This document shows positions 1-64,000 of a stretch of DNA of 64,000 bases, piece by piece. Numbering within the stretch: position 1 is the stretch's first letter; each line of letters begins with the position of its first letter. A program made the position numbers and the translations under genes. This DNA comes from Neisseria sp. oral taxon 014 str. F0314 (lineage in GTDB: Bacteria > Pseudomonadota > Gammaproteobacteria > Burkholderiales > Neisseriaceae), in assembly GCF_005886145.1 (NCBI RefSeq), contig NZ_CP040504.1, positions 434,001-498,000 of the forward strand. Direction: 5' to 3'. The notes under the pieces are model-generated. The model saw only the letters and a list, made by a program, of their open reading frames with translations. It was not told the DNA's origin and did not search any database.

Positions 1-57
1 ACCGAACCCAAAAACTATACCCACGAAGCAGGTGTGAAAGTCCAATACTCGTTCTAA
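1..57 (+). CDS. 3' end of a probable outer-membrane beta-barrel protein (partial)
   Basis: Frame 1 is open from the window edge and ends at TAA 55-57. The last residues read GVKVQYSF. A hydrophobic/polar alternation ending in Phe is the C-terminal signature recognised by the BAM complex in outer-membrane barrels such as TonB-dependent receptors or porins. Only 18 residues are visible, so the family cannot be named. A DUS-type terminator follows. Confidence 0.5.
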   Translation, partial: TEPKNYTHEAGVKVQYSF

Positions 58-82
58 TCCGACGGACAAAGCACTCAAACCA

Positions 83-126
83 TTTCAGACGGCCTTGCAG
101 TACAATAAGGCCGTCTGAAATTTTTG
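83..126. terminator. Inverted DUS pair, probable terminator
   Basis: TTTCAGACGGCCTT (83-96) and AAGGCCGTCTGAAA (107-120) form a 14-bp stem with a 10-nt loop, followed by a T run at 121-125. It ends the partial outer-membrane gene and supplies two DNA uptake sequences. Confidence 0.75.
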
Positions 127-244
127 ACGCTCCCGAAATCCTGCACCTGCTCAAATACCTGCAAACCCAAGGCCATGCTGCGGCAGAAACCGGAACCTTC
201 CGTCATCGGGAACATTTAAATATCACGGGATACTGACGTTCTGG

Positions 245-264
245 ATTCCCGCATGTGCGGGAAT
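245..264. repeat. dRS3 neisserial repeat
   Basis: The 20-mer ATTCCCGCATGTGCGGGAAT fits the dRS3 pattern ATTCCC-N8-GGGAAT, a dispersed repeat of Neisseria known as an insertion target for filamentous phage and as part of larger repeat arrays. Here it is single, in the gap between the outer-membrane gene and the DUF350 gene. Confidence 0.8.
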
Positions 265-307
265 AACGGTAACCGTATATTTTTCACTGTTAAGCCGGTT
301 ATAAAAA

Positions 308-706
308 TCAGGTCAGACAAGCAGCATTCAAGATACCGATAGATACGGACACCGCGCCAAACAGCGCGCCGACGGCGACGTTGTTGCCGATAAGTTCTTC
401 AGTTGCGCCTTTAATCATCATCGTGGCGACAAAATACACCAAAATCTGAATCACCGCCGCCGCGAGACCCCACAGGATAAAATCAACGAAACTGACGCTG
501 TGGGCAATGCTGGATGCGAGCGTCAAACAAAATCCAACCAGCGCGCCGCCAAATGACAAGGCGCAGGCAAGGTTGCCGTTTTTAATCAGCCGCAATTCTT
601 CCGCAGGCGTAATTCGCAGATACACCGCGCCGAAAACGGCAGTCATCGCCACCCCCGCAAGCATATATTGCAGGTAAAGCAGGTATTGGGGCAGGGAAAT
701 ACTCAC
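308..706 (-). CDS. DUF350 family inner-membrane protein
   Basis: 132 residues with about four hydrophobic segments (near residues 8-28, 45-65, 72-95 and 108-130) arranged as two similar halves, as in the DUF350 (YjfL-like) family. The protein has few charged residues and no catalytic motif, and its function is unknown. It is divergently transcribed from the membrane aminopropyltransferase-like gene that starts at 834. DUF350 genes commonly sit beside such speE-like genes, which suggests a shared membrane process. Family assignment is from composition and context. Confidence 0.75.
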   Translation of the reverse strand: MSISLPQYLLYLQYMLAGVAMTAVFGAVYLRITPAEELRLIKNGNLACALSFGGALVGFCLTLASSIAHSVSFVDFILWGLAAAVIQILVYFVATMMIKGATEELIGNNVAVGALFGAVSVSIGILNAACLT

Positions 707-833
707 GATATGAAGTCCTTAGGATTTGATATAATGGATTATGCCATAATTTGCGCACCGCTTGAAATTCAAGAGCTTGCAGTATCGGCGGCAAGCATTT
801 TTTCAGACGGCCTCAAATCCACTCCCCAATACC

Positions 834-2348
834 ATGACCGCCAACCGCACCCTCATCATCTCCGTCTTCATCGTCGCCAGTTGCGGCCTCGCCTACGAAC
901 TCATCATCGCCGCGCTGGCGAGCTATCTTTTGGGCGACAGCATTTTGCAGTTTTCTTCCGTCATCGGACTTTATCTTTTCTCGATGGGCATAGGCGCGCA
1001 CCTGACCCGCTACATTAAAGACGAAGACGTGTTGCACCGCTTTATCGAAATCGAACTTTTGGTCGGCATCATCGGCGGCATTTCCGCGCTGGCATTATTC
1101 GTCGCCTTCGGTCTTTCCGCCGCCCCGTTCCGCACCCTGCTCTACGCCTTCGTGCTGATTGTCGGCGCGGTCGTCGGCATGGAAATCCCATTGGTGATGC
1201 GCGTGTTAAACCGCAAAGGCGCGGAGTTTAAAGAACTCGTTGCCAAAGTCCTGACCTTCGACTATTTGGGCGCACTCGCCGTTTCCTTGCTCTTCCCGCT
1301 TCTCCTCGCCCCCAAACTCGGCATGGCGCGTTCCGCCCTCTTGTTCGGCATCCTCAACGCCGCCGTCGCCTACCTGACCGCACGCGTCTTCAAAGCCGAA
1401 CTGCCCCGCTACCGCGCCATCCGCCTGCGTGCGCTGATTGTCTTGTCCGTCCTCGCCGCCGCCTTCGCCTACGCCGACCGCATCTCCTTCAAGGCCGAAC
1501 AAAGCTATTTCGGCGACCCCGTCGTCTATCAAAGCCACTCGCCCTACCAGCGGCTCGTCGTTACCCGCTGGAAAGATGACACCCGCCTCTACATCAACGG
1601 CAACCTGCAATTCTCCTCGCGCGACGAAGCCCGTTATCACGAAGCCCTCGTCCTGCCCGCCATGCAGATGGTTCAAAACGCCACCCGCATCCTCATCCTC
1701 GGCGGCGGCGACGGGCTGGCGGCGCGCGAAGTCTTGAAATACCCGCAGGTCAAACACGTTACCCTGGTCGATTTAGACCCCGACATGACCGCCACTTTTA
1801 AAACCTCCGCCACCTTAAGCGCGCTCAACCAAGGCTCGCTGTCCCATCCCAAAATGCACGTCGTCAACGACGATGCCGCCAAATGGCTGGAGGGGTCGTC
1901 TGAAAAATTCGACGTCATCATCATCGACCTGCCCGACCCGTCCAATTTCTCACTGGGCAAACTCTACTCCGTCCCCATGTACCGCCTCGTCGCCCGCCAT
2001 CTTCAGCCGCAGGGCAAAATCGTCGTCCAATCCACTTCGCCCTACTTCGCCCCCAACGCCTACTGGTCGGTCGTCGCCACCCTCGAAGCCGCCGGTCTTT
2101 CCACCGCGCCTTATCACGTTTACGTCCCCTCCTTCGGCGAATGGGGATTTGTGTTGGCAGGCTTCGATAAGCAATTCCCCGTCCCGCAGAAATTCGACGT
2201 TCCCACCCGTTATCTCAACGCCCAAACCGCCGCCGAAATGTTCCGCTTCCCGCCCGACATGGCAAGGCGCAAGGTCAAGCCGAACTATTTGAACAACCAA
2301 ATCCTTGTCAGCTATTTTGAAAGCGACTGGCGCAACGCAATACGCTGA
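834..2348 (+). CDS. Membrane-anchored spermidine synthase-like protein (polyamine aminopropyltransferase fold)
   Basis: About 504 residues. The N-terminal 210 residues are a multi-pass membrane domain. The C-terminal half is a SAM/dcSAM-binding domain with LGGGDGLAAREVLKYP (Gly-rich loop), VDLDPDM (acidic residue after strand 2) and DVIIIDLPDPSN, as in SpeE-like proteins. True polyamine synthesis is unproven because the membrane-fused family has no settled substrate. The frame is open from a TTG at 762, but a DUS lies between 762 and 834 and the hydrophobic N terminus begins right after the ATG at 834, so I chose 834. The gene is divergent from the DUF350 gene and ends in a DUS hairpin. Confidence 0.8.
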   Translation: MTANRTLIISVFIVASCGLAYELIIAALASYLLGDSILQFSSVIGLYLFSMGIGAHLTRYIKDEDVLHRFIEIELLVGIIGGISALALFVAFGLSAAPFRTLLYAFVLIVGAVVGMEIPLVMRVLNRKGAEFKELVAKVLTFDYLGALAVSLLFPLLLAPKLGMARSALLFGILNAAVAYLTARVFKAELPRYRAIRLRALIVLSVLAAAFAYADRISFKAEQSYFGDPVVYQSHSPYQRLVVTRWKDDTRLYINGNLQFSSRDEARYHEALVLPAMQMVQNATRILILGGGDGLAAREVLKYPQVKHVTLVDLDPDMTATFKTSATLSALNQGSLSHPKMHVVNDDAAKWLEGSSEKFDVIIIDLPDPSNFSLGKLYSVPMYRLVARHLQPQGKIVVQSTSPYFAPNAYWSVVATLEAAGLSTAPYHVYVPSFGEWGFVLAGFDKQFPVPQKFDVPTRYLNAQTAAEMFRFPPDMARRKVKPNYLNNQILVSYFESDWRNAIR

Positions 2349-2361
2349 AACTGCCAATGAA

Positions 2362-2394
2362 GCCGTCTGAAACCATATTTTCAGACGGCCTTTG
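2362..2394 (+). terminator. DUS hairpin terminator
   Basis: GCCGTCTGAAA (2362-2372) pairs with TTTCAGACGGC (2379-2389) and is followed by CTTTG. It lies between the aminopropyltransferase-like gene and miaA. Confidence 0.65.
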
Positions 2395-2433
2395 TTATAA
2401 TCCCAATCCGCCCAAACCAACACTTCCTCACTC

Positions 2434-3375
2434 ATGAACGCACCCAAAGCCTTCGCCATCCTAGGCCCCACCGCCGGCGGCAAAACCGGCCTTGCGCTGG
2501 ACATCGCCGCCAAACTGCCGGTGGAAATCATCAGCCTCGATTCCGCCCTGGTCTACCGCGACATGGACATAGGCACCGCCAAACCCAGCGCCGCCGAGCG
2601 TCAGGCCGTACCGCACCACCTCATCGACATCATCACCCCGCTGGAAACATACAGCGCTGCCGACTTTGTCGCCGACTGCGTCCGGCTGGTTGCCGACATC
2701 CACCGGCGCGGACGGCTGCCGCTTATCGTCGGCGGCACCATGATGTATTTCCAAGCCCTCAGCGGCGGCCTGAACAACCTGCCCGAAGCCGACCCTGCCG
2801 TGCGCGCCGCACTTCAGGCCGAAAAAAACGCACACGGACTGGCCCGTCTCTACCGCCGCCTGCAAGCCGCCGACCCCGTTACCGCCGCACGTCTGAAACC
2901 CAACGACAGCCAGCGCATCGAACGCGCGTTGGAAGTATTCGAACTGACCGGAAAACCCCTCAGCCGCCACTTCGACGAACAACAGACAACCCCGCCGCCG
3001 CTGGACTTGCACACCATCGCCCTGATCCCGGAAAACCGCGCCCTGCTTCACGCCCGAATCGCCGAACGCTTCGGACAAATGCTCCGGCAGGGCTTCCTCG
3101 ACGAAATGGCCGCCCTGCGCCGCAAATACCCCGCCCTGACCGCCGGACACACCTCCATGCGCTGCGTCGGCTACCGTCAGGCGTGGGACTACATCGAAGG
3201 CGGATACGGCCACGAAACCTTCGTCGAAAAAGGCACCGCCGCCACCCGCCAGCTTGCCAAACGGCAGTTGACCTGGCTGAGGAAAATCCCGCTGGCACAA
3301 AGTCTCGATCCGTTCACCGCACAAAATTATCTTCAGACGGCATCCGAATCGGTCAAACGCCATTTCGGAATATAA
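2434..3375 (+). CDS. miaA: tRNA dimethylallyltransferase MiaA
   Basis: 313 residues, the normal length. The enzyme transfers a dimethylallyl group from DMAPP to N6 of A37 in tRNAs that read UNN codons. The P-loop GPTAGGKT (residues 10-17) is followed by ISLDSALVYRDMDIGTAKP, the DMAPP/tRNA-binding signature with the catalytic Asp, and later by VGGTMMYF and CVGYRQAW, which are diagnostic of MiaA. The ATG at 2434 lies just before the P-loop. It is followed by tadA, so two tRNA-modifying genes are neighbours. Confidence 0.97.
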   Translation: MNAPKAFAILGPTAGGKTGLALDIAAKLPVEIISLDSALVYRDMDIGTAKPSAAERQAVPHHLIDIITPLETYSAADFVADCVRLVADIHRRGRLPLIVGGTMMYFQALSGGLNNLPEADPAVRAALQAEKNAHGLARLYRRLQAADPVTAARLKPNDSQRIERALEVFELTGKPLSRHFDEQQTTPPPLDLHTIALIPENRALLHARIAERFGQMLRQGFLDEMAALRRKYPALTAGHTSMRCVGYRQAWDYIEGGYGHETFVEKGTAATRQLAKRQLTWLRKIPLAQSLDPFTAQNYLQTASESVKRHFGI

Positions 3376-3483
3376 ACCCGAAACCTTTTTTCAGACGGCC
3401 TCAAGGGCAAACCGGCGTAAGCCGCAGGTCGGGCAGTGCTGCCCGACATCTGCCTCTATAAAGTCAAAAGAAACATATTCACC

Positions 3484-4209
3484 ATGCTGACCACTCCGCC
3501 CCTCACTCCCGGCGTCCTCGCCACCTTACAAGACCTAGGCATAACCACCCGGCAAGACCTGCGGCAAATCGGAGCAATCAAAACCTTCCTGCTGCTTAAA
3601 GCCGCCGGACGCACCATCACACGCAGCACACTGTGGCAGCTCGAAGCCCTGTCACACGGCATCCGTCCGCAGGATTTAAGCGAAGCGGAAAAAACGGCCC
3701 TGCTGAAGCAACTCGCCGACCATCCGCCCGTAGCCGTATTTCCGAGGCCGTCTGAAATGGAAATTTTTATGCGGATTGCACTCGAACAGGCCGTGCAGTC
3801 CGCCGCCGCCGGAGAAATCCCCGTCGGCGCAGCCGTCGTCAAAAACGGTTCCGTCATCGCCGCCGCACACAACACCTGCATACAAAGCCGCGATGTCAGC
3901 CGCCATGCCGAAATCAGCGCACTGGCGCAGGCCGGAGCCGTACTGGGCAACTATCGCCTTGACGGTTGCGACGTATACGTTACGCTCGAACCATGCGCCA
4001 TGTGTGCATCCGCCCTGATACAGGCGCGTGTTGCCCGCGTCATCTTCGGCGCGGACGAACCCAAAACCGGTGCGGCAGGCAGCATAATCGATTTATTTGC
4101 CGCCCACGGCATCAACAAACACACCGCCGTAACAGGCGGCATACTGAAAAAAGAATGCCGCACCCTGCTACAGCAGTTTTTCCGCGAAAAACGCCGATTT
4201 CAGCCCTAA
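3484..4209 (+). CDS. tadA: tRNA-specific adenosine deaminase TadA with an N-terminal TfoX_C-like helical domain
   Basis: 241 residues, well above the roughly 165 of E. coli TadA. Residues 100-240 are the zinc deaminase that makes inosine at A34 of tRNA-Arg(ACG): SRHAEISAL supplies the His ligand and catalytic Glu, and LEPCAMCASA the two Cys ligands. The first 80 residues (LATLQDLGITTRQDLRQIGA and after) look like the helix-hairpin-helix C-terminal domain of TfoX-type proteins, fused in frame. The frame is open from a non-ATG codon at 3436, but the ATG at 3484 directly precedes the domain. A DUS encoding RPSEME marks the fusion linker. Confidence 0.9.
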   Translation: MLTTPPLTPGVLATLQDLGITTRQDLRQIGAIKTFLLLKAAGRTITRSTLWQLEALSHGIRPQDLSEAEKTALLKQLADHPPVAVFPRPSEMEIFMRIALEQAVQSAAAGEIPVGAAVVKNGSVIAAAHNTCIQSRDVSRHAEISALAQAGAVLGNYRLDGCDVYVTLEPCAMCASALIQARVARVIFGADEPKTGAAGSIIDLFAAHGINKHTAVTGGILKKECRTLLQQFFREKRRFQP

Positions 4210-4237
4210 CTCCCTATCACAAATACAAAAAAACAAA

Positions 4238-4271
4238 TTTCAGACGGCCGCGCAACACAGGCCGTCTGAAA
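4238..4271. terminator. Inverted DUS pair after tadA
   Basis: TTTCAGACGGCC (4238-4249) and GGCCGTCTGAAA (4260-4271) form a 12-bp stem. It separates tadA from the recA promoter region. Confidence 0.65.
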
Positions 4272-4307
4272 CAAAAATAAAATAAAACTATACTTTTTCT
4301 TAATTTA

Positions 4308-4316
4308 TGCGATAAT
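4308..4316 (+). promoter_or_regulatory. Candidate extended -10 promoter of recA
   Basis: TGCGATAAT matches TGn-TATAAT with one mismatch, about 52 bases before the recA start, in an AT-rich stretch. A -35 box is poor (CTATAC at 4288-4293). No LexA box is visible, consistent with Neisseria lacking a classical SOS system. Confidence 0.5.
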
Positions 4317-4368
4317 AGCTAAACAAATTCTTAGCTACTTTGATAACATTCCTTACGAGAACAACACC

Positions 4369-5415
4369 ATGTCAGACGAAAAAAGCAAAGCCCTAGCCGC
4401 CGCCCTTGCCCAAATCGAAAAAAACTTCGGCAAAGGCTCCATCATGAAAATGGACGGCAGCCAGCAAGAAGAAAACCTTGACGTCATCTCCACCGGCTCA
4501 CTCGGCGTGGACCTGGCACTCGGTGTCGGCGGTCTGCCGCGCGGCCGCGTCGTGGAAATCTTCGGCCCAGAATCCTCCGGTAAAACCACGCTCTGTCTCG
4601 AAGCCATCGCCCAATGCCAGAAAAACGGCGGTATCTGCGCCTTTATCGACGCCGAACACGCCTTCGACCCGATTTACGCCCGCAAACTCGGCGTTAAAGT
4701 AGAAGAACTCTACCTCTCCCAACCCGACACCGGCGAACAGGCCCTGGAAATCTGCGATACGCTGGTACGTTCCGGCGGCGTGGACATGGTCGTTGTCGAC
4801 TCCGTAGCCGCCCTCGTGCCCAAAGCCGAAATCGAAGGCGAAATGGGCGACAGCCACGTCGGCCTGCAAGCCCGCCTGATGAGCCAAGCCCTGCGCAAGC
4901 TCACCGGCCACATCAAACGCACTAACACACTGGTCGTCTTCATCAACCAAATCCGTATGAAAATCGGCGTGATGTTCGGCAGCCCCGAAACCACCACCGG
5001 CGGCAACGCCCTTAAATTCTACGCCTCCGTCCGACTCGACATCCGCCGCACCGGACAAATCAAAAAAGGCGACGACGTTATCGGCAACGAAACCAAAGTC
5101 AAAGTCATCAAAAACAAAGTCGCCCCTCCGTTCCGCCAAGCCGAATTCGATATCCTGTACGGTGAAGGCGTAAGCTGGGAAGGCGAACTGATCGACCTTG
5201 GCGTCAAATACGACATCGTTGAAAAATCAGGCGCATGGTACAGCTACAACGGCGCCAAAATCGGACAAGGTAAAGACAACGTCCGCGTATGGCTGAAAGA
5301 AAACCCCGAAATCGCCAACGAAATCGACGCCAAAATCCGTGCCGCCGTGGGCATCAACGTTGATATTACCGAAGGCAAACTGGACGACACCGACGGAGAA
5401 CGTCCGGAAGAATAA
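4369..5415 (+). CDS. recA: Recombinase RecA
   Basis: 348 residues. An ATP-dependent strand-exchange protein that forms filaments on single-stranded DNA; in Neisseria it is essential for transformation and pilin antigenic variation. Walker [10 protein letters not shown] (about 66-74), Walker [15 protein letters not shown], and the [21 protein letters not shown] loop L2 region are all intact. The acidic C-terminal tail ([10 protein letters not shown]) is typical. The gene stands alone between hairpins. Confidence 0.98.
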
Positions 5416-5446
5416 GCCTCTGTTTGACTTCCAATTAAAAATATAT

Positions 5447-5506
5447 AAGGTCGTCTGAAAACAAATATAGCGTGTTCCGCTAAAAAGTTTTCGGGCGACC
5501 TTTCTG
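5447..5506 (+). terminator. recA terminator built from a diverged DUS pair
   Basis: AAGGTCGTCTGAAAAC (5447-5462) pairs with GTTTTCGGGCGACCTT (5487-5502), using two G-U wobbles, and is followed by T/C. The first arm carries AGGTCGTCTGAA, the variant dialect of the N. mucosa/sicca group. The second arm is no longer a DUS but still pairs as RNA. Confidence 0.6.
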
Positions 5507-5746
5507 CACTCAACAGAAACATAGCTTTAAAATGATAGAAATGCCTACATCGTCACTCCTAAAGGAAGGAATCTAGAAATTAGAAATTACGGCAATTTTT
5601 AAATGTTACTGAAACAAACATCCAAGGTCTGGATTTCTGCCATGCCCCTCCCTCACGCGGGTGCAGCAGACAATGACGACTTTGAGATTCATCTACTGTA
5701 ATTTTAAAAATTTCAGAAATCCTGCTCCCTGTAACTTTTAATCTCC
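5507..5746. other. Gene-free gap with degenerate neisserial repeat
   Basis: No convincing ORF on either strand. GTCACTCCTAAAGGAAGGAATCT around 5553-5575 and the CTGGATTTCTGCC stretch near 5632-5644 look like a worn form of the dRS3/RS-type repeats common in Neisseria, but both are too degenerate for a firm call. Confidence 0.3.
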
Positions 5747-6787
5747 CTACACCTTCACCCTACATCCTGATTTCGCGCTTTCATATACTTTTTCCAGCAA
5801 CCACAGCACCTCCGCCACTTGGCGCGGTTGCACTGCTGCGGGAGATTTGCCTTGCAGCGCGTCATAAAGGTTTTCATAAAACGCTGCATAATTTCCGCTG
5901 ACGCTTTCAATTTTCTTGCGGACGACCACCCCGTCGATTTCGGTATGCAGGATGCCCCATTCGTCTTCCGGTTCACGGTTCCACACTCCGACGGGTTGCG
6001 CGCCGCCGAGCAGCAGGGCTTCTTGGTTGTCGGCGTTTTGTTTGACGTATGAACCGCGTTTGCCGTGCAAAGTCATGAACGGCAAAGGTTCGCGGGCATA
6101 TTTGCTTGCGGTCAGGGCGACTTTTTTGCCGTCGGCGTAATAGAGCGCGATATAGAAATTGTCGTCGCTGGCCGCTCCTTCATGTTGATAACGCACGTCG
6201 GCATAAAGCTCATCGGGCATCCCGAAAACATCGACCGCCATATCCATGAGGTGCGAACCCAAATCGTACACCAGCCCTACGCCCGCCTCGCCCGTTTCCT
6301 TCCAGCGTTTTTTATTCAATGCAGCTGCATAACGCTCAAAACGAAACTCCGCATCCACAATTTCGCCCAAAAGGTCGTCTGAAAGCAGCTTTTTGGCGGT
6401 CAACGGCGCGCTGTCCCAACGTCGGTTTTGGTAAACGGTCAGCAATACGCCCTGCCGCTCGGCAAGTTCCGCCAGTTCCAAGGCTTGCGCCGCCGTGACG
6501 CACAACGGTTTTTCCACCACCACATTTTTACCCGCACGCAAAGCCTGAGCGGCAAAATCGAAATGCGTCTGGTTCGGCGTGGTAATGACCACCAAATCCA
6601 CATCGTCGGTAAGCAACTCCTCAAACGAACGCACGGTCTGCGCCTGCGGCAGGACTGCCTGAGCTTTGTTGCCGCTGCGTTCAAACACGCGCACAACTTC
6701 AAACCGCGCATCCGCACGCCAAAACGGCAGATGGAACACCTGCGCTGACATGCCGAACCCCGCCAATCCGATTTTGATTTTCTGCAT
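5747..6787 (-). CDS. Gfo/Idh/MocA family NAD(P)-dependent oxidoreductase
   Basis: 346 residues. The N-terminal Rossmann fold has IGLAGFGMSAQVFHLPF (dinucleotide loop) and the family hallmark VVEKPLCVTAAQA (EKP motif) near residue 95. The C-terminal alpha/beta domain has GLVYDLGSHLMDMAVDVFG, with the DxxxH catalytic pair. It resembles YdgJ/YdgJ-like sugar dehydrogenases, but the substrate is unknown. I chose the ATG at 6787 because AAGGAG lies seven bases upstream; the TTG at 6793 would be too close. The gene is divergent from rbfA. Confidence 0.85.
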   Translation of the reverse strand: MQKIKIGLAGFGMSAQVFHLPFWRADARFEVVRVFERSGNKAQAVLPQAQTVRSFEELLTDDVDLVVITTPNQTHFDFAAQALRAGKNVVVEKPLCVTAAQALELAELAERQGVLLTVYQNRRWDSAPLTAKKLLSDDLLGEIVDAEFRFERYAAALNKKRWKETGEAGVGLVYDLGSHLMDMAVDVFGMPDELYADVRYQHEGAASDDNFYIALYYADGKKVALTASKYAREPLPFMTLHGKRGSYVKQNADNQEALLLGGAQPVGVWNREPEDEWGILHTEIDGVVVRKKIESVSGNYAAFYENLYDALQGKSPAAVQPRQVAEVLWLLEKVYESAKSGCRVKV

Positions 6788-6905
6788 AGCCAAACTCCTT
6801 TTCAGACGGCCTCAAATTGCCGTATATCCGTTATAATACCGCATTTATTTCACACAGGCCGTCTGAAAACAAAGTTGAAACGGCCGCCGCCGTTTAAGGA
6901 AAACC

Positions 6906-7277
6906 ATGAGAAAACCGCAACGCGGCTATGCCCGCCAAGACCGTGTCAAAGAACAAATCATGCGCGAACTGGCCGAGCTGGTCCGCACCGGCCTGAAAGA
7001 CCCGCGCGCAGGCTTCATCACCATCAACGAAGTCGAAGTCACCCGCGATTACAGCCACGCCACCGTGTTCTACACCGTCCTCGACGACAGCACCCGCGAC
7101 ATCACCGAAGAAGCCTTGGAACACGCCAAAGGCCACCTGCGCAGCGAATTGGCGAAACGCATCAAACTCTTCAAAACGCCCGAACTGCACTTCAAATACG
7201 ACGAATCGCTCGAACGCGGCATGAGCATTTCCAGCCTCATCGACCAAGTGGCGGCGGAAAAGCTGGTGGAAGATTAA
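6906..7277 (+). CDS. rbfA: 30S ribosome-binding factor RbfA
   Basis: 123 residues with a KH-like fold. It assists 16S rRNA 5'-end maturation and cold adaptation. Diagnostic stretches are RVKEQIMRELAELVRTGLKDPR near the N terminus, ITINEVEVTRDYSHATVFYTV, and the final PELHFKYDESLERGMSISSLI. AAGGAAAACC precedes the ATG. truB follows 500 bp downstream after one small gene, the classic rbfA-truB order. Confidence 0.96.
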   Translation: MRKPQRGYARQDRVKEQIMRELAELVRTGLKDPRAGFITINEVEVTRDYSHATVFYTVLDDSTRDITEEALEHAKGHLRSELAKRIKLFKTPELHFKYDESLERGMSISSLIDQVAAEKLVED

Positions 7278-7359
7278 AAATAAAGCTCGTCTGAACACCC
7301 GGTATTAAAACCGAAGATCTGTTTCAGACGGCCTCCTTGCTCCGCTTTCGGATATATCC

Positions 7360-7770
7360 ATGACCTTTCCCGAATTTCTATTGTCTTTAGTCTTTTTCTC
7401 CTATTGTGCCTGCTACGCTTTCAGTTTGCGCAAAGGGAAAACCGTCTTTGATACCGCATCGGGCAACGAAATCCACATAGGTAAAAACGGGCATTACTCG
7501 GTTTGGCATGACGGAGACGGACAAATTTCCTTCCGCATCACCGACCTAAACGGGCGGGAAGCACCTCTCTCCAAACCGCTGTTTCATGCCAGTTTCCGCC
7601 GTACCGACGGCCGCATCACGCTTTTAAAGCAAGGCCGTCTGAAAAAAGGCAGCTACACAGTAGAAACATCAAATCCGCACAGCCACATCATCCTCAGAAA
7701 AACAATATCGGAAACGCCGATCATCCTACTCGGCACTTCCATCTTATCCCTTTCCTTCCTCCTTCACTGA
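7360..7770 (+). CDS. Hypothetical membrane protein between rbfA and truB
   Basis: 136 residues, not a family I recognise. A hydrophobic N-terminal helix (residues 3-22) and a C-terminal one (about 119-135) flank a soluble, beta-rich middle (YSVWHDGDGQISFRITDLNG), so both ends probably lie in the membrane. A DUS is read through in frame (QGRLKKG). The stop is one base before the truB ATG, which suggests translational coupling and shared transcription with truB. Confidence 0.65.
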   Translation: MTFPEFLLSLVFFSYCACYAFSLRKGKTVFDTASGNEIHIGKNGHYSVWHDGDGQISFRITDLNGREAPLSKPLFHASFRRTDGRITLLKQGRLKKGSYTVETSNPHSHIILRKTISETPIILLGTSILSLSFLLH

Positions 7771-7771
7771 C

Positions 7772-8698
7772 ATGACCGCCAAACTCGCCAAACGCCCCGT
7801 CAACGGCGTCCTCCTGCTCGACAAGCCCGAAGGACTTTCCAGCAACACCGCCCTGCAAAAAGCCCGCCGCCTCTACAACGCCGAAAAAGCGGGGCATACC
7901 GGCGTGCTCGACCCTTTGGCGACCGGACTTTTGCCCGTCTGCTTCGGCGAAGCGACCAAGTTCGCCCAATATCTGCTGGATGCCGACAAAGCCTACACCG
8001 CCACGCTGAAACTCGGCGAAGCCAGCAGCACGGGGGACGCCGAAGGCGAAATCATCGCTACCGCCCGCGCCGATATTTCCTTAGCCGAATTTCAGACGGC
8101 ATGCCAAGCCCTGACGGGCAACATCCGCCAAGTGCCGCCAATGTTTTCCGCCCTCAAACACGAAGGCAAACCGCTGTACGAATACGCCCGCAAAGGCATC
8201 GTCATCGAACGCAAACCGCGCGACATCACCATTTACGCCATCGATATTACCGAGTTTGACGCGCCTAAAGCCGTCATCGACGTACGTTGCAGCAAAGGCA
8301 CCTACATCCGCACCCTCAGCGAAGACATCGCCAAACACATCGGCACATTCGCCCACCTGACCGCCCTGCGCCGCACCGAAACCGCCGGTTTCACCATCCG
8401 CGAAAGCCACACGCTCGAAACCTTGGCAGCATTAGACGAAACCGAACGCAACGCCCTGCTCCTGCCCTGCGACGTTTTAGTGCGGCACCTGCCCAAAATC
8501 GAACTGAACGACCGCGCCGTAACCATGCTCAAATGCGGCCAGCGCCCGCAGTTTACCGAGGACATCTCCGCCGACCAGCCCATCCGCGTTTACGACCATA
8601 GCGGCGCATTCATCGGTTTGGCAGAATACCAAAAAGAAATCGGCCGCCTCAAAGCCCTGCGGCTGATGAACACGGACAACGGCAAACGGTTGCAATAA
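7772..8698 (+). CDS. truB: tRNA pseudouridine(55) synthase TruB
   Basis: 308 residues. Makes the universal pseudouridine 55 in the tRNA T loop. GVLLLDKPEGLSSN opens the fold, and GHTGVLDPLATGLLPVC (about residues 41-57) holds the catalytic Asp. CSKGTYIRTLSEDI and the C-terminal PUA-like region follow. The ATG follows the upstream stop by one base and has no good ribosome site, consistent with coupling. Confidence 0.97.
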   Translation: MTAKLAKRPVNGVLLLDKPEGLSSNTALQKARRLYNAEKAGHTGVLDPLATGLLPVCFGEATKFAQYLLDADKAYTATLKLGEASSTGDAEGEIIATARADISLAEFQTACQALTGNIRQVPPMFSALKHEGKPLYEYARKGIVIERKPRDITIYAIDITEFDAPKAVIDVRCSKGTYIRTLSEDIAKHIGTFAHLTALRRTETAGFTIRESHTLETLAALDETERNALLLPCDVLVRHLPKIELNDRAVTMLKCGQRPQFTEDISADQPIRVYDHSGAFIGLAEYQKEIGRLKALRLMNTDNGKRLQ

Positions 8699-8720
8699 AC
8701 CTTATCCGAAGTATTCAAAA

Positions 8721-8760
8721 AGGCCGTCTGAAAACCTGATTACGGGTTTTCAGACGGCCT
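8721..8760. terminator. Bidirectional DUS terminator between truB and the DUF4124 gene
   Basis: AGGCCGTCTGAAAACC (8721-8736) and GGTTTTCAGACGGCCT (8745-8760) form a perfect 16-bp stem between convergent genes. Confidence 0.8.
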
Positions 8761-8782
8761 CTTGATTTTATACCGCTCTTTA

Positions 8783-9232
8783 TCAGTGCATCATCGGGCG
8801 CGCCAGACTGCTGTTGCCGATTTTGGCTGAGTTGACTTTCTGTTCCGCTGCTTTGACCGCGTTTTCCAAATTCTGTACGCGGTCCAGATAACGGGCGTAG
8901 TTGCGCTCGTTGCCGTAGCGTACTTTCTTGCCATCCTCCAAGTTTTTCTGCGCCTGTTCCAATTCGTTCTGCGCCGCCTGCAATGCGGCGGAATCGGCAG
9001 CAGGCGGAGGGGGGGCATTATCGGCTGCCGTTTGAGACTGCTGCGGCGCGGAATAAACCGGCGCAGACGTGTAAACCGACGCCTTGCCCAAATTGCTGGC
9101 TTTACAGTTTTTACCTTTGTCCTGCGTATAAATCTTATGACCCGAGCCGTCGGTGCATTCATAAATCGGCGCGGCGGTGGCAAAAAGCGGCAGGGTTGCA
9201 AGCAAAGCGGTCAATATTTTGATTGTATTCAT
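8783..9232 (-). CDS. Periplasmic DUF4124-like protein
   Basis: 149 residues. A signal peptide (NTIKILTALLATLPLFATAA) is followed by IYECTDGSGHKIYTQDKGKNC, the short Trp/Cys-poor beta motif of DUF4124 proteins with two cysteines that could form a disulfide. The rest is a Pro/Ala linker and a coiled coil (AALQAAQNELEQAQKNLEDG, VQNLENAVKAAEQKV). Its role is unknown, probably in the envelope. I chose the ATG at 9232 (GAGAAAG upstream) over the longer frame. It lies 16 bases after the two-helix gene at 9249 and is probably in the same operon. Confidence 0.75.
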   Translation of the reverse strand: MNTIKILTALLATLPLFATAAPIYECTDGSGHKIYTQDKGKNCKASNLGKASVYTSAPVYSAPQQSQTAADNAPPPPAADSAALQAAQNELEQAQKNLEDGKKVRYGNERNYARYLDRVQNLENAVKAAEQKVNSAKIGNSSLARPMMH

Positions 9233-9248
9233 GTTCTTTCTCTCGGAT

Positions 9249-9443
9249 TTAAAGCCATTTCCACCAAACAAACAGCAGCACGGCGATCATCAGCAGGTTG
9301 GAAACGGCTATCACCTTCCACTGCCTGCGGTGGCGGACTGGCGTGACGGCGCGTGTGCGGCGGACATAAAAAAACGGGCTGAGCAGCATGGATGCGGCGC
9401 AAACCAAAACCACAACGGCATAGTAGATTTTTTCGGGTTCCAT
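9249..9443 (-). CDS. Small two-helix membrane protein
   Basis: 64 residues with two hydrophobic helices (about 7-27 and 43-62) joined by a basic loop ([14 protein letters not shown]), which places the loop in the cytoplasm. No known family recognised. It lies just upstream of the DUF4124 gene on the same strand and divergent from the ABC-F gene. The even hydrophobic pattern and spacing argue for a real gene. Confidence 0.5.
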
Positions 9444-9517
9444 GCTCTCCCGTCCTCCTGTGCATACCGCTACCGCGCCGGTTTCGGGCCGCCGCAGCGG
9501 CTTTCGCGCCGGAAATA

Positions 9518-9540
9518 TGTTACAATTGCGCGCTTATAAT
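9518..9540 (+). promoter_or_regulatory. Candidate -10 elements for the ABC-F gene
   Basis: TGTTACAAT (9518-9526) is an extended -10 with one mismatch, and a consensus TATAAT lies at 9535-9540, 28 bases before the start codon. Neither has a clear -35. Confidence 0.45.
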
Positions 9541-9567
9541 ACTCTATTTATAAAGGTTTTACGAATA

Positions 9568-11196
9568 ATGATTTCTACCAACGGCATTACCATGCAGTTC
9601 GGCGCGAAGCCGCTGTTTGAAAACGTATCTGTCAAGTTCGGCGAAGGTAACCGCTACGGCTTGATCGGCGCAAACGGTTCGGGCAAATCCACCTTCATGA
9701 AAATCCTCGGCGGCGATTTGGAACAGACTGCGGGCGAAGTCGCGATTGAAAACGGCGTGCGCTTGGGTAAGCTGCGCCAAGACCAGTTTGCCTACGAAGA
9801 CATGCGCGTGCTGGACGTGGTGATGATGGGGCACACTGAAATGTGGGCGGCGATGACCGAACGCGACGCGATTTACGCCAACCTCGAAGCCACCGAAGAC
9901 GACTACATGAAAGCCGCCGAACTGGAAGCCAAGTTCGCCGAATACGACGGCTACACCGCTGAAGCGCGCGCCGCCGAACTGTTGAGCGGCGTGGGCATTT
10001 CCGAAGATTTGCACAATGCGACCATGGCGGAAGTCGCCCCTGGCTTCAAACTGCGCGTATTGCTGGCGCAAGCCCTGTTCTCCAAACCCGATGTGCTGTT
10101 GCTTGACGAGCCGACCAACAACTTGGACATCAATACCATCCGCTGGCTGGAAGGCGTGTTGAACCAATACGACTCCACCATGATTATCATCTCGCACGAC
10201 CGTCACTTTTTGAACGAAGTCTGCACGCACATGGCGGATTTGGACTACAACACCATCACCATCTATCCGGGCAACTACGACGACTACATGCTCGCCTCCG
10301 CCCAATCGCGCGAACGCGCCCTGAAAGACAACGCCAAGGCAAAAGAGAAACTGCAAGAGCTGCAAGAGTTCGTCGCCCGCTTCTCCGCCAACAAATCCAA
10401 AGCCCGTCAGGCAACCAGCCGTCTGAAACAGGCAGACAAAATCAAAGCCGAGATGGTCGAAGTCAAACCTTCCACCCGCCAAAACCCGTATATCCGCTTT
10501 GAAGCCGATGAAAAAGCCAAGCTGCACCGTCAGGCGGTGGAAGTCGAAAACCTGGCCAAACGCTTTGAAACCCAGTTGTTCAAAAACCTGAGCTTCATCC
10601 TCGAAGCCGGCCAGCGCCTCGCCATCATCGGCCCCAACGGCGCGGGTAAATCCACCCTGCTGAAACTCCTCGCCGGCGCGTTCAACCCCGAATATTCAGA
10701 CGGCCTCACCCCCGACACAGGCACCATCAAATGGGCGGAAAAAGCCAGCGTCGGCTATTATCCGCAAGACCATGAAAACGACTTCGACGTCGATATGAAC
10801 CTGAGCGAATGGATGCGCCAATGGGGGCAGGAAGGCGACGACGAACAGGTCATCCGCGGTACTTTGGGACGTTTGCTCTTCGGCAGCAACGACGTGGTGA
10901 AAAAAGTGCAGGTTCTCTCCGGCGGTGAAAAAGGCCGTATGCTCTACGGCAAACTCCTGCTGCTGAAACCCAATGTGCTGATTATGGACGAACCCACCAA
11001 CCACATGGACATGGAAAGCATCGAATCGCTGAACATGGCGCTGGAAAAATACAACGGCACGCTGATTTTCGTATCGCACGACCGCCAATTCGTTTCCTCG
11101 CTCGCCACCCAAATTATCGAGCTGGACGGCAAAGGCGGCTACGAACACTATCTGGGCGATTACGAAAGCTATCTGGAGAAAAAAGGCTTGGCTTAA
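9568..11196 (+). CDS. ybiT: ABC-F family ATPase, YbiT type
   Basis: 542 residues with two ABC ATPase domains and no membrane segments. ABC-F proteins act on the ribosomal E site to relieve stalling. Domain 1 has GANGSGKST and [11 protein letters not shown]; the basic linker (about 240-320, PtIM type) has [18 protein letters not shown]; domain 2 has [17 protein letters not shown] and [10 protein letters not shown]. The start [20 protein letters not shown] matches YbiT, so the ATG at 9568 is preferred to the longer frame from 9442. A DUS is in frame near 10697. A DUS hairpin ends the gene. Confidence 0.92.
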
Positions 11197-11220
11197 TGCG
11201 TCGGGCTTGATTGGAATGAA

Positions 11221-11258
11221 AAGGCCGTCTGAAATTTTGGTTTCAGACGGCCTTTCCA
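11221..11258. terminator. DUS terminator after ybiT
   Basis: AAGGCCGTCTGAAA (11221-11234) pairs with TTTCAGACGGCCTT (11241-11254), with six bases of loop and a T run. It also serves the convergent metallophosphoesterase gene. Confidence 0.8.
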
Positions 11259-11280
11259 TATCATTTATCCGATAAGCGAC

Positions 11281-12366
11281 CTAACGTCCCTTCACATCGA
11301 TAATCCATACTTCCGACTGCGAACCGAGACGCAGCGGAATACCCCAGAAACCGTAGCCGGAGGTAACGAAAAAATGTCCTTTGCCAAACTGCCGGTAGCC
11401 GTAGTGCAGGCGGTAGAGTGCGCGGACGATAAGGTTGGCGGGAGCGACTTGTCCGTTGTGGACGTGGCCGGATACCTGGATGTCTACCGGCAGGTGCCGG
11501 TGTATGTCGATTTCCGTCGGGCGGTGGTCAAGCAGCAACACAGGCAGATTGGTGTTTTTACCGTTAAGCAGTTGCGCCGTACTCGGACGGGACGAATCCA
11601 AATCGTCGTTGCGGCCGACAATGAGCAGATTATCCGTTTCTACGGCCTCATTGGTCAGCACCCGTATGCCTGCCTTGGTTACTTCTTCATAGATTTCCTT
11701 TTGGTCGCCGAAAAGGTCGTGATTGCCCAAAGTGGCGTATACCCCCAGTGGTGCCCTGAGTTTCGCCAAATGCGGCTGCATGTTTTCTTTACGGTAGGCT
11801 TCGACGTTGTCGTCCATCAAATCGCCCGGCAGCAGGATGATGTCAGCTTTTTCCTGCCGCATGATTTCGGCAAGTCGGTCGAGGCTGCGGCCGCCGAACA
11901 GAATACCCAGATGCATGTCGCTGGCCATACCGATACGCAGCGGTTTGTCGAGTTTCTTGTCAATGGTTACGGTCTGACGGTGCACCACGGGCGTGTAGGC
12001 ATTGTAAACGCCGAGGCCGAGCAGCCCCGCGACAAACAACGGTGCAAACAGCCGCAGGCTGCGCGACAAGTGCAGTTGCGGCAGGACTTTGCGCAGCAGC
12101 AGATACAGCAGGAAGGTCGCCAGCGCCGCATACATGACGAACAGCATAATCACCATCCAGAACGCCATGATGCGGAACACAAAATGCCCCAGTTGCAGCA
12201 GCAGACCGGCCAGCAGCCCGTCGGTAACGAAAAAAGCGGCCGCCATCAGCCAGCGGCGGCCTTTGCCGCCGATAACGGGGGCAAACAGCCATTGCAACGA
12301 CCGCCCCAATCCGAAAGTGAACACCTGAAGCAAGGCGACTACGGCAATAAAAACACCAATATTCAT
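11281..12366 (-). CDS. Membrane-anchored metallophosphoesterase
   Basis: 361 residues. About four hydrophobic helices in the first 135 residues lead to a calcineurin-like phosphoesterase domain with all metal motifs: ASDMHLG, LPGDLMDD, TLGNHDLFG and SGHVHNGQ. This is the YaeI/YkuE-like architecture, whose relatives act on lipid phosphates or unknown phosphodiesters at the membrane. The substrate here is unknown. It stands alone, followed upstream by trmB on the same strand after a DUS pair. Confidence 0.85.
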   Translation of the reverse strand: MNIGVFIAVVALLQVFTFGLGRSLQWLFAPVIGGKGRRWLMAAAFFVTDGLLAGLLLQLGHFVFRIMAFWMVIMLFVMYAALATFLLYLLLRKVLPQLHLSRSLRLFAPLFVAGLLGLGVYNAYTPVVHRQTVTIDKKLDKPLRIGMASDMHLGILFGGRSLDRLAEIMRQEKADIILLPGDLMDDNVEAYRKENMQPHLAKLRAPLGVYATLGNHDLFGDQKEIYEEVTKAGIRVLTNEAVETDNLLIVGRNDDLDSSRPSTAQLLNGKNTNLPVLLLDHRPTEIDIHRHLPVDIQVSGHVHNGQVAPANLIVRALYRLHYGYRQFGKGHFFVTSGYGFWGIPLRLGSQSEVWIIDVKGR

Positions 12367-12452
12367 AAAATTACTCTATCAAAAACAGCAAAAAACAGTT
12401 TTCAGACGGCCTGTCTTTACTTAAAAAACAGAAACAGGCCGTCTGAAACCGC

Positions 12453-13166
12453 TTATCCGATTTTTTTAAACACCAAATCCCACACGCCGTGCCCCAAACG
12501 TTTGCCCCGCGCTTCAAACTTGGTTTCCGGACGGTAATCGGGCGTGGGCGCATAACCGTCGGCCGTATTTTGCAATTCGGCAAAACCGCCCAACACTTCC
12601 AGCATTTGTGCGGCGTATTCCTCCCAGTCGGTCGCCATATGGATATAGCCGCCGGATTTCAGTTTGGGCAGCAGTTTTGCCACAAACGGCGCCTGTACCA
12701 AGCGTCGTTTGTTGTGACGCTTCTTGTGCCACGGGTCGGGGAAAAAAATGTGAATGCCGTCAAGCGAAGCGTCCGCCAGCATGTCCTCCACCACTTCCAC
12801 CGCATCATGCCGCATAACGCGGATGTTGCCGAGATGCCCTTCCTCAATCAGTTTGAGCAGGTTGCCGACGCCCGGCCCGTGCACGTCGACGGCCAGAAAA
12901 TCGGTATCCGGCAGACGTTTGGCGATTTCGGCGGTAGCCGTACCCATGCCGAAACCGATTTCCAATACTTTGGGATTGCTGCGGCCGAAACAGGCGTTCA
13001 AATCAACCGTCTGCCGGCAATAATCAATGCCGAACCGCGGCCACAGTGTATCAATCGCGCGCTGTTGCGCCGCCGTCATATGCCCCTGCCGCAGGACAAA
13101 ACTGCGGATGGAGCGTTTGTGTTCTTCGGGAACAGGATTTTTTTCGTCGTGTTGTTGTTCAGTCAT
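12453..13166 (-). CDS. trmB: tRNA (guanine-N7-)-methyltransferase TrmB
   Basis: 237 residues. Methylates G46 of the tRNA variable loop with SAM. Motifs: [17 protein letters not shown] (SAM loop), [32 protein letters not shown] (the TrmB signature) and the C-terminal [15 protein letters not shown]. The frame extends to a TTG at 13178, but the ATG at 13166 is preferred. A DUS pair lies downstream. Confidence 0.95.
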
Positions 13167-13294
13167 GTTGTAAGCCAATCATCGGAATAGAAAGGCCGTC
13201 TGAAAACTTCCAAACGGCGCGGGATGAGGCGATTATATCATTTCACGGCGTTTCAGACGGCCTGAACGGGCCGCCGTTTTCCGTTTTGCCGGCA

Positions 13295-13786
13295 TCATTC
13301 GCCGACGGTTTTGCGAATCAGCGTTTCGGCATTGGCCAACGTGTTCTCCACTTCCCCATATCCGATTCGGCTGCCGCGAATCAATTGGCGGGTGTCGTTG
13401 AACACGGCTTTGACTTCTCCGCCGGTTTCCGTAACCAAAACCTTCAGCGGAAGCTGCAACGCAAATTCAGGGTCTTTAACCATCAGCGGCGTACCCGCTT
13501 TCGGCGTGCCGAACACGATAACCTTTGCCGGCTGCATCGACAACCCGCTCTGTTTGGCCGCGGCCTGATGGTCGATAACGGCAAACACGGTCATGCCCTT
13601 GGCCTTGACGGCGTGTTCCAGACGGGAAACCGTTTCATCGAAACTGTATTTGCTGACGACGGATTGCGTGTATGACATATCTTGCCCCTTATTGACGGAT
13701 GGTTCGGACGCGGTTTGCGGCACATGGGCACACCCCGCCAAAACGGCCGCCGCGAAAAGCGGCAGCAGGGTTCTCGGCATCTTCAT
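13295..13786 (-). CDS. DUF302 family lipoprotein
   Basis: 163 residues. A signal peptide with lipobox LAGC (Cys about residue 19) anchors it to a membrane. The mature part matches DUF302: YSFDETVSRLEHAVKAKGMTVFAVIDH, then KVIVFGTPKAGTPLM and LPLKVLV. The function of DUF302 is not settled. GGAGG seven bases upstream selects the ATG at 13786. The rhodanese gene lies next upstream, same strand, separated by a DUS pair. Confidence 0.82.
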   Translation of the reverse strand: MKMPRTLLPLFAAAVLAGCAHVPQTASEPSVNKGQDMSYTQSVVSKYSFDETVSRLEHAVKAKGMTVFAVIDHQAAAKQSGLSMQPAKVIVFGTPKAGTPLMVKDPEFALQLPLKVLVTETGGEVKAVFNDTRQLIRGSRIGYGEVENTLANAETLIRKTVGE

Positions 13787-13858
13787 CTGTATTCCTCCGA
13801 AATTGTATCGGGTTTCTGACAAACAGGCCGTCTGAACTTTTCAGACGGCCTGAACACA

Positions 13859-14227
13859 TCATTTCAACCCTTTTTGCAGCAGGTCTTGGTAACCGCCGTG
13901 GTTGGTTACGTTGGTATAGCCCATTTTTTTCAATTCCTGCAAGGCAGCTTCGGAACGGCGGCCGCTGCGGCAATAAAGGTTTACCGGCGCGCTTTTATCG
14001 GGGCTGACGCTGCCGATACGCGCCCCTATTTGGTCGACGGGGATATTGACCGCATCTTTCAGATGGCCTTCCTTAAATTCTTCGGGTGTGCGCACGTCGA
14101 TCCATATGCCCTTGGCTTTGGCAGGCTGTGCGGCGGTTTTTTCGGCAGGTTTCGCCGCGGCGGCCTGTGCGGCGACAGGAACGGCAAAAGCGGCGGCAAG
14201 GCACACAACGGTCAGTAGTTTTCTCAT
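13859..14227 (-). CDS. Periplasmic single-domain rhodanese (PspE-like)
   Basis: 122 residues. A signal peptide (RKLLTVVCLAAAFAVPVAAQA) precedes a compact rhodanese domain with IDVRTPEEFKEGHL and the active-site loop LYCRSGRRSE, whose Cys would carry a persulfide. Small periplasmic rhodaneses such as PspE move sulfane sulfur or respond to stress; the acceptor here is unknown. GGAGAAAC precedes the ATG at 14227. Confidence 0.88.
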   Translation of the reverse strand: MRKLLTVVCLAAAFAVPVAAQAAAAKPAEKTAAQPAKAKGIWIDVRTPEEFKEGHLKDAVNIPVDQIGARIGSVSPDKSAPVNLYCRSGRRSEAALQELKKMGYTNVTNHGGYQDLLQKGLK

Positions 14228-14301
14228 TACGGTTTCTCCAATCGGTTGAAAATCCAAAGTTCAATCTAAACGGTTTATCGGCAAAATGCAATCTTCCGAC
14301 T

Positions 14302-14340
14302 GAGGCCGTCTGAAACGAACGTTGTTTTCAGACGGCCTCT
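14302..14340. terminator. DUS hairpin
   Basis: GAGGCCGTCTGAAAC (14302-14316) pairs with GTTTTCAGACGGCCTC (14324-14339), between the CMD gene and the rhodanese gene. Confidence 0.65.
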
Positions 14341-14356
14341 CTTACCATTAAACGGC

Positions 14357-14692
14357 TTAACGCTGTGCGTCAACCGCTTCCAAAGCGCGCAGGGCATAAG
14401 TGTAGGCTGCGCCTGCGTTCAAGGAAATGGCGGTCGCCAGCGCGCCGGCAATTTCGCTTTCGGTCGCGCCCGCTTTGGCGGCTGCGGCGGCGTGTACGCT
14501 GATGCAGCTTTCGCAACGGGTAGTGATGGCAACGGCGATGGCAATCAGTTCGCGGGTTTTCGCATCCAATGCTTCGGCCGCGGCGGCTTGTTCCAGCGCG
14601 CCGTAGGCTTGTAGCATTTTCGGGTGGTTTTTACCCAGCTCGCCGAATGATTTTTTAACGTGTGCGGTGTGTTCGGGCCAATTTTGAAACAT
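14357..14692 (-). CDS. Carboxymuconolactone decarboxylase-like (AhpD-type) protein
   Basis: 111 residues, all-helical. TTRCESCISVHAAAAAKAG carries the CxxC-xxxH redox motif of the AhpD/CMD family (Cys about 59 and 62), so a thiol-peroxidase or disulfide reductase role is likely rather than a decarboxylase. Neighbouring AraC regulator is divergent across 129 bp, a usual arrangement in which the regulator controls the CMD gene. A ribosome site GGAAA precedes the ATG at 14692. Confidence 0.88.
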   Translation of the reverse strand: MFQNWPEHTAHVKKSFGELGKNHPKMLQAYGALEQAAAAEALDAKTRELIAIAVAITTRCESCISVHAAAAAKAGATESEIAGALATAISLNAGAAYTYALRALEAVDAQR

Positions 14693-14821
14693 TTTGATTT
14701 CCTTTCCAATGTGTTTGCAAATGAAGGATGTTGCACTTTTTTACATCCGATGGATGGCATTATTGCAATAATCTGACTATTATAATCGTCAAATCATCTC
14801 ATTCACTTGCAAAAAATACTT

Positions 14822-15766
14822 ATGGACACTTTAGACAAACTCATCGAACTGGCGCAAATCACCGGCAGCGTGGACATACAATGCCTGTTCCGCGACAAAT
14901 GGTACGCCCCGCACGGACGCAGGCGCGCACACGGCATCGCGCACCTTGTCGTCGCCGGAGAAAGCTATATCAAAATCGAAGGCGAACCCGAAGCGAGGCT
15001 CTTGAAAACGGGCGACCTTATCTTTTTCCCGCGCAGCGCGGAACACATCATCAGCAGCGAAGCGGACTGCAACAACTGCGGCGATACACCGCATATCGGC
15101 AACGGCGGCGCATTCACGGTCGCTTCTTCCGGCAGCGGCGGCGAAAAAAGCCTCGATTTATTCTGCGCCCGCTTCGAATACGACGAACACGCCGACATCA
15201 TGCACGACCTGCCCGAAACCGTCCTCATCAAGATGGACCATCCCTCGCTGCAATGCCTTGTTTCCATGTTGCAATACGAAAGCGCGCACACTCTTTCCGG
15301 CTCGCGCGCCATCGTCAACGCCCTTTCCTCCGTCCTCCTCGTCCTCATCGTCCGCGCCCATCTCGAACAAGGCGGAGGAGCGCCTTTGGGCGGCATACTC
15401 AACGGCCTGCGCGACAAACGCCTTCGCCAACTCATCCAAACCGTCGTCAGCCGCCCCGAAGACGAATGGAACATCGAAAAAATGACCGCGCTTGCCAACC
15501 TCTCCCGCGCCCAACTCATGCGCCTGTTCAAACAGCAAACCGGCATCAGCCCCCACGCCTTCGTCAACCTTATCCGCCTGCGCCAAGCCGCCGTTCTGCT
15601 GCGGCAAACTGCGGATTCCGTCCTGTCCGTCGCGCTGAACGTCGGCTTCCAATCCGAAACCCACTTCGGCAAAGCGTTTAAAAAACAATACGGGATTTCG
15701 CCGGGGCAGTATCGGAAACATGTGGAAACCGATGAAACCGCTATCAAATCATTCGACGGTGTTTGA
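14822..15766 (+). CDS. AraC-family transcriptional regulator with N-terminal cupin domain
   Basis: 314 residues. The N-terminal half is a cupin-type sensor (GIAHLVVAGESYIKIEGEPE, LKTGDLIFFPRSAEHII) with a Cys pair (DCNNCGD) that might sense redox state. The last 100 residues hold two helix-turn-helix motifs (MTALANLSRAQLMRLFKQQTG; VALNVGFQSETHFGKAFKKQYGISPGQYRK). The likely target is the divergent AhpD-like gene. A TATAAT at 14781-14786 lies in the shared region. The ATG at 14822 is preferred to the TTG at 14807. Confidence 0.88.
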   Translation: MDTLDKLIELAQITGSVDIQCLFRDKWYAPHGRRRAHGIAHLVVAGESYIKIEGEPEARLLKTGDLIFFPRSAEHIISSEADCNNCGDTPHIGNGGAFTVASSGSGGEKSLDLFCARFEYDEHADIMHDLPETVLIKMDHPSLQCLVSMLQYESAHTLSGSRAIVNALSSVLLVLIVRAHLEQGGGAPLGGILNGLRDKRLRQLIQTVVSRPEDEWNIEKMTALANLSRAQLMRLFKQQTGISPHAFVNLIRLRQAAVLLRQTADSVLSVALNVGFQSETHFGKAFKKQYGISPGQYRKHVETDETAIKSFDGV

Positions 15767-15780
15767 ATTGAGGGAGACAA

Positions 15781-15827
15781 AAAGGCCGTCTGAAAACCTT
15801 AAATCATCAGGTTTTCAGACGACCTTT
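15781..15827. terminator. Convergent DUS-type terminator
   Basis: AAAGGCCGTCTGAAAACC (15781-15798) pairs with GGTTTTCAGACGACCTTT (15810-15827). The second arm has the ACGACC variant, pairing by G-U in one direction. Confidence 0.75.
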
Positions 15828-15856
15828 CATTCCGGCAGACCGATTAGGTCAACCCA

Positions 15857-17263
15857 TCAAGCCTGTTTCAACTTCGCATCAGCATCGCGCAACGCGGTGC
15901 GTAGACCTTCCTCGATAACAGGATGGTAGAACGGCATATCCAGCATTTGCTCAACGGTCATCTTCATTTGATGCGCCCATGCCAACAGGTGCGCCAAATG
16001 TTCGGCGGCCGGACCTAAGATTTCTGCGCCGATAAAGCGGCCGGTGGCTTTTTCGGCATACAGGCGCATATGGCCTTTGTTTACCAGCATCACGCGGCTG
16101 CGGCCTTGGTTTTTAAACGATACTTCGCCGATGACAAATTCGTCGGGCTGGTATTGCGCGGCAACCTGCGCGTATTTCAAACCGACAAAACCGATTTGCG
16201 GATTGGTGAACACTACGCCGATGGTGCTGCGGCGCAAACCGCCGCCGATATTCGGATAGCGGCCCGCGTTGTCGCCGGCAATCTTGCCTTGATCGGCAGC
16301 TTCGTGCAGCAGAGGCAGTTGATTGGACGCGTCGCCCGCGATGAAGATATGCGGAATACTGGTCTGCATGGTCAGCGGATCGGCAACGGGTACGCCGCGC
16401 GCATCTTTTTCGATATTGATATTTTCCAAACCGATATTGTCAACGTTCGGACGGCGGCCTACGGCTGCCAGCATATATTCGGCAACAAATACGCCTTTTT
16501 CGCCGTCTTGCTCCCAATGGACTTCTACATTGCCGTCTGCATCGAGTTTGACCTCGGTTTTAGCATCCAAATGCAGTTTCAACTCTTCGCCGAACACGGC
16601 TTTCGCCTCGTCTGAAACAACGGGGTCGGAAATGCCGCCGATGATGCCGCCCAAGCCGAAAATTTCAACTTTCACGCCCAAACGGTGCAATGCCTGACCC
16701 AGTTCCAAACCGATAACGCCCGGCCCGAACACGGCAACGCTCTTAGGCAGCGTATCCCATGAGAAAACGTCGTCGTTGATAATCAAACGGTCGCCCAAAG
16801 ACTGCCACTGCGGCAGGATAACGGGACGCGAACCGGTAGCAATCACAAAACTTTTTGCCGTGATTTGGGTATGGTCGTCGATTTGGACGGTATTCTCATC
16901 GATAAATTCAGCCGAACCCATAATGCGTTTGTCGGCAGGCCATTCTTCCACATCGGCAACAACAAAGCCGACAAAACGGTCGCGCTCGGATTTGACGCGC
17001 TGCATGACCTCTTCGCCGTTGACGACGATGCTGTCTTTGTCCAAATGCACGCCGAACGGATCGGTATGCAATGCGTGATGGCGCGCTTCTGCGGCAGCAA
17101 TCAAGAGTTTGGAAGGCATACAGCCCACGCGCGCGCAGGTCGTGCCGAACACGTTGTTTTCAATCAGGTAAACATTATCCGAATGTAAACGGGCATTGCG
17201 AAACGCGCCCATGCCGGCAGTACCGCCGCCGATTACGACGACATCTGCTTGAATTTTTTTCAT
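15857..17263 (-). CDS. Dihydrolipoyl dehydrogenase-like FAD/NAD(P) disulfide oxidoreductase
   Basis: 468 residues. FAD loop VVIGGGTAGMGA, redox-active pair in GTTCARVGCMPSK (Cys about 43 and 48), NAD(P) domain with VAVFGPGVIGLELGQALHRLG, and the C-terminal HLLAWAHQMKMTVEQMLDMPFYHPVIEEGL dimer interface with the His-Glu pair. It is not next to 2-oxoacid dehydrogenase genes, so it may not be the classical E3. Its neighbour is the peroxiredoxin-glutaredoxin gene, which suggests it could supply reducing power for peroxide defence (inference). Confidence 0.85.
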   Translation of the reverse strand: MKKIQADVVVIGGGTAGMGAFRNARLHSDNVYLIENNVFGTTCARVGCMPSKLLIAAAEARHHALHTDPFGVHLDKDSIVVNGEEVMQRVKSERDRFVGFVVADVEEWPADKRIMGSAEFIDENTVQIDDHTQITAKSFVIATGSRPVILPQWQSLGDRLIINDDVFSWDTLPKSVAVFGPGVIGLELGQALHRLGVKVEIFGLGGIIGGISDPVVSDEAKAVFGEELKLHLDAKTEVKLDADGNVEVHWEQDGEKGVFVAEYMLAAVGRRPNVDNIGLENINIEKDARGVPVADPLTMQTSIPHIFIAGDASNQLPLLHEAADQGKIAGDNAGRYPNIGGGLRRSTIGVVFTNPQIGFVGLKYAQVAAQYQPDEFVIGEVSFKNQGRSRVMLVNKGHMRLYAEKATGRFIGAEILGPAAEHLAHLLAWAHQMKMTVEQMLDMPFYHPVIEEGLRTALRDADAKLKQA

Positions 17264-17501
17264 AATCTTTGTCCTTTTTTGTTGAGCGTCCGAAGCGGTA
17301 TCAGCGTGAAGCGTATCAGGTTTTCAGACGATCTTTTAATAAACTATCGATAATATAAAATCAATAGCAATTTTAAAAATATCGATTTAAAACAATAATC
17401 TCAAATTCTACTTGTAAATATAGAGCTATTCAGAACGACCGTGTAGCGTATCGTCTGAATAACTCTATTTTTCTGTTCAGACGGCTTTTTCAAACCGTCT
17501 T

Positions 17502-17667
17502 TAGGGTTTGTCGACATTCAATTTTCCAAGTGGATTTTTGTTTCCAAAGCGGAAGATTCAAGGCGGAAACCGCAACAAGGTTGGACACCTTGTGAGGATT
17601 TCCAACGCAGAAGATGCCGCTTTGGAGATAAAAAGACACGGAAACTATTGAATATCGACAGACCCTA
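17502..17667. mobile_element. MITE-like element with 20-bp imperfect terminal inverted repeats
   Basis: TAGGGTTTGTCGACATTCAA (17502-17521) is inverted as TTGAATATCGACAGACCCTA (17648-17667), 18 of 20 matching. The 166-bp interior encodes no protein of its own on the plus strand. On the minus strand a short open frame (17490-17678) resembles small ORFs I remember from dispersed neisserial repeats. A non-autonomous element is the best reading. It sits 12 bases after the stop of the peroxiredoxin gene. Confidence 0.55.
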
Positions 17668-17678
17668 GCATCAAGCAA

Positions 17679-18416
17679 TTAGTTTTTAGCCAAGTAAGCT
17701 TCCAAATCTTCGCTGCCGCCGATGTATTTGCCGCCGATGAAGACTTGAGGAGCAGTCATCTTGCCGGTAATGGCGCGAACGGAAGTAACAGTTGCATCTT
17801 TACCCAATACGATTTCTTCGTAAGACAGACCTTTGTCTTGCAAAGCTTTTTTAGCTTTAGCGCAGAATTGGCAGCCGGGTTTGGTGAAGATGGCAACAGA
17901 CTCTTGAGCTTTCCAGTCAGGAGCGATGAATTTCAACATAGTGTCAGCGTCAGACACTTTGAAAGGATCACCCGGCTCTTCAGGCTCGATGAACATTTTT
18001 TCAACCACGCCGTCGTTAACCAACATGGAGTAACGCCAAGAGCGTTTGCCGAAGCCCAAGTCTTCTTTACCGACCAGCATGCCCATGCCTTCGGTAAATT
18101 CGCCGTTGCCATCGGGAATCATGTAGATGTTGTCAGATTCTTCTTCGGCAGCCCAAGCGTTCATCACGAAAGTATCGTTTACAGATACGCAGTAGATTGC
18201 GTCAACGCCGTTTTCTTTGAACGCGCCGAACAATTCGTTGTAACGTGGCAGGTGGGAAGAAGAACAAGTCGGAGTAAATGCGCCGGGCAGAGAGAATACG
18301 ACTACTTTTTTACCTTTGAACAAGTCATCAGTGGAAACATCTTTCCAAGTGTCGCCCACGCGGGTACGGAATACGACGGAAGGTACTTTTTGACCGGTAC
18401 GATCTTGCAAAGCCAT
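17679..18416 (-). CDS. Hybrid peroxiredoxin-glutaredoxin (Prx5-Grx)
   Basis: 245 residues. The N-terminal 160 are a Prx5-type peroxiredoxin, with the peroxidatic Cys at position 51 in [16 protein letters not shown]. The C-terminal 75 are glutaredoxin, with [14 protein letters not shown] (CxxC). The fused domain lets glutathione recycle the peroxidase in one chain, as in Haemophilus and pathogenic Neisseria. AAGGAGC precedes the ATG at 18416. In gonococcus the homologue belongs to the OxyR regulon; I cannot place an OxyR site here with confidence. Confidence 0.95.
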
Positions 18417-18607
18417 TTTGAAGCTCCTTATCTGTGTTTTGTTTGTAAGAGTGTTGAAAATCAATGCAGAGATTTTAACCTCTGCCGGTCGATTTGTATA
18501 ATTTATAGTTCAAATAATATTAATTACATAAAACTATAAATACCCAATCAAACGCTTCAAGACAGATAGGGCCGTCTGAAAATAAAACAAGCCCTGTCCG
18601 TTAAATA

Positions 18608-19372
18608 TCAAATATCCTCCGCCACTTTTTTGCGGACAAAAGCTTCGGCAACATCTTTCAGCCCGTATCGGTCTTTATCGGGAAATTCGGCCGTTTTGAA
18701 CAACGGTGCAAAATCCAAAGTAATACGGATTTTTTTCATGGAGACAATGCGCCACAACGATGTCGGCAAACTAACATCGGCATATGAAGGTATCGATGAA
18801 CGCCGTCCATCGCCGTCATAGTAACGCAGTGCCAATACTTGGATAGGCGCATCCGCGTCCATCGCCGATTGAAACAGCGCCGCCTTAAACGGCAGCACAT
18901 CCAGTCCCGACGAAGTGCGTGCCTCAGGAAAAAAACTGACGTTCTGTCCCGCTTTCAAAGCCTCACAAATCGCCTGATTGATCGGCTCGATATCACGTCG
19001 GGAATTGCGGTTGATGAAAACTGTACCTGCATTTTTACCCATCCTTCCCAAAACCGGCCAACTGCCGATTTCCTGTTTGGCAATAAAACTGCACGGGTAA
19101 ACTGAACTAATAGCAAAAATATCCAGCCATGACACATGATTTGCCACCACGAGTGTACCGCAGGAATCTCCATGTTCAGGCTGTATTCCCGCCTCCAATT
19201 CTATATCTAACGCTTCCAACGCTCCCTTTCCCAGTTTAACCAGTACACGGTTACGTTCCTCGGAATTGGAACCGTTTAGAGAATTTAGGTCGCGGCCCGT
19301 CCTCCACAACCAACAGGCCAAACGACCCAGACGACGGAAACGGGTGGCAATAGTGGCTTTTTGTTGAGACAT
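18608..19372 (-). CDS. nlaB: 1-acyl-sn-glycerol-3-phosphate acyltransferase NlaB
   Basis: 254 residues. Acylates lysophosphatidic acid to phosphatidic acid at the inner membrane. Motif I NHVSWLDI (HX4D catalytic pair), [10 protein letters not shown] and FPEARTSSG are the PlsC blocks. It follows mutM on the same strand by 67 bp, the fpg-nlaB order known from meningococcus, where NlaB is one of two such enzymes with different chain preference. The ATG at 19372 has no strong ribosome site. Confidence 0.88.
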
Positions 19373-19439
19373 ATTATATTTTGGTTTTCTATAAAGAATT
19401 TAATATCCAGATGTAGGCTTTGCCGATTTTCAGACGGCC

Positions 19440-20267
19440 TCATTTTTGACAATGACTGCAATAAAACGTCCCGCGCTGGCCAAGCACTTCCTTCAAAATC
19501 GGCCTGCCGCATTTTACGCATGGTTTGCCCTGCCTGCCATAGACCGCGTATTCCTGCTGAAAATAACCGCTTTGACCGTCGCTATTGACGAAATCCCGCA
19601 ATGTACTTCCCCCCGTCTCAATAGCCCGCTTCAATACGGTTTTAACAGTTTCAACCAGTGTGGTACATTCCTGTCTGCTAAGCATATAAGCAGGTCTATG
19701 GGGAACAATACCCGCCTTAAAGAGACTTTCATTGGCGTAAATATTCCCCACTCCGACCACAACGGCGTTATCCATCAATACCAGTTTGACCGTCCGTTTC
19801 AACACTTTCATTTTCCGATACAAATAATCCGCATCAAATTCATCGGAGAGCGGTTCCGGACCAAGTTTCGCCAGTAACGGATGATACTCGGCTATACCTT
19901 CAAACCATAAAAACGCACCAAATTTGCGCGGATCATGATAACGCAATACCGTACCGTCTGAGAACTCAATATCAATATGATCATGCTTATCAGGTTTCCC
20001 AATACGGTCATCTCCCATCGTGAAAACCCGCAGACTGCCCGACATGCCCAAATGAATCAGCAACACACCGGTTTGGAAACGAATAATCAAATATTTGGCC
20101 CTACGCGAGCATTCTTCGACAAGCAATCCCTGCAAAATCTGCGGCAAATCCGGATTCACCGGCCAGCGCAGTTTGGATTGACGCAGTATGACGCCGCTAA
20201 CAGCCTTACCGGTGATATGCGGACCAACACCGCGTAAAGTCGTTTCTACTTCGGGTAACTCAGGCAT
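19440..20267 (-). CDS. mutM: Formamidopyrimidine-DNA glycosylase MutM (Fpg)
   Basis: 275 residues. Excises 8-oxoguanine and FaPy lesions. The enzyme requires its N-terminal Pro, so PELPEVETT fixes the start at the ATG at 20267. Mid-protein [15 protein letters not shown] and the C-terminal zinc finger CVKCGRP...YCSHCQK are intact. The frame to 20306 is spurious. Confidence 0.97.
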
Positions 20268-20364
20268 AACGTTTGTACTTCGATTTATATTTTTGAAACA
20301 ACACAAGTATAACCTTGGATCTCGTATTCATTCTAAATATAACACTTCTGTCATTACTCATGAA

Positions 20365-23430
<3,066 letters not shown>

Positions 23431-23704
23431 AGCGCATTCGATGTCAGGTTAAACGGCTTCAGACGGCCTTTCGGAGGTAGTTCGGGCCGTCTGAAAAATC
23501 TGCGTTATCTTACCGCAAAACGGTATTTCAGGCTATCAAAGCCACACGGCTTTCAGACGGCCTGCCATCGTTTCAAACCAATGGCTCGAAGGCCGTCTGA
23601 AAGCATATAACCAAACACCATAAGGTAAGCAACATCGATTCTTTCCGCTTTTTTTCAGACGGCCTTAAGATACTCCGCCAAGATAACGACAATACGGACA
23701 TGCC

Positions 23705-25114
<1,410 letters not shown>

Positions 25115-25125
25115 AAACGGATAAC

Positions 25126-25164
25126 AAAAAAGCTGCCCGAAATTATGGTTCGGACAGCTTTTTT
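25126..25164. terminator. Bidirectional intrinsic terminator (not DUS-based)
   Basis: AAAAAAGCTGCCCGAA (25126-25141) pairs with TTCGGACAGCTTTTTT (25149-25164), with one mismatch. It has A and T tracts on both sides and lies between convergent cysG and the lipoprotein gene. Confidence 0.85.
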
Positions 25165-25181
25165 ATTTGTCAGTCAATCTC

Positions 25182-25523
25182 TTATTCGCATTTCAACTCT
25201 TTAGCGATATCGTCAAACGACTGGTTCGCACTCATACACTGGCGAACCTGCTCGTCCGCAGGCAAAGAAGAAAACGAGCGTACAATATTGCCGTATTCGG
25301 CTTTATGTTCGGCCAGCCGCTTCTTGTCTTTTTTAGCAAAACACGTAGCGCGACGATCCAAATATGCTTTGCAAGCCTCATGCAGCGTGCCCGTACCTAT
25401 CTGGGCAGCCGCCGGTTGCACGCCCGAATGGTTGCTTTCCTCATTCGGATTTTGGCTGTTGCCGCAGGCGGCCAATACCGCAGCCGTCGTCAAAGCGAAA
25501 AATAATTTGCTGGTCAGTTTCAT
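25182..25523 (-). CDS. Small lipoprotein, possibly DUF5339
   Basis: 113 residues. Signal peptide with lipobox LAAC (Cys 20), a short linker (GNSQNPNEESNHSG), then a helical domain with four Cys (EACKAYLDRRATCFAKK, VRQCMSANQSFDDIAKELKC) able to form two disulfides. The pattern resembles small Neisseria/Pasteurellaceae lipoproteins filed as DUF5339, but I am not certain. Function unknown. Confidence 0.7.
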   Translation of the reverse strand: MKLTSKLFFALTTAAVLAACGNSQNPNEESNHSGVQPAAAQIGTGTLHEACKAYLDRRATCFAKKDKKRLAEHKAEYGNIVRSFSSLPADEQVRQCMSANQSFDDIAKELKCE

Positions 25524-25754
25524 AATCGTTCCTCGTTGGCAGAAAGGAAAAAATCCTGATAAAAAGCGGTTTGATTATACTAACGTAGAAACGCATGTGA
25601 AATCGAAATGCCGCATTTGAACAGGATTTTCCTCAAATGCAGCAAATGCTAAGAAACAGACAAATCATGTTTGACTCTATCATCCCGCTTGTCATGGATA
25701 CTATCCGGCCGAACGGTTTTGATTTTTCTGAATTTCCGAATATACGGAACATCA

Positions 25755-25785
25755 AAATAAAAAAATTTCCGCAACTTTGCGGAAT
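25755..25785 (-). terminator. Intrinsic terminator of the tRNA-Gln cluster
   Basis: On the minus strand TTCCGCAA-AG-TTGCGGAA (25767-25784) is followed by a T run (25755-25766). It lies 54 bp past the last tRNA and ends the transcript cleanly. Confidence 0.85.
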
Positions 25786-25838
25786 TATGATTATTTGAAA
25801 ACAGGATTTTAAAATTGGAAGAATTCAGAAAATATGGT

Positions 25839-25914
25839 TGGCTGGGGAGGAAGGATTCGAACCTTCGCATGCTGGAATCAAAATCCAGTGTCTTAACCGC
25901 TTGACGACTCCCCA
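25839..25914 (-). tRNA. tRNA-Gln(UUG), copy 3 in transcript order
   Basis: 76 nt with encoded CCA. Acceptor stem TGGGGAG/CTCCCCA, T arm GGTTCGAATCC, anticodon stem-loop CTGGA-TTTTGAT-TCCAG giving anticodon TTG. It is the most downstream of three tandem glutamine tRNAs and followed by an intrinsic terminator. Confidence 0.95.
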
Positions 25915-25938
25915 AAACAGGGTATTGAAAATTAAAAT

Positions 25939-26014
25939 TGGCTGGGGAGGAAGGATTCGAACCTTCGCATGCTGGATTCAGAATCCAGAGTCTTAACCGC
26001 TTGACGACTCCCCA
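25939..26014 (-). tRNA. tRNA-Gln(CUG), middle copy
   Basis: 76 nt with encoded CCA. Same body as its neighbours, but the anticodon stem-loop reads CTGGA-TTCTGAA-TCCAG, giving anticodon CTG for the CAG codon. The two differing loop positions and one stem base (GACTCTGG) are the only visible changes. Confidence 0.94.
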
Positions 26015-26032
26015 AGAATAGGGATTGCTGAT

Positions 26033-26108
26033 TGGCTGGGGAGGAAGGATTCGAACCTTCGCATGCTGGAATCAAAATCCAGTGTCTTAACCGCTTGACG
26101 ACTCCCCA
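26033..26108 (-). tRNA. tRNA-Gln(UUG), first copy in transcript order
   Basis: 76 nt with encoded CCA and anticodon TTG, apparently identical to the copy at 25839-25914. It starts ten bases after the ispE stop codon, so the cluster is probably read from the lolB-ispE direction or from a promoter inside ispE. Confidence 0.95.
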
Positions 26109-26118
26109 ACTGATCCAG

Positions 26119-26964
26119 CTACATATGAAGCAACGGGTGGATATCCAACCCTTCGACACAATATGCCTCATATAGCTCTGAAACTTGCCGGTAAATATTT
26201 TCGGCCTTATCCAAACCATCACATGCAAGGAACACGCACGAACCGGAACCGGTCATCAATGCCTCTCCATACTTGGATAATTCCAAATAAGCATCCCGCA
26301 CTTCGGGATATTCCTGAAAAACCACGGCCTGCATATCGTTTCTGAAAGGCCGCAGCATCTGGAAAGATGGGATTATGCTGGGTTCGGAATTTCGTGTCAA
26401 GTCCTTGTGGGAAAAAATTTTGGCGGTTGCCACATGCACCGGCGGCCTGACAATAACGTACCATTGTTTCGGTATGTCTGTCTCCGTTAGCTGCTCGCCT
26501 ATGCCCTTGGCAAAGGCATTGCGCCCGAAAATGAAAAACGGCACATCCGCACCGAGTTTCAACCCCAAATCAATTAGTTCCCGCCGGTTCAGACGGCATT
26601 GCCACAGGCTGTTTAACGCGATGAGTACGGTTGCGGCATCCGAACTTCCGCCGCCCAGCCCTCCGCCGGTCGGTATCCGCTTGTCCAGCCAGATATCCGC
26701 GCCTTTGCCGCAGCGGGTATATGTTTGCAAGGCCTTGGCCGCACGATAGGTCAAATCTTGTTCGGCGGAAATTCCTTCCACCGGTGTATGCAGCACGATT
26801 TGCGCGTCTTCGCGTGCGGCCAGATAAACCGTGTCGTACAGCCCTACCAAGCAAAAAATGCTTTCCAAATTATGGTAGCCGTCTTTGCGCCTGCCGGTAA
26901 TGCGCAGGTCGAGATTCAGCTTGGCCGGTGCGGGAAATGCTTGTGCACGGGAAGGTATCTTCAT
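26119..26964 (-). CDS. ispE: 4-diphosphocytidyl-2-C-methyl-D-erythritol kinase IspE
   Basis: 281 residues. ATP-dependent kinase of the MEP isoprenoid pathway, GHMP superfamily. [26 protein letters not shown] opens the fold, [18 protein letters not shown] is the ATP loop, and [13 protein letters not shown] is motif 3. It follows lolB by ten bases on the same strand, the usual lolB-ispE order. Confidence 0.96.
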
Positions 26965-26974
26965 TCAGACGGCC

Positions 26975-27562
26975 TTATCGGAAACGTGCGGCGCATTGTT
27001 TCGGTGCCGATGCGTCTTTAGCAAAATTCATTTCGTCAAACACCAGCCGCAGGGTCAACTTGGGGCTTTCCAGCAGCAGAACGCGCGGTTTGCCGTCGCT
27101 TTTGAGTGTGCGCGAAATCGTCCATTGGAATTGTTGCAGCCGCCCCTCCGAATCGATTTGGTAAGGTGCGCCTGCCACGCGCTTGCCGTTCGCCCAGATG
27201 TGCAGATACTGCACGGGCAGGTTGTAACCCAGCAACCGTCCGCTTAATTCCTCCGCCGTGGGCGCCTGATATTTTTTTCCTTTGCTGTCTACGGCCAATA
27301 CGCCCTCCCCGTCCTGGCAGAGCTGGCCCAACGTGCTGCCCAAAGGGGTGTTGATGCTGATGGTCTGGACTTGGTTTTGGTACGTCCAGTCGAAATTGGC
27401 ATACGAACCTTTTTCTTCAACCTTTACGGACAGCCTGCCGTCGGCGGTAAAATCGGGGACTTGGACGGATTCCGACCAGTCTGCCTGTTCGGGCAGCTTG
27501 GGTTGGGAACACGCCGCCAGTACGGTAACGGCGGCTGCGGACAGCCATAATTTGAATTTCAT
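26975..27562 (-). CDS. lolB: Outer-membrane lipoprotein LolB
   Basis: 195 residues. Receives lipoproteins from LolA and inserts them into the outer membrane. Signal peptide with lipobox LAAC (Cys about 18), then the beta-barrel half fold (ADGRLSVKVEEKGSYANFDWTYQNQ; TPLGSTLGQL). AGGAG five bases upstream supports the ATG at 27562 over the GTG at 27568. Operon with ispE. Confidence 0.92.
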   Translation of the reverse strand: MKFKLWLSAAAVTVLAACSQPKLPEQADWSESVQVPDFTADGRLSVKVEEKGSYANFDWTYQNQVQTISINTPLGSTLGQLCQDGEGVLAVDSKGKKYQAPTAEELSGRLLGYNLPVQYLHIWANGKRVAGAPYQIDSEGRLQQFQWTISRTLKSDGKPRVLLLESPKLTLRLVFDEMNFAKDASAPKQCAARFR

Positions 27563-27579
27563 GTTCACTCCTGACGCAA

Positions 27580-27618
27580 AGGCCGTCTGAAACGGGACAC
27601 CCTGTTTTCAGACGGCCT
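27580..27618 (-). terminator. DUS hairpin between the TPR gene and lolB
   Basis: AGGCCGTCTGAAAC (27580-27593) pairs with GTTTTCAGACGGCCT (27604-27618). It is possibly leaky, since lolB-ispE follow in the same direction. Confidence 0.5.
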
Positions 27619-27626
27619 CGGGTTGG

Positions 27627-29501
27627 TTATTTGGCAGGTTTCTTGGCGGGTTTGGATGCAGGCAGCGCCACACCGAAACGCCGCATGGTTTTTTTCAGTA
27701 CGGCGACATCGCCGCCTTTGGCCAAACTGTCGAACCATACTTTTTTCGCTTCTTCCTTCTGCCCCAACTGCCACAACACCTCACCCAGGTGAGCGGCGAC
27801 TTCGGAATCGGGATACCGTCCGAACGCGTATTGCAGGTACGGCAGCGCGGTTTGCGCATCGCCTTTACGGTAATACGCCCAACCCATGCTGTCGTTAATG
27901 GCCGGAGACTCCGGATCGAGGTTGTAGGCCGTCTGAATCAGTTTGAACGCTTCGTCTGTATCGGATATGCCGGACTGGCGCGAAATCAGCATGGTATAGC
28001 CGAGCGCGTTCATGCCGGCCGCGCTGTTGGGATTCAGCTTCAGATAGCGGCGCAGGTCGGCAATGGCTTTATCGGGCTGATGCAGCAAATCGGCGTAAAC
28101 CAGCGCGCGTTGGTAGAGGATGTCGGGCAGCAGTTTGTCCGCATCGGGCTTTTTGGCGGCTTTGGCGGCCAGCGCGTTCAGTTCGGACAATACTTCCTGC
28201 GCGTTGCCGTGTTTCGACAGGGCGAACAGATATGCGCGCTGCAAATCGCTGCTGCCGAAGAAACGCCCCTGCTGTTCGGGAAGTTTTTGCGCTTTTCTGG
28301 CTTCGGCCAGTGCCGCTTTGCCGTTACCCTGCTCCGCTTGGAGCGAGGCTTTCAGTACGGCTTTGTCAAACACATATTCCGGCGAGGTAATCCGGTTTAC
28401 CCAGCGTTCGGCTTTTTTAAACTCGCGTTTGTCGCCGTAACCCATCGCGCCGATAACGGCGGCGCGGCTTTTCTGCTCGTCGGTGCCGGTGCGGTAGGCT
28501 TTTTCCAAATAACCGTTGACGACCGATATGTCTTCCCTGCGGCTGCCTGCAAGATAGGCCGCCTGAATGTATAAGTCGGCATTCGGGTTGTCGGCCAAAA
28601 GTTCGTGCAGCCGTTTGTAGGCCTTGTCCTGCTGCTTGTTGGCAATCAGGGTGGCGATTTCCAGTTCCTGCCACACGGACGAGAGTTTTTTAGAATCCGT
28701 ATCCCTGAAGAAACGGCTCAATATTTCGGGGTTGCGCTGAGCCACCAGGCGCAGCGTCAGAGCGGTCGGCGGCAGGATTTCCGAATCGAGTTTCGCCAGA
28801 TTTTGCAATGCCGACACCGCATGGCGGTCGCTGCCGCTTTGCGCGCTGTAAATCGCGTCGGCTATCGACGCTTCGGGCATATCGGGATATTTCTGCGCCG
28901 CTTTGTGCACTTGGGACGCGCCTTTGGCAGCCAAGTCGGGCTGCTGCACCGCCGCTTGGGACAACAGTAGGAAAATCTGCTTGGCGTGTTCTTCTTCGGC
29001 GCGGGACAGAATCTCGTCCAAACCTTTGAGCGATTTGTCCGCCCTGCCCATCATCAAATTGCGCACCCAGCCCATGCGCTTCTGCGCCTCGCCCGGCACC
29101 GGCTCGATTTGCCGCCATTTCTGGTAAATCATTTCCGCCGGTTCAAACGCGTTCAGCGACACCGCCATTTCCAGCGCACGTTCCGCGACGACCGGGTCTT
29201 TGGTGCGCTCGAGCGTTACCATATAGGTAGCCAGCGCCGTACCCGCATCGCCCTTTTGCAGTGCCATTTCGCCGCCGAGCAAGGTGAATACCGTATTGGC
29301 GCGTTCGATTACGCCCATGCGCCGGCGTTGCTCCACTTCCCTTTCTTCCGGGGTATAGCGGCTTTTTTTCTGTACGATTTTCTTGATGTCCTGCGGCGTC
29401 TTGATTTTGGCGACGGAATCGTTGGACGCGCAGGCCGTGGCGGTAAACAGCATCAGCACGGCGGCGGCAACGGAACGGATGCGGGCATTGGCGAAAAACA
29501 T
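27627..29501 (-). CDS. Tetratricopeptide-repeat envelope protein
   Basis: 624 residues. A signal sequence with a possible lipobox (FTATAC, Cys 24) suggests an exported lipoprotein. The remainder is helical repeats; clear TPR units lie near the C terminus (NSAAGMNALGYTMLISRQSG, SPAINDSMGWAYYRKGDAQTALPYLQYAF, DSEVAAHLGEVLWQLGQKEEA). The tail is Lys-rich. It precedes lolB-ispE, a context in which TPR proteins occur across beta-proteobacteria; a role in envelope assembly is a guess. Confidence 0.85.
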   Translation of the reverse strand: MFFANARIRSVAAAVLMLFTATACASNDSVAKIKTPQDIKKIVQKKSRYTPEEREVEQRRRMGVIERANTVFTLLGGEMALQKGDAGTALATYMVTLERTKDPVVAERALEMAVSLNAFEPAEMIYQKWRQIEPVPGEAQKRMGWVRNLMMGRADKSLKGLDEILSRAEEEHAKQIFLLLSQAAVQQPDLAAKGASQVHKAAQKYPDMPEASIADAIYSAQSGSDRHAVSALQNLAKLDSEILPPTALTLRLVAQRNPEILSRFFRDTDSKKLSSVWQELEIATLIANKQQDKAYKRLHELLADNPNADLYIQAAYLAGSRREDISVVNGYLEKAYRTGTDEQKSRAAVIGAMGYGDKREFKKAERWVNRITSPEYVFDKAVLKASLQAEQGNGKAALAEARKAQKLPEQQGRFFGSSDLQRAYLFALSKHGNAQEVLSELNALAAKAAKKPDADKLLPDILYQRALVYADLLHQPDKAIADLRRYLKLNPNSAAGMNALGYTMLISRQSGISDTDEAFKLIQTAYNLDPESPAINDSMGWAYYRKGDAQTALPYLQYAFGRYPDSEVAAHLGEVLWQLGQKEEAKKVWFDSLAKGGDVAVLKKTMRRFGVALPASKPAKKPAK

Positions 29502-29652
29502 AAAACTTTCCTTTGTTTGAAGGCCGCCTTCTGTTTTCAGACGGCCTGAAGTCCAGCCGCTACTTTATCACATGAAGCGCGGTTTGTTGATTCAGGCGAC
29601 AGTAAACCTGTTGTAATATTATATTCAAACCGTTTTCCGCTGTTTTATACCC

Positions 29653-30258
29653 ATGATGAACCAGACCGAGCTTGCCGGATTCCTGAGCCGCGCCGCACTT
29701 TATCCGTGCGAAGAAGAAAAACTGAGAAATCAAATCTTTGCCGCCGACGGTTATACTGAAGCAGCCGTATTGCTGCCGGTGGTGTTCCATGAGCGGCAGT
29801 GGCAGATTATCCTGACCAGGCGTTCCGCCAACCTGCGCCGGCACACGGGGCAGATTTCGTTTGCCGGCGGTAAAAAAGAACCGCACGACGTAACGCCGGC
29901 ACAGACCGCCCTGCGCGAAGCCGAGGAAGAAATCGGCACCCATCCCGCCGTCTGGCAGACTTTCCCCGCCCTGCCGCCGCATTATTCGCCTTCGGGCTAC
30001 GAAGTCCGTCCCGTTCCCGCACTGAATGCGGGCAGCCCGAATCTGACCGCCAATCCGGACGAAGTGGCCGAAATTATCTATCTGCCGCTGGAAACCGCAC
30101 TGAACCCGCAAAACTACCGTCCGCGCACGCTGCAATACCGCGGCCAAACCATCCGCCCGCCTGCGCTGCCATACCTGCACCACGACATTTGGGGGCTGAC
30201 CGCGATGATTCTTTACGGATTGGCCGAACGCTACCGCCACCATATGGCACAACGCTGA
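29653..30258 (+). CDS. nudL: NUDIX hydrolase, CoA pyrophosphatase (NudL-like)
   Basis: 201 residues. The NUDIX box runs from FAGGKKEPHDVTPAQTALRE into AEEEIG, and the preceding RRSANLRRHTGQISFAGG is the CoA-pyrophosphatase signature (LLTxRxxxLRxHxGQvxFPGG), with Ala where Pro is usual. The enzyme would split CoA into phosphopantetheine and 3',5'-ADP. It starts at ATGATG, so 29653 or 29656 may be used. Divergent from the TPR gene. Confidence 0.88.
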   Translation: MMNQTELAGFLSRAALYPCEEEKLRNQIFAADGYTEAAVLLPVVFHERQWQIILTRRSANLRRHTGQISFAGGKKEPHDVTPAQTALREAEEEIGTHPAVWQTFPALPPHYSPSGYEVRPVPALNAGSPNLTANPDEVAEIIYLPLETALNPQNYRPRTLQYRGQTIRPPALPYLHHDIWGLTAMILYGLAERYRHHMAQR

Positions 30259-30368
30259 AAGGCCGTCTGAAAACCTGTTTCAGACGGCCTCTGCCTTAAT
30301 AGAGCTTATCAAGCGGGGCGGTTAAACACAATCTGCCTGAGCGGAAATAATGTTTGACCGAATGCCGA

Positions 30369-31700
30369 TTATCTTTTCGCCGGTCGGGAGGCTTTGCCGA
30401 ATCCGCCCTTGCCGCCGCTTCCGCCGCCGGATTTGCATTTGGCTTTGAACCCCTCGCCGCCTTTCTTAAATCCGCCGCCTTTCGCTTTAAAACCGGTTTT
30501 CTTACCGTCGCCCCAGCCGCCTTTGCCTTTCGGCTTGCCGCCTGCGGATTTGCGCTTGCGGGTCGGCTCCATGCCTTCGACTGTCAGCTCGGTCAGCTTG
30601 CGGTCGATATATTTTTCGATTTTGTGCACTTTGACGTATTCGTTCACTTCGGCGAAGGTAATCGCAATACCCGTGCGCCCTGCCCGTCCGGTACGGCCGA
30701 TGCGGTGGACGTAGTCTTCCGCCTGTTTCGGCAGGTCGTAGTTGATGACGTGGGTAATGGTCGGCACGTCGATACCGCGTGCGGCGACGTCGGTGGCAAC
30801 CAAAATTTTGCAGCGGCCTTTGCGCAAATCCATCAACGTGCGGTTGCGCCAGCCTTGCGGCATGTCGCCGTGCAGGCAGTTGGCGGCGAAACCTTTTTCA
30901 TACAAATCATCGGCGATGACTTCGGTCATGGCTTTGGTGGACGTGAAAATCACGCATTGGTCGATGTTGGCGTCGCGCAGGATGTGGTCGAGCAGGCGGT
31001 TTTTGTGGCGCATATCGTCGCAGTACAGCAGCTGCTCTTCGATTTTGCCTTGGTCGTCCACGCGCTCGACTTCGATGATTTCAGGGTTTTTCGTCAGTTT
31101 GCGCGCCAGTTTGCCGACCGCGCCGTCCCAAGTGGCGGAGAACAATAAAGTCTGACGGTCGCTCGGGGTGGCTTCGACGATGGTTTCGATATCGTCGATA
31201 AAACCCATGTCCAGCATACGGTCGGCTTCGTCCAAAATCAGCACTTCCAAACGGTCAAAATCGACCTTGCCGCTTTGCATCAAGTCCATCAGACGGCCCG
31301 GCGTGGCGACAATCAGGTCAACCGGTTTGCTCAGGGCGCGGGTTTGGTAGCCGAACGATGCGCCGCCGACGATGCTGACTGTGCGGAACCAACGCATATT
31401 TTTGGCGTACGCCAGCGCATTTTTCTCGACTTGCGCCGCCAATTCGCGGGTCGGCGTCAACACCAACGCGCGCGGGCCTTTGCCCGGTTTTTCGCTGCGC
31501 TTGGTCAGCCGCTGCAAAGTCGGCAGCAGGAAGGCGGCGGTTTTGCCGGAACCGGTTTGCGCCGAAGCCATGATGTCGCGGCCTTCCAAAGCAAACGGAA
31601 TGGCTTGCGCCTGAATCGGAGTCGGGCTTTCGTAACCCTCGCTGCGCACGGCGGACAAGATGTTTTTATCAAGGTTCAAATCGGCAAATTTAATAGACAT
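30369..31700 (-). CDS. rhlE: DEAD-box ATP-dependent RNA helicase, RhlE type
   Basis: 443 residues. All helicase motifs are present: SAQTGSGKT (I), PTRELAAQV (Ia), DEADRML (II), FSATWDG (III), VATDVAARGID (V), HRIGRTGRAGR (VI). The last 70 residues are a low-complexity Gly/Lys/Phe tail (GKPKGKGGWGDGKKTG) that binds RNA nonspecifically. RhlE-like proteins act in ribosome assembly and cold growth. Confidence 0.92.
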   Translation of the reverse strand: MSIKFADLNLDKNILSAVRSEGYESPTPIQAQAIPFALEGRDIMASAQTGSGKTAAFLLPTLQRLTKRSEKPGKGPRALVLTPTRELAAQVEKNALAYAKNMRWFRTVSIVGGASFGYQTRALSKPVDLIVATPGRLMDLMQSGKVDFDRLEVLILDEADRMLDMGFIDDIETIVEATPSDRQTLLFSATWDGAVGKLARKLTKNPEIIEVERVDDQGKIEEQLLYCDDMRHKNRLLDHILRDANIDQCVIFTSTKAMTEVIADDLYEKGFAANCLHGDMPQGWRNRTLMDLRKGRCKILVATDVAARGIDVPTITHVINYDLPKQAEDYVHRIGRTGRAGRTGIAITFAEVNEYVKVHKIEKYIDRKLTELTVEGMEPTRKRKSAGGKPKGKGGWGDGKKTGFKAKGGGFKKGGEGFKAKCKSGGGSGGKGGFGKASRPAKR

Positions 31701-32037
31701 GGCTATCCTAAAGAGACAACAACGCGCACGTCTGAACGGTTTTCAGACGACCTGAAGCAAAGGAAAGTAACGATACGGGAAATGTGAAGTTACGGGGTTG
31801 TCGCAAGCATCTTGCTTGTAGTTAACATCGACGACAACCTGCACAGAAAGGCTTGGCAAATATGCAAGCAATAAAAGAAACGCGCCCGAAACGGCGGTTT
31901 AGGTTGGAAGACGATGGCTTCGTATAAAAAGGCGAACGGCGGATAATATCGATTTTATGGATAACGGTCAAGCAAAAAGGCATCAAGTGCGTTAAAATTC
32001 AAACCCTTCCCAATCCTCATTCAGGCCGTCTGAAACC
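31701..32037. other. Gap between rhlE and the methyltransferase gene
   Basis: Holds the divergent upstream regions of both genes, a DUS variant (TTTTCAGACGACCTG near 31740) and a DUS at 32023-32036 just before the methyltransferase start. I see no ORF, RNA gene or repeat I can support. Confidence 0.4.
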
Positions 32038-32988
32038 ATGACCGACATCACACCCTTCGCCAACCGCATGGGCAAAAACATCAAACACCTCATGAAATGG
32101 GCGAAACGCAACGGCATCGAAGCTTGGCGCATTTACGACCGCGACATCCCCCAATTCCCCTTCGCCGTCGATGTTTACGGCGACCAAATCCACCTTCAGG
32201 AATACGATACCGGCTGGCTGATGCAGCCCGAAGAATACGAATCGTGGCTTGCCGAAGTATTGGAAGCCGTCGCCTTCGTTACCGGTTTTGCGCCCGAACA
32301 AATCCACCTCAAACGCCGCGAACGCCAAAAAGGCTTGCAGCAATACGAAAAAACCGGCAAAACCGGCGACGATTTCGTCATTACCGAAAACGGCCGCAAG
32401 TTTTGGGTCAACCTCGACAAATACCTCGACACCGGCCTCTTTCTCGACCACCGCAACACGCGCAAAAAAGTTGGCGAAACCGCAGCGGGCAAACGCTTCC
32501 TCAACCTGTTTTCCTACACCGGCAGCTTCACCGTCTATGCAGCCTCTGGCGGCGCAGCATCCAGCGAAACCGTCGATTTGTCCAACACTTATCTCGATTG
32601 GGCGAAACGCAATTTCGAACTCAACGGCATCAGCCCCGAACAACACAAAATCGTCCGCGCCGACGTGTTCCAATACCTGCAAAACGCCGCTGCCGAAGGC
32701 AAACAGTTCGACCTTATCGTCATGGATCCGCCCAGCTTCTCCAACAGCAAAAAGATGCCCGGCATCCTCGACATCCAGCGCGACCACCCAAAACTCATAG
32801 CCGGCGCGATGAACCTGCTCGCTTCAGACGGCATTTTGTACTTTTCCAACAACTTGCGCAGCTTCGTCTTGGACGATTCGGTATCGGAACAATACGCCGT
32901 CAAAGACATTTCCAAACAATCCGTTCCCGACGATTTCCGCAACAAGAAAATCCATCAGTGTTGGGAAATCAGGCACAAACCGTCATGA
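32038..32988 (+). CDS. Class I SAM-dependent RNA methyltransferase, RlmK-like
   Basis: 316 residues. The N terminus (FANRMGKNIKHLMKWAKRNGIEAWRIYDRDIP) and the middle (LDHRNTRKKVGE, RFLNLFSYTGSFTVYAASGG, MDPPSFSNSK) match the C-terminal half of 23S rRNA methyltransferase RlmKL, which makes m7G2069. DPPSF is the base-flipping/catalytic motif IV of that family. It stands as a single-domain enzyme here, so the exact target is an inference. Confidence 0.85.
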   Translation: MTDITPFANRMGKNIKHLMKWAKRNGIEAWRIYDRDIPQFPFAVDVYGDQIHLQEYDTGWLMQPEEYESWLAEVLEAVAFVTGFAPEQIHLKRRERQKGLQQYEKTGKTGDDFVITENGRKFWVNLDKYLDTGLFLDHRNTRKKVGETAAGKRFLNLFSYTGSFTVYAASGGAASSETVDLSNTYLDWAKRNFELNGISPEQHKIVRADVFQYLQNAAAEGKQFDLIVMDPPSFSNSKKMPGILDIQRDHPKLIAGAMNLLASDGILYFSNNLRSFVLDDSVSEQYAVKDISKQSVPDDFRNKKIHQCWEIRHKPS

Positions 32989-33117
32989 ACGATACTACCG
33001 GCGCTCCGGCACATTATCCCCTTCCTTTTCAGACGGCCTCAATCGACATACGGAAATAAAAATATCCCCAACCGGCAAGGGCCGGCTGCGGAATATGCAA
33101 GAGGGACAAACGTAGAA

Positions 33118-34032
33118 ATGCACAGCAACAAAAGCCAATCCGACCGGAACGCCACGACCGGCCGCCGCAAATTACGGCACGAACGCCTGCACCACCCGCC
33201 GTTCTGGCAGGCCGACCGGCCTTATCTGCACGAACACCATATTTCCGATGCGAGGTTCCGCCGCTTGGGCTATATCATGGCACTGCTGGCCGGAGCGATT
33301 AACGCGGGCGGCTTTTTCGCATTCGCACGTTATACGTCGCACGTTACCGGCTCGATGTCGCTGCTGGCCGATACGCTGTATCTGCACCAATGGACGACGG
33401 CCGCCGTGGCTTTGGTAAGCGTCTTTTGCTTTGTGGCCGGTGCGGCGCATTCGGGATGGGTGATTTTGTGGACGCAGCAGAAGCGCTTTCGCGGCAGCTT
33501 CGGATTTTCCATGTGGCTGGAAGCGCTTTATCTGCTGGTATTCGGCCTGTTCGGCATAACGGCCTTGCAGTGGGATTTCGGCAAAGCCGATGTGATCATT
33601 CCGTCTTTGGCGTTGTTTTTACTGTGTTTCATCATGGGGATGCACAATACCGTCATCACGCTTTTGTCGGGCGGGGCGATTCGTTCGACACACATGACCG
33701 GCTCGGCAACCGATTTGGGCATCGAAATTTCCCGCGCCCTCTACTATTCACGCACGCACCATCCGCATCTGCCGCATGTGCATGTAAACAAACCCAAAAT
33801 GTGGCTGTTGAGCGGCTTGATGTGGGCGTTTTTGCTCGGCGGCGTCATCGGCGCGTGGGGTTATCACAAAATAGGACACCACTTCGCCCTGCCCGTAGCG
33901 GCGGTATTGTTTATATTGGGGGCGGGTTCCGTCGGCTACGACGTCAAACTGCGGCTGAAATTCGCCCTAGTACGCTGGTACCAGCGCAAACAGGCGCTCA
34001 AACGCCATACCGACGGAAAAAACGGTTCGTAA
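33118..34032 (+). CDS. DUF1275 (YoaK-like) membrane protein
   Basis: 304 residues. After a basic, His-rich cytoplasmic N terminus of some 45 residues come about six hydrophobic helices. LAGAINAGGFFAFARYTSHVTGSMSLLADTL is the DUF1275 hallmark, repeated in weaker form at FIMGMHNTVITLLSGGAIRSTHMTGSATDLGIEI. Function unknown; a transporter is often assumed. Confidence 0.85.
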   Translation: MHSNKSQSDRNATTGRRKLRHERLHHPPFWQADRPYLHEHHISDARFRRLGYIMALLAGAINAGGFFAFARYTSHVTGSMSLLADTLYLHQWTTAAVALVSVFCFVAGAAHSGWVILWTQQKRFRGSFGFSMWLEALYLLVFGLFGITALQWDFGKADVIIPSLALFLLCFIMGMHNTVITLLSGGAIRSTHMTGSATDLGIEISRALYYSRTHHPHLPHVHVNKPKMWLLSGLMWAFLLGGVIGAWGYHKIGHHFALPVAAVLFILGAGSVGYDVKLRLKFALVRWYQRKQALKRHTDGKNGS

Positions 34033-34119
34033 AAATCCAAGGCCCGTTCCAAAAGAAAAAAAGAAAAGGCGGGAATTTTCAATCCCGCCCTTCTCAAGAG
34101 GCCGTCTGAAACCGAACCG

Positions 34120-34656
34120 TCAAATATTGCGGCGGCGGAAGAAAAACAGCCCGTCGCTGTCCAATTCCAGAATATAACGCCCGTTCTGCACGGCCGCATA
34201 ACCCGAGCGCCCTGCCTGATAAGGCAGCAGCCCCGCATGGACGACCAGATAATCGGTCAGCTTGTCCGCATCGTCCGCCACGTTCGCAACCAGTTTCGCA
34301 AACAGCGCACGGCAGCGCCCGTCCCGCGTCCAACCGATTTTCCCGCCCTGCCCGTCAGTCTGCATACATCTGCCGCTGACCACTTCCAAATCTTCGGGAC
34401 GGTTGCCGATGACTTCCAAAACATTCTGCGCGTCCATGCCCTCAATCGCGTAACTCAGCCGCTTTTTCCCGTCGTTGGTCTTATCCTCGGACGCCTTACC
34501 CAAAGGCAGCCCCTGCGTTACCGTCGAATCGATAAACTTCACCTTAAACGACGGCTTGGGCGGCAGCCCCGTATCGGCCTGAGACGCGGCAGTGTCGGAT
34601 TTCCCTCCGCAGGCCGCCAGCAGCACGGCCAACATCAGCACCGGAATTTTCTTCAT
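34120..34656 (-). CDS. Hypothetical lipoprotein
   Basis: 178 residues. The lipobox LAAC places the Cys at about residue 17 after MKKIPVLMLAVL. The mature domain has two Cys (SGRCMQTDGQ, RDGRCRALF) likely joined by a disulfide, and ends FFFRRRNI. No family recognised. AAGGAAGAAGGCG precedes the ATG at 34656, so the longer frame from 34704 (which reads through a DUS) is rejected. Confidence 0.7.
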   Translation of the reverse strand: MKKIPVLMLAVLLAACGGKSDTAASQADTGLPPKPSFKVKFIDSTVTQGLPLGKASEDKTNDGKKRLSYAIEGMDAQNVLEVIGNRPEDLEVVSGRCMQTDGQGGKIGWTRDGRCRALFAKLVANVADDADKLTDYLVVHAGLLPYQAGRSGYAAVQNGRYILELDSDGLFFFRRRNI

Positions 34657-34875
34657 CGCCTTCTTCCTTATAAAATTACTTTCAGACGGCCTTATTATAG
34701 CCAAACGGTATTGAAATTCATACGTTGTTTGTCTTACATAATCGCCGGGCGGCGCCTGCCATCCGGCACCGTTACGGCAAAATCACGCCCATCCCGCCGC
34801 AACGCTTCATTTATTGCCCGATAACCATTATCATGTAAATCTGCATTCTGAATTACACCAACGCAAGGAGACGCT

Positions 34876-35289
34876 ATGACCATTTGGTTTATCGCAGCAG
34901 CAGCCGTATTGATTGTCGAACTGTTTACCGGTACGGTTTACCTGCTGGTCGTCAGCGCGGCTTTGTTCGGTGCGGGACTGGCGGACCGACTGACGGACAG
35001 CACGGGAATCTCCATCATGACGGCGGCAGTATTGTCCGCACTGGGCATCTGGCTGGTGCACGGCAAGCTGAAGCAGCGCAGCCGTTTGCGCGCGCAAGAA
35101 GCCGCAGCGGACGATTTGGACATCGGGCAAAGCGTTCAAGTCGTGCGCCATCTGCACGGCGATATGTACGAAGTGTCCTACCGCGGCACGCGCTGGCAGG
35201 CGCAGGCTTCGCAGCAGCCCGTTCAGACGGCCTCAACCGCAGTGATTACCGGTAAAAACGGCAATATCCTGTTGATCCAACCGCATTAA
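34876..35289 (+). CDS. NfeD-family membrane protein
   Basis: 137 residues. Two to three hydrophobic helices in the first 65 residues, then a soluble OB-fold (DDLDIGQSVQVVRHLHGDMYEVSYRGTRWQAQA) typical of NfeD1b proteins. NfeD partners with SPFH/stomatin proteins to organise membrane microdomains, and the SPFH gene starts 21 bases downstream. AAGGAG precedes the ATG. Confidence 0.9.
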   Translation: MTIWFIAAAAVLIVELFTGTVYLLVVSAALFGAGLADRLTDSTGISIMTAAVLSALGIWLVHGKLKQRSRLRAQEAAADDLDIGQSVQVVRHLHGDMYEVSYRGTRWQAQASQQPVQTASTAVITGKNGNILLIQPH

Positions 35290-35309
35290 TCTCAAACAAG
35301 GAAGACAAA

Positions 35310-36269
35310 ATGGAACTTTTATACAGCTTTCCCTTTCTGATTCTCATCGCCGTCATCGTGTTCGGCTTCAAATCGTTTATCGTCGTACCGCAGCAGGAAG
35401 CCTATATCGTCGAGCGGCTGGGGCGTTTCCACAAAATCCTCAACCCCGGCCTGAACATCCTGATTCCCTTTATCGACCGCCTGGCCTACAAACACACGCT
35501 CAAAGAAATCCCGCTGGACGTGCCCAGCCAGGTCTGCATCACCCGCGACAACACCCAGCTTACCGTCGACGGCATCATCTATTTTCAAGTAACCGACCCG
35601 AAACTCGCTTCCTACGGTTCCAGCAACTACATCATGGCCATCACCCAGCTTGCGCAAACCACGCTGCGTTCGGTCATCGGCCGCATGGAACTGGACAAAA
35701 CTTTTGAAGAACGCGACGAAATCAACAGCATCGTCGTCGCCGCGCTGGACGAAGCCGCCGTGTCGTGGGGTGTGAAAGTGTTGCGCTACGAAATCAAAGA
35801 CTTGGTTCCGCCGCAGGAAATCCTGCGTGCCATGCAGGCGCAGATTACCGCCGAACGCGAAAAACGCGCCCGCATCGCCGAATCGGAAGGCCGCAAAATC
35901 GAGCAGATTAACCTGGCCAGCGGTCAGCGCGAAGCGGAAATCCAGCAGTCGGAAGGTGAAGCGCAGGCCGCCATCAATGCGTCCAACGGTGAAAAAGTCG
36001 CCCGCATCAACCGCGCGCAAGGCGAAGCCGAGGCCCTGCGGCTGGTGGCCGAAGCCAATGCCGACGCCATCCGCCAAATCGCAACCGCGCTGCAAACGCC
36101 GGGCGGCAACGAAGCCGTCAACCTGAAAGTAGCCGAACAATACGTGGCCGCGTTCAGCAACCTGGCCAAAGAAGGCAATACGCTGATTATGCCCGCCAAC
36201 GTCGCCGAAATCGGCAGCCTAGTGGCAGCAGGGCTGAAAATCGTGGAAGGCAACAAAGCCGCGAAGTAA
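35310..36269 (+). CDS. qmcA: SPFH/stomatin-like protein (QmcA type)
   Basis: 319 residues. One N-terminal membrane helix (residues 4-24), the SPFH/band-7 domain (VPQQEAYIVERLGRFHKILNPGLNILIPFIDR), then a long Glu/Ala-rich coiled coil (ITAEREKRARIAESEGRKIE) and an Ala-rich tail. It forms cages in the inner membrane, often with FtsH. Operon with NfeD gene. Confidence 0.92.
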   Translation: MELLYSFPFLILIAVIVFGFKSFIVVPQQEAYIVERLGRFHKILNPGLNILIPFIDRLAYKHTLKEIPLDVPSQVCITRDNTQLTVDGIIYFQVTDPKLASYGSSNYIMAITQLAQTTLRSVIGRMELDKTFEERDEINSIVVAALDEAAVSWGVKVLRYEIKDLVPPQEILRAMQAQITAEREKRARIAESEGRKIEQINLASGQREAEIQQSEGEAQAAINASNGEKVARINRAQGEAEALRLVAEANADAIRQIATALQTPGGNEAVNLKVAEQYVAAFSNLAKEGNTLIMPANVAEIGSLVAAGLKIVEGNKAAK

Positions 36270-36354
36270 GCATGTTTGGCGAAATTATGGCTTAGCGGCA
36301 TCGGTTTGCCGCTTGGTGTCCGTTTCGCGTTGGTTCCACCATGCTTTTAACGGC

Positions 36355-36389
36355 AAAGGCCGTCTGAAACCGATTTTCAGACGGCCTTT
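36355..36389. terminator. DUS hairpin after the SPFH gene
   Basis: AAAGGCCGTCTGAAA (36355-36369) pairs with TTTCAGACGGCCTTT (36375-36389). Confidence 0.7.
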
Positions 36390-36610
36390 GCCGTATCCCT
36401 CCCCATCCTGCCAAGCAAAAACTCGATAAAACACTTCGTTTTCGCCGGCAGCAGCCGTTTCAGACGGCCTGCGGCTGCCTATTTTTCCGCCGCCATCGCC
36501 GGTACAAAGGCAACGCCCGAACCGTGAGCCGCCATGCGGGCGAACATGCCGATGCTGTTTACCGTATAGGGCGATTCGCCGGCGGTTTGTGCCGTTTCAC
36601 CCGCCATGTT
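36377..36610 (-). pseudogene. Remnant of a LysR-type regulator (C-terminal effector domain)
   Basis: Reading the minus strand, YTVNSIGMFARMAAHGSGVAFVPAMAAEK is followed by an in-frame TAG and then, in the same frame, AAAGRLKRLLPAKTKCFIEFLLGRMG. Together this is the end of a LysR substrate-binding domain. The N-terminal two thirds, including the helix-turn-helix, are missing; the upstream edge meets a DUS near 36630. A decayed gene is the simplest reading. Confidence 0.65.
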
Positions 36611-36761
36611 TATCAATGTCCGGCTTGAGGCCGTCTGAAAATCAAATTTCAGCCATTCGGACGACTGCCTGCCTTGGCGGACGCCGCCTGAAAACCGCAC
36701 CAAGCGAAAAACGCCTGTTTGAATATCCGTTCAAACAGGCGTTTTGTATAGTTTGCCGTTT

Positions 36762-37235
36762 TCAGACGGCCTTATCCTTGTCCGACCCTGTCAAAGCGGC
36801 GGCTAAGGCGGCGTAGAACTTTTCCGTGCCTTCCACCAGTTTCCGCCCCAATTCTTCGCCCAGCGATTGGAAAGCGGCGGTTTCGGCGGTGCGGACGGGT
36901 TCGACGAACGGGCGGGCGTAGGCGCGGCCTTGTTCGGTCAGGGTCAGAATTTTGCGGCGGCGGTTGCCGTCGTCCTGCACGATGCTGAGTATGCCCTTGT
37001 CCAACAGTTCGTTGCACTGGGTGGAGACGGTTTGTTTGGCGAAGCCCCAGAAGGCGCAGATGTCGCTTTGGGTGCAATGTTCGCGGTAGTACACGAAATA
37101 CAGGATGGCGAATACGGTGTAGTTGAGGCCTTTGCTTTTTGCCCAGTTTTCATACTGATCATAAATGCCGGTCAGTAAGCTGCCGAGTTGGTCGATGCCT
37201 TGGGACGGATCGAATCGGCTGTTTGCGTTTTCCAT
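36762..37235 (-). CDS. MarR-family transcriptional regulator
   Basis: 157 residues. Winged helix at the centre (CTQSDICAFWGFAKQTVSTQCNELLDKGILSIVQDDGNRRRKILTLTEQG), flanked by dimerisation helices. MarR proteins usually repress a divergent gene and release on binding small phenolics or oxidants. The divergent mipA-like gene lies 136 bp away with a palindrome in its promoter. AAGGAA precedes the ATG at 37235. Confidence 0.9.
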   Translation of the reverse strand: MENANSRFDPSQGIDQLGSLLTGIYDQYENWAKSKGLNYTVFAILYFVYYREHCTQSDICAFWGFAKQTVSTQCNELLDKGILSIVQDDGNRRRKILTLTEQGRAYARPFVEPVRTAETAAFQSLGEELGRKLVEGTEKFYAALAAALTGSDKDKAV

Positions 37236-37293
37236 GATGTTCCTTATTTTTGGGAGATATGCCGTAATTGTAGCACGGGGTTTTATTGTCCTG

Positions 37294-37323
37294 TTGATTA
37301 ACAGTCCTAAATAGGACTATAAT
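37294..37323 (+). promoter_or_regulatory. mipA-like promoter with candidate MarR operator
   Basis: TTGATT (37294-37299), an 18-base spacer, then TATAAT (37318-37323). The spacer holds AGTCCTA-AA-TAGGACT (37303-37318), a perfect 7-bp inverted repeat that overlaps the -10 by one base, a position suited to repression by the divergent MarR protein. Confidence 0.7.
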
Positions 37324-37371
37324 CGGGTTTCTTACTTTTCAGACGACCTATACGCTTTTTTGGGAGACTCT

Positions 37372-38163
37372 ATGAAACATATCGTTCGAACCGGAGTGTT
37401 ATCTTCTTTATCCCTGTGCCTGCTGCACGCGCCATCCGTGTATGCGGAGGATTTTCGGCAGGAGCCGCAGAAAACGGAATTTTCGGTCGGTGTGGCGGGC
37501 GGTTATGCCGACAGCGGCTATCGGGGCAAATCCGCCGACTGGACGGTTGCACCGCTGGTTCAGCTTGAAACGAAGCGGTTTTACATACGCGGACTGTCGG
37601 CCGGCGTAAAACTCTACACTTCCGCCGATCAGTCGCAGGAAGTGCTGCTGGGGGCGACCTACCTGCGCGATTACGGCTTGAAACCGAGCGATTCGGACGA
37701 TGCGCGCCTGAAGCGGCTCGACCGCCGCAAAAACGCGGTGATGGCGGATATTTCCTACAACCTGTACAGCCCCTACGGCAATCTGGAAACGCAGGTGTCG
37801 CACGATGTTTCGGGTACGAACAAGGGAATGCAGGCGCAGGCGCAATACAGCTATTTCTGGCAGCCCACGCCCAAATTACTCGTCAAACCCGCCGTCGGCG
37901 TGTCTTATTCGGACAAAAAATTCAACCGCTACTACTACGGCATCAACGCCGACGAAGCCCGCCGCAGCGGCTTGAACGCCTATCAGCCCAAGTCTTCCGT
38001 CCATCCTTATATCGGTTTGGAAACGCAATACAGCTTCACGCCGAAATTCAGCGCGTTTGCCGGCGTACTGGCCGAAGCGCTGCCTTCCACCGTGAAAAAC
38101 AGCCCGATGAACGACGGCAAATACCGCGTCGAAGGTACGGCGGGGTTGATGTACCGCTTCTGA
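37372..38163 (+). CDS. MipA/OmpV-family outer-membrane protein
   Basis: 263 residues. Signal peptide (VLSSLSLCLLHAPSVYA), then alternating amphipathic strands (FSVGVAGGYADSGYRGKSADWTVAPLVQLETKRFYIRG) and a final strand ending GLMYRF, the C-terminal Phe signal for barrels. MipA relatives scaffold murein enzymes or bind antibiotics; the exact role is open. GGGAGA precedes the ATG at 37372, so the upstream ATG at 37360 is less likely. Confidence 0.88.
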   Translation: MKHIVRTGVLSSLSLCLLHAPSVYAEDFRQEPQKTEFSVGVAGGYADSGYRGKSADWTVAPLVQLETKRFYIRGLSAGVKLYTSADQSQEVLLGATYLRDYGLKPSDSDDARLKRLDRRKNAVMADISYNLYSPYGNLETQVSHDVSGTNKGMQAQAQYSYFWQPTPKLLVKPAVGVSYSDKKFNRYYYGINADEARRSGLNAYQPKSSVHPYIGLETQYSFTPKFSAFAGVLAEALPSTVKNSPMNDGKYRVEGTAGLMYRF

Positions 38164-38299
38164 ATATTTCCGCAGAGGTCGTCTGAAAGGCATAAATTCC
38201 CGATCTACGGCCTTGTTGCCGTTGTTCCCGACCAAATGGGGATAACGGTGGTTGAAAGGTCCTATTTATAGTTTGAATCAACCATAAGCAGGTCCGATC

Positions 38300-38428
38300 A
38301 TGATGTCCGTTACCCTTTTCCGTTATCTGATTTGTCCGCACTGCTGTTTTCTGTATTGCCGCCATGTCGGCGAATACCGCTTGTGTTGCTGGCAGTGCAG
38401 CTATGAATGGAATGAACAGGCCGTCTGA
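38300..38428 (+). CDS. Tiny Cys-rich (zinc-ribbon-like) protein
   Basis: 42 residues, MMSVTLFRYLICPHCCFLYC and onward to CCWQCSYEWNEQAV. Two CxxC knuckles (CPHC at 12-15 and CWQC at 30-33) are spaced 14 residues apart like a zinc ribbon. The stop codon lies inside a DUS (GCCGTCTGA). AGG seven bases upstream may serve as ribosome site. It lies 23 bp before the efflux adaptor gene. Too short for certainty; could be chance. Confidence 0.4.
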   Translation: MMSVTLFRYLICPHCCFLYCRHVGEYRLCCWQCSYEWNEQAV

Positions 38429-38451
38429 AACCGTTTTCTAAGGAAACACAA

Positions 38452-39579
38452 ATGTCCCTCAATCCGATGCTTTTGCGTTTGCTGATGATTAGCCCCCTCC
38501 TGCTGACTGCCGCCTGCGGCGGCGCGCCGGAAGACAAGAAGGAAGAACCGCTGCGCGTTACCGTCGTCCGCGCCGCGCCTGCCGATATGGCGCAGACGCT
38601 GCGTTTGTCCGGCACGCTTTCGGCGCGCGAAGACATTGCCGTGTCCACGCCCTTGCAGGGTTTGAAGATTGTCGCGGTGTATGCCGACGCAGGCGATACG
38701 GTGAAGCGCGGGCAGGTGTTGGCGCAACTGGAAGACGTGAACGCGGATTCGCAACTGCGCCAGACCGAAGCGCAATTGGCACGGGCAAAGGCGCAACTGC
38801 GTTCACAACAGGTCGCGGCGGCGGAAGCGGCGGCAACGCTGAAACGCTACCGGCCGCTGGCGGAAGCGGACGCGTTGAGCCGTCAGGAACTCGACCAGCA
38901 AAAATCGGCGGCGGCCACGGCAGCGGCGAATGTGGAAGCGGCAAAGGCAGACATTGCCCAGTTGCAGGCGCAGCTTAAAGACAGCCGTAACCAGCGCGGC
39001 AAAACGCAAATCGTGGCGCCCGCCGACGGTGTGATTGCCAAACGCAACGCCGAAGCGGGCGCGCTTACCGGCCCGGACGCGCTGTTCCACATCATTAAAG
39101 ACGGCACGGTCGAGCTGGCGGCGGACGCGGGCGCGGACGAACTGCCGCTGCTGCAAAACGGCGCGCGGGCGCAAGTGTCCGTGCGCGGCCGAAACGAGGC
39201 GGTGGGCGGCACGGTGCGGCTGGTGCCGCCCGAAATCGACAGTTCGACCCGTTTGGGCAAAGTGCGGATTACGCTGGCGCATTCAGACGGCCTTTATACC
39301 GGCACCTACGGCGAAGCAAACATCCGCCTGCCTTCCTATCGCGCCGCCGCAGCCCTGCCCGAAACGGCGGTTTCGTTCGACAGCGAGGGCAAGGCTTCGG
39401 TGCTGGCGGTAGACGGCAACGGGCGCGTGTCGCGCGTGGCGGTAACGGCGGGGCGCAAACAGGGCGGCATGGTGGAAATCGTGTCGGGATTGGAAAACGG
39501 CCGCGCGGTGGTGCGCCGCGCTTCGGCGTTTGTGAACGAGGGCGACAACGTCAAAGCGGTTGAAGAAAAAGGAAAATAA
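38452..39579 (+). CDS. RND efflux periplasmic adaptor (membrane fusion protein)
   Basis: 375 residues. Lipobox LTAACGG (Cys about 22) anchors it in the inner membrane. Lipoyl half-motifs (LKIVAVYADAGDTVKRGQVLAQLED; KTQIVAPADGVIAKRNAEAGALTG) flank a long coiled-coil hairpin (residues 98-180). It ends three bases before the permease start, so the two form an operon. It is distinct from MtrC by length and context. Confidence 0.93.
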   Translation: MSLNPMLLRLLMISPLLLTAACGGAPEDKKEEPLRVTVVRAAPADMAQTLRLSGTLSAREDIAVSTPLQGLKIVAVYADAGDTVKRGQVLAQLEDVNADSQLRQTEAQLARAKAQLRSQQVAAAEAAATLKRYRPLAEADALSRQELDQQKSAAATAAANVEAAKADIAQLQAQLKDSRNQRGKTQIVAPADGVIAKRNAEAGALTGPDALFHIIKDGTVELAADAGADELPLLQNGARAQVSVRGRNEAVGGTVRLVPPEIDSSTRLGKVRITLAHSDGLYTGTYGEANIRLPSYRAAAALPETAVSFDSEGKASVLAVDGNGRVSRVAVTAGRKQGGMVEIVSGLENGRAVVRRASAFVNEGDNVKAVEEKGK

Positions 39580-39581
39580 CC

Positions 39582-42500
39582 ATGCAGCTGTCTTCTTGGG
39601 CGATACGCCGCCCGATTCCGACCATAGTCCTGTTCCTGCTGCTGACCGTGATGGGCATCTTTTCCTTCCTGCAGCTGCCGGTGAATGCCACCCCGAACGT
39701 GAGCTTCCCGATTGTTACCGTTTCCATCAGCCGCGCCGGCGCGTCGCCCGACGAAATGGAAAACTCGGTAACGCGGCAGGTGGAAACCGCCGTGGCGGGG
39801 ATGGCGGGCGTGCGCCACATCACTTCCGAAATTTCAGACGGCATCTCAGTAACCACGGTGGAATTCCGTCTCGGCACCGACACAGACCGCGCCGTCAATG
39901 ATGTGCGCAACGCCGTTACCCAAATACGCGGCGATTTGCCGCAGGGCATAGACGAGCCGCTGGTGGAACGCGTGGAGGTGGAAGGCGGCGCGTTGAGCTA
40001 CTACGCGCTGGAATCGCCGGAAATGGACGCGGCGGCCCTGTCGTGGTTTGTCGACGACACCGTCAGCCGCCGTCTGCTGGCGGTGTCGGGGGTGCAGAAA
40101 GTGGTGCGAAGCGGCGGCAGCAAACGCGAAATCACCGTGCAACTGCGCCCCGACCGCTTGGAAGCCTTGGGTATCACCGCCGACCAGGTAAACAGCCAAC
40201 TGACGCAGACCAATGCCAACATTCCGGCAGGACGCACCGTGCAGGGCGGTTCGGAACTGAACCTGCGCGTGCTGGCGAGTGCCAAAGGCGTGGACGCGCT
40301 GGCGGATACGCCGATTGCGCTTTCAGACGGCCGCCGAGCCAAACTTTCCGAATTGGCCTATGTTTCAGACGGCCACGCCGAAATCCGCAGCCGCGCGCGG
40401 CTTAACGGCCGCGAGGTGGTCGGGTTCAACGTATTCCGCGCCAAAGGTTCGAGCGATACCGAAGTGGCCAAAGGCGTGGAAGCGGCAGTGGCGGAATTGC
40501 AGAAGCAGCATCCCGAAATCCGCATCCGAAACGTGTTCAGCACGGTAGAAAGCACGCGCGAAAGCTACGACACCGCGATTGATACCCTGCTGGAAGGTGC
40601 ATTGCTAACCGTATTGGTAGTGTTCCTGTTTTTACGCAACTGGCGTTCCACCTTGGTGGCGGCAGTGGCGCTGCCTCTGTCCATCCTGCCCGCCTTTGTC
40701 GTGATGTATGCCTTCGACTACACGCTCAACAACGTTACCCTGCTCGGTTTGACCTTGGTCGTCGGTATTCTGGTGGACGATGCGATTGTCGAAATCGAAA
40801 ACATCGAAAACCATCTGGCGACGGGCAAACGCCCGTTTCCGGCCGCCATCGACGCCGCCGACGCCATCGGTTTCGCGGTGGTGGCGATTACGGGAACCAT
40901 CGTCGCCGTGTTCCTGCCCGTGAGCTTTATCAGCGGCGTGGTGGGGCAGTATTTCAGCCAGTTCGGCATCACCGTGTCCGCCGCCGTCCTGTCTTCGCTG
41001 CTGACCGCGCGGCTGGCCACGCCCCTGTTGGCGGCATACCTGCTGCAACCGCACAAAGGCGCAACGTCCGATGAAAGGACACACGGCTTCTTTATGGGCA
41101 GCTACCTGAAACTTCTAACCTGGGCATTGCAGCATCGCAAAACCACCATGCTGGCGGGCGGTTTGGTGCTGGCGGCATCCTTTGCCATGCTGCCGCTGCT
41201 GCCAACGGGTTTCATACCTAAAAGCGACGTAGGTTACAGCCAGGTTACCGTCAGCCTGCCGCCCGGCAGCACGCTGGCGGAAACCGACCGCACGCTGCAC
41301 GCGCTTTCAGACGGCATCCGCCGCCATCCCGAAGTGGACGCCGTTTACGCCGCCGCAGGCAGCGACAGCGACACCGCCAAAGGCGAACTGCTGGTGCGCC
41401 TGAAAGCGCACGGCGAGCGCGACATCAGCCAAAGCGCGTTCGAGCAGAAACTGCGCGGCGAGCTGGCACAAACGCCCGACATCCGCTTCTTCTTCAAAAA
41501 CGAAAACGCCCAGCGCGACATCAACATCATCCTGACCGGCGACGACGCGGCCAAACTGTCGGAAACCGCCCGCAAACTGAAAACCCAGATGCAGGGCATC
41601 GCAGGCGCGGCAAACGTGCAGATTAACGAGCCGCTGCCCAAGCCCGAGCTGCAAATCCGCCTGCTGCCCGACGAAGCCGCCCGCGCAGGCGTTACCCCGC
41701 AGGCAGTGGGCAACCTGCTGCGTATCGCGTCCATCGGCGGGCAGGATGCCGAATCCGCGCGCTACAACCTGAGCGACCGCCAAATCAGCATCCGCACCGC
41801 CCTGCCCGAAAACGCGCGCAACGACATCCAAACCCTGAAAAACCTGCGCGTTCCTTCCAGCAACGGCGGCAGCGTCCCCCTGCACACTGTCGCCGACATC
41901 CGCTACGCCGCAGGCAGCGCGACCATCACCCGCTTCGACCGCGAACGGCGCATCAGCGTCGAAGCCGACCTGAACAGCGGCCACACTATCGGCGAAGTTT
42001 TGACGCAAATAAACGCGCTGCCCGTTATGCAAAACCTGCCCGCAGGCGTCCGTACGCCCGAATACGGCGACGCGGAATACATGAACGAAATGTTCAGTCG
42101 GTTCGGCATGGCGATGGGCTTCGGCATATTAATGGTGCTGGTGGTATTGGTTTTGCTGTTCCGCGACTTCCTGCAACCCGTTACCATCATCACCGCGCTG
42201 CCCCTGTCGCTCGGCGGCGCGCTGGGCGGGCTGCTGCTTTACGGCGCGGCGCTGGATTTGTCGTCCGTTATCGGCATCCTGATGCTGATGGGCATCGTAA
42301 CCAAAAACTCCATCCTGCTGGTTGATTTCATTATCGAAAAACGCCGCCACGGCACGGCGCGCGCACGGGCGATTTACCGGTCTGGAGCCGAACGCGCCCG
42401 CCCCATCATCATGACCACCATCGCCATGGCCGCCGGTATGCTGCCCTCCGTCTTTGCAGGCGGCAGCGGCGCCGCCTTCCGCGCCCCGATGGCCGTCGTC

Positions 42501-42668
42501 GTTATCTGCGGCCTCATCGTCTCCACCGCCCTGAGCCTCGTGTTCGTCCCCGTCTTTTACAGCTTGGCGGACGACCTGCGCCAATGGCTCGCCCCCCGCC
42601 TCGCCCGCCTGACTTCGGTTACGGCAGAAGACAGGGAAGCGGCGGAACGGGTGGGAAATGATGGCTGA
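39582..42668 (+). CDS. RND efflux permease, HAE1-type
   Basis: 1028 residues, inner-membrane proton-driven pump with 12 helices and two large periplasmic loops. GILVDDAIVEIENIENHL (TM4, the proton-relay Asp pair) and MLMGIVTKNSILLVDFIIEKRR (TM10 Lys region) are conserved. It forms a pair with the adaptor but no outer-membrane channel gene follows, so it probably borrows MtrE or another channel encoded elsewhere. Several DUS are read in frame as SDG. Substrates unknown. Confidence 0.94.
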   Translation: MQLSSWAIRRPIPTIVLFLLLTVMGIFSFLQLPVNATPNVSFPIVTVSISRAGASPDEMENSVTRQVETAVAGMAGVRHITSEISDGISVTTVEFRLGTDTDRAVNDVRNAVTQIRGDLPQGIDEPLVERVEVEGGALSYYALESPEMDAAALSWFVDDTVSRRLLAVSGVQKVVRSGGSKREITVQLRPDRLEALGITADQVNSQLTQTNANIPAGRTVQGGSELNLRVLASAKGVDALADTPIALSDGRRAKLSELAYVSDGHAEIRSRARLNGREVVGFNVFRAKGSSDTEVAKGVEAAVAELQKQHPEIRIRNVFSTVESTRESYDTAIDTLLEGALLTVLVVFLFLRNWRSTLVAAVALPLSILPAFVVMYAFDYTLNNVTLLGLTLVVGILVDDAIVEIENIENHLATGKRPFPAAIDAADAIGFAVVAITGTIVAVFLPVSFISGVVGQYFSQFGITVSAAVLSSLLTARLATPLLAAYLLQPHKGATSDERTHGFFMGSYLKLLTWALQHRKTTMLAGGLVLAASFAMLPLLPTGFIPKSDVGYSQVTVSLPPGSTLAETDRTLHALSDGIRRHPEVDAVYAAAGSDSDTAKGELLVRLKAHGERDISQSAFEQKLRGELAQTPDIRFFFKNENAQRDINIILTGDDAAKLSETARKLKTQMQGIAGAANVQINEPLPKPELQIRLLPDEAARAGVTPQAVGNLLRIASIGGQDAESARYNLSDRQISIRTALPENARNDIQTLKNLRVPSSNGGSVPLHTVADIRYAAGSATITRFDRERRISVEADLNSGHTIGEVLTQINALPVMQNLPAGVRTPEYGDAEYMNEMFSRFGMAMGFGILMVLVVLVLLFRDFLQPVTIITALPLSLGGALGGLLLYGAALDLSSVIGILMLMGIVTKNSILLVDFIIEKRRHGTARARAIYRSGAERARPIIMTTIAMAAGMLPSVFAGGSGAAFRAPMAVVVICGLIVSTALSLVFVPVFYSLADDLRQWLAPRLARLTSVTAEDREAAERVGNDG

Positions 42669-42714
42669 CGGTAAGTGATGTATCGATATAAATGAATCAG
42701 CTATCCGCAATCAG

Positions 42715-42760
42715 AGGCCGTCTGAAAAGTTCGACTTCATAAAAACTTTTCAGACGGCCT
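42715..42760. terminator. DUS terminator after the efflux operon
   Basis: AGGCCGTCTGAAAAGTT (42715-42731) pairs with AACTTTTCAGACGGCCT (42744-42760), a 17-bp perfect stem. It marks the left edge of the lipoprotein/effector island. Confidence 0.8.
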
Positions 42761-42870
42761 TTATCGATGAATCCCGTTCATAAACCCTAACAAGTAAAAA
42801 CGGTTTATCCCGCCTATTCCGAAAGGGACAATGCCTTCATTCGGTTTAATCAGGCAAAAGGAGCTTCGTC

Positions 42871-42960
42871 ATGAGCAGACCGATATTGCATGCCTGCAAT
42901 ACCTGTGCCTTTACCATTAATCTGTCAACAAATTCGCTTATACATCACTTCCGCTATAAT
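42871..42960 (+). pseudogene. Decayed effector start, copy 1
   Basis: AAAGGAG precedes ATG 42871. The frame reads a few residues that differ from the other copies and then ACNTCAFTINLSTNSLIHHFRYN, the same tail as the decayed starts at 43671 and 44501. It runs on into the first lipoprotein frame through the DUS, but no protein function is likely. Confidence 0.45.
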
Positions 42961-43216
42961 TCAAGGCCGTCTGAAAACCGTTTTCAGACGGCCTTTTGCC
43001 AGCCCAAGAAGGGAAACCCGATGAAACCGATGACCGCATTAATGACCGCCGCCACATTTTCAGTCCTCAGCCTGAATGCCTGCGGCGGCTCGGAGAAAAG
43101 CATGAGTATTCAGGAACAAACCGAAGCAAGATTTCAGTTGAATCCCCATCCCAAACAGGCTTACCGCCTCAGAATCAAAATCAACGATGCGCCCGGACCG
43201 TTGAAATTGATGGGGA
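42892..43216 (+). repeat. 325-bp direct repeat, copy 1
   Basis: Spans the decayed effector tail, a promoter-like TATAAT (42955-42960), a DUS inverted pair, the ribosome site AAGGGA and the first 65 codons of the lipoprotein gene. Near-identical to 43716-44040 and 44546-44869. Confidence 0.8.
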
Positions 43217-43674
43217 ATTTTGGGGTTGGCTACAAAGCTGAAAACTGTTCATATATCATCAATCGAATTGAAGGAGCACCTGCAAGTCCCGAGAAAAATG
43301 TGGAAACAAAAATCCGTCAACTCGGAGAATTTGAGTATGAAACTGTCGTTTATGTGGATGCGATGCTGGATGAAGATTACTTTGGAGAAGGTATCTGCCA
43401 TTGGAAGCCGGACGGATTTGGCGTAGCATTCAAAGCGACAGGACACCCTGAAGAAACTAAATTCAATTTTGGAGATTTTTTGGATGATTTGATGGAGAAA
43501 AAAACGTTGACTAAATATTATTGGAAATGGTCATATCCTTATTCAAAAAGAGAAGATGGCACTCTTTATTCTGATTCAGTAGATTTTGGGATTGTATCCC
43601 CTGAAATTTATAGTGCCGAACAACATAAAGAAATGTTTACCATTACCGTAACTCTTGAGGAAGTTCAACCATGA
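43021..43674 (+). CDS. Putative immunity lipoprotein, copy 1
   Basis: 217 residues. Signal peptide with lipobox LNAC (Cys 21), so the mature protein is membrane-anchored in the periplasm. The mature domain (ARFQLNPHPKQAYRLRIKIN, then DAPGPLKLMG, EDYFGEGICHW, FKATGHPEETKFNF) is beta-rich with two Cys. The same stretches recur in the two paralogues. Family recognised only by resemblance to immunity lipoproteins paired with lipase effectors of bacteria-killing type IV systems. The ATG at 43021 follows AAGGGA and begins the signal peptide; the frame from 42871 is spurious. Confidence 0.75.
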   Translation: MKPMTALMTAATFSVLSLNACGGSEKSMSIQEQTEARFQLNPHPKQAYRLRIKINDAPGPLKLMGNFGVGYKAENCSYIINRIEGAPASPEKNVETKIRQLGEFEYETVVYVDAMLDEDYFGEGICHWKPDGFGVAFKATGHPEETKFNFGDFLDDLMEKKTLTKYYWKWSYPYSKREDGTLYSDSVDFGIVSPEIYSAEQHKEMFTITVTLEEVQP

Positions 43675-43787
43675 GCCATATTAACAAACAGCAGCAGGCC
43701 GATCTTGCAGTAGACGCCTGCAATATCTGTGTCTTTACCGTTAATCTGTCGACAAATTCGCTTATACATCACTTCCGCTATAATTGA
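43671..43787 (+). pseudogene. Decayed effector start, copy 2
   Basis: ATGA overlap with the stop of lipoprotein copy 1, exactly as the intact effector overlaps copy 3. The first 24 codons (MSHINKQQQADLAVDACNIC) match the intact effector (MSKITKQQQADLAADAYNIR); the frame then runs into the shared tail and stops at TGA 43785-43787. Confidence 0.65.
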
Positions 43788-44040
43788 GGCCGTCTGAAAC
43801 CTGTTTTTCAGACGGCCTTTTACCGTCCCAAGAAGGGAAACCCGATGAAACCGATGACCGCATTAATGACCGCCGCCGTATTTTCAGTCCTCAGCCTGAA
43901 TGCCTGCGGCGGCTCGGAGAAAAGCATGAGTATTCAGGAACAAACCGAAGCAAGATTTCAGTTAAACCCCCATCCCAAACAGGCATACCGCCTCAGAATC
44001 AAAATCAACGATGCGCCGGGGCCGTTGAAGTTGATGGGGA
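43716..44040 (+). repeat. 325-bp direct repeat, copy 2
   Basis: Same content as copy 1, with TATAAT at 43779-43784. Begins within the decayed effector codons and ends at the LMGKF codons of lipoprotein copy 2. Confidence 0.8.
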
Positions 44041-44498
44041 AGTTTGGGGTTGGCTACAAAGCTGAAAATTGTACGTACATCATCAATCAAATCGAAGGAG
44101 CCCCTGCAAAACCTGAAAAGAATTTACAGACCGATATTCGCCAGCTTGGAGAATTTGAATATGAAACCGTTGTTTATGCAGATGCTTTATTGGATGAGGA
44201 CTATTTCGGAGAAGGTGTCTGCCATTGGCAGCCTGAAGGTTTCGGTTTTTCGCTGAAGGCAACGGGGGGGGCTGAGGAAACAGAATTTAATTTCAGCGAA
44301 ATAATGAAGTATTTATTGGATAAAAAGACATTAACTAAATACTATTGGAAAGGTGGCTATCCCTATTTCAAAGATGTACATGGGTCCAATTCTAATATCG
44401 AAAATATTGTTAGTTTTGGAGGGGATGCTTTGACTGATTTCAGTGCAGACAGACAACAAGATTTATTTACTATCACAGTAACCCTTGAGGAATTGTAA
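43845..44498 (+). CDS. Putative immunity lipoprotein, copy 2
   Basis: 217 residues, same lipobox and nearly the same first 80 residues as copy 1. It diverges after about residue 100 (GAPAKPEKNLQTDIRQ; WKGGYPYFKDVHGSNSNIENI). It ends in LEEL rather than LEEVQ and its stop is two bases before the following decayed effector ATG. The divergence of C-terminal halves suggests each copy once protected against a different effector allele. Confidence 0.75.
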   Translation: MKPMTALMTAAVFSVLSLNACGGSEKSMSIQEQTEARFQLNPHPKQAYRLRIKINDAPGPLKLMGKFGVGYKAENCTYIINQIEGAPAKPEKNLQTDIRQLGEFEYETVVYADALLDEDYFGEGVCHWQPEGFGFSLKATGGAEETEFNFSEIMKYLLDKKTLTKYYWKGGYPYFKDVHGSNSNIENIVSFGGDALTDFSADRQQDLFTITVTLEEL

Positions 44499-44500
44499 TT

Positions 44501-44617
44501 ATGAGTAATATTACTAGACAGCAGCAGACTGATATTGCATTAGACGCCTGCAATACCTGTGCCTTTACCGTTAATCTGTCGACAAATTCGCTTATACATC
44601 ACTTCCGCTATAATTGA
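44501..44617 (+). pseudogene. Decayed effector start, copy 3
   Basis: MSNITRQQQTDIALDACNTC then the shared tail and stop at 44615-44617. Homologous to the first 20-odd codons of the intact effector at 45327. Confidence 0.65.
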
Positions 44618-44869
44618 GGCCGTCTGAAAACAGATTTTCAGACGGCCTTTTGCCAGCCCAAGAAGGGAAACCGATGAAACCGATGACCGCATTAATGACC
44701 GCCGCCATATTTTCAGTCCTCAGCCTGAATGCCTGCGGCGGTTCGGAGAAAAGCATGAGTATTCAGGAACAAACCGAAGCAAGATTCCAGCTAAACCCTC
44801 ATCCCAAACAGGCATACCGCCTTAAAATCAAAATTAACGATGCACCCGGACCGTTGAAGTTGATGGGGA
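44546..44869 (+). repeat. 324-bp direct repeat, copy 3
   Basis: As copies 1 and 2 but one base shorter between ribosome site and ATG. TATAAT at 44609-44614. Confidence 0.8.
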
Positions 44870-45330
44870 GCATGAGTGTAGGTTATGGAGCAAGGAATTG
44901 CTCGTATATTATTAATCGCATTGAAGGAGTGGCTGCCAATCCGGAAAAAGATTTGGAAATTGAAGTTCGCCAGCTAGGGGAGTTTGAATACGAAGCCATT
45001 GTCTATACTGATGCAATGCAGGATGAAAATTACTTTAATGAAGGTGTCTGCCATTGGCAGATAGAGGGATTCGGCTTAGGTTTTAAAGCAACAGGAGAGC
45101 CATCGGAGACTAGATTTAGTTTTGGAGATATTTTTAATGATTTGATAGAGAAAAAAACGTTGACTAAGTATTTCTCAAAGAAAGCATATCCCTACTCTGT
45201 AACGAAAGATAATTCTATTTTTCCAAATTATGTCGATTCTGGTCTTCCTTCTTTGAAGTTGTACAATATTGAGAAATACAGAAATGATATGTTTACTATT
45301 ACCGTAACCCTTGAAGAGGTTCAATCATGA
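44674..45330 (+). CDS. Putative immunity lipoprotein, copy 3, cognate to the intact effector
   Basis: 218 residues. Lipobox LNAC as in the others. It diverges earlier than copies 1 and 2 do from each other (GSMSVGYGARNCSYIINRIEG, DAMQDENYFNEGVCHWQIEG). Its TGA overlaps the ATG of the effector gene (ATGA at 45327-45330), so the two are translationally coupled, as expected for an immunity gene made before its toxin. The ATG at 44674 is preferred to 44614, which lies upstream of the DUS. Confidence 0.78.
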   Translation: MKPMTALMTAAIFSVLSLNACGGSEKSMSIQEQTEARFQLNPHPKQAYRLKIKINDAPGPLKLMGSMSVGYGARNCSYIINRIEGVAANPEKDLEIEVRQLGEFEYEAIVYTDAMQDENYFNEGVCHWQIEGFGLGFKATGEPSETRFSFGDIFNDLIEKKTLTKYFSKKAYPYSVTKDNSIFPNYVDSGLPSLKLYNIEKYRNDMFTITVTLEEVQS

Positions 45331-46622
45331 GTAAAATTACTAAACAGCAGCAGGCTGATTTGGCTGCAGATGCCTACAATATCCGCGCTGTTACCAAGCC
45401 CAATGATGCCCCCATTTCTATTGGGGGAAACTATTACAAAATTCTAGCCGTACATAACAGCCGTTCCACAGGCTATCAGGGAACGGTGTATCAAGATGTC
45501 CGAACCAACGAAATCATCGTTGCCCACAGGGGTACAGAGTCTCCAAAAGCAGATTGGTTTGATGCCTATACCGACTGGAACATGGTTGCCAAAAGTATCA
45601 ACTATCAGGCTGCCGAATCAGAAAAGTTAACTCGTCAAGCCATGATGTTGGCTGATGTATTTCATCAAAACTATCCTTATTTGCCACGTCCGAACATCAC
45701 CCACGTTGGCCATTCCCTCGGCGGCGCACACGTCGAAATTCAGGCATACCGCTTCGGGCATGAAGGTGCAACCTTTAACGGATACGGCGCGGTCGGAATG
45801 CACGGGGTACGCAAGGGCGGCGGCGATGTAACCAACTACGTCAAAGCCGCCGATGTCGTTTCTGCTGCCAATGCCCATTACGGCAAGGTTGTCGTGTTGG
45901 CGACCGAGGGCGACCTTGAGCCGCTGAGGAAATACGGCTACAACAACCAACGGAACACGATGGCGATTCAAGCCGTCGCAGCTGCCGCAGCCTCCGTGGG
46001 GTCCGCGCATTCCTCGCTGAATTTCGTCGGTAAAGATTCCATCCTTTCCGACCGCAATTACGACCGCGCCCGCCGTCTTGCCGATGAAAACAAGTTTATG
46101 ATTCAGGATTACCGCGGTGATGTAGAAACTTCGAAAAACGCGATTGCCGCCGCAAAATTTGCCACTTCCAATCCGATAGAGAAAATCGAAATCCTCCGCA
46201 ACCGTCTGGAGAAGTACGACAGAGAGCAGGAACGGATTAAGGAGATCATCAACAGCGTACCGCCGCCGAAATCCTTGTTCGACAGCAGGATGCTGCACAT
46301 GATGCAGAACGACGGCACACGTCCCGATGCAGGGAAGGAAGCCTATGCCGACGCAGGCAAACCCGACATCAGCAAACCCTTAGCCAAAAACGCCTCTGCC
46401 GACGAATTCCGCGAATACGGTTTTGCAGCCTTGCTGTCGGATGACGACGACAAAATGCACGCTGCCTTGGACAGCCTGCTGGACTCTGATGTCGGGCGCG
46501 GTTTGCGGCAGAATGCAGACAAGGTTTATGCCGCACAGGAACGCGAGCAGGAAATGGCGCGCTTGGCGGAAGAGCAGGCGCGGCAGGTTGATGCGCCTGT
46601 GATGCGGATGGGCCGCGGTTAG
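45327..46622 (+). CDS. Putative antibacterial lipase/phospholipase effector
   Basis: 431 residues, no signal peptide. The first 240 residues are an alpha/beta hydrolase of the class 3 lipase type: GYQGTVYQDVRTNEIIVAHRGTE, nucleophile elbow THVGHSLGGAH (Ser 130), then candidates Asp 176 (AADVVSA) and His 228 (GSAHSSLNF). The same N-terminal pattern occurs in lipase effectors of Xanthomonas-type bacteria-killing T4SS. The C-terminal 110 residues are helical, acidic and Gln/Glu-rich, ending in PVMRMGRG, where a secretion-signal domain would lie; I do not recognise the canonical XVIPCD motifs there. GAGG precedes the start. Confidence 0.75.
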   Translation: MSKITKQQQADLAADAYNIRAVTKPNDAPISIGGNYYKILAVHNSRSTGYQGTVYQDVRTNEIIVAHRGTESPKADWFDAYTDWNMVAKSINYQAAESEKLTRQAMMLADVFHQNYPYLPRPNITHVGHSLGGAHVEIQAYRFGHEGATFNGYGAVGMHGVRKGGGDVTNYVKAADVVSAANAHYGKVVVLATEGDLEPLRKYGYNNQRNTMAIQAVAAAAASVGSAHSSLNFVGKDSILSDRNYDRARRLADENKFMIQDYRGDVETSKNAIAAAKFATSNPIEKIEILRNRLEKYDREQERIKEIINSVPPPKSLFDSRMLHMMQNDGTRPDAGKEAYADAGKPDISKPLAKNASADEFREYGFAALLSDDDDKMHAALDSLLDSDVGRGLRQNADKVYAAQEREQEMARLAEEQARQVDAPVMRMGRG

Positions 46623-46630
46623 GAGGAAGG

Positions 46631-47155
46631 ATGGAATTGGAACAGAAAATCGACAGTTTGGCAGATAATGTCATTGCTTTGGCGGGACAAACGGAAAAGC
46701 GGGCGAAAAATGCCGAACAGCTGGCGGTGCAGGCACAGCGGATATTGGATTCTTCGTCAAGCCGTTTGGATGGTTCTGCCGAAAGAATCAGGCAGGAAGC
46801 GGCAGAAGCGGTGCGGTCGGGCTTGGAGCAGTCGGTCGGGAAATTTACGGAACGGCTGGAAACGACGGGGCGTTGGCTGCTGGAAACCGTCCGCGAAGTG
46901 GAAGGCAGGCAGCAGAAATCGGCAAAGGATTTGAAAAAGCTGGTTTGGGTGTCGGTCGCAGTCTTTGCGCTGACCGGATTGCTGTGTTTCGGTACGGTAA
47001 TTTATCTGATCCAATCCGCCAAAACGGAAATGAAGCGTGTCGAATGGATTGCCGACATTAACAAAGCGGTGGAGAACGGAAAATTATCGCGGTGCGGCGA
47101 AGACGGCGGAATCTGCGCCAAGGTAAAGGGGAAACCGGTTCGGTTGGACAAATGA
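46631..47155 (+). CDS. Coiled-coil single-pass membrane protein downstream of the effector
   Basis: 174 residues. Long N-terminal coiled coil (residues 5-100, heptads through KIDSLADNVIALAGQTEKRA and EAAEAVRSGLEQSVGKFTER), one membrane helix (about 103-126) and a short Cys-containing tail (RCGEDGGICAKVKG). AGGAGG and an 8-bp gap after the effector place it in the operon. It resembles small mobilisation or relaxation accessory proteins of T4SS plasmids in shape only; function unknown. Confidence 0.65.
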   Translation: MELEQKIDSLADNVIALAGQTEKRAKNAEQLAVQAQRILDSSSSRLDGSAERIRQEAAEAVRSGLEQSVGKFTERLETTGRWLLETVREVEGRQQKSAKDLKKLVWVSVAVFALTGLLCFGTVIYLIQSAKTEMKRVEWIADINKAVENGKLSRCGEDGGICAKVKGKPVRLDK

Positions 47156-47160
47156 TTGAT

Positions 47161-47194
47161 AAAAGGCCGTCTGAAATTTTTCAGACGGCCTTTT
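47161..47194. terminator. DUS terminator closing the effector island
   Basis: AAAAGGCCGTCTGAAA (47161-47176) pairs with TTTCAGACGGCCTTTT (47179-47194), a 16-bp stem with a two-base gap in the loop, between convergent genes. Confidence 0.8.
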
Positions 47195-47207
47195 CCTCAT
47201 TCCAAAC

Positions 47208-48545
47208 CTACTGGGTATCCACCAAATCCACGTCTTTGGTTTCGTGGGTGCTGATTAATGCGGCCAACGTCAGAACGCAGTTGGCTGCCAGATAGACACC
47301 CACGCCGATGATGCCGTAGTACGCATTGAGTTCGATGGCGACCAGTGTGGCGATGGACGCGCCGATGATGGCGGCGAAATTATACGCCAGCGACGCGCCG
47401 GAGTAGCGCACTTCGGTAGGGAACAATTCGGGCAGCAGCGCCGCCATCGGGCCGAAGGTCAGCCCCATCAGCGCCATCCCGATAAGCAGGAACGCCAGCA
47501 CGCTCGCCGGCGAACCGTGGGTCAGAAACTGCGGCATCAGCAGGCCGAACGCCAGCATCGCAAACGTTACCCAGATCAAGAAGCGGCGGCGGCCGATTTT
47601 GTCGGCGTAGATGCCGGAAAAGCTGATGAATGCGCCGAACACCACCGCACTGATCATCAAAAAGCCCGTAAACGTATTGGCCGGAATACCCAAACCCTGC
47701 GGATGGCCGAACTCGGACAATTTCGCCGGCGATTTGGAATACACCTGCGCAAACGCGGTCATGATGTAAAACAGCACATAAGTCGACACCATGATAAACG
47801 TGCCCTGCAATATCGGTTTCCTGTGGCCGGCAAACACTTCCTTCACCGGCGCGGCTTTGGTTTTGCCCTGCTCTTCCGCCTCGCGGTACACATGGCTTTC
47901 GTGCATGGTCATCCTCATCCACAGGCCGACCAGCACCAGCACCAGCGAAGCGACAAACGGAATGCGCCAGCCCCATTCCACCAGCGCGTCGTGGCCGATA
48001 ATCGAGCTGATGAGGAAAAACACGCCGTTGGCCATCAACAGGCCGATGGGCGCGCCCAACTGCGGAAACGTGCCGAACCAGGCGCGTTTGCCCTCCGGCG
48101 CGTTTTCAGTCGCCACCAGCGCCGCGCCGCCCCATTCGCCGCCCAAGCCGATACCTTGGCCGATACGGCAGACGCACAGCAGCAGCGGGGCGAGCAGGCC
48201 GATTTCCTGATAAGTCGGCAGCAGGCCGATGCAGACGGTCGACAGACCCATCGTCAGCAGCGAAGCCACCAGCGTTTTCTTGCGGCCGATTTTGTCGCCG
48301 AAGTGGCCGAAAAGCGCCGAACCGACGGGGCGCGCAAAAAACGCCAGCGCCAGCGTCGAGAGCGACAGCAGCGTGGCGACGGCGGGGTCGCTTTTGTCGA
48401 AAAACTGGGAATTGAACACCAGCACGGCCGCTGCCGCGTAGATGTAGTAATCATAAAATTCGATGGCCGTGCCAATCATAGAGGCGATGGCGACCTTATA
48501 GGGATTGTTGCGCAGATGGTGTTGGTGATGTTGCGGGGAATTCAT
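47208..48545 (-). CDS. MFS transporter, metabolite:H+ symporter (MHS) family
   Basis: 445 residues, 12 predicted helices. GTAIEFYDYYIYAAAAVLVF at the start, GHFGDKIGRKKTL between TM2 and TM3 and RIGQGIGLGGEWGGAAL in TM4-5 are the MHS (ProP/ShiA/YhjE) signatures. The substrate cannot be read from sequence; shikimate, proline/betaine and dicarboxylates are known in the family. I chose the ATG at 48545 because the family N terminus begins near NNPYKVAIAS; the longer frame from 48662 covers a DUS. Confidence 0.88.
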   Translation of the reverse strand: MNSPQHHQHHLRNNPYKVAIASMIGTAIEFYDYYIYAAAAVLVFNSQFFDKSDPAVATLLSLSTLALAFFARPVGSALFGHFGDKIGRKKTLVASLLTMGLSTVCIGLLPTYQEIGLLAPLLLCVCRIGQGIGLGGEWGGAALVATENAPEGKRAWFGTFPQLGAPIGLLMANGVFFLISSIIGHDALVEWGWRIPFVASLVLVLVGLWMRMTMHESHVYREAEEQGKTKAAPVKEVFAGHRKPILQGTFIMVSTYVLFYIMTAFAQVYSKSPAKLSEFGHPQGLGIPANTFTGFLMISAVVFGAFISFSGIYADKIGRRRFLIWVTFAMLAFGLLMPQFLTHGSPASVLAFLLIGMALMGLTFGPMAALLPELFPTEVRYSGASLAYNFAAIIGASIATLVAIELNAYYGIIGVGVYLAANCVLTLAALISTHETKDVDLVDTQ

Positions 48546-48740
48546 AATCGGTAACCACGGTTGGAAAACGGAAAAACGGTAATATAGAGATATTGTTAAC
48601 AATTGTCCAGAATTTGCGGATGCGGGCGCAGGCCGTCTGAAAACGGTTTTCCTCCCCGCCAAACAACCGCCGCCGTGTGTTTCTGATATTCCGTGATTTC
48701 GATAAAAGGCCGTCTGAAAACGTTTTCAGACGGCCTTTTA

Positions 48741-49406
48741 TCAGCCTATTTCCGCCGCCATCCGCTCTATCGCCCGCAATACCTGCGGAAACTCGGTAAA
48801 GCCGTCGCTGCCCAAAAAGTGGCCGCCGCCGGTAATTTCTTCCGGTTTTCCGCCCAACTGCCGCGCCAAACGGCGGGTGTTTTCCGGCGGCACGATGTTA
48901 TCGTTGTCGGCGGTAAACAAGGCAATCCGGTCCGTCATGCGGCGCACGGCGGCAAAATCAATCGGGCACCGGTCGACATAGCCGTCAACATCGAAACCGT
49001 TAATCTGCGGCAGCGTCGGAATGCGTGCGCCGAACGCAGACACCAGCACCAGCCCGCCGATTTTGTGCGGACGAATCCGGCTCAGATAATGCAGCAGCGA
49101 AACCGTACCCAGGCTGTGCGCCACCAATACCGTGCGCCCTGACGGCATCCCCACCGTCCGCGCCAGCGCGTCCTGCCAGCGGCCGTAATCGGGATGCAGG
49201 CTGTCGGGCAGCGGCACCGGCACAACTTCCATTCCGCGCCGCCGCAGCTGCTGCGCCAGCCACGGGAACCAGTGGTCGGCAACCGTGGCGCCGTAGCCGT
49301 GGATGATAAACACCCGCACGGGGCCGCCGTCGGGTTTCGGCAGGCTTTTGCAGCCCGCCAGCAATACGCCCGCGCCTGCGGCGGCGCAAAATCGTCTGCG
49401 GTTCAT
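48741..49406 (-). CDS. Exported alpha/beta hydrolase (RBBP9/YdeN-like)
   Basis: 221 residues. MNRRRFCAAAGAGVLLAGCK reads as a Tat-like or Sec signal with lipobox LAGC (Cys 19), so it is probably a lipoprotein. The hydrolase core has VFIIHGYGA (oxyanion strand), VLVAHSLGTVSL (Ser nucleophile), FTADNDNIVPP (Asp) and GGGHFLG (His), a complete triad. Substrate unknown. GGAGC precedes the ATG at 49406. Its promoter region holds a MerR-type site next to a divergent merR gene. Confidence 0.83.
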   Translation of the reverse strand: MNRRRFCAAAGAGVLLAGCKSLPKPDGGPVRVFIIHGYGATVADHWFPWLAQQLRRRGMEVVPVPLPDSLHPDYGRWQDALARTVGMPSGRTVLVAHSLGTVSLLHYLSRIRPHKIGGLVLVSAFGARIPTLPQINGFDVDGYVDRCPIDFAAVRRMTDRIALFTADNDNIVPPENTRRLARQLGGKPEEITGGGHFLGSDGFTEFPQVLRAIERMAAEIG

Positions 49407-49502
49407 TTTGATGCTCCGTATCATGTTGTTTACAATAGAAACCCTGACGCTCCGGCAAAGCGCGCCGCTCAGCGGTGAGCGGCAAACAGGGACTAAAGCA
49501 TT

Positions 49503-49533
49503 ACCTTACACAATGACACTATGTCAGGGTCAA
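49503..49533 (-). promoter_or_regulatory. MerR-type promoter for the hydrolase gene
   Basis: On the minus strand TTGACC (49533-49528), exactly 19 bases, then TAAGGT (49508-49503). The long spacer is the mark of MerR-activated promoters. The palindrome TGACA-CTA-TGTCA (49514-49526) lies in the spacer. The -35 ends one base before the merR start codon, so the same protein could repress its own gene. Confidence 0.75.
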
Positions 49534-49534
49534 T

Positions 49535-49900
49535 ATGAAAATCAGCGAATTTGCCCGCCGCTGCGGTATCAGCGTGCGGATGCTGCGTTTTTACGAAAGC
49601 GCAGGCATACTCGTTCCCGCACGCACGCCAAGCGGCTATCGGGAATACGACGAACGGGACATCGGCTTCGTCCGCAAAGCCGTCATGCTCAACCGTGCCG
49701 GCCTCGCCCTGAAAGACATCGCCCTCCTGCGCGACTGCCTGAATGACGAACCGCAAAACTTTTGCAGCGAGCTGCGCGGCAAACTGGCCGACACGCAGGC
49801 GCGCATCCGACAGCAGATAGACGGCCTGCACCGCTCGGAGCAGTTGATTGCCGGCCTGCTGGCGGCGGAAAAAGCATCCGGCGGCAATGAGGCCGTCTGA
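49535..49900 (+). CDS. MerR-family transcriptional regulator
   Basis: 121 residues. N-terminal winged helix KISEFARRCGISVRMLRFYESAGIL with the R-x-Y-D/E-R core (GYREYDERDIGFV), then a dimerisation coiled coil. Only one Cys in the C-terminal part (DCLNDEPQNFCSEL holds two spaced 8 apart), so metal or thiol sensing is possible but not proven. Divergent from the hydrolase it probably controls. Ends in a DUS (EAV stop). Confidence 0.9.
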   Translation: MKISEFARRCGISVRMLRFYESAGILVPARTPSGYREYDERDIGFVRKAVMLNRAGLALKDIALLRDCLNDEPQNFCSELRGKLADTQARIRQQIDGLHRSEQLIAGLLAAEKASGGNEAV

Positions 49901-49999
49901 AAACGGTTTTGCCCAAACCAAAACAGCCTGAAAGGCCGCTCGGACTTTTCAGGCTGTTGGCGCGTTTTACGGCAAAAATCCTGCCGCCGTATATCCGCA

Positions 50000-50935
50000 T
50001 CAACCGAGATATTTCAGTTTGCCGCGGAAATCGTCCAGGCTGCCGTAACCTTTTTCCGCCATGATGGCTTTGAGTTCGGCGCCGATGCGGTCGAACGCCG
50101 CCACGCCTTCCTGATGCAGCGCCGTGCCGATTTGCACCATGCTTGCGCCGCAGAGGATGTGTTCGAAGGCATCGCGTCCGCTCGTTACGCCGCCGGTGCC
50201 GATGATTTGGATTTCGGGTTTGAGGCGGCAATAGAAAGCGTGTACGTTGGCCAGCGCGGTCGGCTTGATATACGCCCCGCCGATGCCGCCGAAACCGTTT
50301 TTCGGGCGGATAACCACCGTTTCGTCCTCGATATACAGGCCGTTGCCGATGGAGTTGACGCAGTTGACGAATTTAAGCGGGAAGCGGTTGAACACGGCCG
50401 CGGCCTGATCGAAATGGACGAAGTCGAAATAAGGCGGCAGCTTGATGCCCAAGGGCTTGGTGAAATAGGAAAAAACGTCGGTCAGGATGGCTTCCGTCGT
50501 GTCGAAATCGTAGGCGATTTGCGGTTTGCCCGGCACGTTCGGACAAGAAAGGTTGAGTTCGGTCGGGCCGTTGAAACCGCTTTGCTGCACCTTTTTCAGC
50601 AGGGTGTGCGTCTCGTCGGGCGACATGCCGACCAACGACAGGAAAAACGTCCGCCCGGGCACTTTGTTTTGCAGTTCGAGCAGATAGTCCAGATAGTAGT
50701 CAATGCCCTGGTTCGGCAACCCCATCGAGTTGATGCTGCCCAGCGGCACGTCCCGATAGCGCGGCTCGGGATTGCCCGCCCGAAAATCCAAAGTCGCGGT
50801 TTTGGTTACGAAGCTCCCCGCCGACGAGTTCCTGACCTCTTCCAGCTCGGCGACGGTCATACAGGCTACGCCTGCGGCATTCATCAGGCAGTTGTCGAAA
50901 TGAAACCCTGCGATTTGCGTTTGTGTTGACGGCAT
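50000..50935 (-). CDS. pyrD: Class 1A dihydroorotate dehydrogenase (fumarate-type)
   Basis: 311 residues. Cytosolic FMN enzyme that oxidises dihydroorotate with fumarate. [17 protein letters not shown] holds the catalytic Cys of class 1 enzymes (membrane-bound class 2 PyrD uses Ser). [31 protein letters not shown] and [19 protein letters not shown] are hallmarks of the Lactococcus/Streptococcus PyrDA group. Neisseria usually carry class 2 PyrD, so this may be extra or transferred. GAGACG-type ribosome site upstream; stands alone between DUS. Confidence 0.9.
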
Positions 50936-51054
50936 ATACGTCTCCTTTTCAGTATGGCAGTTGCAATCGGCCGTATTTTAGCACCAAATCGGCGTAAGGC
51001 CGTCTGAAACCATGTTTCAGACGGCCTTACGTCTCCTGCGGCAACTATAATTGA

Positions 51055-52818
51055 CTACGCCGCCCAATCTTCGTTCTGATACCGCCACAATTCCGCATAA
51101 CGCCCGTCCTGCGCCAGCAGGGCTGCGTGCGTGCCCTGCTCGGCGATGCGACCGTTTTCCATCACGGCGATGTTGTCGGCACCGGAGACGGTGGAGAGGC
51201 GGTGGGCGATGACGATGACGGTTTTGTCCCGAATCAGCGCGTCTATGGCCTGCTGGACGGCGACTTCGCTCTGGGTGTCCAAGGCGGCGGTAGGCTCGTC
51301 GAGGATGACGATGGGGGCGTTTTTCAAAAGGGCGCGGGCAATGGTGATGCGCTGTTTCTCACCGCCGGAGAGCCGTCCGCCGATGTCGCCGACGCGGGTC
51401 TGGTAGCCTTGCGGCAGGCGGCTGATAAAATCGTGGCAGCCGGCGGTACGTGCGGCCTGCTCGACTTCTTCGTCGCTTGCGTCAAAACGCCCCATGCGGA
51501 TGTTTTCGGCGACGCTGTCGTCAAACAGGTAGGCGTCTTGGAAAACGATGGAGACGAGCTTCATCAGTTCGCCCTCGGGCAGGCTCCTGATGTCCGTGCC
51601 GCCTATCCTGATGCTGCCCGCTTGCGGGTCGGCGTAACGCATAATCAGGCGCGCCAAGGTGGTTTTGCCGCAGCCCGACGAACCGACCAGCGCGGTCATG
51701 GCGCGGGCGGGAATCTTAAGGCTGATTCGGTTTAAGGTGTTTTCTTTCCGTCCTTCGTAGGCAAAATCGACGTTGTCGAATTCGATGTCGTAAGCGGTCG
51801 GCACCTTGCCGCCTTCGGTTACGGGCAGAGGTTTGATGTTTTCAAATTCGCGCAGTTTCAAATAGCCCTGCACCACCATTTCGTAAACGGCGGTATAAGA
51901 CAGCAGGTAGCCCAAAGGCTCGCCGAAGCGCACGATGCCGACAATCAGCGCCGCCAGGAATGCCGCGTCCGTCCGCCCCGACGACAACTGCCACAACCCG
52001 AAAACCAGCGCGGCCAGCATGGCGGTTTCCACCGCCGAGCCGATAAACAGGTTCGGCAGCCCTTCGCGCACCGATACGTCTTCCTGCACCTTCCGCACCC
52101 GTTCTGCGGCAGCGGCCAGCCTGGCGGAACGCTCGCCCGTGCAGCCCGCCGAACGCAAAACCGGCAGCCCCTGCATGTATTCCAACAGCTCGCCGTTCAA
52201 ATCGTCCAAGGCCGCCGCCGTTTCGCTGCGGTCTGCCGACAGGCGCGGCCGCATCCGTTTGACCACGGCGAACAACAGGGCGAACAAGGCCGCAAGCAAC
52301 ACGCCGAAACGCCAGTCGTACCACGTGATGCACAGCGCGAACACGGCGGGGATGACGAGGGCGGGAATCAGCATGGCGCTGACGGTCAGCGTATAGTTCA
52401 CCACATCGTCCACCGTTCCCGCCAGCATCGCCCCCGTTTCGCCCGAACGGCGGCGGTACAGGACTTGCAGCGGAATGCGCCGAAGTTGCAGGCCCAGCCG
52501 CCGCCGCAGGCTGTCGCCCGCGCCCGCCGCATGGCCGTTGTAGTCAAAATCGTAGGAAAACCAGCGTGTTACCGTAGTCAGGACAAACAATGAAGTAATG
52601 GCGTACAGATAACTTCGCACTTCGGCCGCCCCGCCCGCCAGCAGCGCGCGGAACAGCGGCACAAACAAGGCGAAGGCCAGGCCCTGCAAGGCGGCGGTCA
52701 GCACCAGCAGCCACAGGCAGCGCCTGAGCTGCGGCGCAAATTCCCCCGCCGCCGCCATCACGATGCGGTAGATGGCGGCGGGAGAGGCAGTTTTTAATTC
52801 GGCATCGGGGGCGGACAT
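51055..52818 (-). CDS. ABC transporter half, membrane and ATPase domains fused (last gene of the cluster)
   Basis: 587 residues. Six helices in the first 320 residues and a complete NBD: GSSGCGKTT (Walker A), LSGGEKQR (signature), IVILDEPTA (Walker B), IVIAHRLST (H-loop). AGGAGAACCGAC before the ATG at 52818 fixes the start; the longer frame to 52998 overlaps the methyltransferase gene. Probable heterodimer partner of the half-transporter at 54607. The pair resembles YbtPQ/IrtAB-type siderophore transporters. Confidence 0.88.
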   Translation of the reverse strand: MSAPDAELKTASPAAIYRIVMAAAGEFAPQLRRCLWLLVLTAALQGLAFALFVPLFRALLAGGAAEVRSYLYAITSLFVLTTVTRWFSYDFDYNGHAAGAGDSLRRRLGLQLRRIPLQVLYRRRSGETGAMLAGTVDDVVNYTLTVSAMLIPALVIPAVFALCITWYDWRFGVLLAALFALLFAVVKRMRPRLSADRSETAAALDDLNGELLEYMQGLPVLRSAGCTGERSARLAAAAERVRKVQEDVSVREGLPNLFIGSAVETAMLAALVFGLWQLSSGRTDAAFLAALIVGIVRFGEPLGYLLSYTAVYEMVVQGYLKLREFENIKPLPVTEGGKVPTAYDIEFDNVDFAYEGRKENTLNRISLKIPARAMTALVGSSGCGKTTLARLIMRYADPQAGSIRIGGTDIRSLPEGELMKLVSIVFQDAYLFDDSVAENIRMGRFDASDEEVEQAARTAGCHDFISRLPQGYQTRVGDIGGRLSGGEKQRITIARALLKNAPIVILDEPTAALDTQSEVAVQQAIDALIRDKTVIVIAHRLSTVSGADNIAVMENGRIAEQGTHAALLAQDGRYAELWRYQNEDWAA

Positions 52819-52969
52819 GTCGGTTCTCCTGTTTCGGGTGTGCAGGCCGTCTGAAAACGGCTTCGCACGGTATTTCAAAATTCTGATGCGCGGCGGACAG
52901 TTCCGTGTTTTCCGGCGTTTGGCTCGGGCTACCTGAAAACCGATTGCGGCCTGTTCTTTTGTGCACAGG

Positions 52970-53623
52970 CTATACGCGTTCAAACACCAAATCGACAAAT
53001 TCCCGCCGCACCAATTTACCGCTTTTGCTGACTGCCCAATCGCGGCTGCGTTGTTCCGAAATACAGCGCAGCGGCAGGTTTTCGGCTAGGGCGCGGATGT
53101 CGGCGGCATCGTAGAGCATGAAGCCGTGCGCCGCGAACGGCAGTTTGGCCATAAAGTCTTTTTCGCAGAAATTCAGGCACAGCCGCCCGCCGGATTTCAG
53201 CACGCGGCAGAGTTCGGCCAGCATGAAGGGCGCGTCGTCCCAAAAATAGACGGTGTTTACCGACACGGCTTTGTGGAACGCGGCATCGGCAAAGGGCAGC
53301 GCGCCGCCGTCATACAGCCGGTAATCCGCCTGCCCTGCGGCGATAAACGATGCGTTGAACGCCTGCGCCTGCTCGTGCATCAGCGGCGAAATTTCCAGGC
53401 CGGTGTAGTGCAGGCCGTCCGCCTGCGACAGGATGTAGCCCAAAAGGCCGCCGTTGCCGCAGCCGGTTTCCAGTATGTTGTCGCCGTTTTGCAGGCGGGC
53501 GGCGGCGAATGCGCTGACGATTTGGGTCAGGTTGCGCAGGTTCATCGCCTGCCCGAATGCTATGCCTGCTTCGCCGTGCGGGCAGCGCAGTTGGGCGGCG
53601 GTTTGTTCGGCGGATAATTCCAT
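52970..53623 (-). CDS. Class I SAM-dependent methyltransferase
   Basis: 217 residues. NILETGCGNGGLLGYIL (SAM loop) near residue 48, YTGLEISPLM (acid loop) and LPFADAAFHKAVSVNTVYFW, all of the Methyltransf_11 type. Substrate unknown; small molecules are the usual targets. AAGGAAG precedes the ATG at 53623. It lies between two ABC half-transporters, so its substrate may be the transported compound (inference). Confidence 0.85.
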   Translation of the reverse strand: MELSAEQTAAQLRCPHGEAGIAFGQAMNLRNLTQIVSAFAAARLQNGDNILETGCGNGGLLGYILSQADGLHYTGLEISPLMHEQAQAFNASFIAAGQADYRLYDGGALPFADAAFHKAVSVNTVYFWDDAPFMLAELCRVLKSGGRLCLNFCEKDFMAKLPFAAHGFMLYDAADIRALAENLPLRCISEQRSRDWAVSKSGKLVRREFVDLVFERV

Positions 53624-53767
53624 GGGGCTTCCTTAATGGTTGGTTGGTCGGGTTGGCGGTATGGCAGGTTAAAAATTTCTGTTGCCGCTCAGGTTTGCCC
53701 TCTCCCTAACCCTCTCCCACGGGAGAGGGGACGGGGTTGCAGGCTGCTTTTTAGTTTTCAGACGGCC

Positions 53768-54475
53768 TCAAGCGGTATCTGCCCCGCCTGTTTTCACGCT
53801 GTATTCCAAGGCCTTATGCGGCTTTAAGGTGGCGGAAACATAGCCGTTGGCGGGATTGCGGACGTAGTCCAGATAATCCTGCATGGCGGGGGCGTAGCCT
53901 TCCACGTCGTCCACGGCGACGGCGGCGCGCGGGGCGAGTTTGGGTTCGAGCAGTTTGAACACGGAACAGACTAGGTTCGGCCAGCCGTCGAGCAGCACGA
54001 AATCGATGCCGCCGGCGATGTCTTGCAAAGTTTCCAGCGCGTCGCCTTCGCGCAGTTCGATATAGTCGGCCAGCCCTGCGGCGGCGAAGTGGCGGCGGGC
54101 AGCTTCGGCTTTATGCGGCAGGTATTCGGTAGTTATCACGCGGCCGCCGTTTTTCTTGGCCGCAGCAGCCAGATAAAGCGTGGAAATGCCGTAAGACGTA
54201 CCGAATTCGACAATGTTTTTCGCGCCCTTGGCCAAGGCCTGCATATACAGGAATGCGCCCTGCTGCGGGACGATGGGGATGTATTTGTCGTCGAAATAGG
54301 CTTCGTTTTCGCCCGTCCAGCCGCTGCCTTTGCCCAGCAGTTTGGGCAGTTGGGGCAGAAAATGCCATATCAGGCCGGGAATCTGGCGTACGGAGGCGGT
54401 GTAGAGGTCGAACAATACGGCTTCAGTTTTTGCGTCGTTTAAAAAAGCGAAGTCTTGTCGGGTAGGTTTGGGCAT
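53768..54475 (-). CDS. Class I SAM-dependent (O-)methyltransferase
   Basis: 235 residues. NIVEFGTSYGISTLYLAAAA (SAM loop), VITTEYLPHKAEAARRHF and IDFVLLDGWPN, which resembles cation-dependent O-methyltransferases (Methyltransf_24). Substrate unknown. AGAAAGGAAAACC before the ATG at 54475. Second methyltransferase inside the ABC-MT-MT-ABC cluster. Confidence 0.83.
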   Translation of the reverse strand: MPKPTRQDFAFLNDAKTEAVLFDLYTASVRQIPGLIWHFLPQLPKLLGKGSGWTGENEAYFDDKYIPIVPQQGAFLYMQALAKGAKNIVEFGTSYGISTLYLAAAAKKNGGRVITTEYLPHKAEAARRHFAAAGLADYIELREGDALETLQDIAGGIDFVLLDGWPNLVCSVFKLLEPKLAPRAAVAVDDVEGYAPAMQDYLDYVRNPANGYVSATLKPHKALEYSVKTGGADTA

Positions 54476-54606
54476 GGTTTTCCTTTCTGCGGGGTTTTCA
54501 GACGGCACGGAAGGCAGTGTCGTTCCCGATACGGCTGCCGGAACCGTGTTGTTTTTTCAGACGGCCTTTTGCTCTTTCAGGCCGTCTGAAAACCGATTGC
54601 GGCCTG

Positions 54607-56379
54607 CTACACGGCGGGGCTGCCCGCCGTATCTGCCGCCGCCCCGCGCCCGCCGTAGCGCCATGCCTTGCTTTGCTCGTGGGCGCGCCAGAGTTCGGCA
54701 TAGATGCCGTTTTGCGCCAAAAGTTGCGCGTGCGTGCCCTGCTCTTTCAGACGGCCTTGGTCGAATACGAGTATGTTGTCGGCGTGCATCACCGTGCTCA
54801 GGCGGTGGGCGGCCATGAGCACGGTTTTGCCGCGCATGAGTTTTCTGAGCGCGCCCATAATCAGAGCTTCGTTTTCCGCGTCGGTGTAGGCGGTGGCTTC
54901 GTCCAATATCAGGATGGGGCGGCTTTGCAGGATGGCGCGGGCAATGGTGATGCGCTGGCGCTGACCGCCGGAAAGCGACGCTCCGCGTTCGCCGACGGGG
55001 GTGGCGTAGCCTTGCGGCAGTTTGGTGATGAAATCGTGGGCGTTGGCGGCGCGGGCGGCGTTTTCGATGTCGGCCTGCGCGGCATCAGGGATGCCCAGCC
55101 GGATGTTGTCGGCAATGCTGCCGGTGAAGAGGAAATTATCTTGGAACACAAAGGCAATCTGCGACATTAAGGCATCGGGGTCGATGTCGCGCACATCGGT
55201 ACCGCCGACGCAAATGCTGCCTTCGTCCGCATCCCAAAAACGGGCGGCCAGGCGGGCGACGGTGCTCTTGCCCGAACCACTCGCGCCGACCAAGGCCGTC
55301 CAAGTGCCTGCTTTCGCAGTGAAGCTGACACTGTCTAAGGCTTTGTCCTGACGGTTCGGATACGAAAAGCAAACCTTGTCGAACACAATATCGCCGCCTT
55401 CGGGCGTTTTTCCCCCGCCACGCGCCGACAAAACCGGTGTGTCGAGCAGCTCGGCGATGCGCTCGGCGCTCATTTTCGCCCCTTCGACGGCGTGAAACAA
55501 AGCCATATAAGGCATGATGGCTTCGGCCATGCCCGTGCCCGCCAGCAAAACGGCAAGCCAGGCGGCAAACGGCAGCGAGCCGTCCGCATACCAATATGCG
55601 CCGCACCATAAAAGCACCAAAAGCGTCGGCAGCGGCGACAGCACAACCAGCCCTAGGCGGGCGGGCAGACCGTTTCTTTTGTACCAGCCCTTCAGGTAGC
55701 CCAGATAACCGTCCAACGCGCGGCTGTAACGCCCGAACGATGCCGCGCCGCCGTCGAAAGTGCGCACCACTCCCATGCCCTGCACAAATTCCACCACCGC
55801 GCGGCTGACCTGTTCGCGCGCTTCGGCATATGCCTTCATTTCGCTCTGCCCCTTTTTCATCACCAGCGACAACACGCCCATGCCCGCCGCCAGCACGGCC
55901 GCCGCCGCCAACGCCAGCCTCCAGTCGAAGAACAGCAGGATCAGGAAGGCGAAAAGAGGCGCGGCAAACGAACGGGCATACAAAGGCGTACTGTCGGCCA
56001 CGAAGGCGTGCAGCGCGGCCACATCATTCTGCGCCACCTGCGCCAGTGCCGCCGCACCCGAATCCACCGCCAGTCCCGGCGGCGCGCGCCCGATGCGTTC
56101 CGCCAGCTTGAGCCGCAACACTTTTTCCAGTTCGAACGCGGCAAAATGCGACCGCTTGAACGACTGCATCCGCAAAAGGTAAGACATCAGAACCAAGCCT
56201 GCCAGCAGCGCCGCCAACCCTGCCGAAGGCCGGCCCGCCAGCACGCGCGCAAACAGGAACGCCGTTACCGCAAGCGACGCCACCCACAGCAGCGCTGCCG
56301 CCACCGAAAGCAGCATGGCGGTGTAAATACGATGTCTGACCGGCTCAACCAACTGCCAGTGAACGGGGGGCGTTTTCAT
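54607..56379 (-). CDS. ABC transporter half, membrane and ATPase domains fused (first gene of the cluster)
   Basis: 590 residues. Six helices in residues 15-300, then NBD with GASGSGKST, LSGGQRQRITIARA, ILILDEATA and AAHRLSTV. Together with the gene at 51055 it gives a heterodimeric exporter-fold transporter, a fold that also includes siderophore importers (YbtPQ, IrtAB). A Fur-like site lies 49 bp upstream. GGAGCCGCC precedes the ATG at 56379. Confidence 0.9.
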   Translation of the reverse strand: MKTPPVHWQLVEPVRHRIYTAMLLSVAAALLWVASLAVTAFLFARVLAGRPSAGLAALLAGLVLMSYLLRMQSFKRSHFAAFELEKVLRLKLAERIGRAPPGLAVDSGAAALAQVAQNDVAALHAFVADSTPLYARSFAAPLFAFLILLFFDWRLALAAAAVLAAGMGVLSLVMKKGQSEMKAYAEAREQVSRAVVEFVQGMGVVRTFDGGAASFGRYSRALDGYLGYLKGWYKRNGLPARLGLVVLSPLPTLLVLLWCGAYWYADGSLPFAAWLAVLLAGTGMAEAIMPYMALFHAVEGAKMSAERIAELLDTPVLSARGGGKTPEGGDIVFDKVCFSYPNRQDKALDSVSFTAKAGTWTALVGASGSGKSTVARLAARFWDADEGSICVGGTDVRDIDPDALMSQIAFVFQDNFLFTGSIADNIRLGIPDAAQADIENAARAANAHDFITKLPQGYATPVGERGASLSGGQRQRITIARAILQSRPILILDEATAYTDAENEALIMGALRKLMRGKTVLMAAHRLSTVMHADNILVFDQGRLKEQGTHAQLLAQNGIYAELWRAHEQSKAWRYGGRGAAADTAGSPAV

Positions 56380-56427
56380 GGGCGGCTCCTGTCTATCGGA
56401 AAAGGCAGAACCAGTTTAGCAAGAAAT

Positions 56428-56446
56428 GCAAATGATTTCTATTACT
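56428..56446 (-). promoter_or_regulatory. Candidate Fur box upstream of the ABC-methyltransferase cluster
   Basis: Read on the minus strand, AGTAATAGAAATCATTTGC matches the consensus GATAATGATAATCATTATC at 12 of 19 positions, including the AATCATT core. Its place 49-67 bp before the first gene fits repression by iron-loaded Fur. Confidence 0.5.
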
Positions 56447-56527
56447 CAATATCAGAACGAGAAATGAACCACGAAAATCCGCCACTTTATTTTGCACGGA
56501 ACACCATCACTTTTTCTGTATAAAACA

Positions 56528-56635
56528 GGCCGTCTGAAAGTTTTTTCAGACGGCCTCTAAAAAGTTCTGCCGAACCACTTGCGTAATGTATCAAAAAAGC
56601 CGTCTGAAAACCTGTACGACATGTTTTCAGACGGC
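56528..56635. terminator. Two DUS hairpins downstream of clpB
   Basis: AGGCCGTCTGAAAG with CTTTTTTCAGACGGCCT-type partner (56528-56556), and GCCGTCTGAAAAC (56599-56611) with GTTTTCAGACGGC (56623-56635). The second, nearer to clpB, is the likely clpB terminator. No gene lies between 56380 and 56659. Confidence 0.6.
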
Positions 56636-56659
56636 CTTTATGTCGTTTAAGCCCTTAAA

Positions 56660-59233
<2,574 letters not shown>

Positions 59234-59280
59234 CTTTAGGTTTCCTTTTCTTTTTGAATTTAAAGTTTCTTGATGGCGGT

Positions 59281-59309
59281 TATATGGTCTCTCTTGTGGG
59301 TAACTCAAT
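59281..59309 (-). promoter_or_regulatory. Candidate sigma-32 (RpoH) promoter of clpB
   Basis: On the minus strand ATTGAGT (59309-59303), 15 bases, then CCATATA (59287-59281). This approaches the heat-shock consensus CTTGAAA-N13/15-CCCATnT. It lies 48 bp before the clpB start. The -35 half is weak. Confidence 0.45.
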
Positions 59310-59407
59310 AGTGAAACTTAAAATAGATTATTATGATTAATTAACATTATGTTATATATAGATATTATTTTCTCACGCCTGTGGATAACTTAAAGAGGAA
59401 AAACAAG

Positions 59408-59441
59408 TAAGGCCGTCTGAAAATATTTTCAGACGGCCTTA
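59408..59441. terminator. DUS terminator after the bacteriocin-like locus
   Basis: TAAGGCCGTCTGAAAAT and its complement form a perfect 17-bp stem with no unpaired bases between arms. It lies 22 bp after the immunity-like stop on the minus strand and isolates that locus from clpB. Confidence 0.8.
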
Positions 59442-59462
59442 AAAGATGTGAAAAAACCCAAT

Positions 59463-59630
59463 TCAACGTTCTATTCGATTAAACCATCGAAGCAGTATCA
59501 CTGTTACGAACATGCTGATAGAAATTTGCCAATAGAACATATCTCTATTTGGAAAAAGATATTTTATTCCTAGCGTTATAACTGTGGTTGATATAGTTAC
59601 ACACAATATCAGAAAACATATTCTAAACAT
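59463..59630 (-). CDS. Small two-helix membrane protein, putative bacteriocin immunity
   Basis: 55 residues, MFRICFLILCVTISTTVITL at the start, then GIKYLFPNRDMFYWQ, a second helix (ISISMFVTVILL) and a basic end RWFNRIER. Two membrane helices joined by a short loop with the charged tail in the cytoplasm is the build of many small bacteriocin immunity proteins. The ATG lies four bases after the stop of the GG-leader peptide gene. AT-rich, unlike the flanks. No known family recognised. Confidence 0.6.
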   Translation of the reverse strand: MFRICFLILCVTISTTVITLGIKYLFPNRDMFYWQISISMFVTVILLRWFNRIER

Positions 59631-59634
59631 ATTT

Positions 59635-59781
59635 TCATTTTGAAAAATACGGAATTCCGACTTTTGTTCCTATTGCACTGGTTGCAAAAGCACCAGCCGC
59701 TGTTGCAGAAGCAGAACGTATGGCATTAGCAACCCGACCGCCTGAAACGTGATTCGTCTCATTTGCGTTTAATACTTGCAT
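59635..59781 (-). CDS. Double-glycine-leader peptide, putative class II bacteriocin/microcin precursor
   Basis: 48 residues. The leader MQVLNANETNHVSGG has Leu at -12, Glu at -8, Val at -4 and Gly-Gly at -2/-1, each a consensus position for cleavage by C39-peptidase ABC exporters. The predicted mature peptide begins RVANAIRSASATAAG, is 33 residues, rich in Ala/Gly with small-residue spacing, cationic and has no Cys. AGGA lies close before the ATG at 59781, and a stop codon is just upstream in frame. No C39 exporter lies in this window. Confidence 0.7.
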   Translation of the reverse strand: MQVLNANETNHVSGGRVANAIRSASATAAGAFATSAIGTKVGIPYFSK

Positions 59782-60006
59782 TATCCTATTTGAGTTTTAA
59801 AAATCGAAAACAACCTTAACTCTTAAGGCATTTTAAGAAAATTTGTACCAACAAAATTCTTAGTTTTTCCGACAACAGTATTGAAATCCAGTTTCATCCT
59901 TTATTTTCTTTTACAAATCTCACCAGCTTGGAGGCATCACAAAAACAGCCCGCGTTCTCATGTATAATCCAAACTCTGATATTTCCCGTAACAGAAAGTC
60001 TTCCCC
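59782..60006. other. AT-rich gap between the bacteriocin-like locus and trpS
   Basis: Holds upstream regions of both. TATAAT at 59963-59968 probably drives trpS. On the minus strand a 24-codon frame (59823-59897, MKLDFNTVVGKTKNFVGTNF) lies upstream of the peptide gene; its ribosome site abuts the ATG, so I do not call it a gene. No clear promoter for the peptide gene is visible. Confidence 0.4.
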
Positions 60007-61017
60007 ATGAGCAAGAAACGCGTCCTCACAGGCGTAACCACCACCGGCATCCCGCATCTGGGCAACTACGTCGGCGCCATCCGCCCAGCCGTCCGCGAGG
60101 CGCAAAACCCCGATACCGAATCCTTCCTCTTTCTCGCCGACTACCACGGCATCATCAAATGCCACGAGCCGGAGATGATTCACCAATCCACCCAAGCCGT
60201 TGCCGCCACTTGGCTCGCCTGCGGACTCGATCCCGAGCGCACCACCTTCTACCGCCAAAGCGACATTCCCGAAGTGATGGAATTGAACTGGATTCTGACC
60301 TGCATCACCGCCAAAGGCCTGATGAACCGCGCCCATGCCTACAAAGCCGCCGTGCAGGCAAACGTCGAAAACAATCAGGAAGACCCCGACCACGGCGTAG
60401 AAATGGGGCTGTACAGCTACCCCATCCTGATGACCGCCGATATCCTCATGTTCAACGCCAACGAAGTGCCCGTCGGCCGCGACCAAATCCAACACGTCGA
60501 AATGGCGCGCGACATCGCCGGCCGCTTCAACCACCGCTTCAAAGAAGTCTTCACCCTGCCCGAAGTGAAAATCGACGAAAACGTCGAACTCTTGGTCGGT
60601 TTGGACGGACGCAAAATGTCCAAATCCTACGGCAACACCATTCCGCTTTGGGAAAACGACAAGAAAACCCAAAAATCGGTCAACAAAATCATCACCAACA
60701 TGAAAGAGCCGGGCGAGCCGAAACAGCCCGACGAAAGCCCTCTGTTTGAAATCTACAAAGCCTTCTCCACGCCGTCTGAAACCGCAGCGTTCACACAAAT
60801 GCTTGCCGAAGGCTTGGCATGGGGCGAAGCCAAAAAACTCTTGGCCGCCAAAATCAACGCCGAGCTGGCAGAACCGCGCGAACGTTACAACGAGCTGACC
60901 GCCAATCCTTCGCAAATCGAAGACATCCTGCAGGCAGGCGCCGCCAAAGCGCGCAAAGAAGCGCGCGAACTGCTGGACAAAGTACGCGACGCCGTCGGCA
61001 TCCGCAGGCTGAAATAA
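60007..61017 (+). CDS. trpS: Tryptophanyl-tRNA synthetase TrpS
   Basis: 336 residues, class I synthetase. [15 protein letters not shown] holds the HIGH-type motif (HLGN), and [15 protein letters not shown] the KMSKS loop. [31 protein letters not shown] is the Trp-pocket region. Complete and alone between the bacteriocin-like locus and ung. Confidence 0.97.
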
Positions 61018-61025
61018 GAACGCAA

Positions 61026-61057
61026 AGGCCGTCTGAAAACTCAGTTTCAGACGGCCT
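61026..61057. terminator. DUS terminator after trpS
   Basis: AGGCCGTCTGAAA (61026-61038) pairs with TTTCAGACGGCCT (61045-61057). A TATAAT for ung follows at 61099-61104. Confidence 0.7.
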
Positions 61058-61135
61058 CTTCATCCGTTCCGCCTTTCTTACCCGCCTTTTTTTCACGTTA
61101 TAATTAAGCCCGACCCGTCAAAATCAGGACACATC

Positions 61136-61795
61136 ATGCAGACTTGGCACGAAGCACTCGGCGCGGAAAAAGAGCAGCCCTATTTCCGCCACATCATCCA
61201 AAGCGTGCGGCAGGAACGCGAAGCCGGCCGGATTATTTACCCGCCCGCCGCCGACGTGTTCAACGCATTCAAAGCCACCGAATTCAATCAGGTCAAAGTC
61301 GTCATTCTGGGGCAGGACCCGTATCACGGCGCAGGACAGGCGCACGGGCTGGCGTTTTCCGTCCGGCCCGAAATCGACATCCCGCCTTCGCTGGTCAATA
61401 TCTACAAAGAACTGGCCGACGACATCCCCGGCTTCCGCATCCCGCGGCACGGCTGCCTGCAACACTGGGCGGAACAGGGCGTGCTGCTGCTCAACACCGT
61501 TCTGACCGTGCGCGCGGGACAGGCGCACTCGCACGCCGCGCTGGGCTGGGAACAGTTTACCGACCGCGTCATCGCCCAGCTCAACGAATACCGCGAACAC
61601 ATCGTCTTCATGCTTTGGGGCAGCCATGCCCAGAAAAAAGGCGCGTTTATCGACCGCCGCCGCCATCTGGTGCTGTCCTCGCCGCATCCGTCCCCCCTCT
61701 CGGCCTACCGCGGCTTCTTCGGCTGCAAACACTTCTCGCAGGCCAACGCCTACCTGGCCGCACACGGAACGGCCGTCATCGACTGGCAGGTTTGA
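61136..61795 (+). CDS. ung: Uracil-DNA glycosylase Ung
   Basis: 219 residues. Removes uracil from [25 protein letters not shown] contains the catalytic Asp, and [16 protein letters not shown] the His and Leu loop that flips uracil out. Family 1 enzyme of normal length. Confidence 0.97.
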
Positions 61796-61803
61796 ACCAT
61801 TGG

Positions 61804-61836
61804 AAAGGCCGTCTGAAAAAATTTCAGACGGCCTTT
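61804..61836. terminator. DUS terminator between convergent ung and bioB
   Basis: AAAGGCCGTCTGAAA (61804-61818) pairs with TTTCAGACGGCCTTT (61822-61836). Confidence 0.8.
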
Positions 61837-61856
61837 ATCCCGTTTCTCAAACCGCT

Positions 61857-62909
61857 TCAATAATCCACCTTAATCTTGGGCGTTTCCTGCGCCGCTTCGT
61901 ATTCTTCTTCCAACTCGAACCGCAGCGGATACAAATCCAGCTTTTCCATCAGCAGGCGGTCGCCGTCTTCGTCGGGGTTTTCGGTGGTTAAGAGCTTGTC
62001 GCCGTAGAAAATCGAGTTCGCACCCGCCATGAAACACATTGCCTGCATGGATTCGGGCATATTGCTGCGCCCTGCCGACAGGCGGACGTAGCTGTGCGGC
62101 ATGGTAATCCGCGCTACGGCGATGGTGCGGACGAACTCCGTCCAGTCCAAATCTTCGGCATCGGCCAGCGGCGTGCCTTCCACTTTGACCAACTGGTTAA
62201 TCGGCACGCTTTCGGGCTGAGGGTCGAGGTTGGCGAGGCTGGCAATCAGTCCGGCACGCTCGGCGCGGGTCTCGTTCATGCCGACGATGCCGCCGCAGCA
62301 GACTTTCAAACCGGCGTTGCGGACTTTGCCCAAGGTGTCCATGCGGTCTTCGTGTTTGCGGGTATGGATGATGTCGTTGTAGCGGTCGGGGTCGGTGTCT
62401 AGGTTGTGGTTGTAATAGTCCAAACCTGCTTTTTTGAAGTCTTCCGCCATGCCGTCTTCAAGCATACCGAACGTGCCGCAGGTTTCCATGCCCAAACCCT
62501 TCACGGCTTTGATGATTGCGGAAACCGTCTCCACGTCTTTGGGTTTGGGGCCGCGCCATGCCGCGCCCATGCAGAAACGGCTTGCGCCGCGCGATTTGGC
62601 GATTTTGGCTTTTTCGACGATTTCATCCACATCCATCATTTGCTCTTTGCCCAGATTGGTGTTGTGGTGCGCCGATTGCGGGCAGTAGGCGCAGTCTTCG
62701 GGGCAGCCGCCGGTTTTGATGGACAACAGCGTGGAAAGCTGGATTTCGCGCGGGTTGAAATTTTGGCGGTGGATTTCGGCGGCTTGGTAAACGAGGTCGA
62801 GGAATGGAAGTCCGAACAGGGCTTCGACATCGCATTTTTTCCAATAGCGCGCGGTCGGATGCGGCTTGCGCTCGATCTTACGGCGCAAGGCGACGGGAGA
62901 TACGGTCAT
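61857..62909 (-). CDS. bioB: Biotin synthase BioB
   Basis: 350 residues. Radical-SAM enzyme inserting sulfur into dethiobiotin. [16 protein letters not shown] holds the CxxxCxxC cluster that binds the 4Fe-4[26 protein letters not shown] and [14 protein letters not shown] (with the Arg ligand of the 2Fe-2S cluster) are intact. I chose the ATG at 62909 ([10 protein letters not shown]) by comparison with other Neisseria; the frame to 62969 is longer. Confidence 0.96.
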
Positions 62910-63110
62910 AGTGTGTTCTTTCGTGTTTACAGCGGCGCAATGACGCTGACAGCCTGACTGCCGGCGCAATGACGGCAGCGGCGGATTTAAAAAAGGCCGT
63001 CTGAAAACGGCAGGGGAAGTGTAACGCTTTTAAAAAAACAGGGCAAAAGGTTTTTAAAACAATCAGGCCGCCCGAACAGGATTTCCCGTTCGGACGGCCC
63101 GCGACCGCAA

Positions 63111-63806
63111 TCAGGACTGCCCGCCAGCCCGCCCTATCAGATACTCCGCCAGTTTCGGCACGCCCGACGCGGCGCGTTCGGCAATCACCTCCACGCCCGC
63201 GCCTACGCCCTGCGGGTTCGGGTCGACCAGATAACAATCCGCATCGGGCGGCGCATAGTGAATCAGCGACGCCGCCGGATAAACCTGCATCGACGTGCCG
63301 ACGATGATGACCACGTCTGCATCGCGCATTTCCTCCGCCGCCTGCGGAAACAGCGGCACTTCCTCGCCGAAAAACACGATGTGCGGACGCATCGGCCCGC
63401 CCTTGCTGTCGCGCACGTCGTCGGTCTGCTCGCCGGTAAACCCGATAATCTCGTTTTCGTCGGCAACGCTGCGCAATTTGTTCAATTCGCCGTGCAGGTG
63501 CAGAACCTTGCTGCTGCCCGCCTTTTCGTGCAGACCGTCCACATTCTGCGTGATGATGTGTACGTCGTAATATTTTTCCAGCTCCGCCAAAGCCTTATGC
63601 GCGGCGTTCGGCTCGGCGGCATTGGCCTGAAGCCTGCGCTGGTTGTAAAAATCGATGACCAGCTTCGGATTGCGTTCCAGCGCTTCGGGCGTGCAGACAT
63701 CGGTTACTTTATGCCCTTCCCACAAACCGCCCGCATCGCGGAAAGTCAACAGACCGCTGTCGGCGCTGATGCCCGCGCCGGTCAACACGACACATTTTTT
63801 CTTCAT
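63111..63806 (-). CDS. cobB: NAD-dependent protein deacylase, sirtuin (CobB-like)
   Basis: 231 residues. VVLTGAGISADSGLLTFRD (NAD loop), IITQNVDGLHEKAG and LHLHGELNKLRS with the catalytic His. The small zinc-binding domain lacks the usual CxxC pairs, as in a known subset of bacterial sirtuins. VIIVGTSMQVYPAASLI ends the Rossmann fold. Removes acetyl or longer acyl groups from lysines. Confidence 0.9.
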   Translation of the reverse strand: MKKKCVVLTGAGISADSGLLTFRDAGGLWEGHKVTDVCTPEALERNPKLVIDFYNQRRLQANAAEPNAAHKALAELEKYYDVHIITQNVDGLHEKAGSSKVLHLHGELNKLRSVADENEIIGFTGEQTDDVRDSKGGPMRPHIVFFGEEVPLFPQAAEEMRDADVVIIVGTSMQVYPAASLIHYAPPDADCYLVDPNPQGVGAGVEVIAERAASGVPKLAEYLIGRAGGQS

Positions 63807-63866
63807 ATTGCTGCTCCGTCAGGCCGTTCGAACAGGATTTTCAGACGGCCTCAAACCGTTTCCATA

Positions 63867-64000
63867 TCAGTCGTCGGGATGAAACCGCGCCGCTTCGCGC
63901 TCTTTGGCGGCGACTTCCTTGTCTTTCAGTTTCGTTCCCAACCCGAGCAGTTTTTCATACTCCGACTGCGGCGTACCGTCGTCCTGCATACCGAACGCGC
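63867..64000 (-). CDS. C-terminal part of an unidentified protein (runs off the window)
   Basis: Open frame from the right edge to TGA at 63867-63869. The visible 43 residues include GMQDDGTPQSEYEKLLGLGT and a Lys/Glu-rich helix (KLKDKEVAAKEREAARFHPDD). No family recognised from this fragment. A DUS lies between it and the sirtuin gene. Confidence 0.55.
   Translation of the reverse strand, partial: AFGMQDDGTPQSEYEKLLGLGTKLKDKEVAAKEREAARFHPDD

Follow-up and report, generated by a model that had tools for sequence, protein, structure and literature searches.

A clpB-trpS cassette in Neisseria with an internally shortened, possibly weaponless member of a bacteriocin-like double-glycine peptide family and its predicted immunity partner

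Between clpB and trpS in Neisseria sp. oral taxon 014 str. F0314, two small genes lie on the minus strand, separated by 4 bases. The initial annotation read them as an antibacterial peptide with a double-glycine (GG) leader, followed by its immunity protein. Does this copy still make such a peptide, or which part of a peptide-immunity system does it keep? The window (the whole stretch of DNA that was analysed, 64,000 nucleotides, G000:C1:434001-498000) belongs to a genome of 2,502,058 bp, and the features of the locus are as follows.

59635..59781, minus strand: peptide ORF, 48 aa, start MQVLNANETNHVSGG; GG-leader peptide of an 89-90-aa Neisseria bacteriocin-like family, with an internal part missing
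59737..59781, minus strand: double-glycine leader, 15 codons; L-12, E-8, V-4 and GG present, Thr at -7 (codon 59755-59757)
59719..59721, minus strand: junction, ATA codon common to both ends of the 129 bp present in relative G021
59638..59736, minus strand: predicted mature part, 33 residues, the leader cut being assumed after GG
59784..59787, minus strand: AGGA, 2 nt ahead of the ATG (counted by eye), a likely Shine-Dalgarno sequence
59463..59630, minus strand: partner ORF, 55 aa, predicted two-helix membrane protein and putative immunity protein; family-invariant K, FP and MFYW present
59408..59441, minus strand: inverted DUS pair, terminator-like hairpin of 15 pairs, downstream of the gene pair

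The coordinates and frames given in the initial annotation for the two ORFs were borne out, and so were the DUS terminator 3′ of the pair and the AT-richness of the two genes (GC 0.367 vs 0.55 window-wide). The two helices proposed for the 55-aa protein were also recovered by an AlphaFold2 model, at residues 2-25 and 31-54 (mean pLDDT 75.8, pTM 0.44), and the best 19-residue Kyte-Doolittle window of this protein reaches 2.43. The DUS variants were counted at 83 for AGGCCGTCTGAA, 6 for ATGCCGTCTGAA and 7 for AGGTCGTCTGAA, which we take to point to an AG-DUS commensal. In addition, the N-terminus of ClpB in the window (118 aa) has identities of up to 99% among the Neisseria genus genomes. A consensus promoter scan of the clpB-trpS gap gave 3 sites against a shuffle mean of 2.6, none of them upstream of the peptide.

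Homologues of the 48-aa peptide were found in 5 of 46 Neisseria genus genomes (G000, which carries the window, G008, G021, G042, and G043), and homologues of the 55-aa protein in the same five, as would be looked for if the two ORFs co-occur. G000 has one match only for each gene. At five loci in the other four genomes (G021, G043, G008, and two in G042), the peptide is followed by a directly adjoining two-helix gene. The common distribution, together with this adjacency, makes the pairing more than chance. Thus, judged by sequence, the pair is a real and conserved one of a GG-leader peptide and a membrane-type partner. Furthermore, a profile search placed the peptide family in 6 of 83 family-level genomes and 2 of 12 genera. 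The genome from the other genus (G082) encodes a 151-aa peptide form with a Sec-type start (by eye), and then a 59-aa protein, for which hhalign gave a match to the immunity profile (E 1.5e-7). A scan of named-species genomes gave two N. weixii loci only. The initial annotation had also placed both genes below the usual length limits of annotation. This does not hold for the family: long relatives of 89-90 aa are annotated, and the records of P0005 (N. weixii) and P0003 (N. chenwenguii) carry the name "bacteriocin".

Several further members were seen in these searches. At locus L108, from another Neisseriaceae genus, the peptide core stands behind a Sec-type start and a longer pro-region (1390-1845, plus strand), with a small two-helix-like neighbor (1958-2137, plus strand); the database proteins P0009, P0012, and P0013 have the same core, with a Sec-type start and a longer pro-region. 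In G008, a subtype II peptide of 97 aa (L111:1474-1767, minus strand) has a different 69-aa membrane-type partner (1261-1470, minus strand), so that partner type may follow peptide type. A subtype III GG peptide frame in G021 (L113, 1501-1793) is interrupted and followed by a transposase-like frame. PHROGs gave no match for the immunity gene of the window or for the long peptide of L027, and PDB profile searches with the peptide family or the immunity family gave none at E <= 1. We also considered a mobile-element origin by DNA match and rejected it: among phages and plasmids, no DNA match of the region was found and tblastn of the long peptide gave none.

The peptide of the window is homologous to the 89-90-aa relatives (for example, L027:5668-5937, minus strand) in its leader and its C-terminal segment, and its adjoining two-helix gene is homologous to theirs. 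However, the peptide gene lacks 43 codons (129 bp) that the long relatives have. It consists of family residues 1-20 (the leader plus VANA) joined in frame to residues 64-89 (the last 26), and its alignment to the family profile falls apart into two matches, at profile positions 1-21 and 62-89. The absent segment holds 10 of the 12 invariant positions of an 11-row family alignment, including the conserved glycine-rich core (GYL..GG region). At the 3′ end of the mature part, a TCA stands in register with the stop codon of the relatives and leads to two extra residues (SK). The middle part is present in subtype II (L111), in the other genus (L108), and in P0011-P0013. Since these distant members keep it, the long form was probably the ancestral state.

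The peptides were also scored against domain models of class II double-glycine bacteriocins. For Pfam PF10439 (Bacteriocin_IIc, cut-off 27.1), the window peptide scores 19.0 bits, and three long relatives score 17.1, 10.5, and 17.3. For NCBIfam TIGR01847 (bacteriocin_sig, cut-off 15.7), the window peptide scores 12.9 bits, and L030 among the three long relatives reaches 17.4; for TIGR03949 (cut-off 21.5), no match is listed for the window peptide, and all three long relatives lie just below the cut-off at 20.5-20.6. A structure model of the long peptide (A1) had low confidence (mean pLDDT 54.2) and was set aside.

The junction suggests how the short form arose. The left side (AATGCCATA) is the same in the window and in G021, and so is the right side (ATACGTTCTGC), with ATA in common. 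Alternatively, the short form could be a recombinant, with the leader of one family member and the C-terminal segment and immunity gene of another, a history compatible with the other readings discussed here. Among the five long relatives, the first 60 nt of the window gene are indeed closest to G042b (46/60; 42 for G021), and the last 26 codons are closest to G021 (59/78; 47 for G042b); the leader is also close to that of P0008 (LNANEMNHVSGG). However, the difference in the leader amounts to 4 nt, and given the ATA at both ends in G021, no second parent is needed to account for the junction. We consider such a recombination improbable.

What does the shortened gene do? Our preferred reading, held tentatively and at just short of an even chance, is that an acquired cassette of a bacteriocin-like GG-peptide family now encodes a peptide that is likely weaponless and a partner that is still a predicted immunity protein. 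The main alternative is that the short peptide works: a distant C39 exporter would cleave it behind GG and release a cationic product of 33 residues, which would inhibit relatives or serve as a signal, with the 55-aa protein as its immunity partner. The mature part does have a net charge of +4, and several short-form alleles indicate that the short form persists, whereas the loss of the conserved core speaks against a working product. On balance, we regard a working short peptide as rather unlikely.

The leader bears on both readings. The initial annotation had it fit at every key position. Compared with the pattern of C39-processed GG leaders (L-12, E-8, hydrophobic -7, V/I/L-4, GG), it fits at L-12, E-8, V-4, and GG and departs at -7. 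All 9 short-form rows have Thr at -7, whereas all 19 distinct long forms counted have a hydrophobic residue there (Ile, Met, or Leu); 4 of these 19 are Sec-type rows without GG. The set of 19 includes the interrupted subtype III frame of G021 and P0010 (leader truncated), takes the leader of P0012 from the alignment, and omits P0003 and P0005, which duplicate L029 and L030, as well as the interrupted subtype II frame of G043 (Leu at -7 by eye). Meanwhile, three exporter-linked leaders of the same genome have Met, Leu, and Leu at -7, having been picked by a pattern that allows L, I, V, M, F, Q, or T there. In the peptidase LahT150, changing Leu-7 to Lys or Asp strongly impaired cleavage, but a V-4T leader was fully processed, and Thr at -7 is not among the variants in the available portion of that paper (PMC6363468). 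In addition, residue +1 is Arg in 7 of 9 short-form rows versus Trp or Phe in the long forms. Both Thr at -7 and Arg at +1 argue against a working short peptide.

On the other side, all 9 short-form rows share one and the same leader, as a working peptide would lead one to expect, with the limit that the database search behind these rows favors sequences having words in common with the query. Five short-form sequences, compared at the protein level, differ at 12 of the 33 mature sites and at 0 of the 15 leader sites (P = 0.005 for a leader free of changes); this count omits P0015, which has the 48 residues of the window peptide and four more at the end, and P0020-P0022. An invariant leader beside a variable mature part fits continued processing and argues against loss of the weapon. 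Furthermore, the deletion is in frame and 6 of the 9 short-form rows are free of insertions and frameshifts, which points the same way. The other three rows (P0020-P0022) carry an insertion, truncation, or frameshift and count against a working peptide.

The translation signals of the peptide gene are also unusual. The spacing from AGGA to ATG is 2 nt in the window and 7-10 nt in the relatives with AGGA, four of five (by eye), and so short a spacing would probably affect translation. Taken together, the loss of 10 of the 12 invariant positions, the Thr at -7, and the 2-nt spacing do not support the claim of the initial annotation, in the form given there, that the window copy makes an antibacterial peptide.

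An exporter for such peptides is nevertheless encoded in the genome. The initial annotation hung on the presence of a C39-peptidase ABC exporter elsewhere in the genome and also proposed a search for further GG-leader peptides; one exporter and three other GG-leader ORFs were found. The single C39 match (E 4.6e-38) lies in a 700-aa protein about 750 kb from the pair, in which the C39, ABC membrane, and ATPase domains are over their cut-offs. It carries AECGLAC, HWDLNHFVVL, and DPAVG, which we take to be active-site motifs and which count in favor of a working peptide and against the loss of the weapon. The protein matches 4ry2 ("ABC-type bacteriocin transporter") over residues 11-691 (E 3.1e-94), and its top PDB rows are P-glycoprotein-type proteins that match the ABC part. 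At this locus (L002, G000:C1:1240001-1259000), which adjoins capsule-transport-like genes, the exporter is accompanied by an HlyD-type membrane-fusion protein, an OEP (outer-membrane efflux) channel, and the three GG-leader ORFs mentioned above. An upstream alignment found no clear common promoter between the peptide and the exporter-linked peptides. We infer that this exporter would serve the window peptide. Across the genus, a C39 match occurs in 5 of 5 pair genomes versus 20 of 46 overall (hypergeometric 0.011, kinship ignored), and one within an open frame of at least 450 aa in 4 of 5 versus 14 of 46 (0.025, kinship ignored). This is weak support for an association of the pair with C39 genes, because kinship is ignored in these counts and the match of N. 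weixii (G042) lies in a 220-aa frame only.

In one comparison, the two genes seem to have changed at different rates. Over the 45 retained codons of the peptide gene, the comparison of the window with G021 gave a pN of 0.197 for the peptide and 0.131 for the partner (ratio 1.51). Of the 14 remaining pairs, 13 gave ratios of 0.41-0.69; the exception was G043-G042a, whose sequences hardly differ, at 1.22. When the residues peculiar to either sequence were counted, the peptide had 6 in the window and 2 in G021, and the immunity protein 2 and 5, respectively. Relative to its nearest relative G021, and to that one only, the immunity-like gene has thus changed less than the peptide gene, which counts in favor of a peptide that has lost its weapon. 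However, the contrast comes from this one pair, which lowers the odds of that reading. Compared with the other four relatives, the ratio for the window is 0.56-0.62, inside the long-form range, and the peptide pN is similar for the window (0.169-0.222) and for G021 (0.131-0.239); that the window peptide is not clearly faster than the G021 peptide here favors a working product.

Other observations on the partner count for our preferred reading. The short peptides fall into 8 database clusters, versus 1 cluster for the immunity protein (from a search with a single immunity candidate). In G008, an immunity-like frame with a shortened N-terminus (L031, 5266-5367, plus strand) has no peptide that we found beside it. 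The partner gene has no clear Shine-Dalgarno site of its own (by eye) and starts 4 bases after the peptide stop, so that translational coupling is likely. Such coupling also tells against our preferred reading, since a weak peptide start would mean that the immunity gene is weakly made too. For the immunity protein, no Pfam or NCBIfam match over cut-off was obtained, and a PDB fold search with its model gave 7 matches, none at E <= 0.001.

A further reading sees in the two genes the decaying remains of an acquired cassette, with no function at present. The signs of decay in the peptide (core loss, Thr at -7, Arg at +1, spacing, and frameshifts) would fit it, as would the shortened immunity-like frame of G008 and the clpB-trpS gap of G043, where GG is immediately followed by an interruption of a related peptide frame. 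However, the immunity frame of the window is open, with a pN of 0.131 and a pS of 0.387 to G021, and its protein is 98% identical to the sole database cluster found (52 contigs). We consider decay of both genes quite improbable.

The initial annotation took the pair for a small acquired cassette, and the site agrees with this. Among the 43 of 46 genus genomes surveyed (G032 and G033 were not fetched, and G034 has no clpB match; the stretches of G010 and G016 end at contig ends), trpS stands beside clpB in 27. In 24 of these, 256-406 bp separate the clpB and trpS matches, with no match to either gene of the pair. The remaining three gaps hold a family peptide and measure 774 bp in the window, 1419 bp in G043, and 2150 bp in G042. 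The extra AT-rich stretch of the window therefore points to the gain of a cassette at this site. In addition, the cassette of G021 adjoins clpB in the same orientation.

The surroundings of the other copies are varied. The gap of G042 also has a transposase-like frame (by eye). The gap of G043 (L097, 329-1288, minus strand) holds the interrupted subtype II GG peptide frame, a different 85-aa predicted membrane-type protein, and a frame resembling the subtype II partner of G008 (by eye). In G021, the cassette and clpB have as direct neighbors genes with PHROG matches of unknown function (L026:1392-4942, minus strand). Copies in G008, G042, and G043 lie in an HlyD/ABC/permease/outer-membrane export-like cluster (by eye), and the three copies at L027, L028, and L029 lie within one such cluster, at two different places.

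A bolder proposal would combine the site and the exporter. Bacteriocin-immunity cassettes without an exporter of their own would be exchanged at the clpB-trpS gap of Neisseria and would rely in trans on a single distant C39 exporter. In the lineage of the window, the cassette would have become a pure shield, its weapon deleted in frame and the stump kept as a translation-coupling leader for the immunity gene. We put this forward as a doubtful extension.

Among known systems, the closest are the 89-90-aa proteins of N. weixii and N. chenwenguii (P0005 and P0003, loci L030 and L029), "bacteriocin" being the annotation of their records. They share with the window the leader type, the VANA start, the C-terminal IRSA...PYF, and the downstream two-helix gene; the window copy differs in lacking the 43 central residues and in having Thr at -7 and Arg at +1. 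GG peptides with a C39-ABC transporter, a fusion protein, and a TolC-like channel have been described in the meningococcus (NMV_0104-0106 and NMV_1948/1949), with a proposed role as bacteriocin or pheromone, and strain 8013 has five candidate GG peptides in the available portion of that report, likened here to the window by description and not by sequence (PMC2784325). In the gonococcal nap island, as its available description has it, small GG Nap peptides are horizontally acquired, with a putative immunity gene, and promote autolysis, with no antibacterial activity (PMC11798529). Compared by that description, the island differs in its flanks (NEIS0794 and NEIS0808) and in having the C39 peptidase NapP and the channel NapF at its ends (PMC11798529). 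The experimentally tested McbC/McbI system of Moraxella catarrhalis resembles the window in that a GG bacteriocin gene is directly followed by a small immunity gene (PMC2761928). Again by description, from part of that paper, McbC (101 aa) and McbI (74 aa) are transcriptionally linked to exporter genes (PMC2761928), unlike the window pair. In S. mitis, "cheaters" with cibC only keep immunity without the cibAB bacteriocin, at 13.0% of 253 genomes in the part of the study available (PMC13059744). Their bacteriocin genes are absent (PMC13059744), whereas a shortened frame remains in the window.

Returning to a cassette that has likely lost its weapon, we suggest the following course of events. 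In the relatives, a C39 exporter whose gene lies elsewhere would cleave the 89-90-aa precursor after GG and export the product, the mature peptide would act on the membrane of related bacteria, and the partner would protect the producer. In the window, an in-frame deletion between the short ATA repeats would have removed the weapon, and the main reason for the peptide ORF to stay open would be the likely coupled translation of the partner. What remains would be an immune but non-producing strain, as described for cibC-only S. mitis. Of the interpretation given in the initial annotation, the conserved pair of GG peptide and membrane partner, the acquired stretch in the gap, and the exporter are supported, and the antibacterial product of the window copy, in the form given there, is not.

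GG peptides with C39 exporters were already known in Neisseria, and long members of the family had been annotated as bacteriocins; the shortened, likely weaponless copy is the new variant. In the open-access PMC literature (subscription papers being outside this scope), no paper was found on the gene pair, the shortened form, or the clpB-trpS site, and the literature searched gave no activity or protection test for any member of the peptide family. As candidates, the long relatives are concrete and come with a partner gene; the shortened copy provides a natural contrast to them. Should the partner protect in the absence of the weapon, competition among Neisseria would include immune non-producers.
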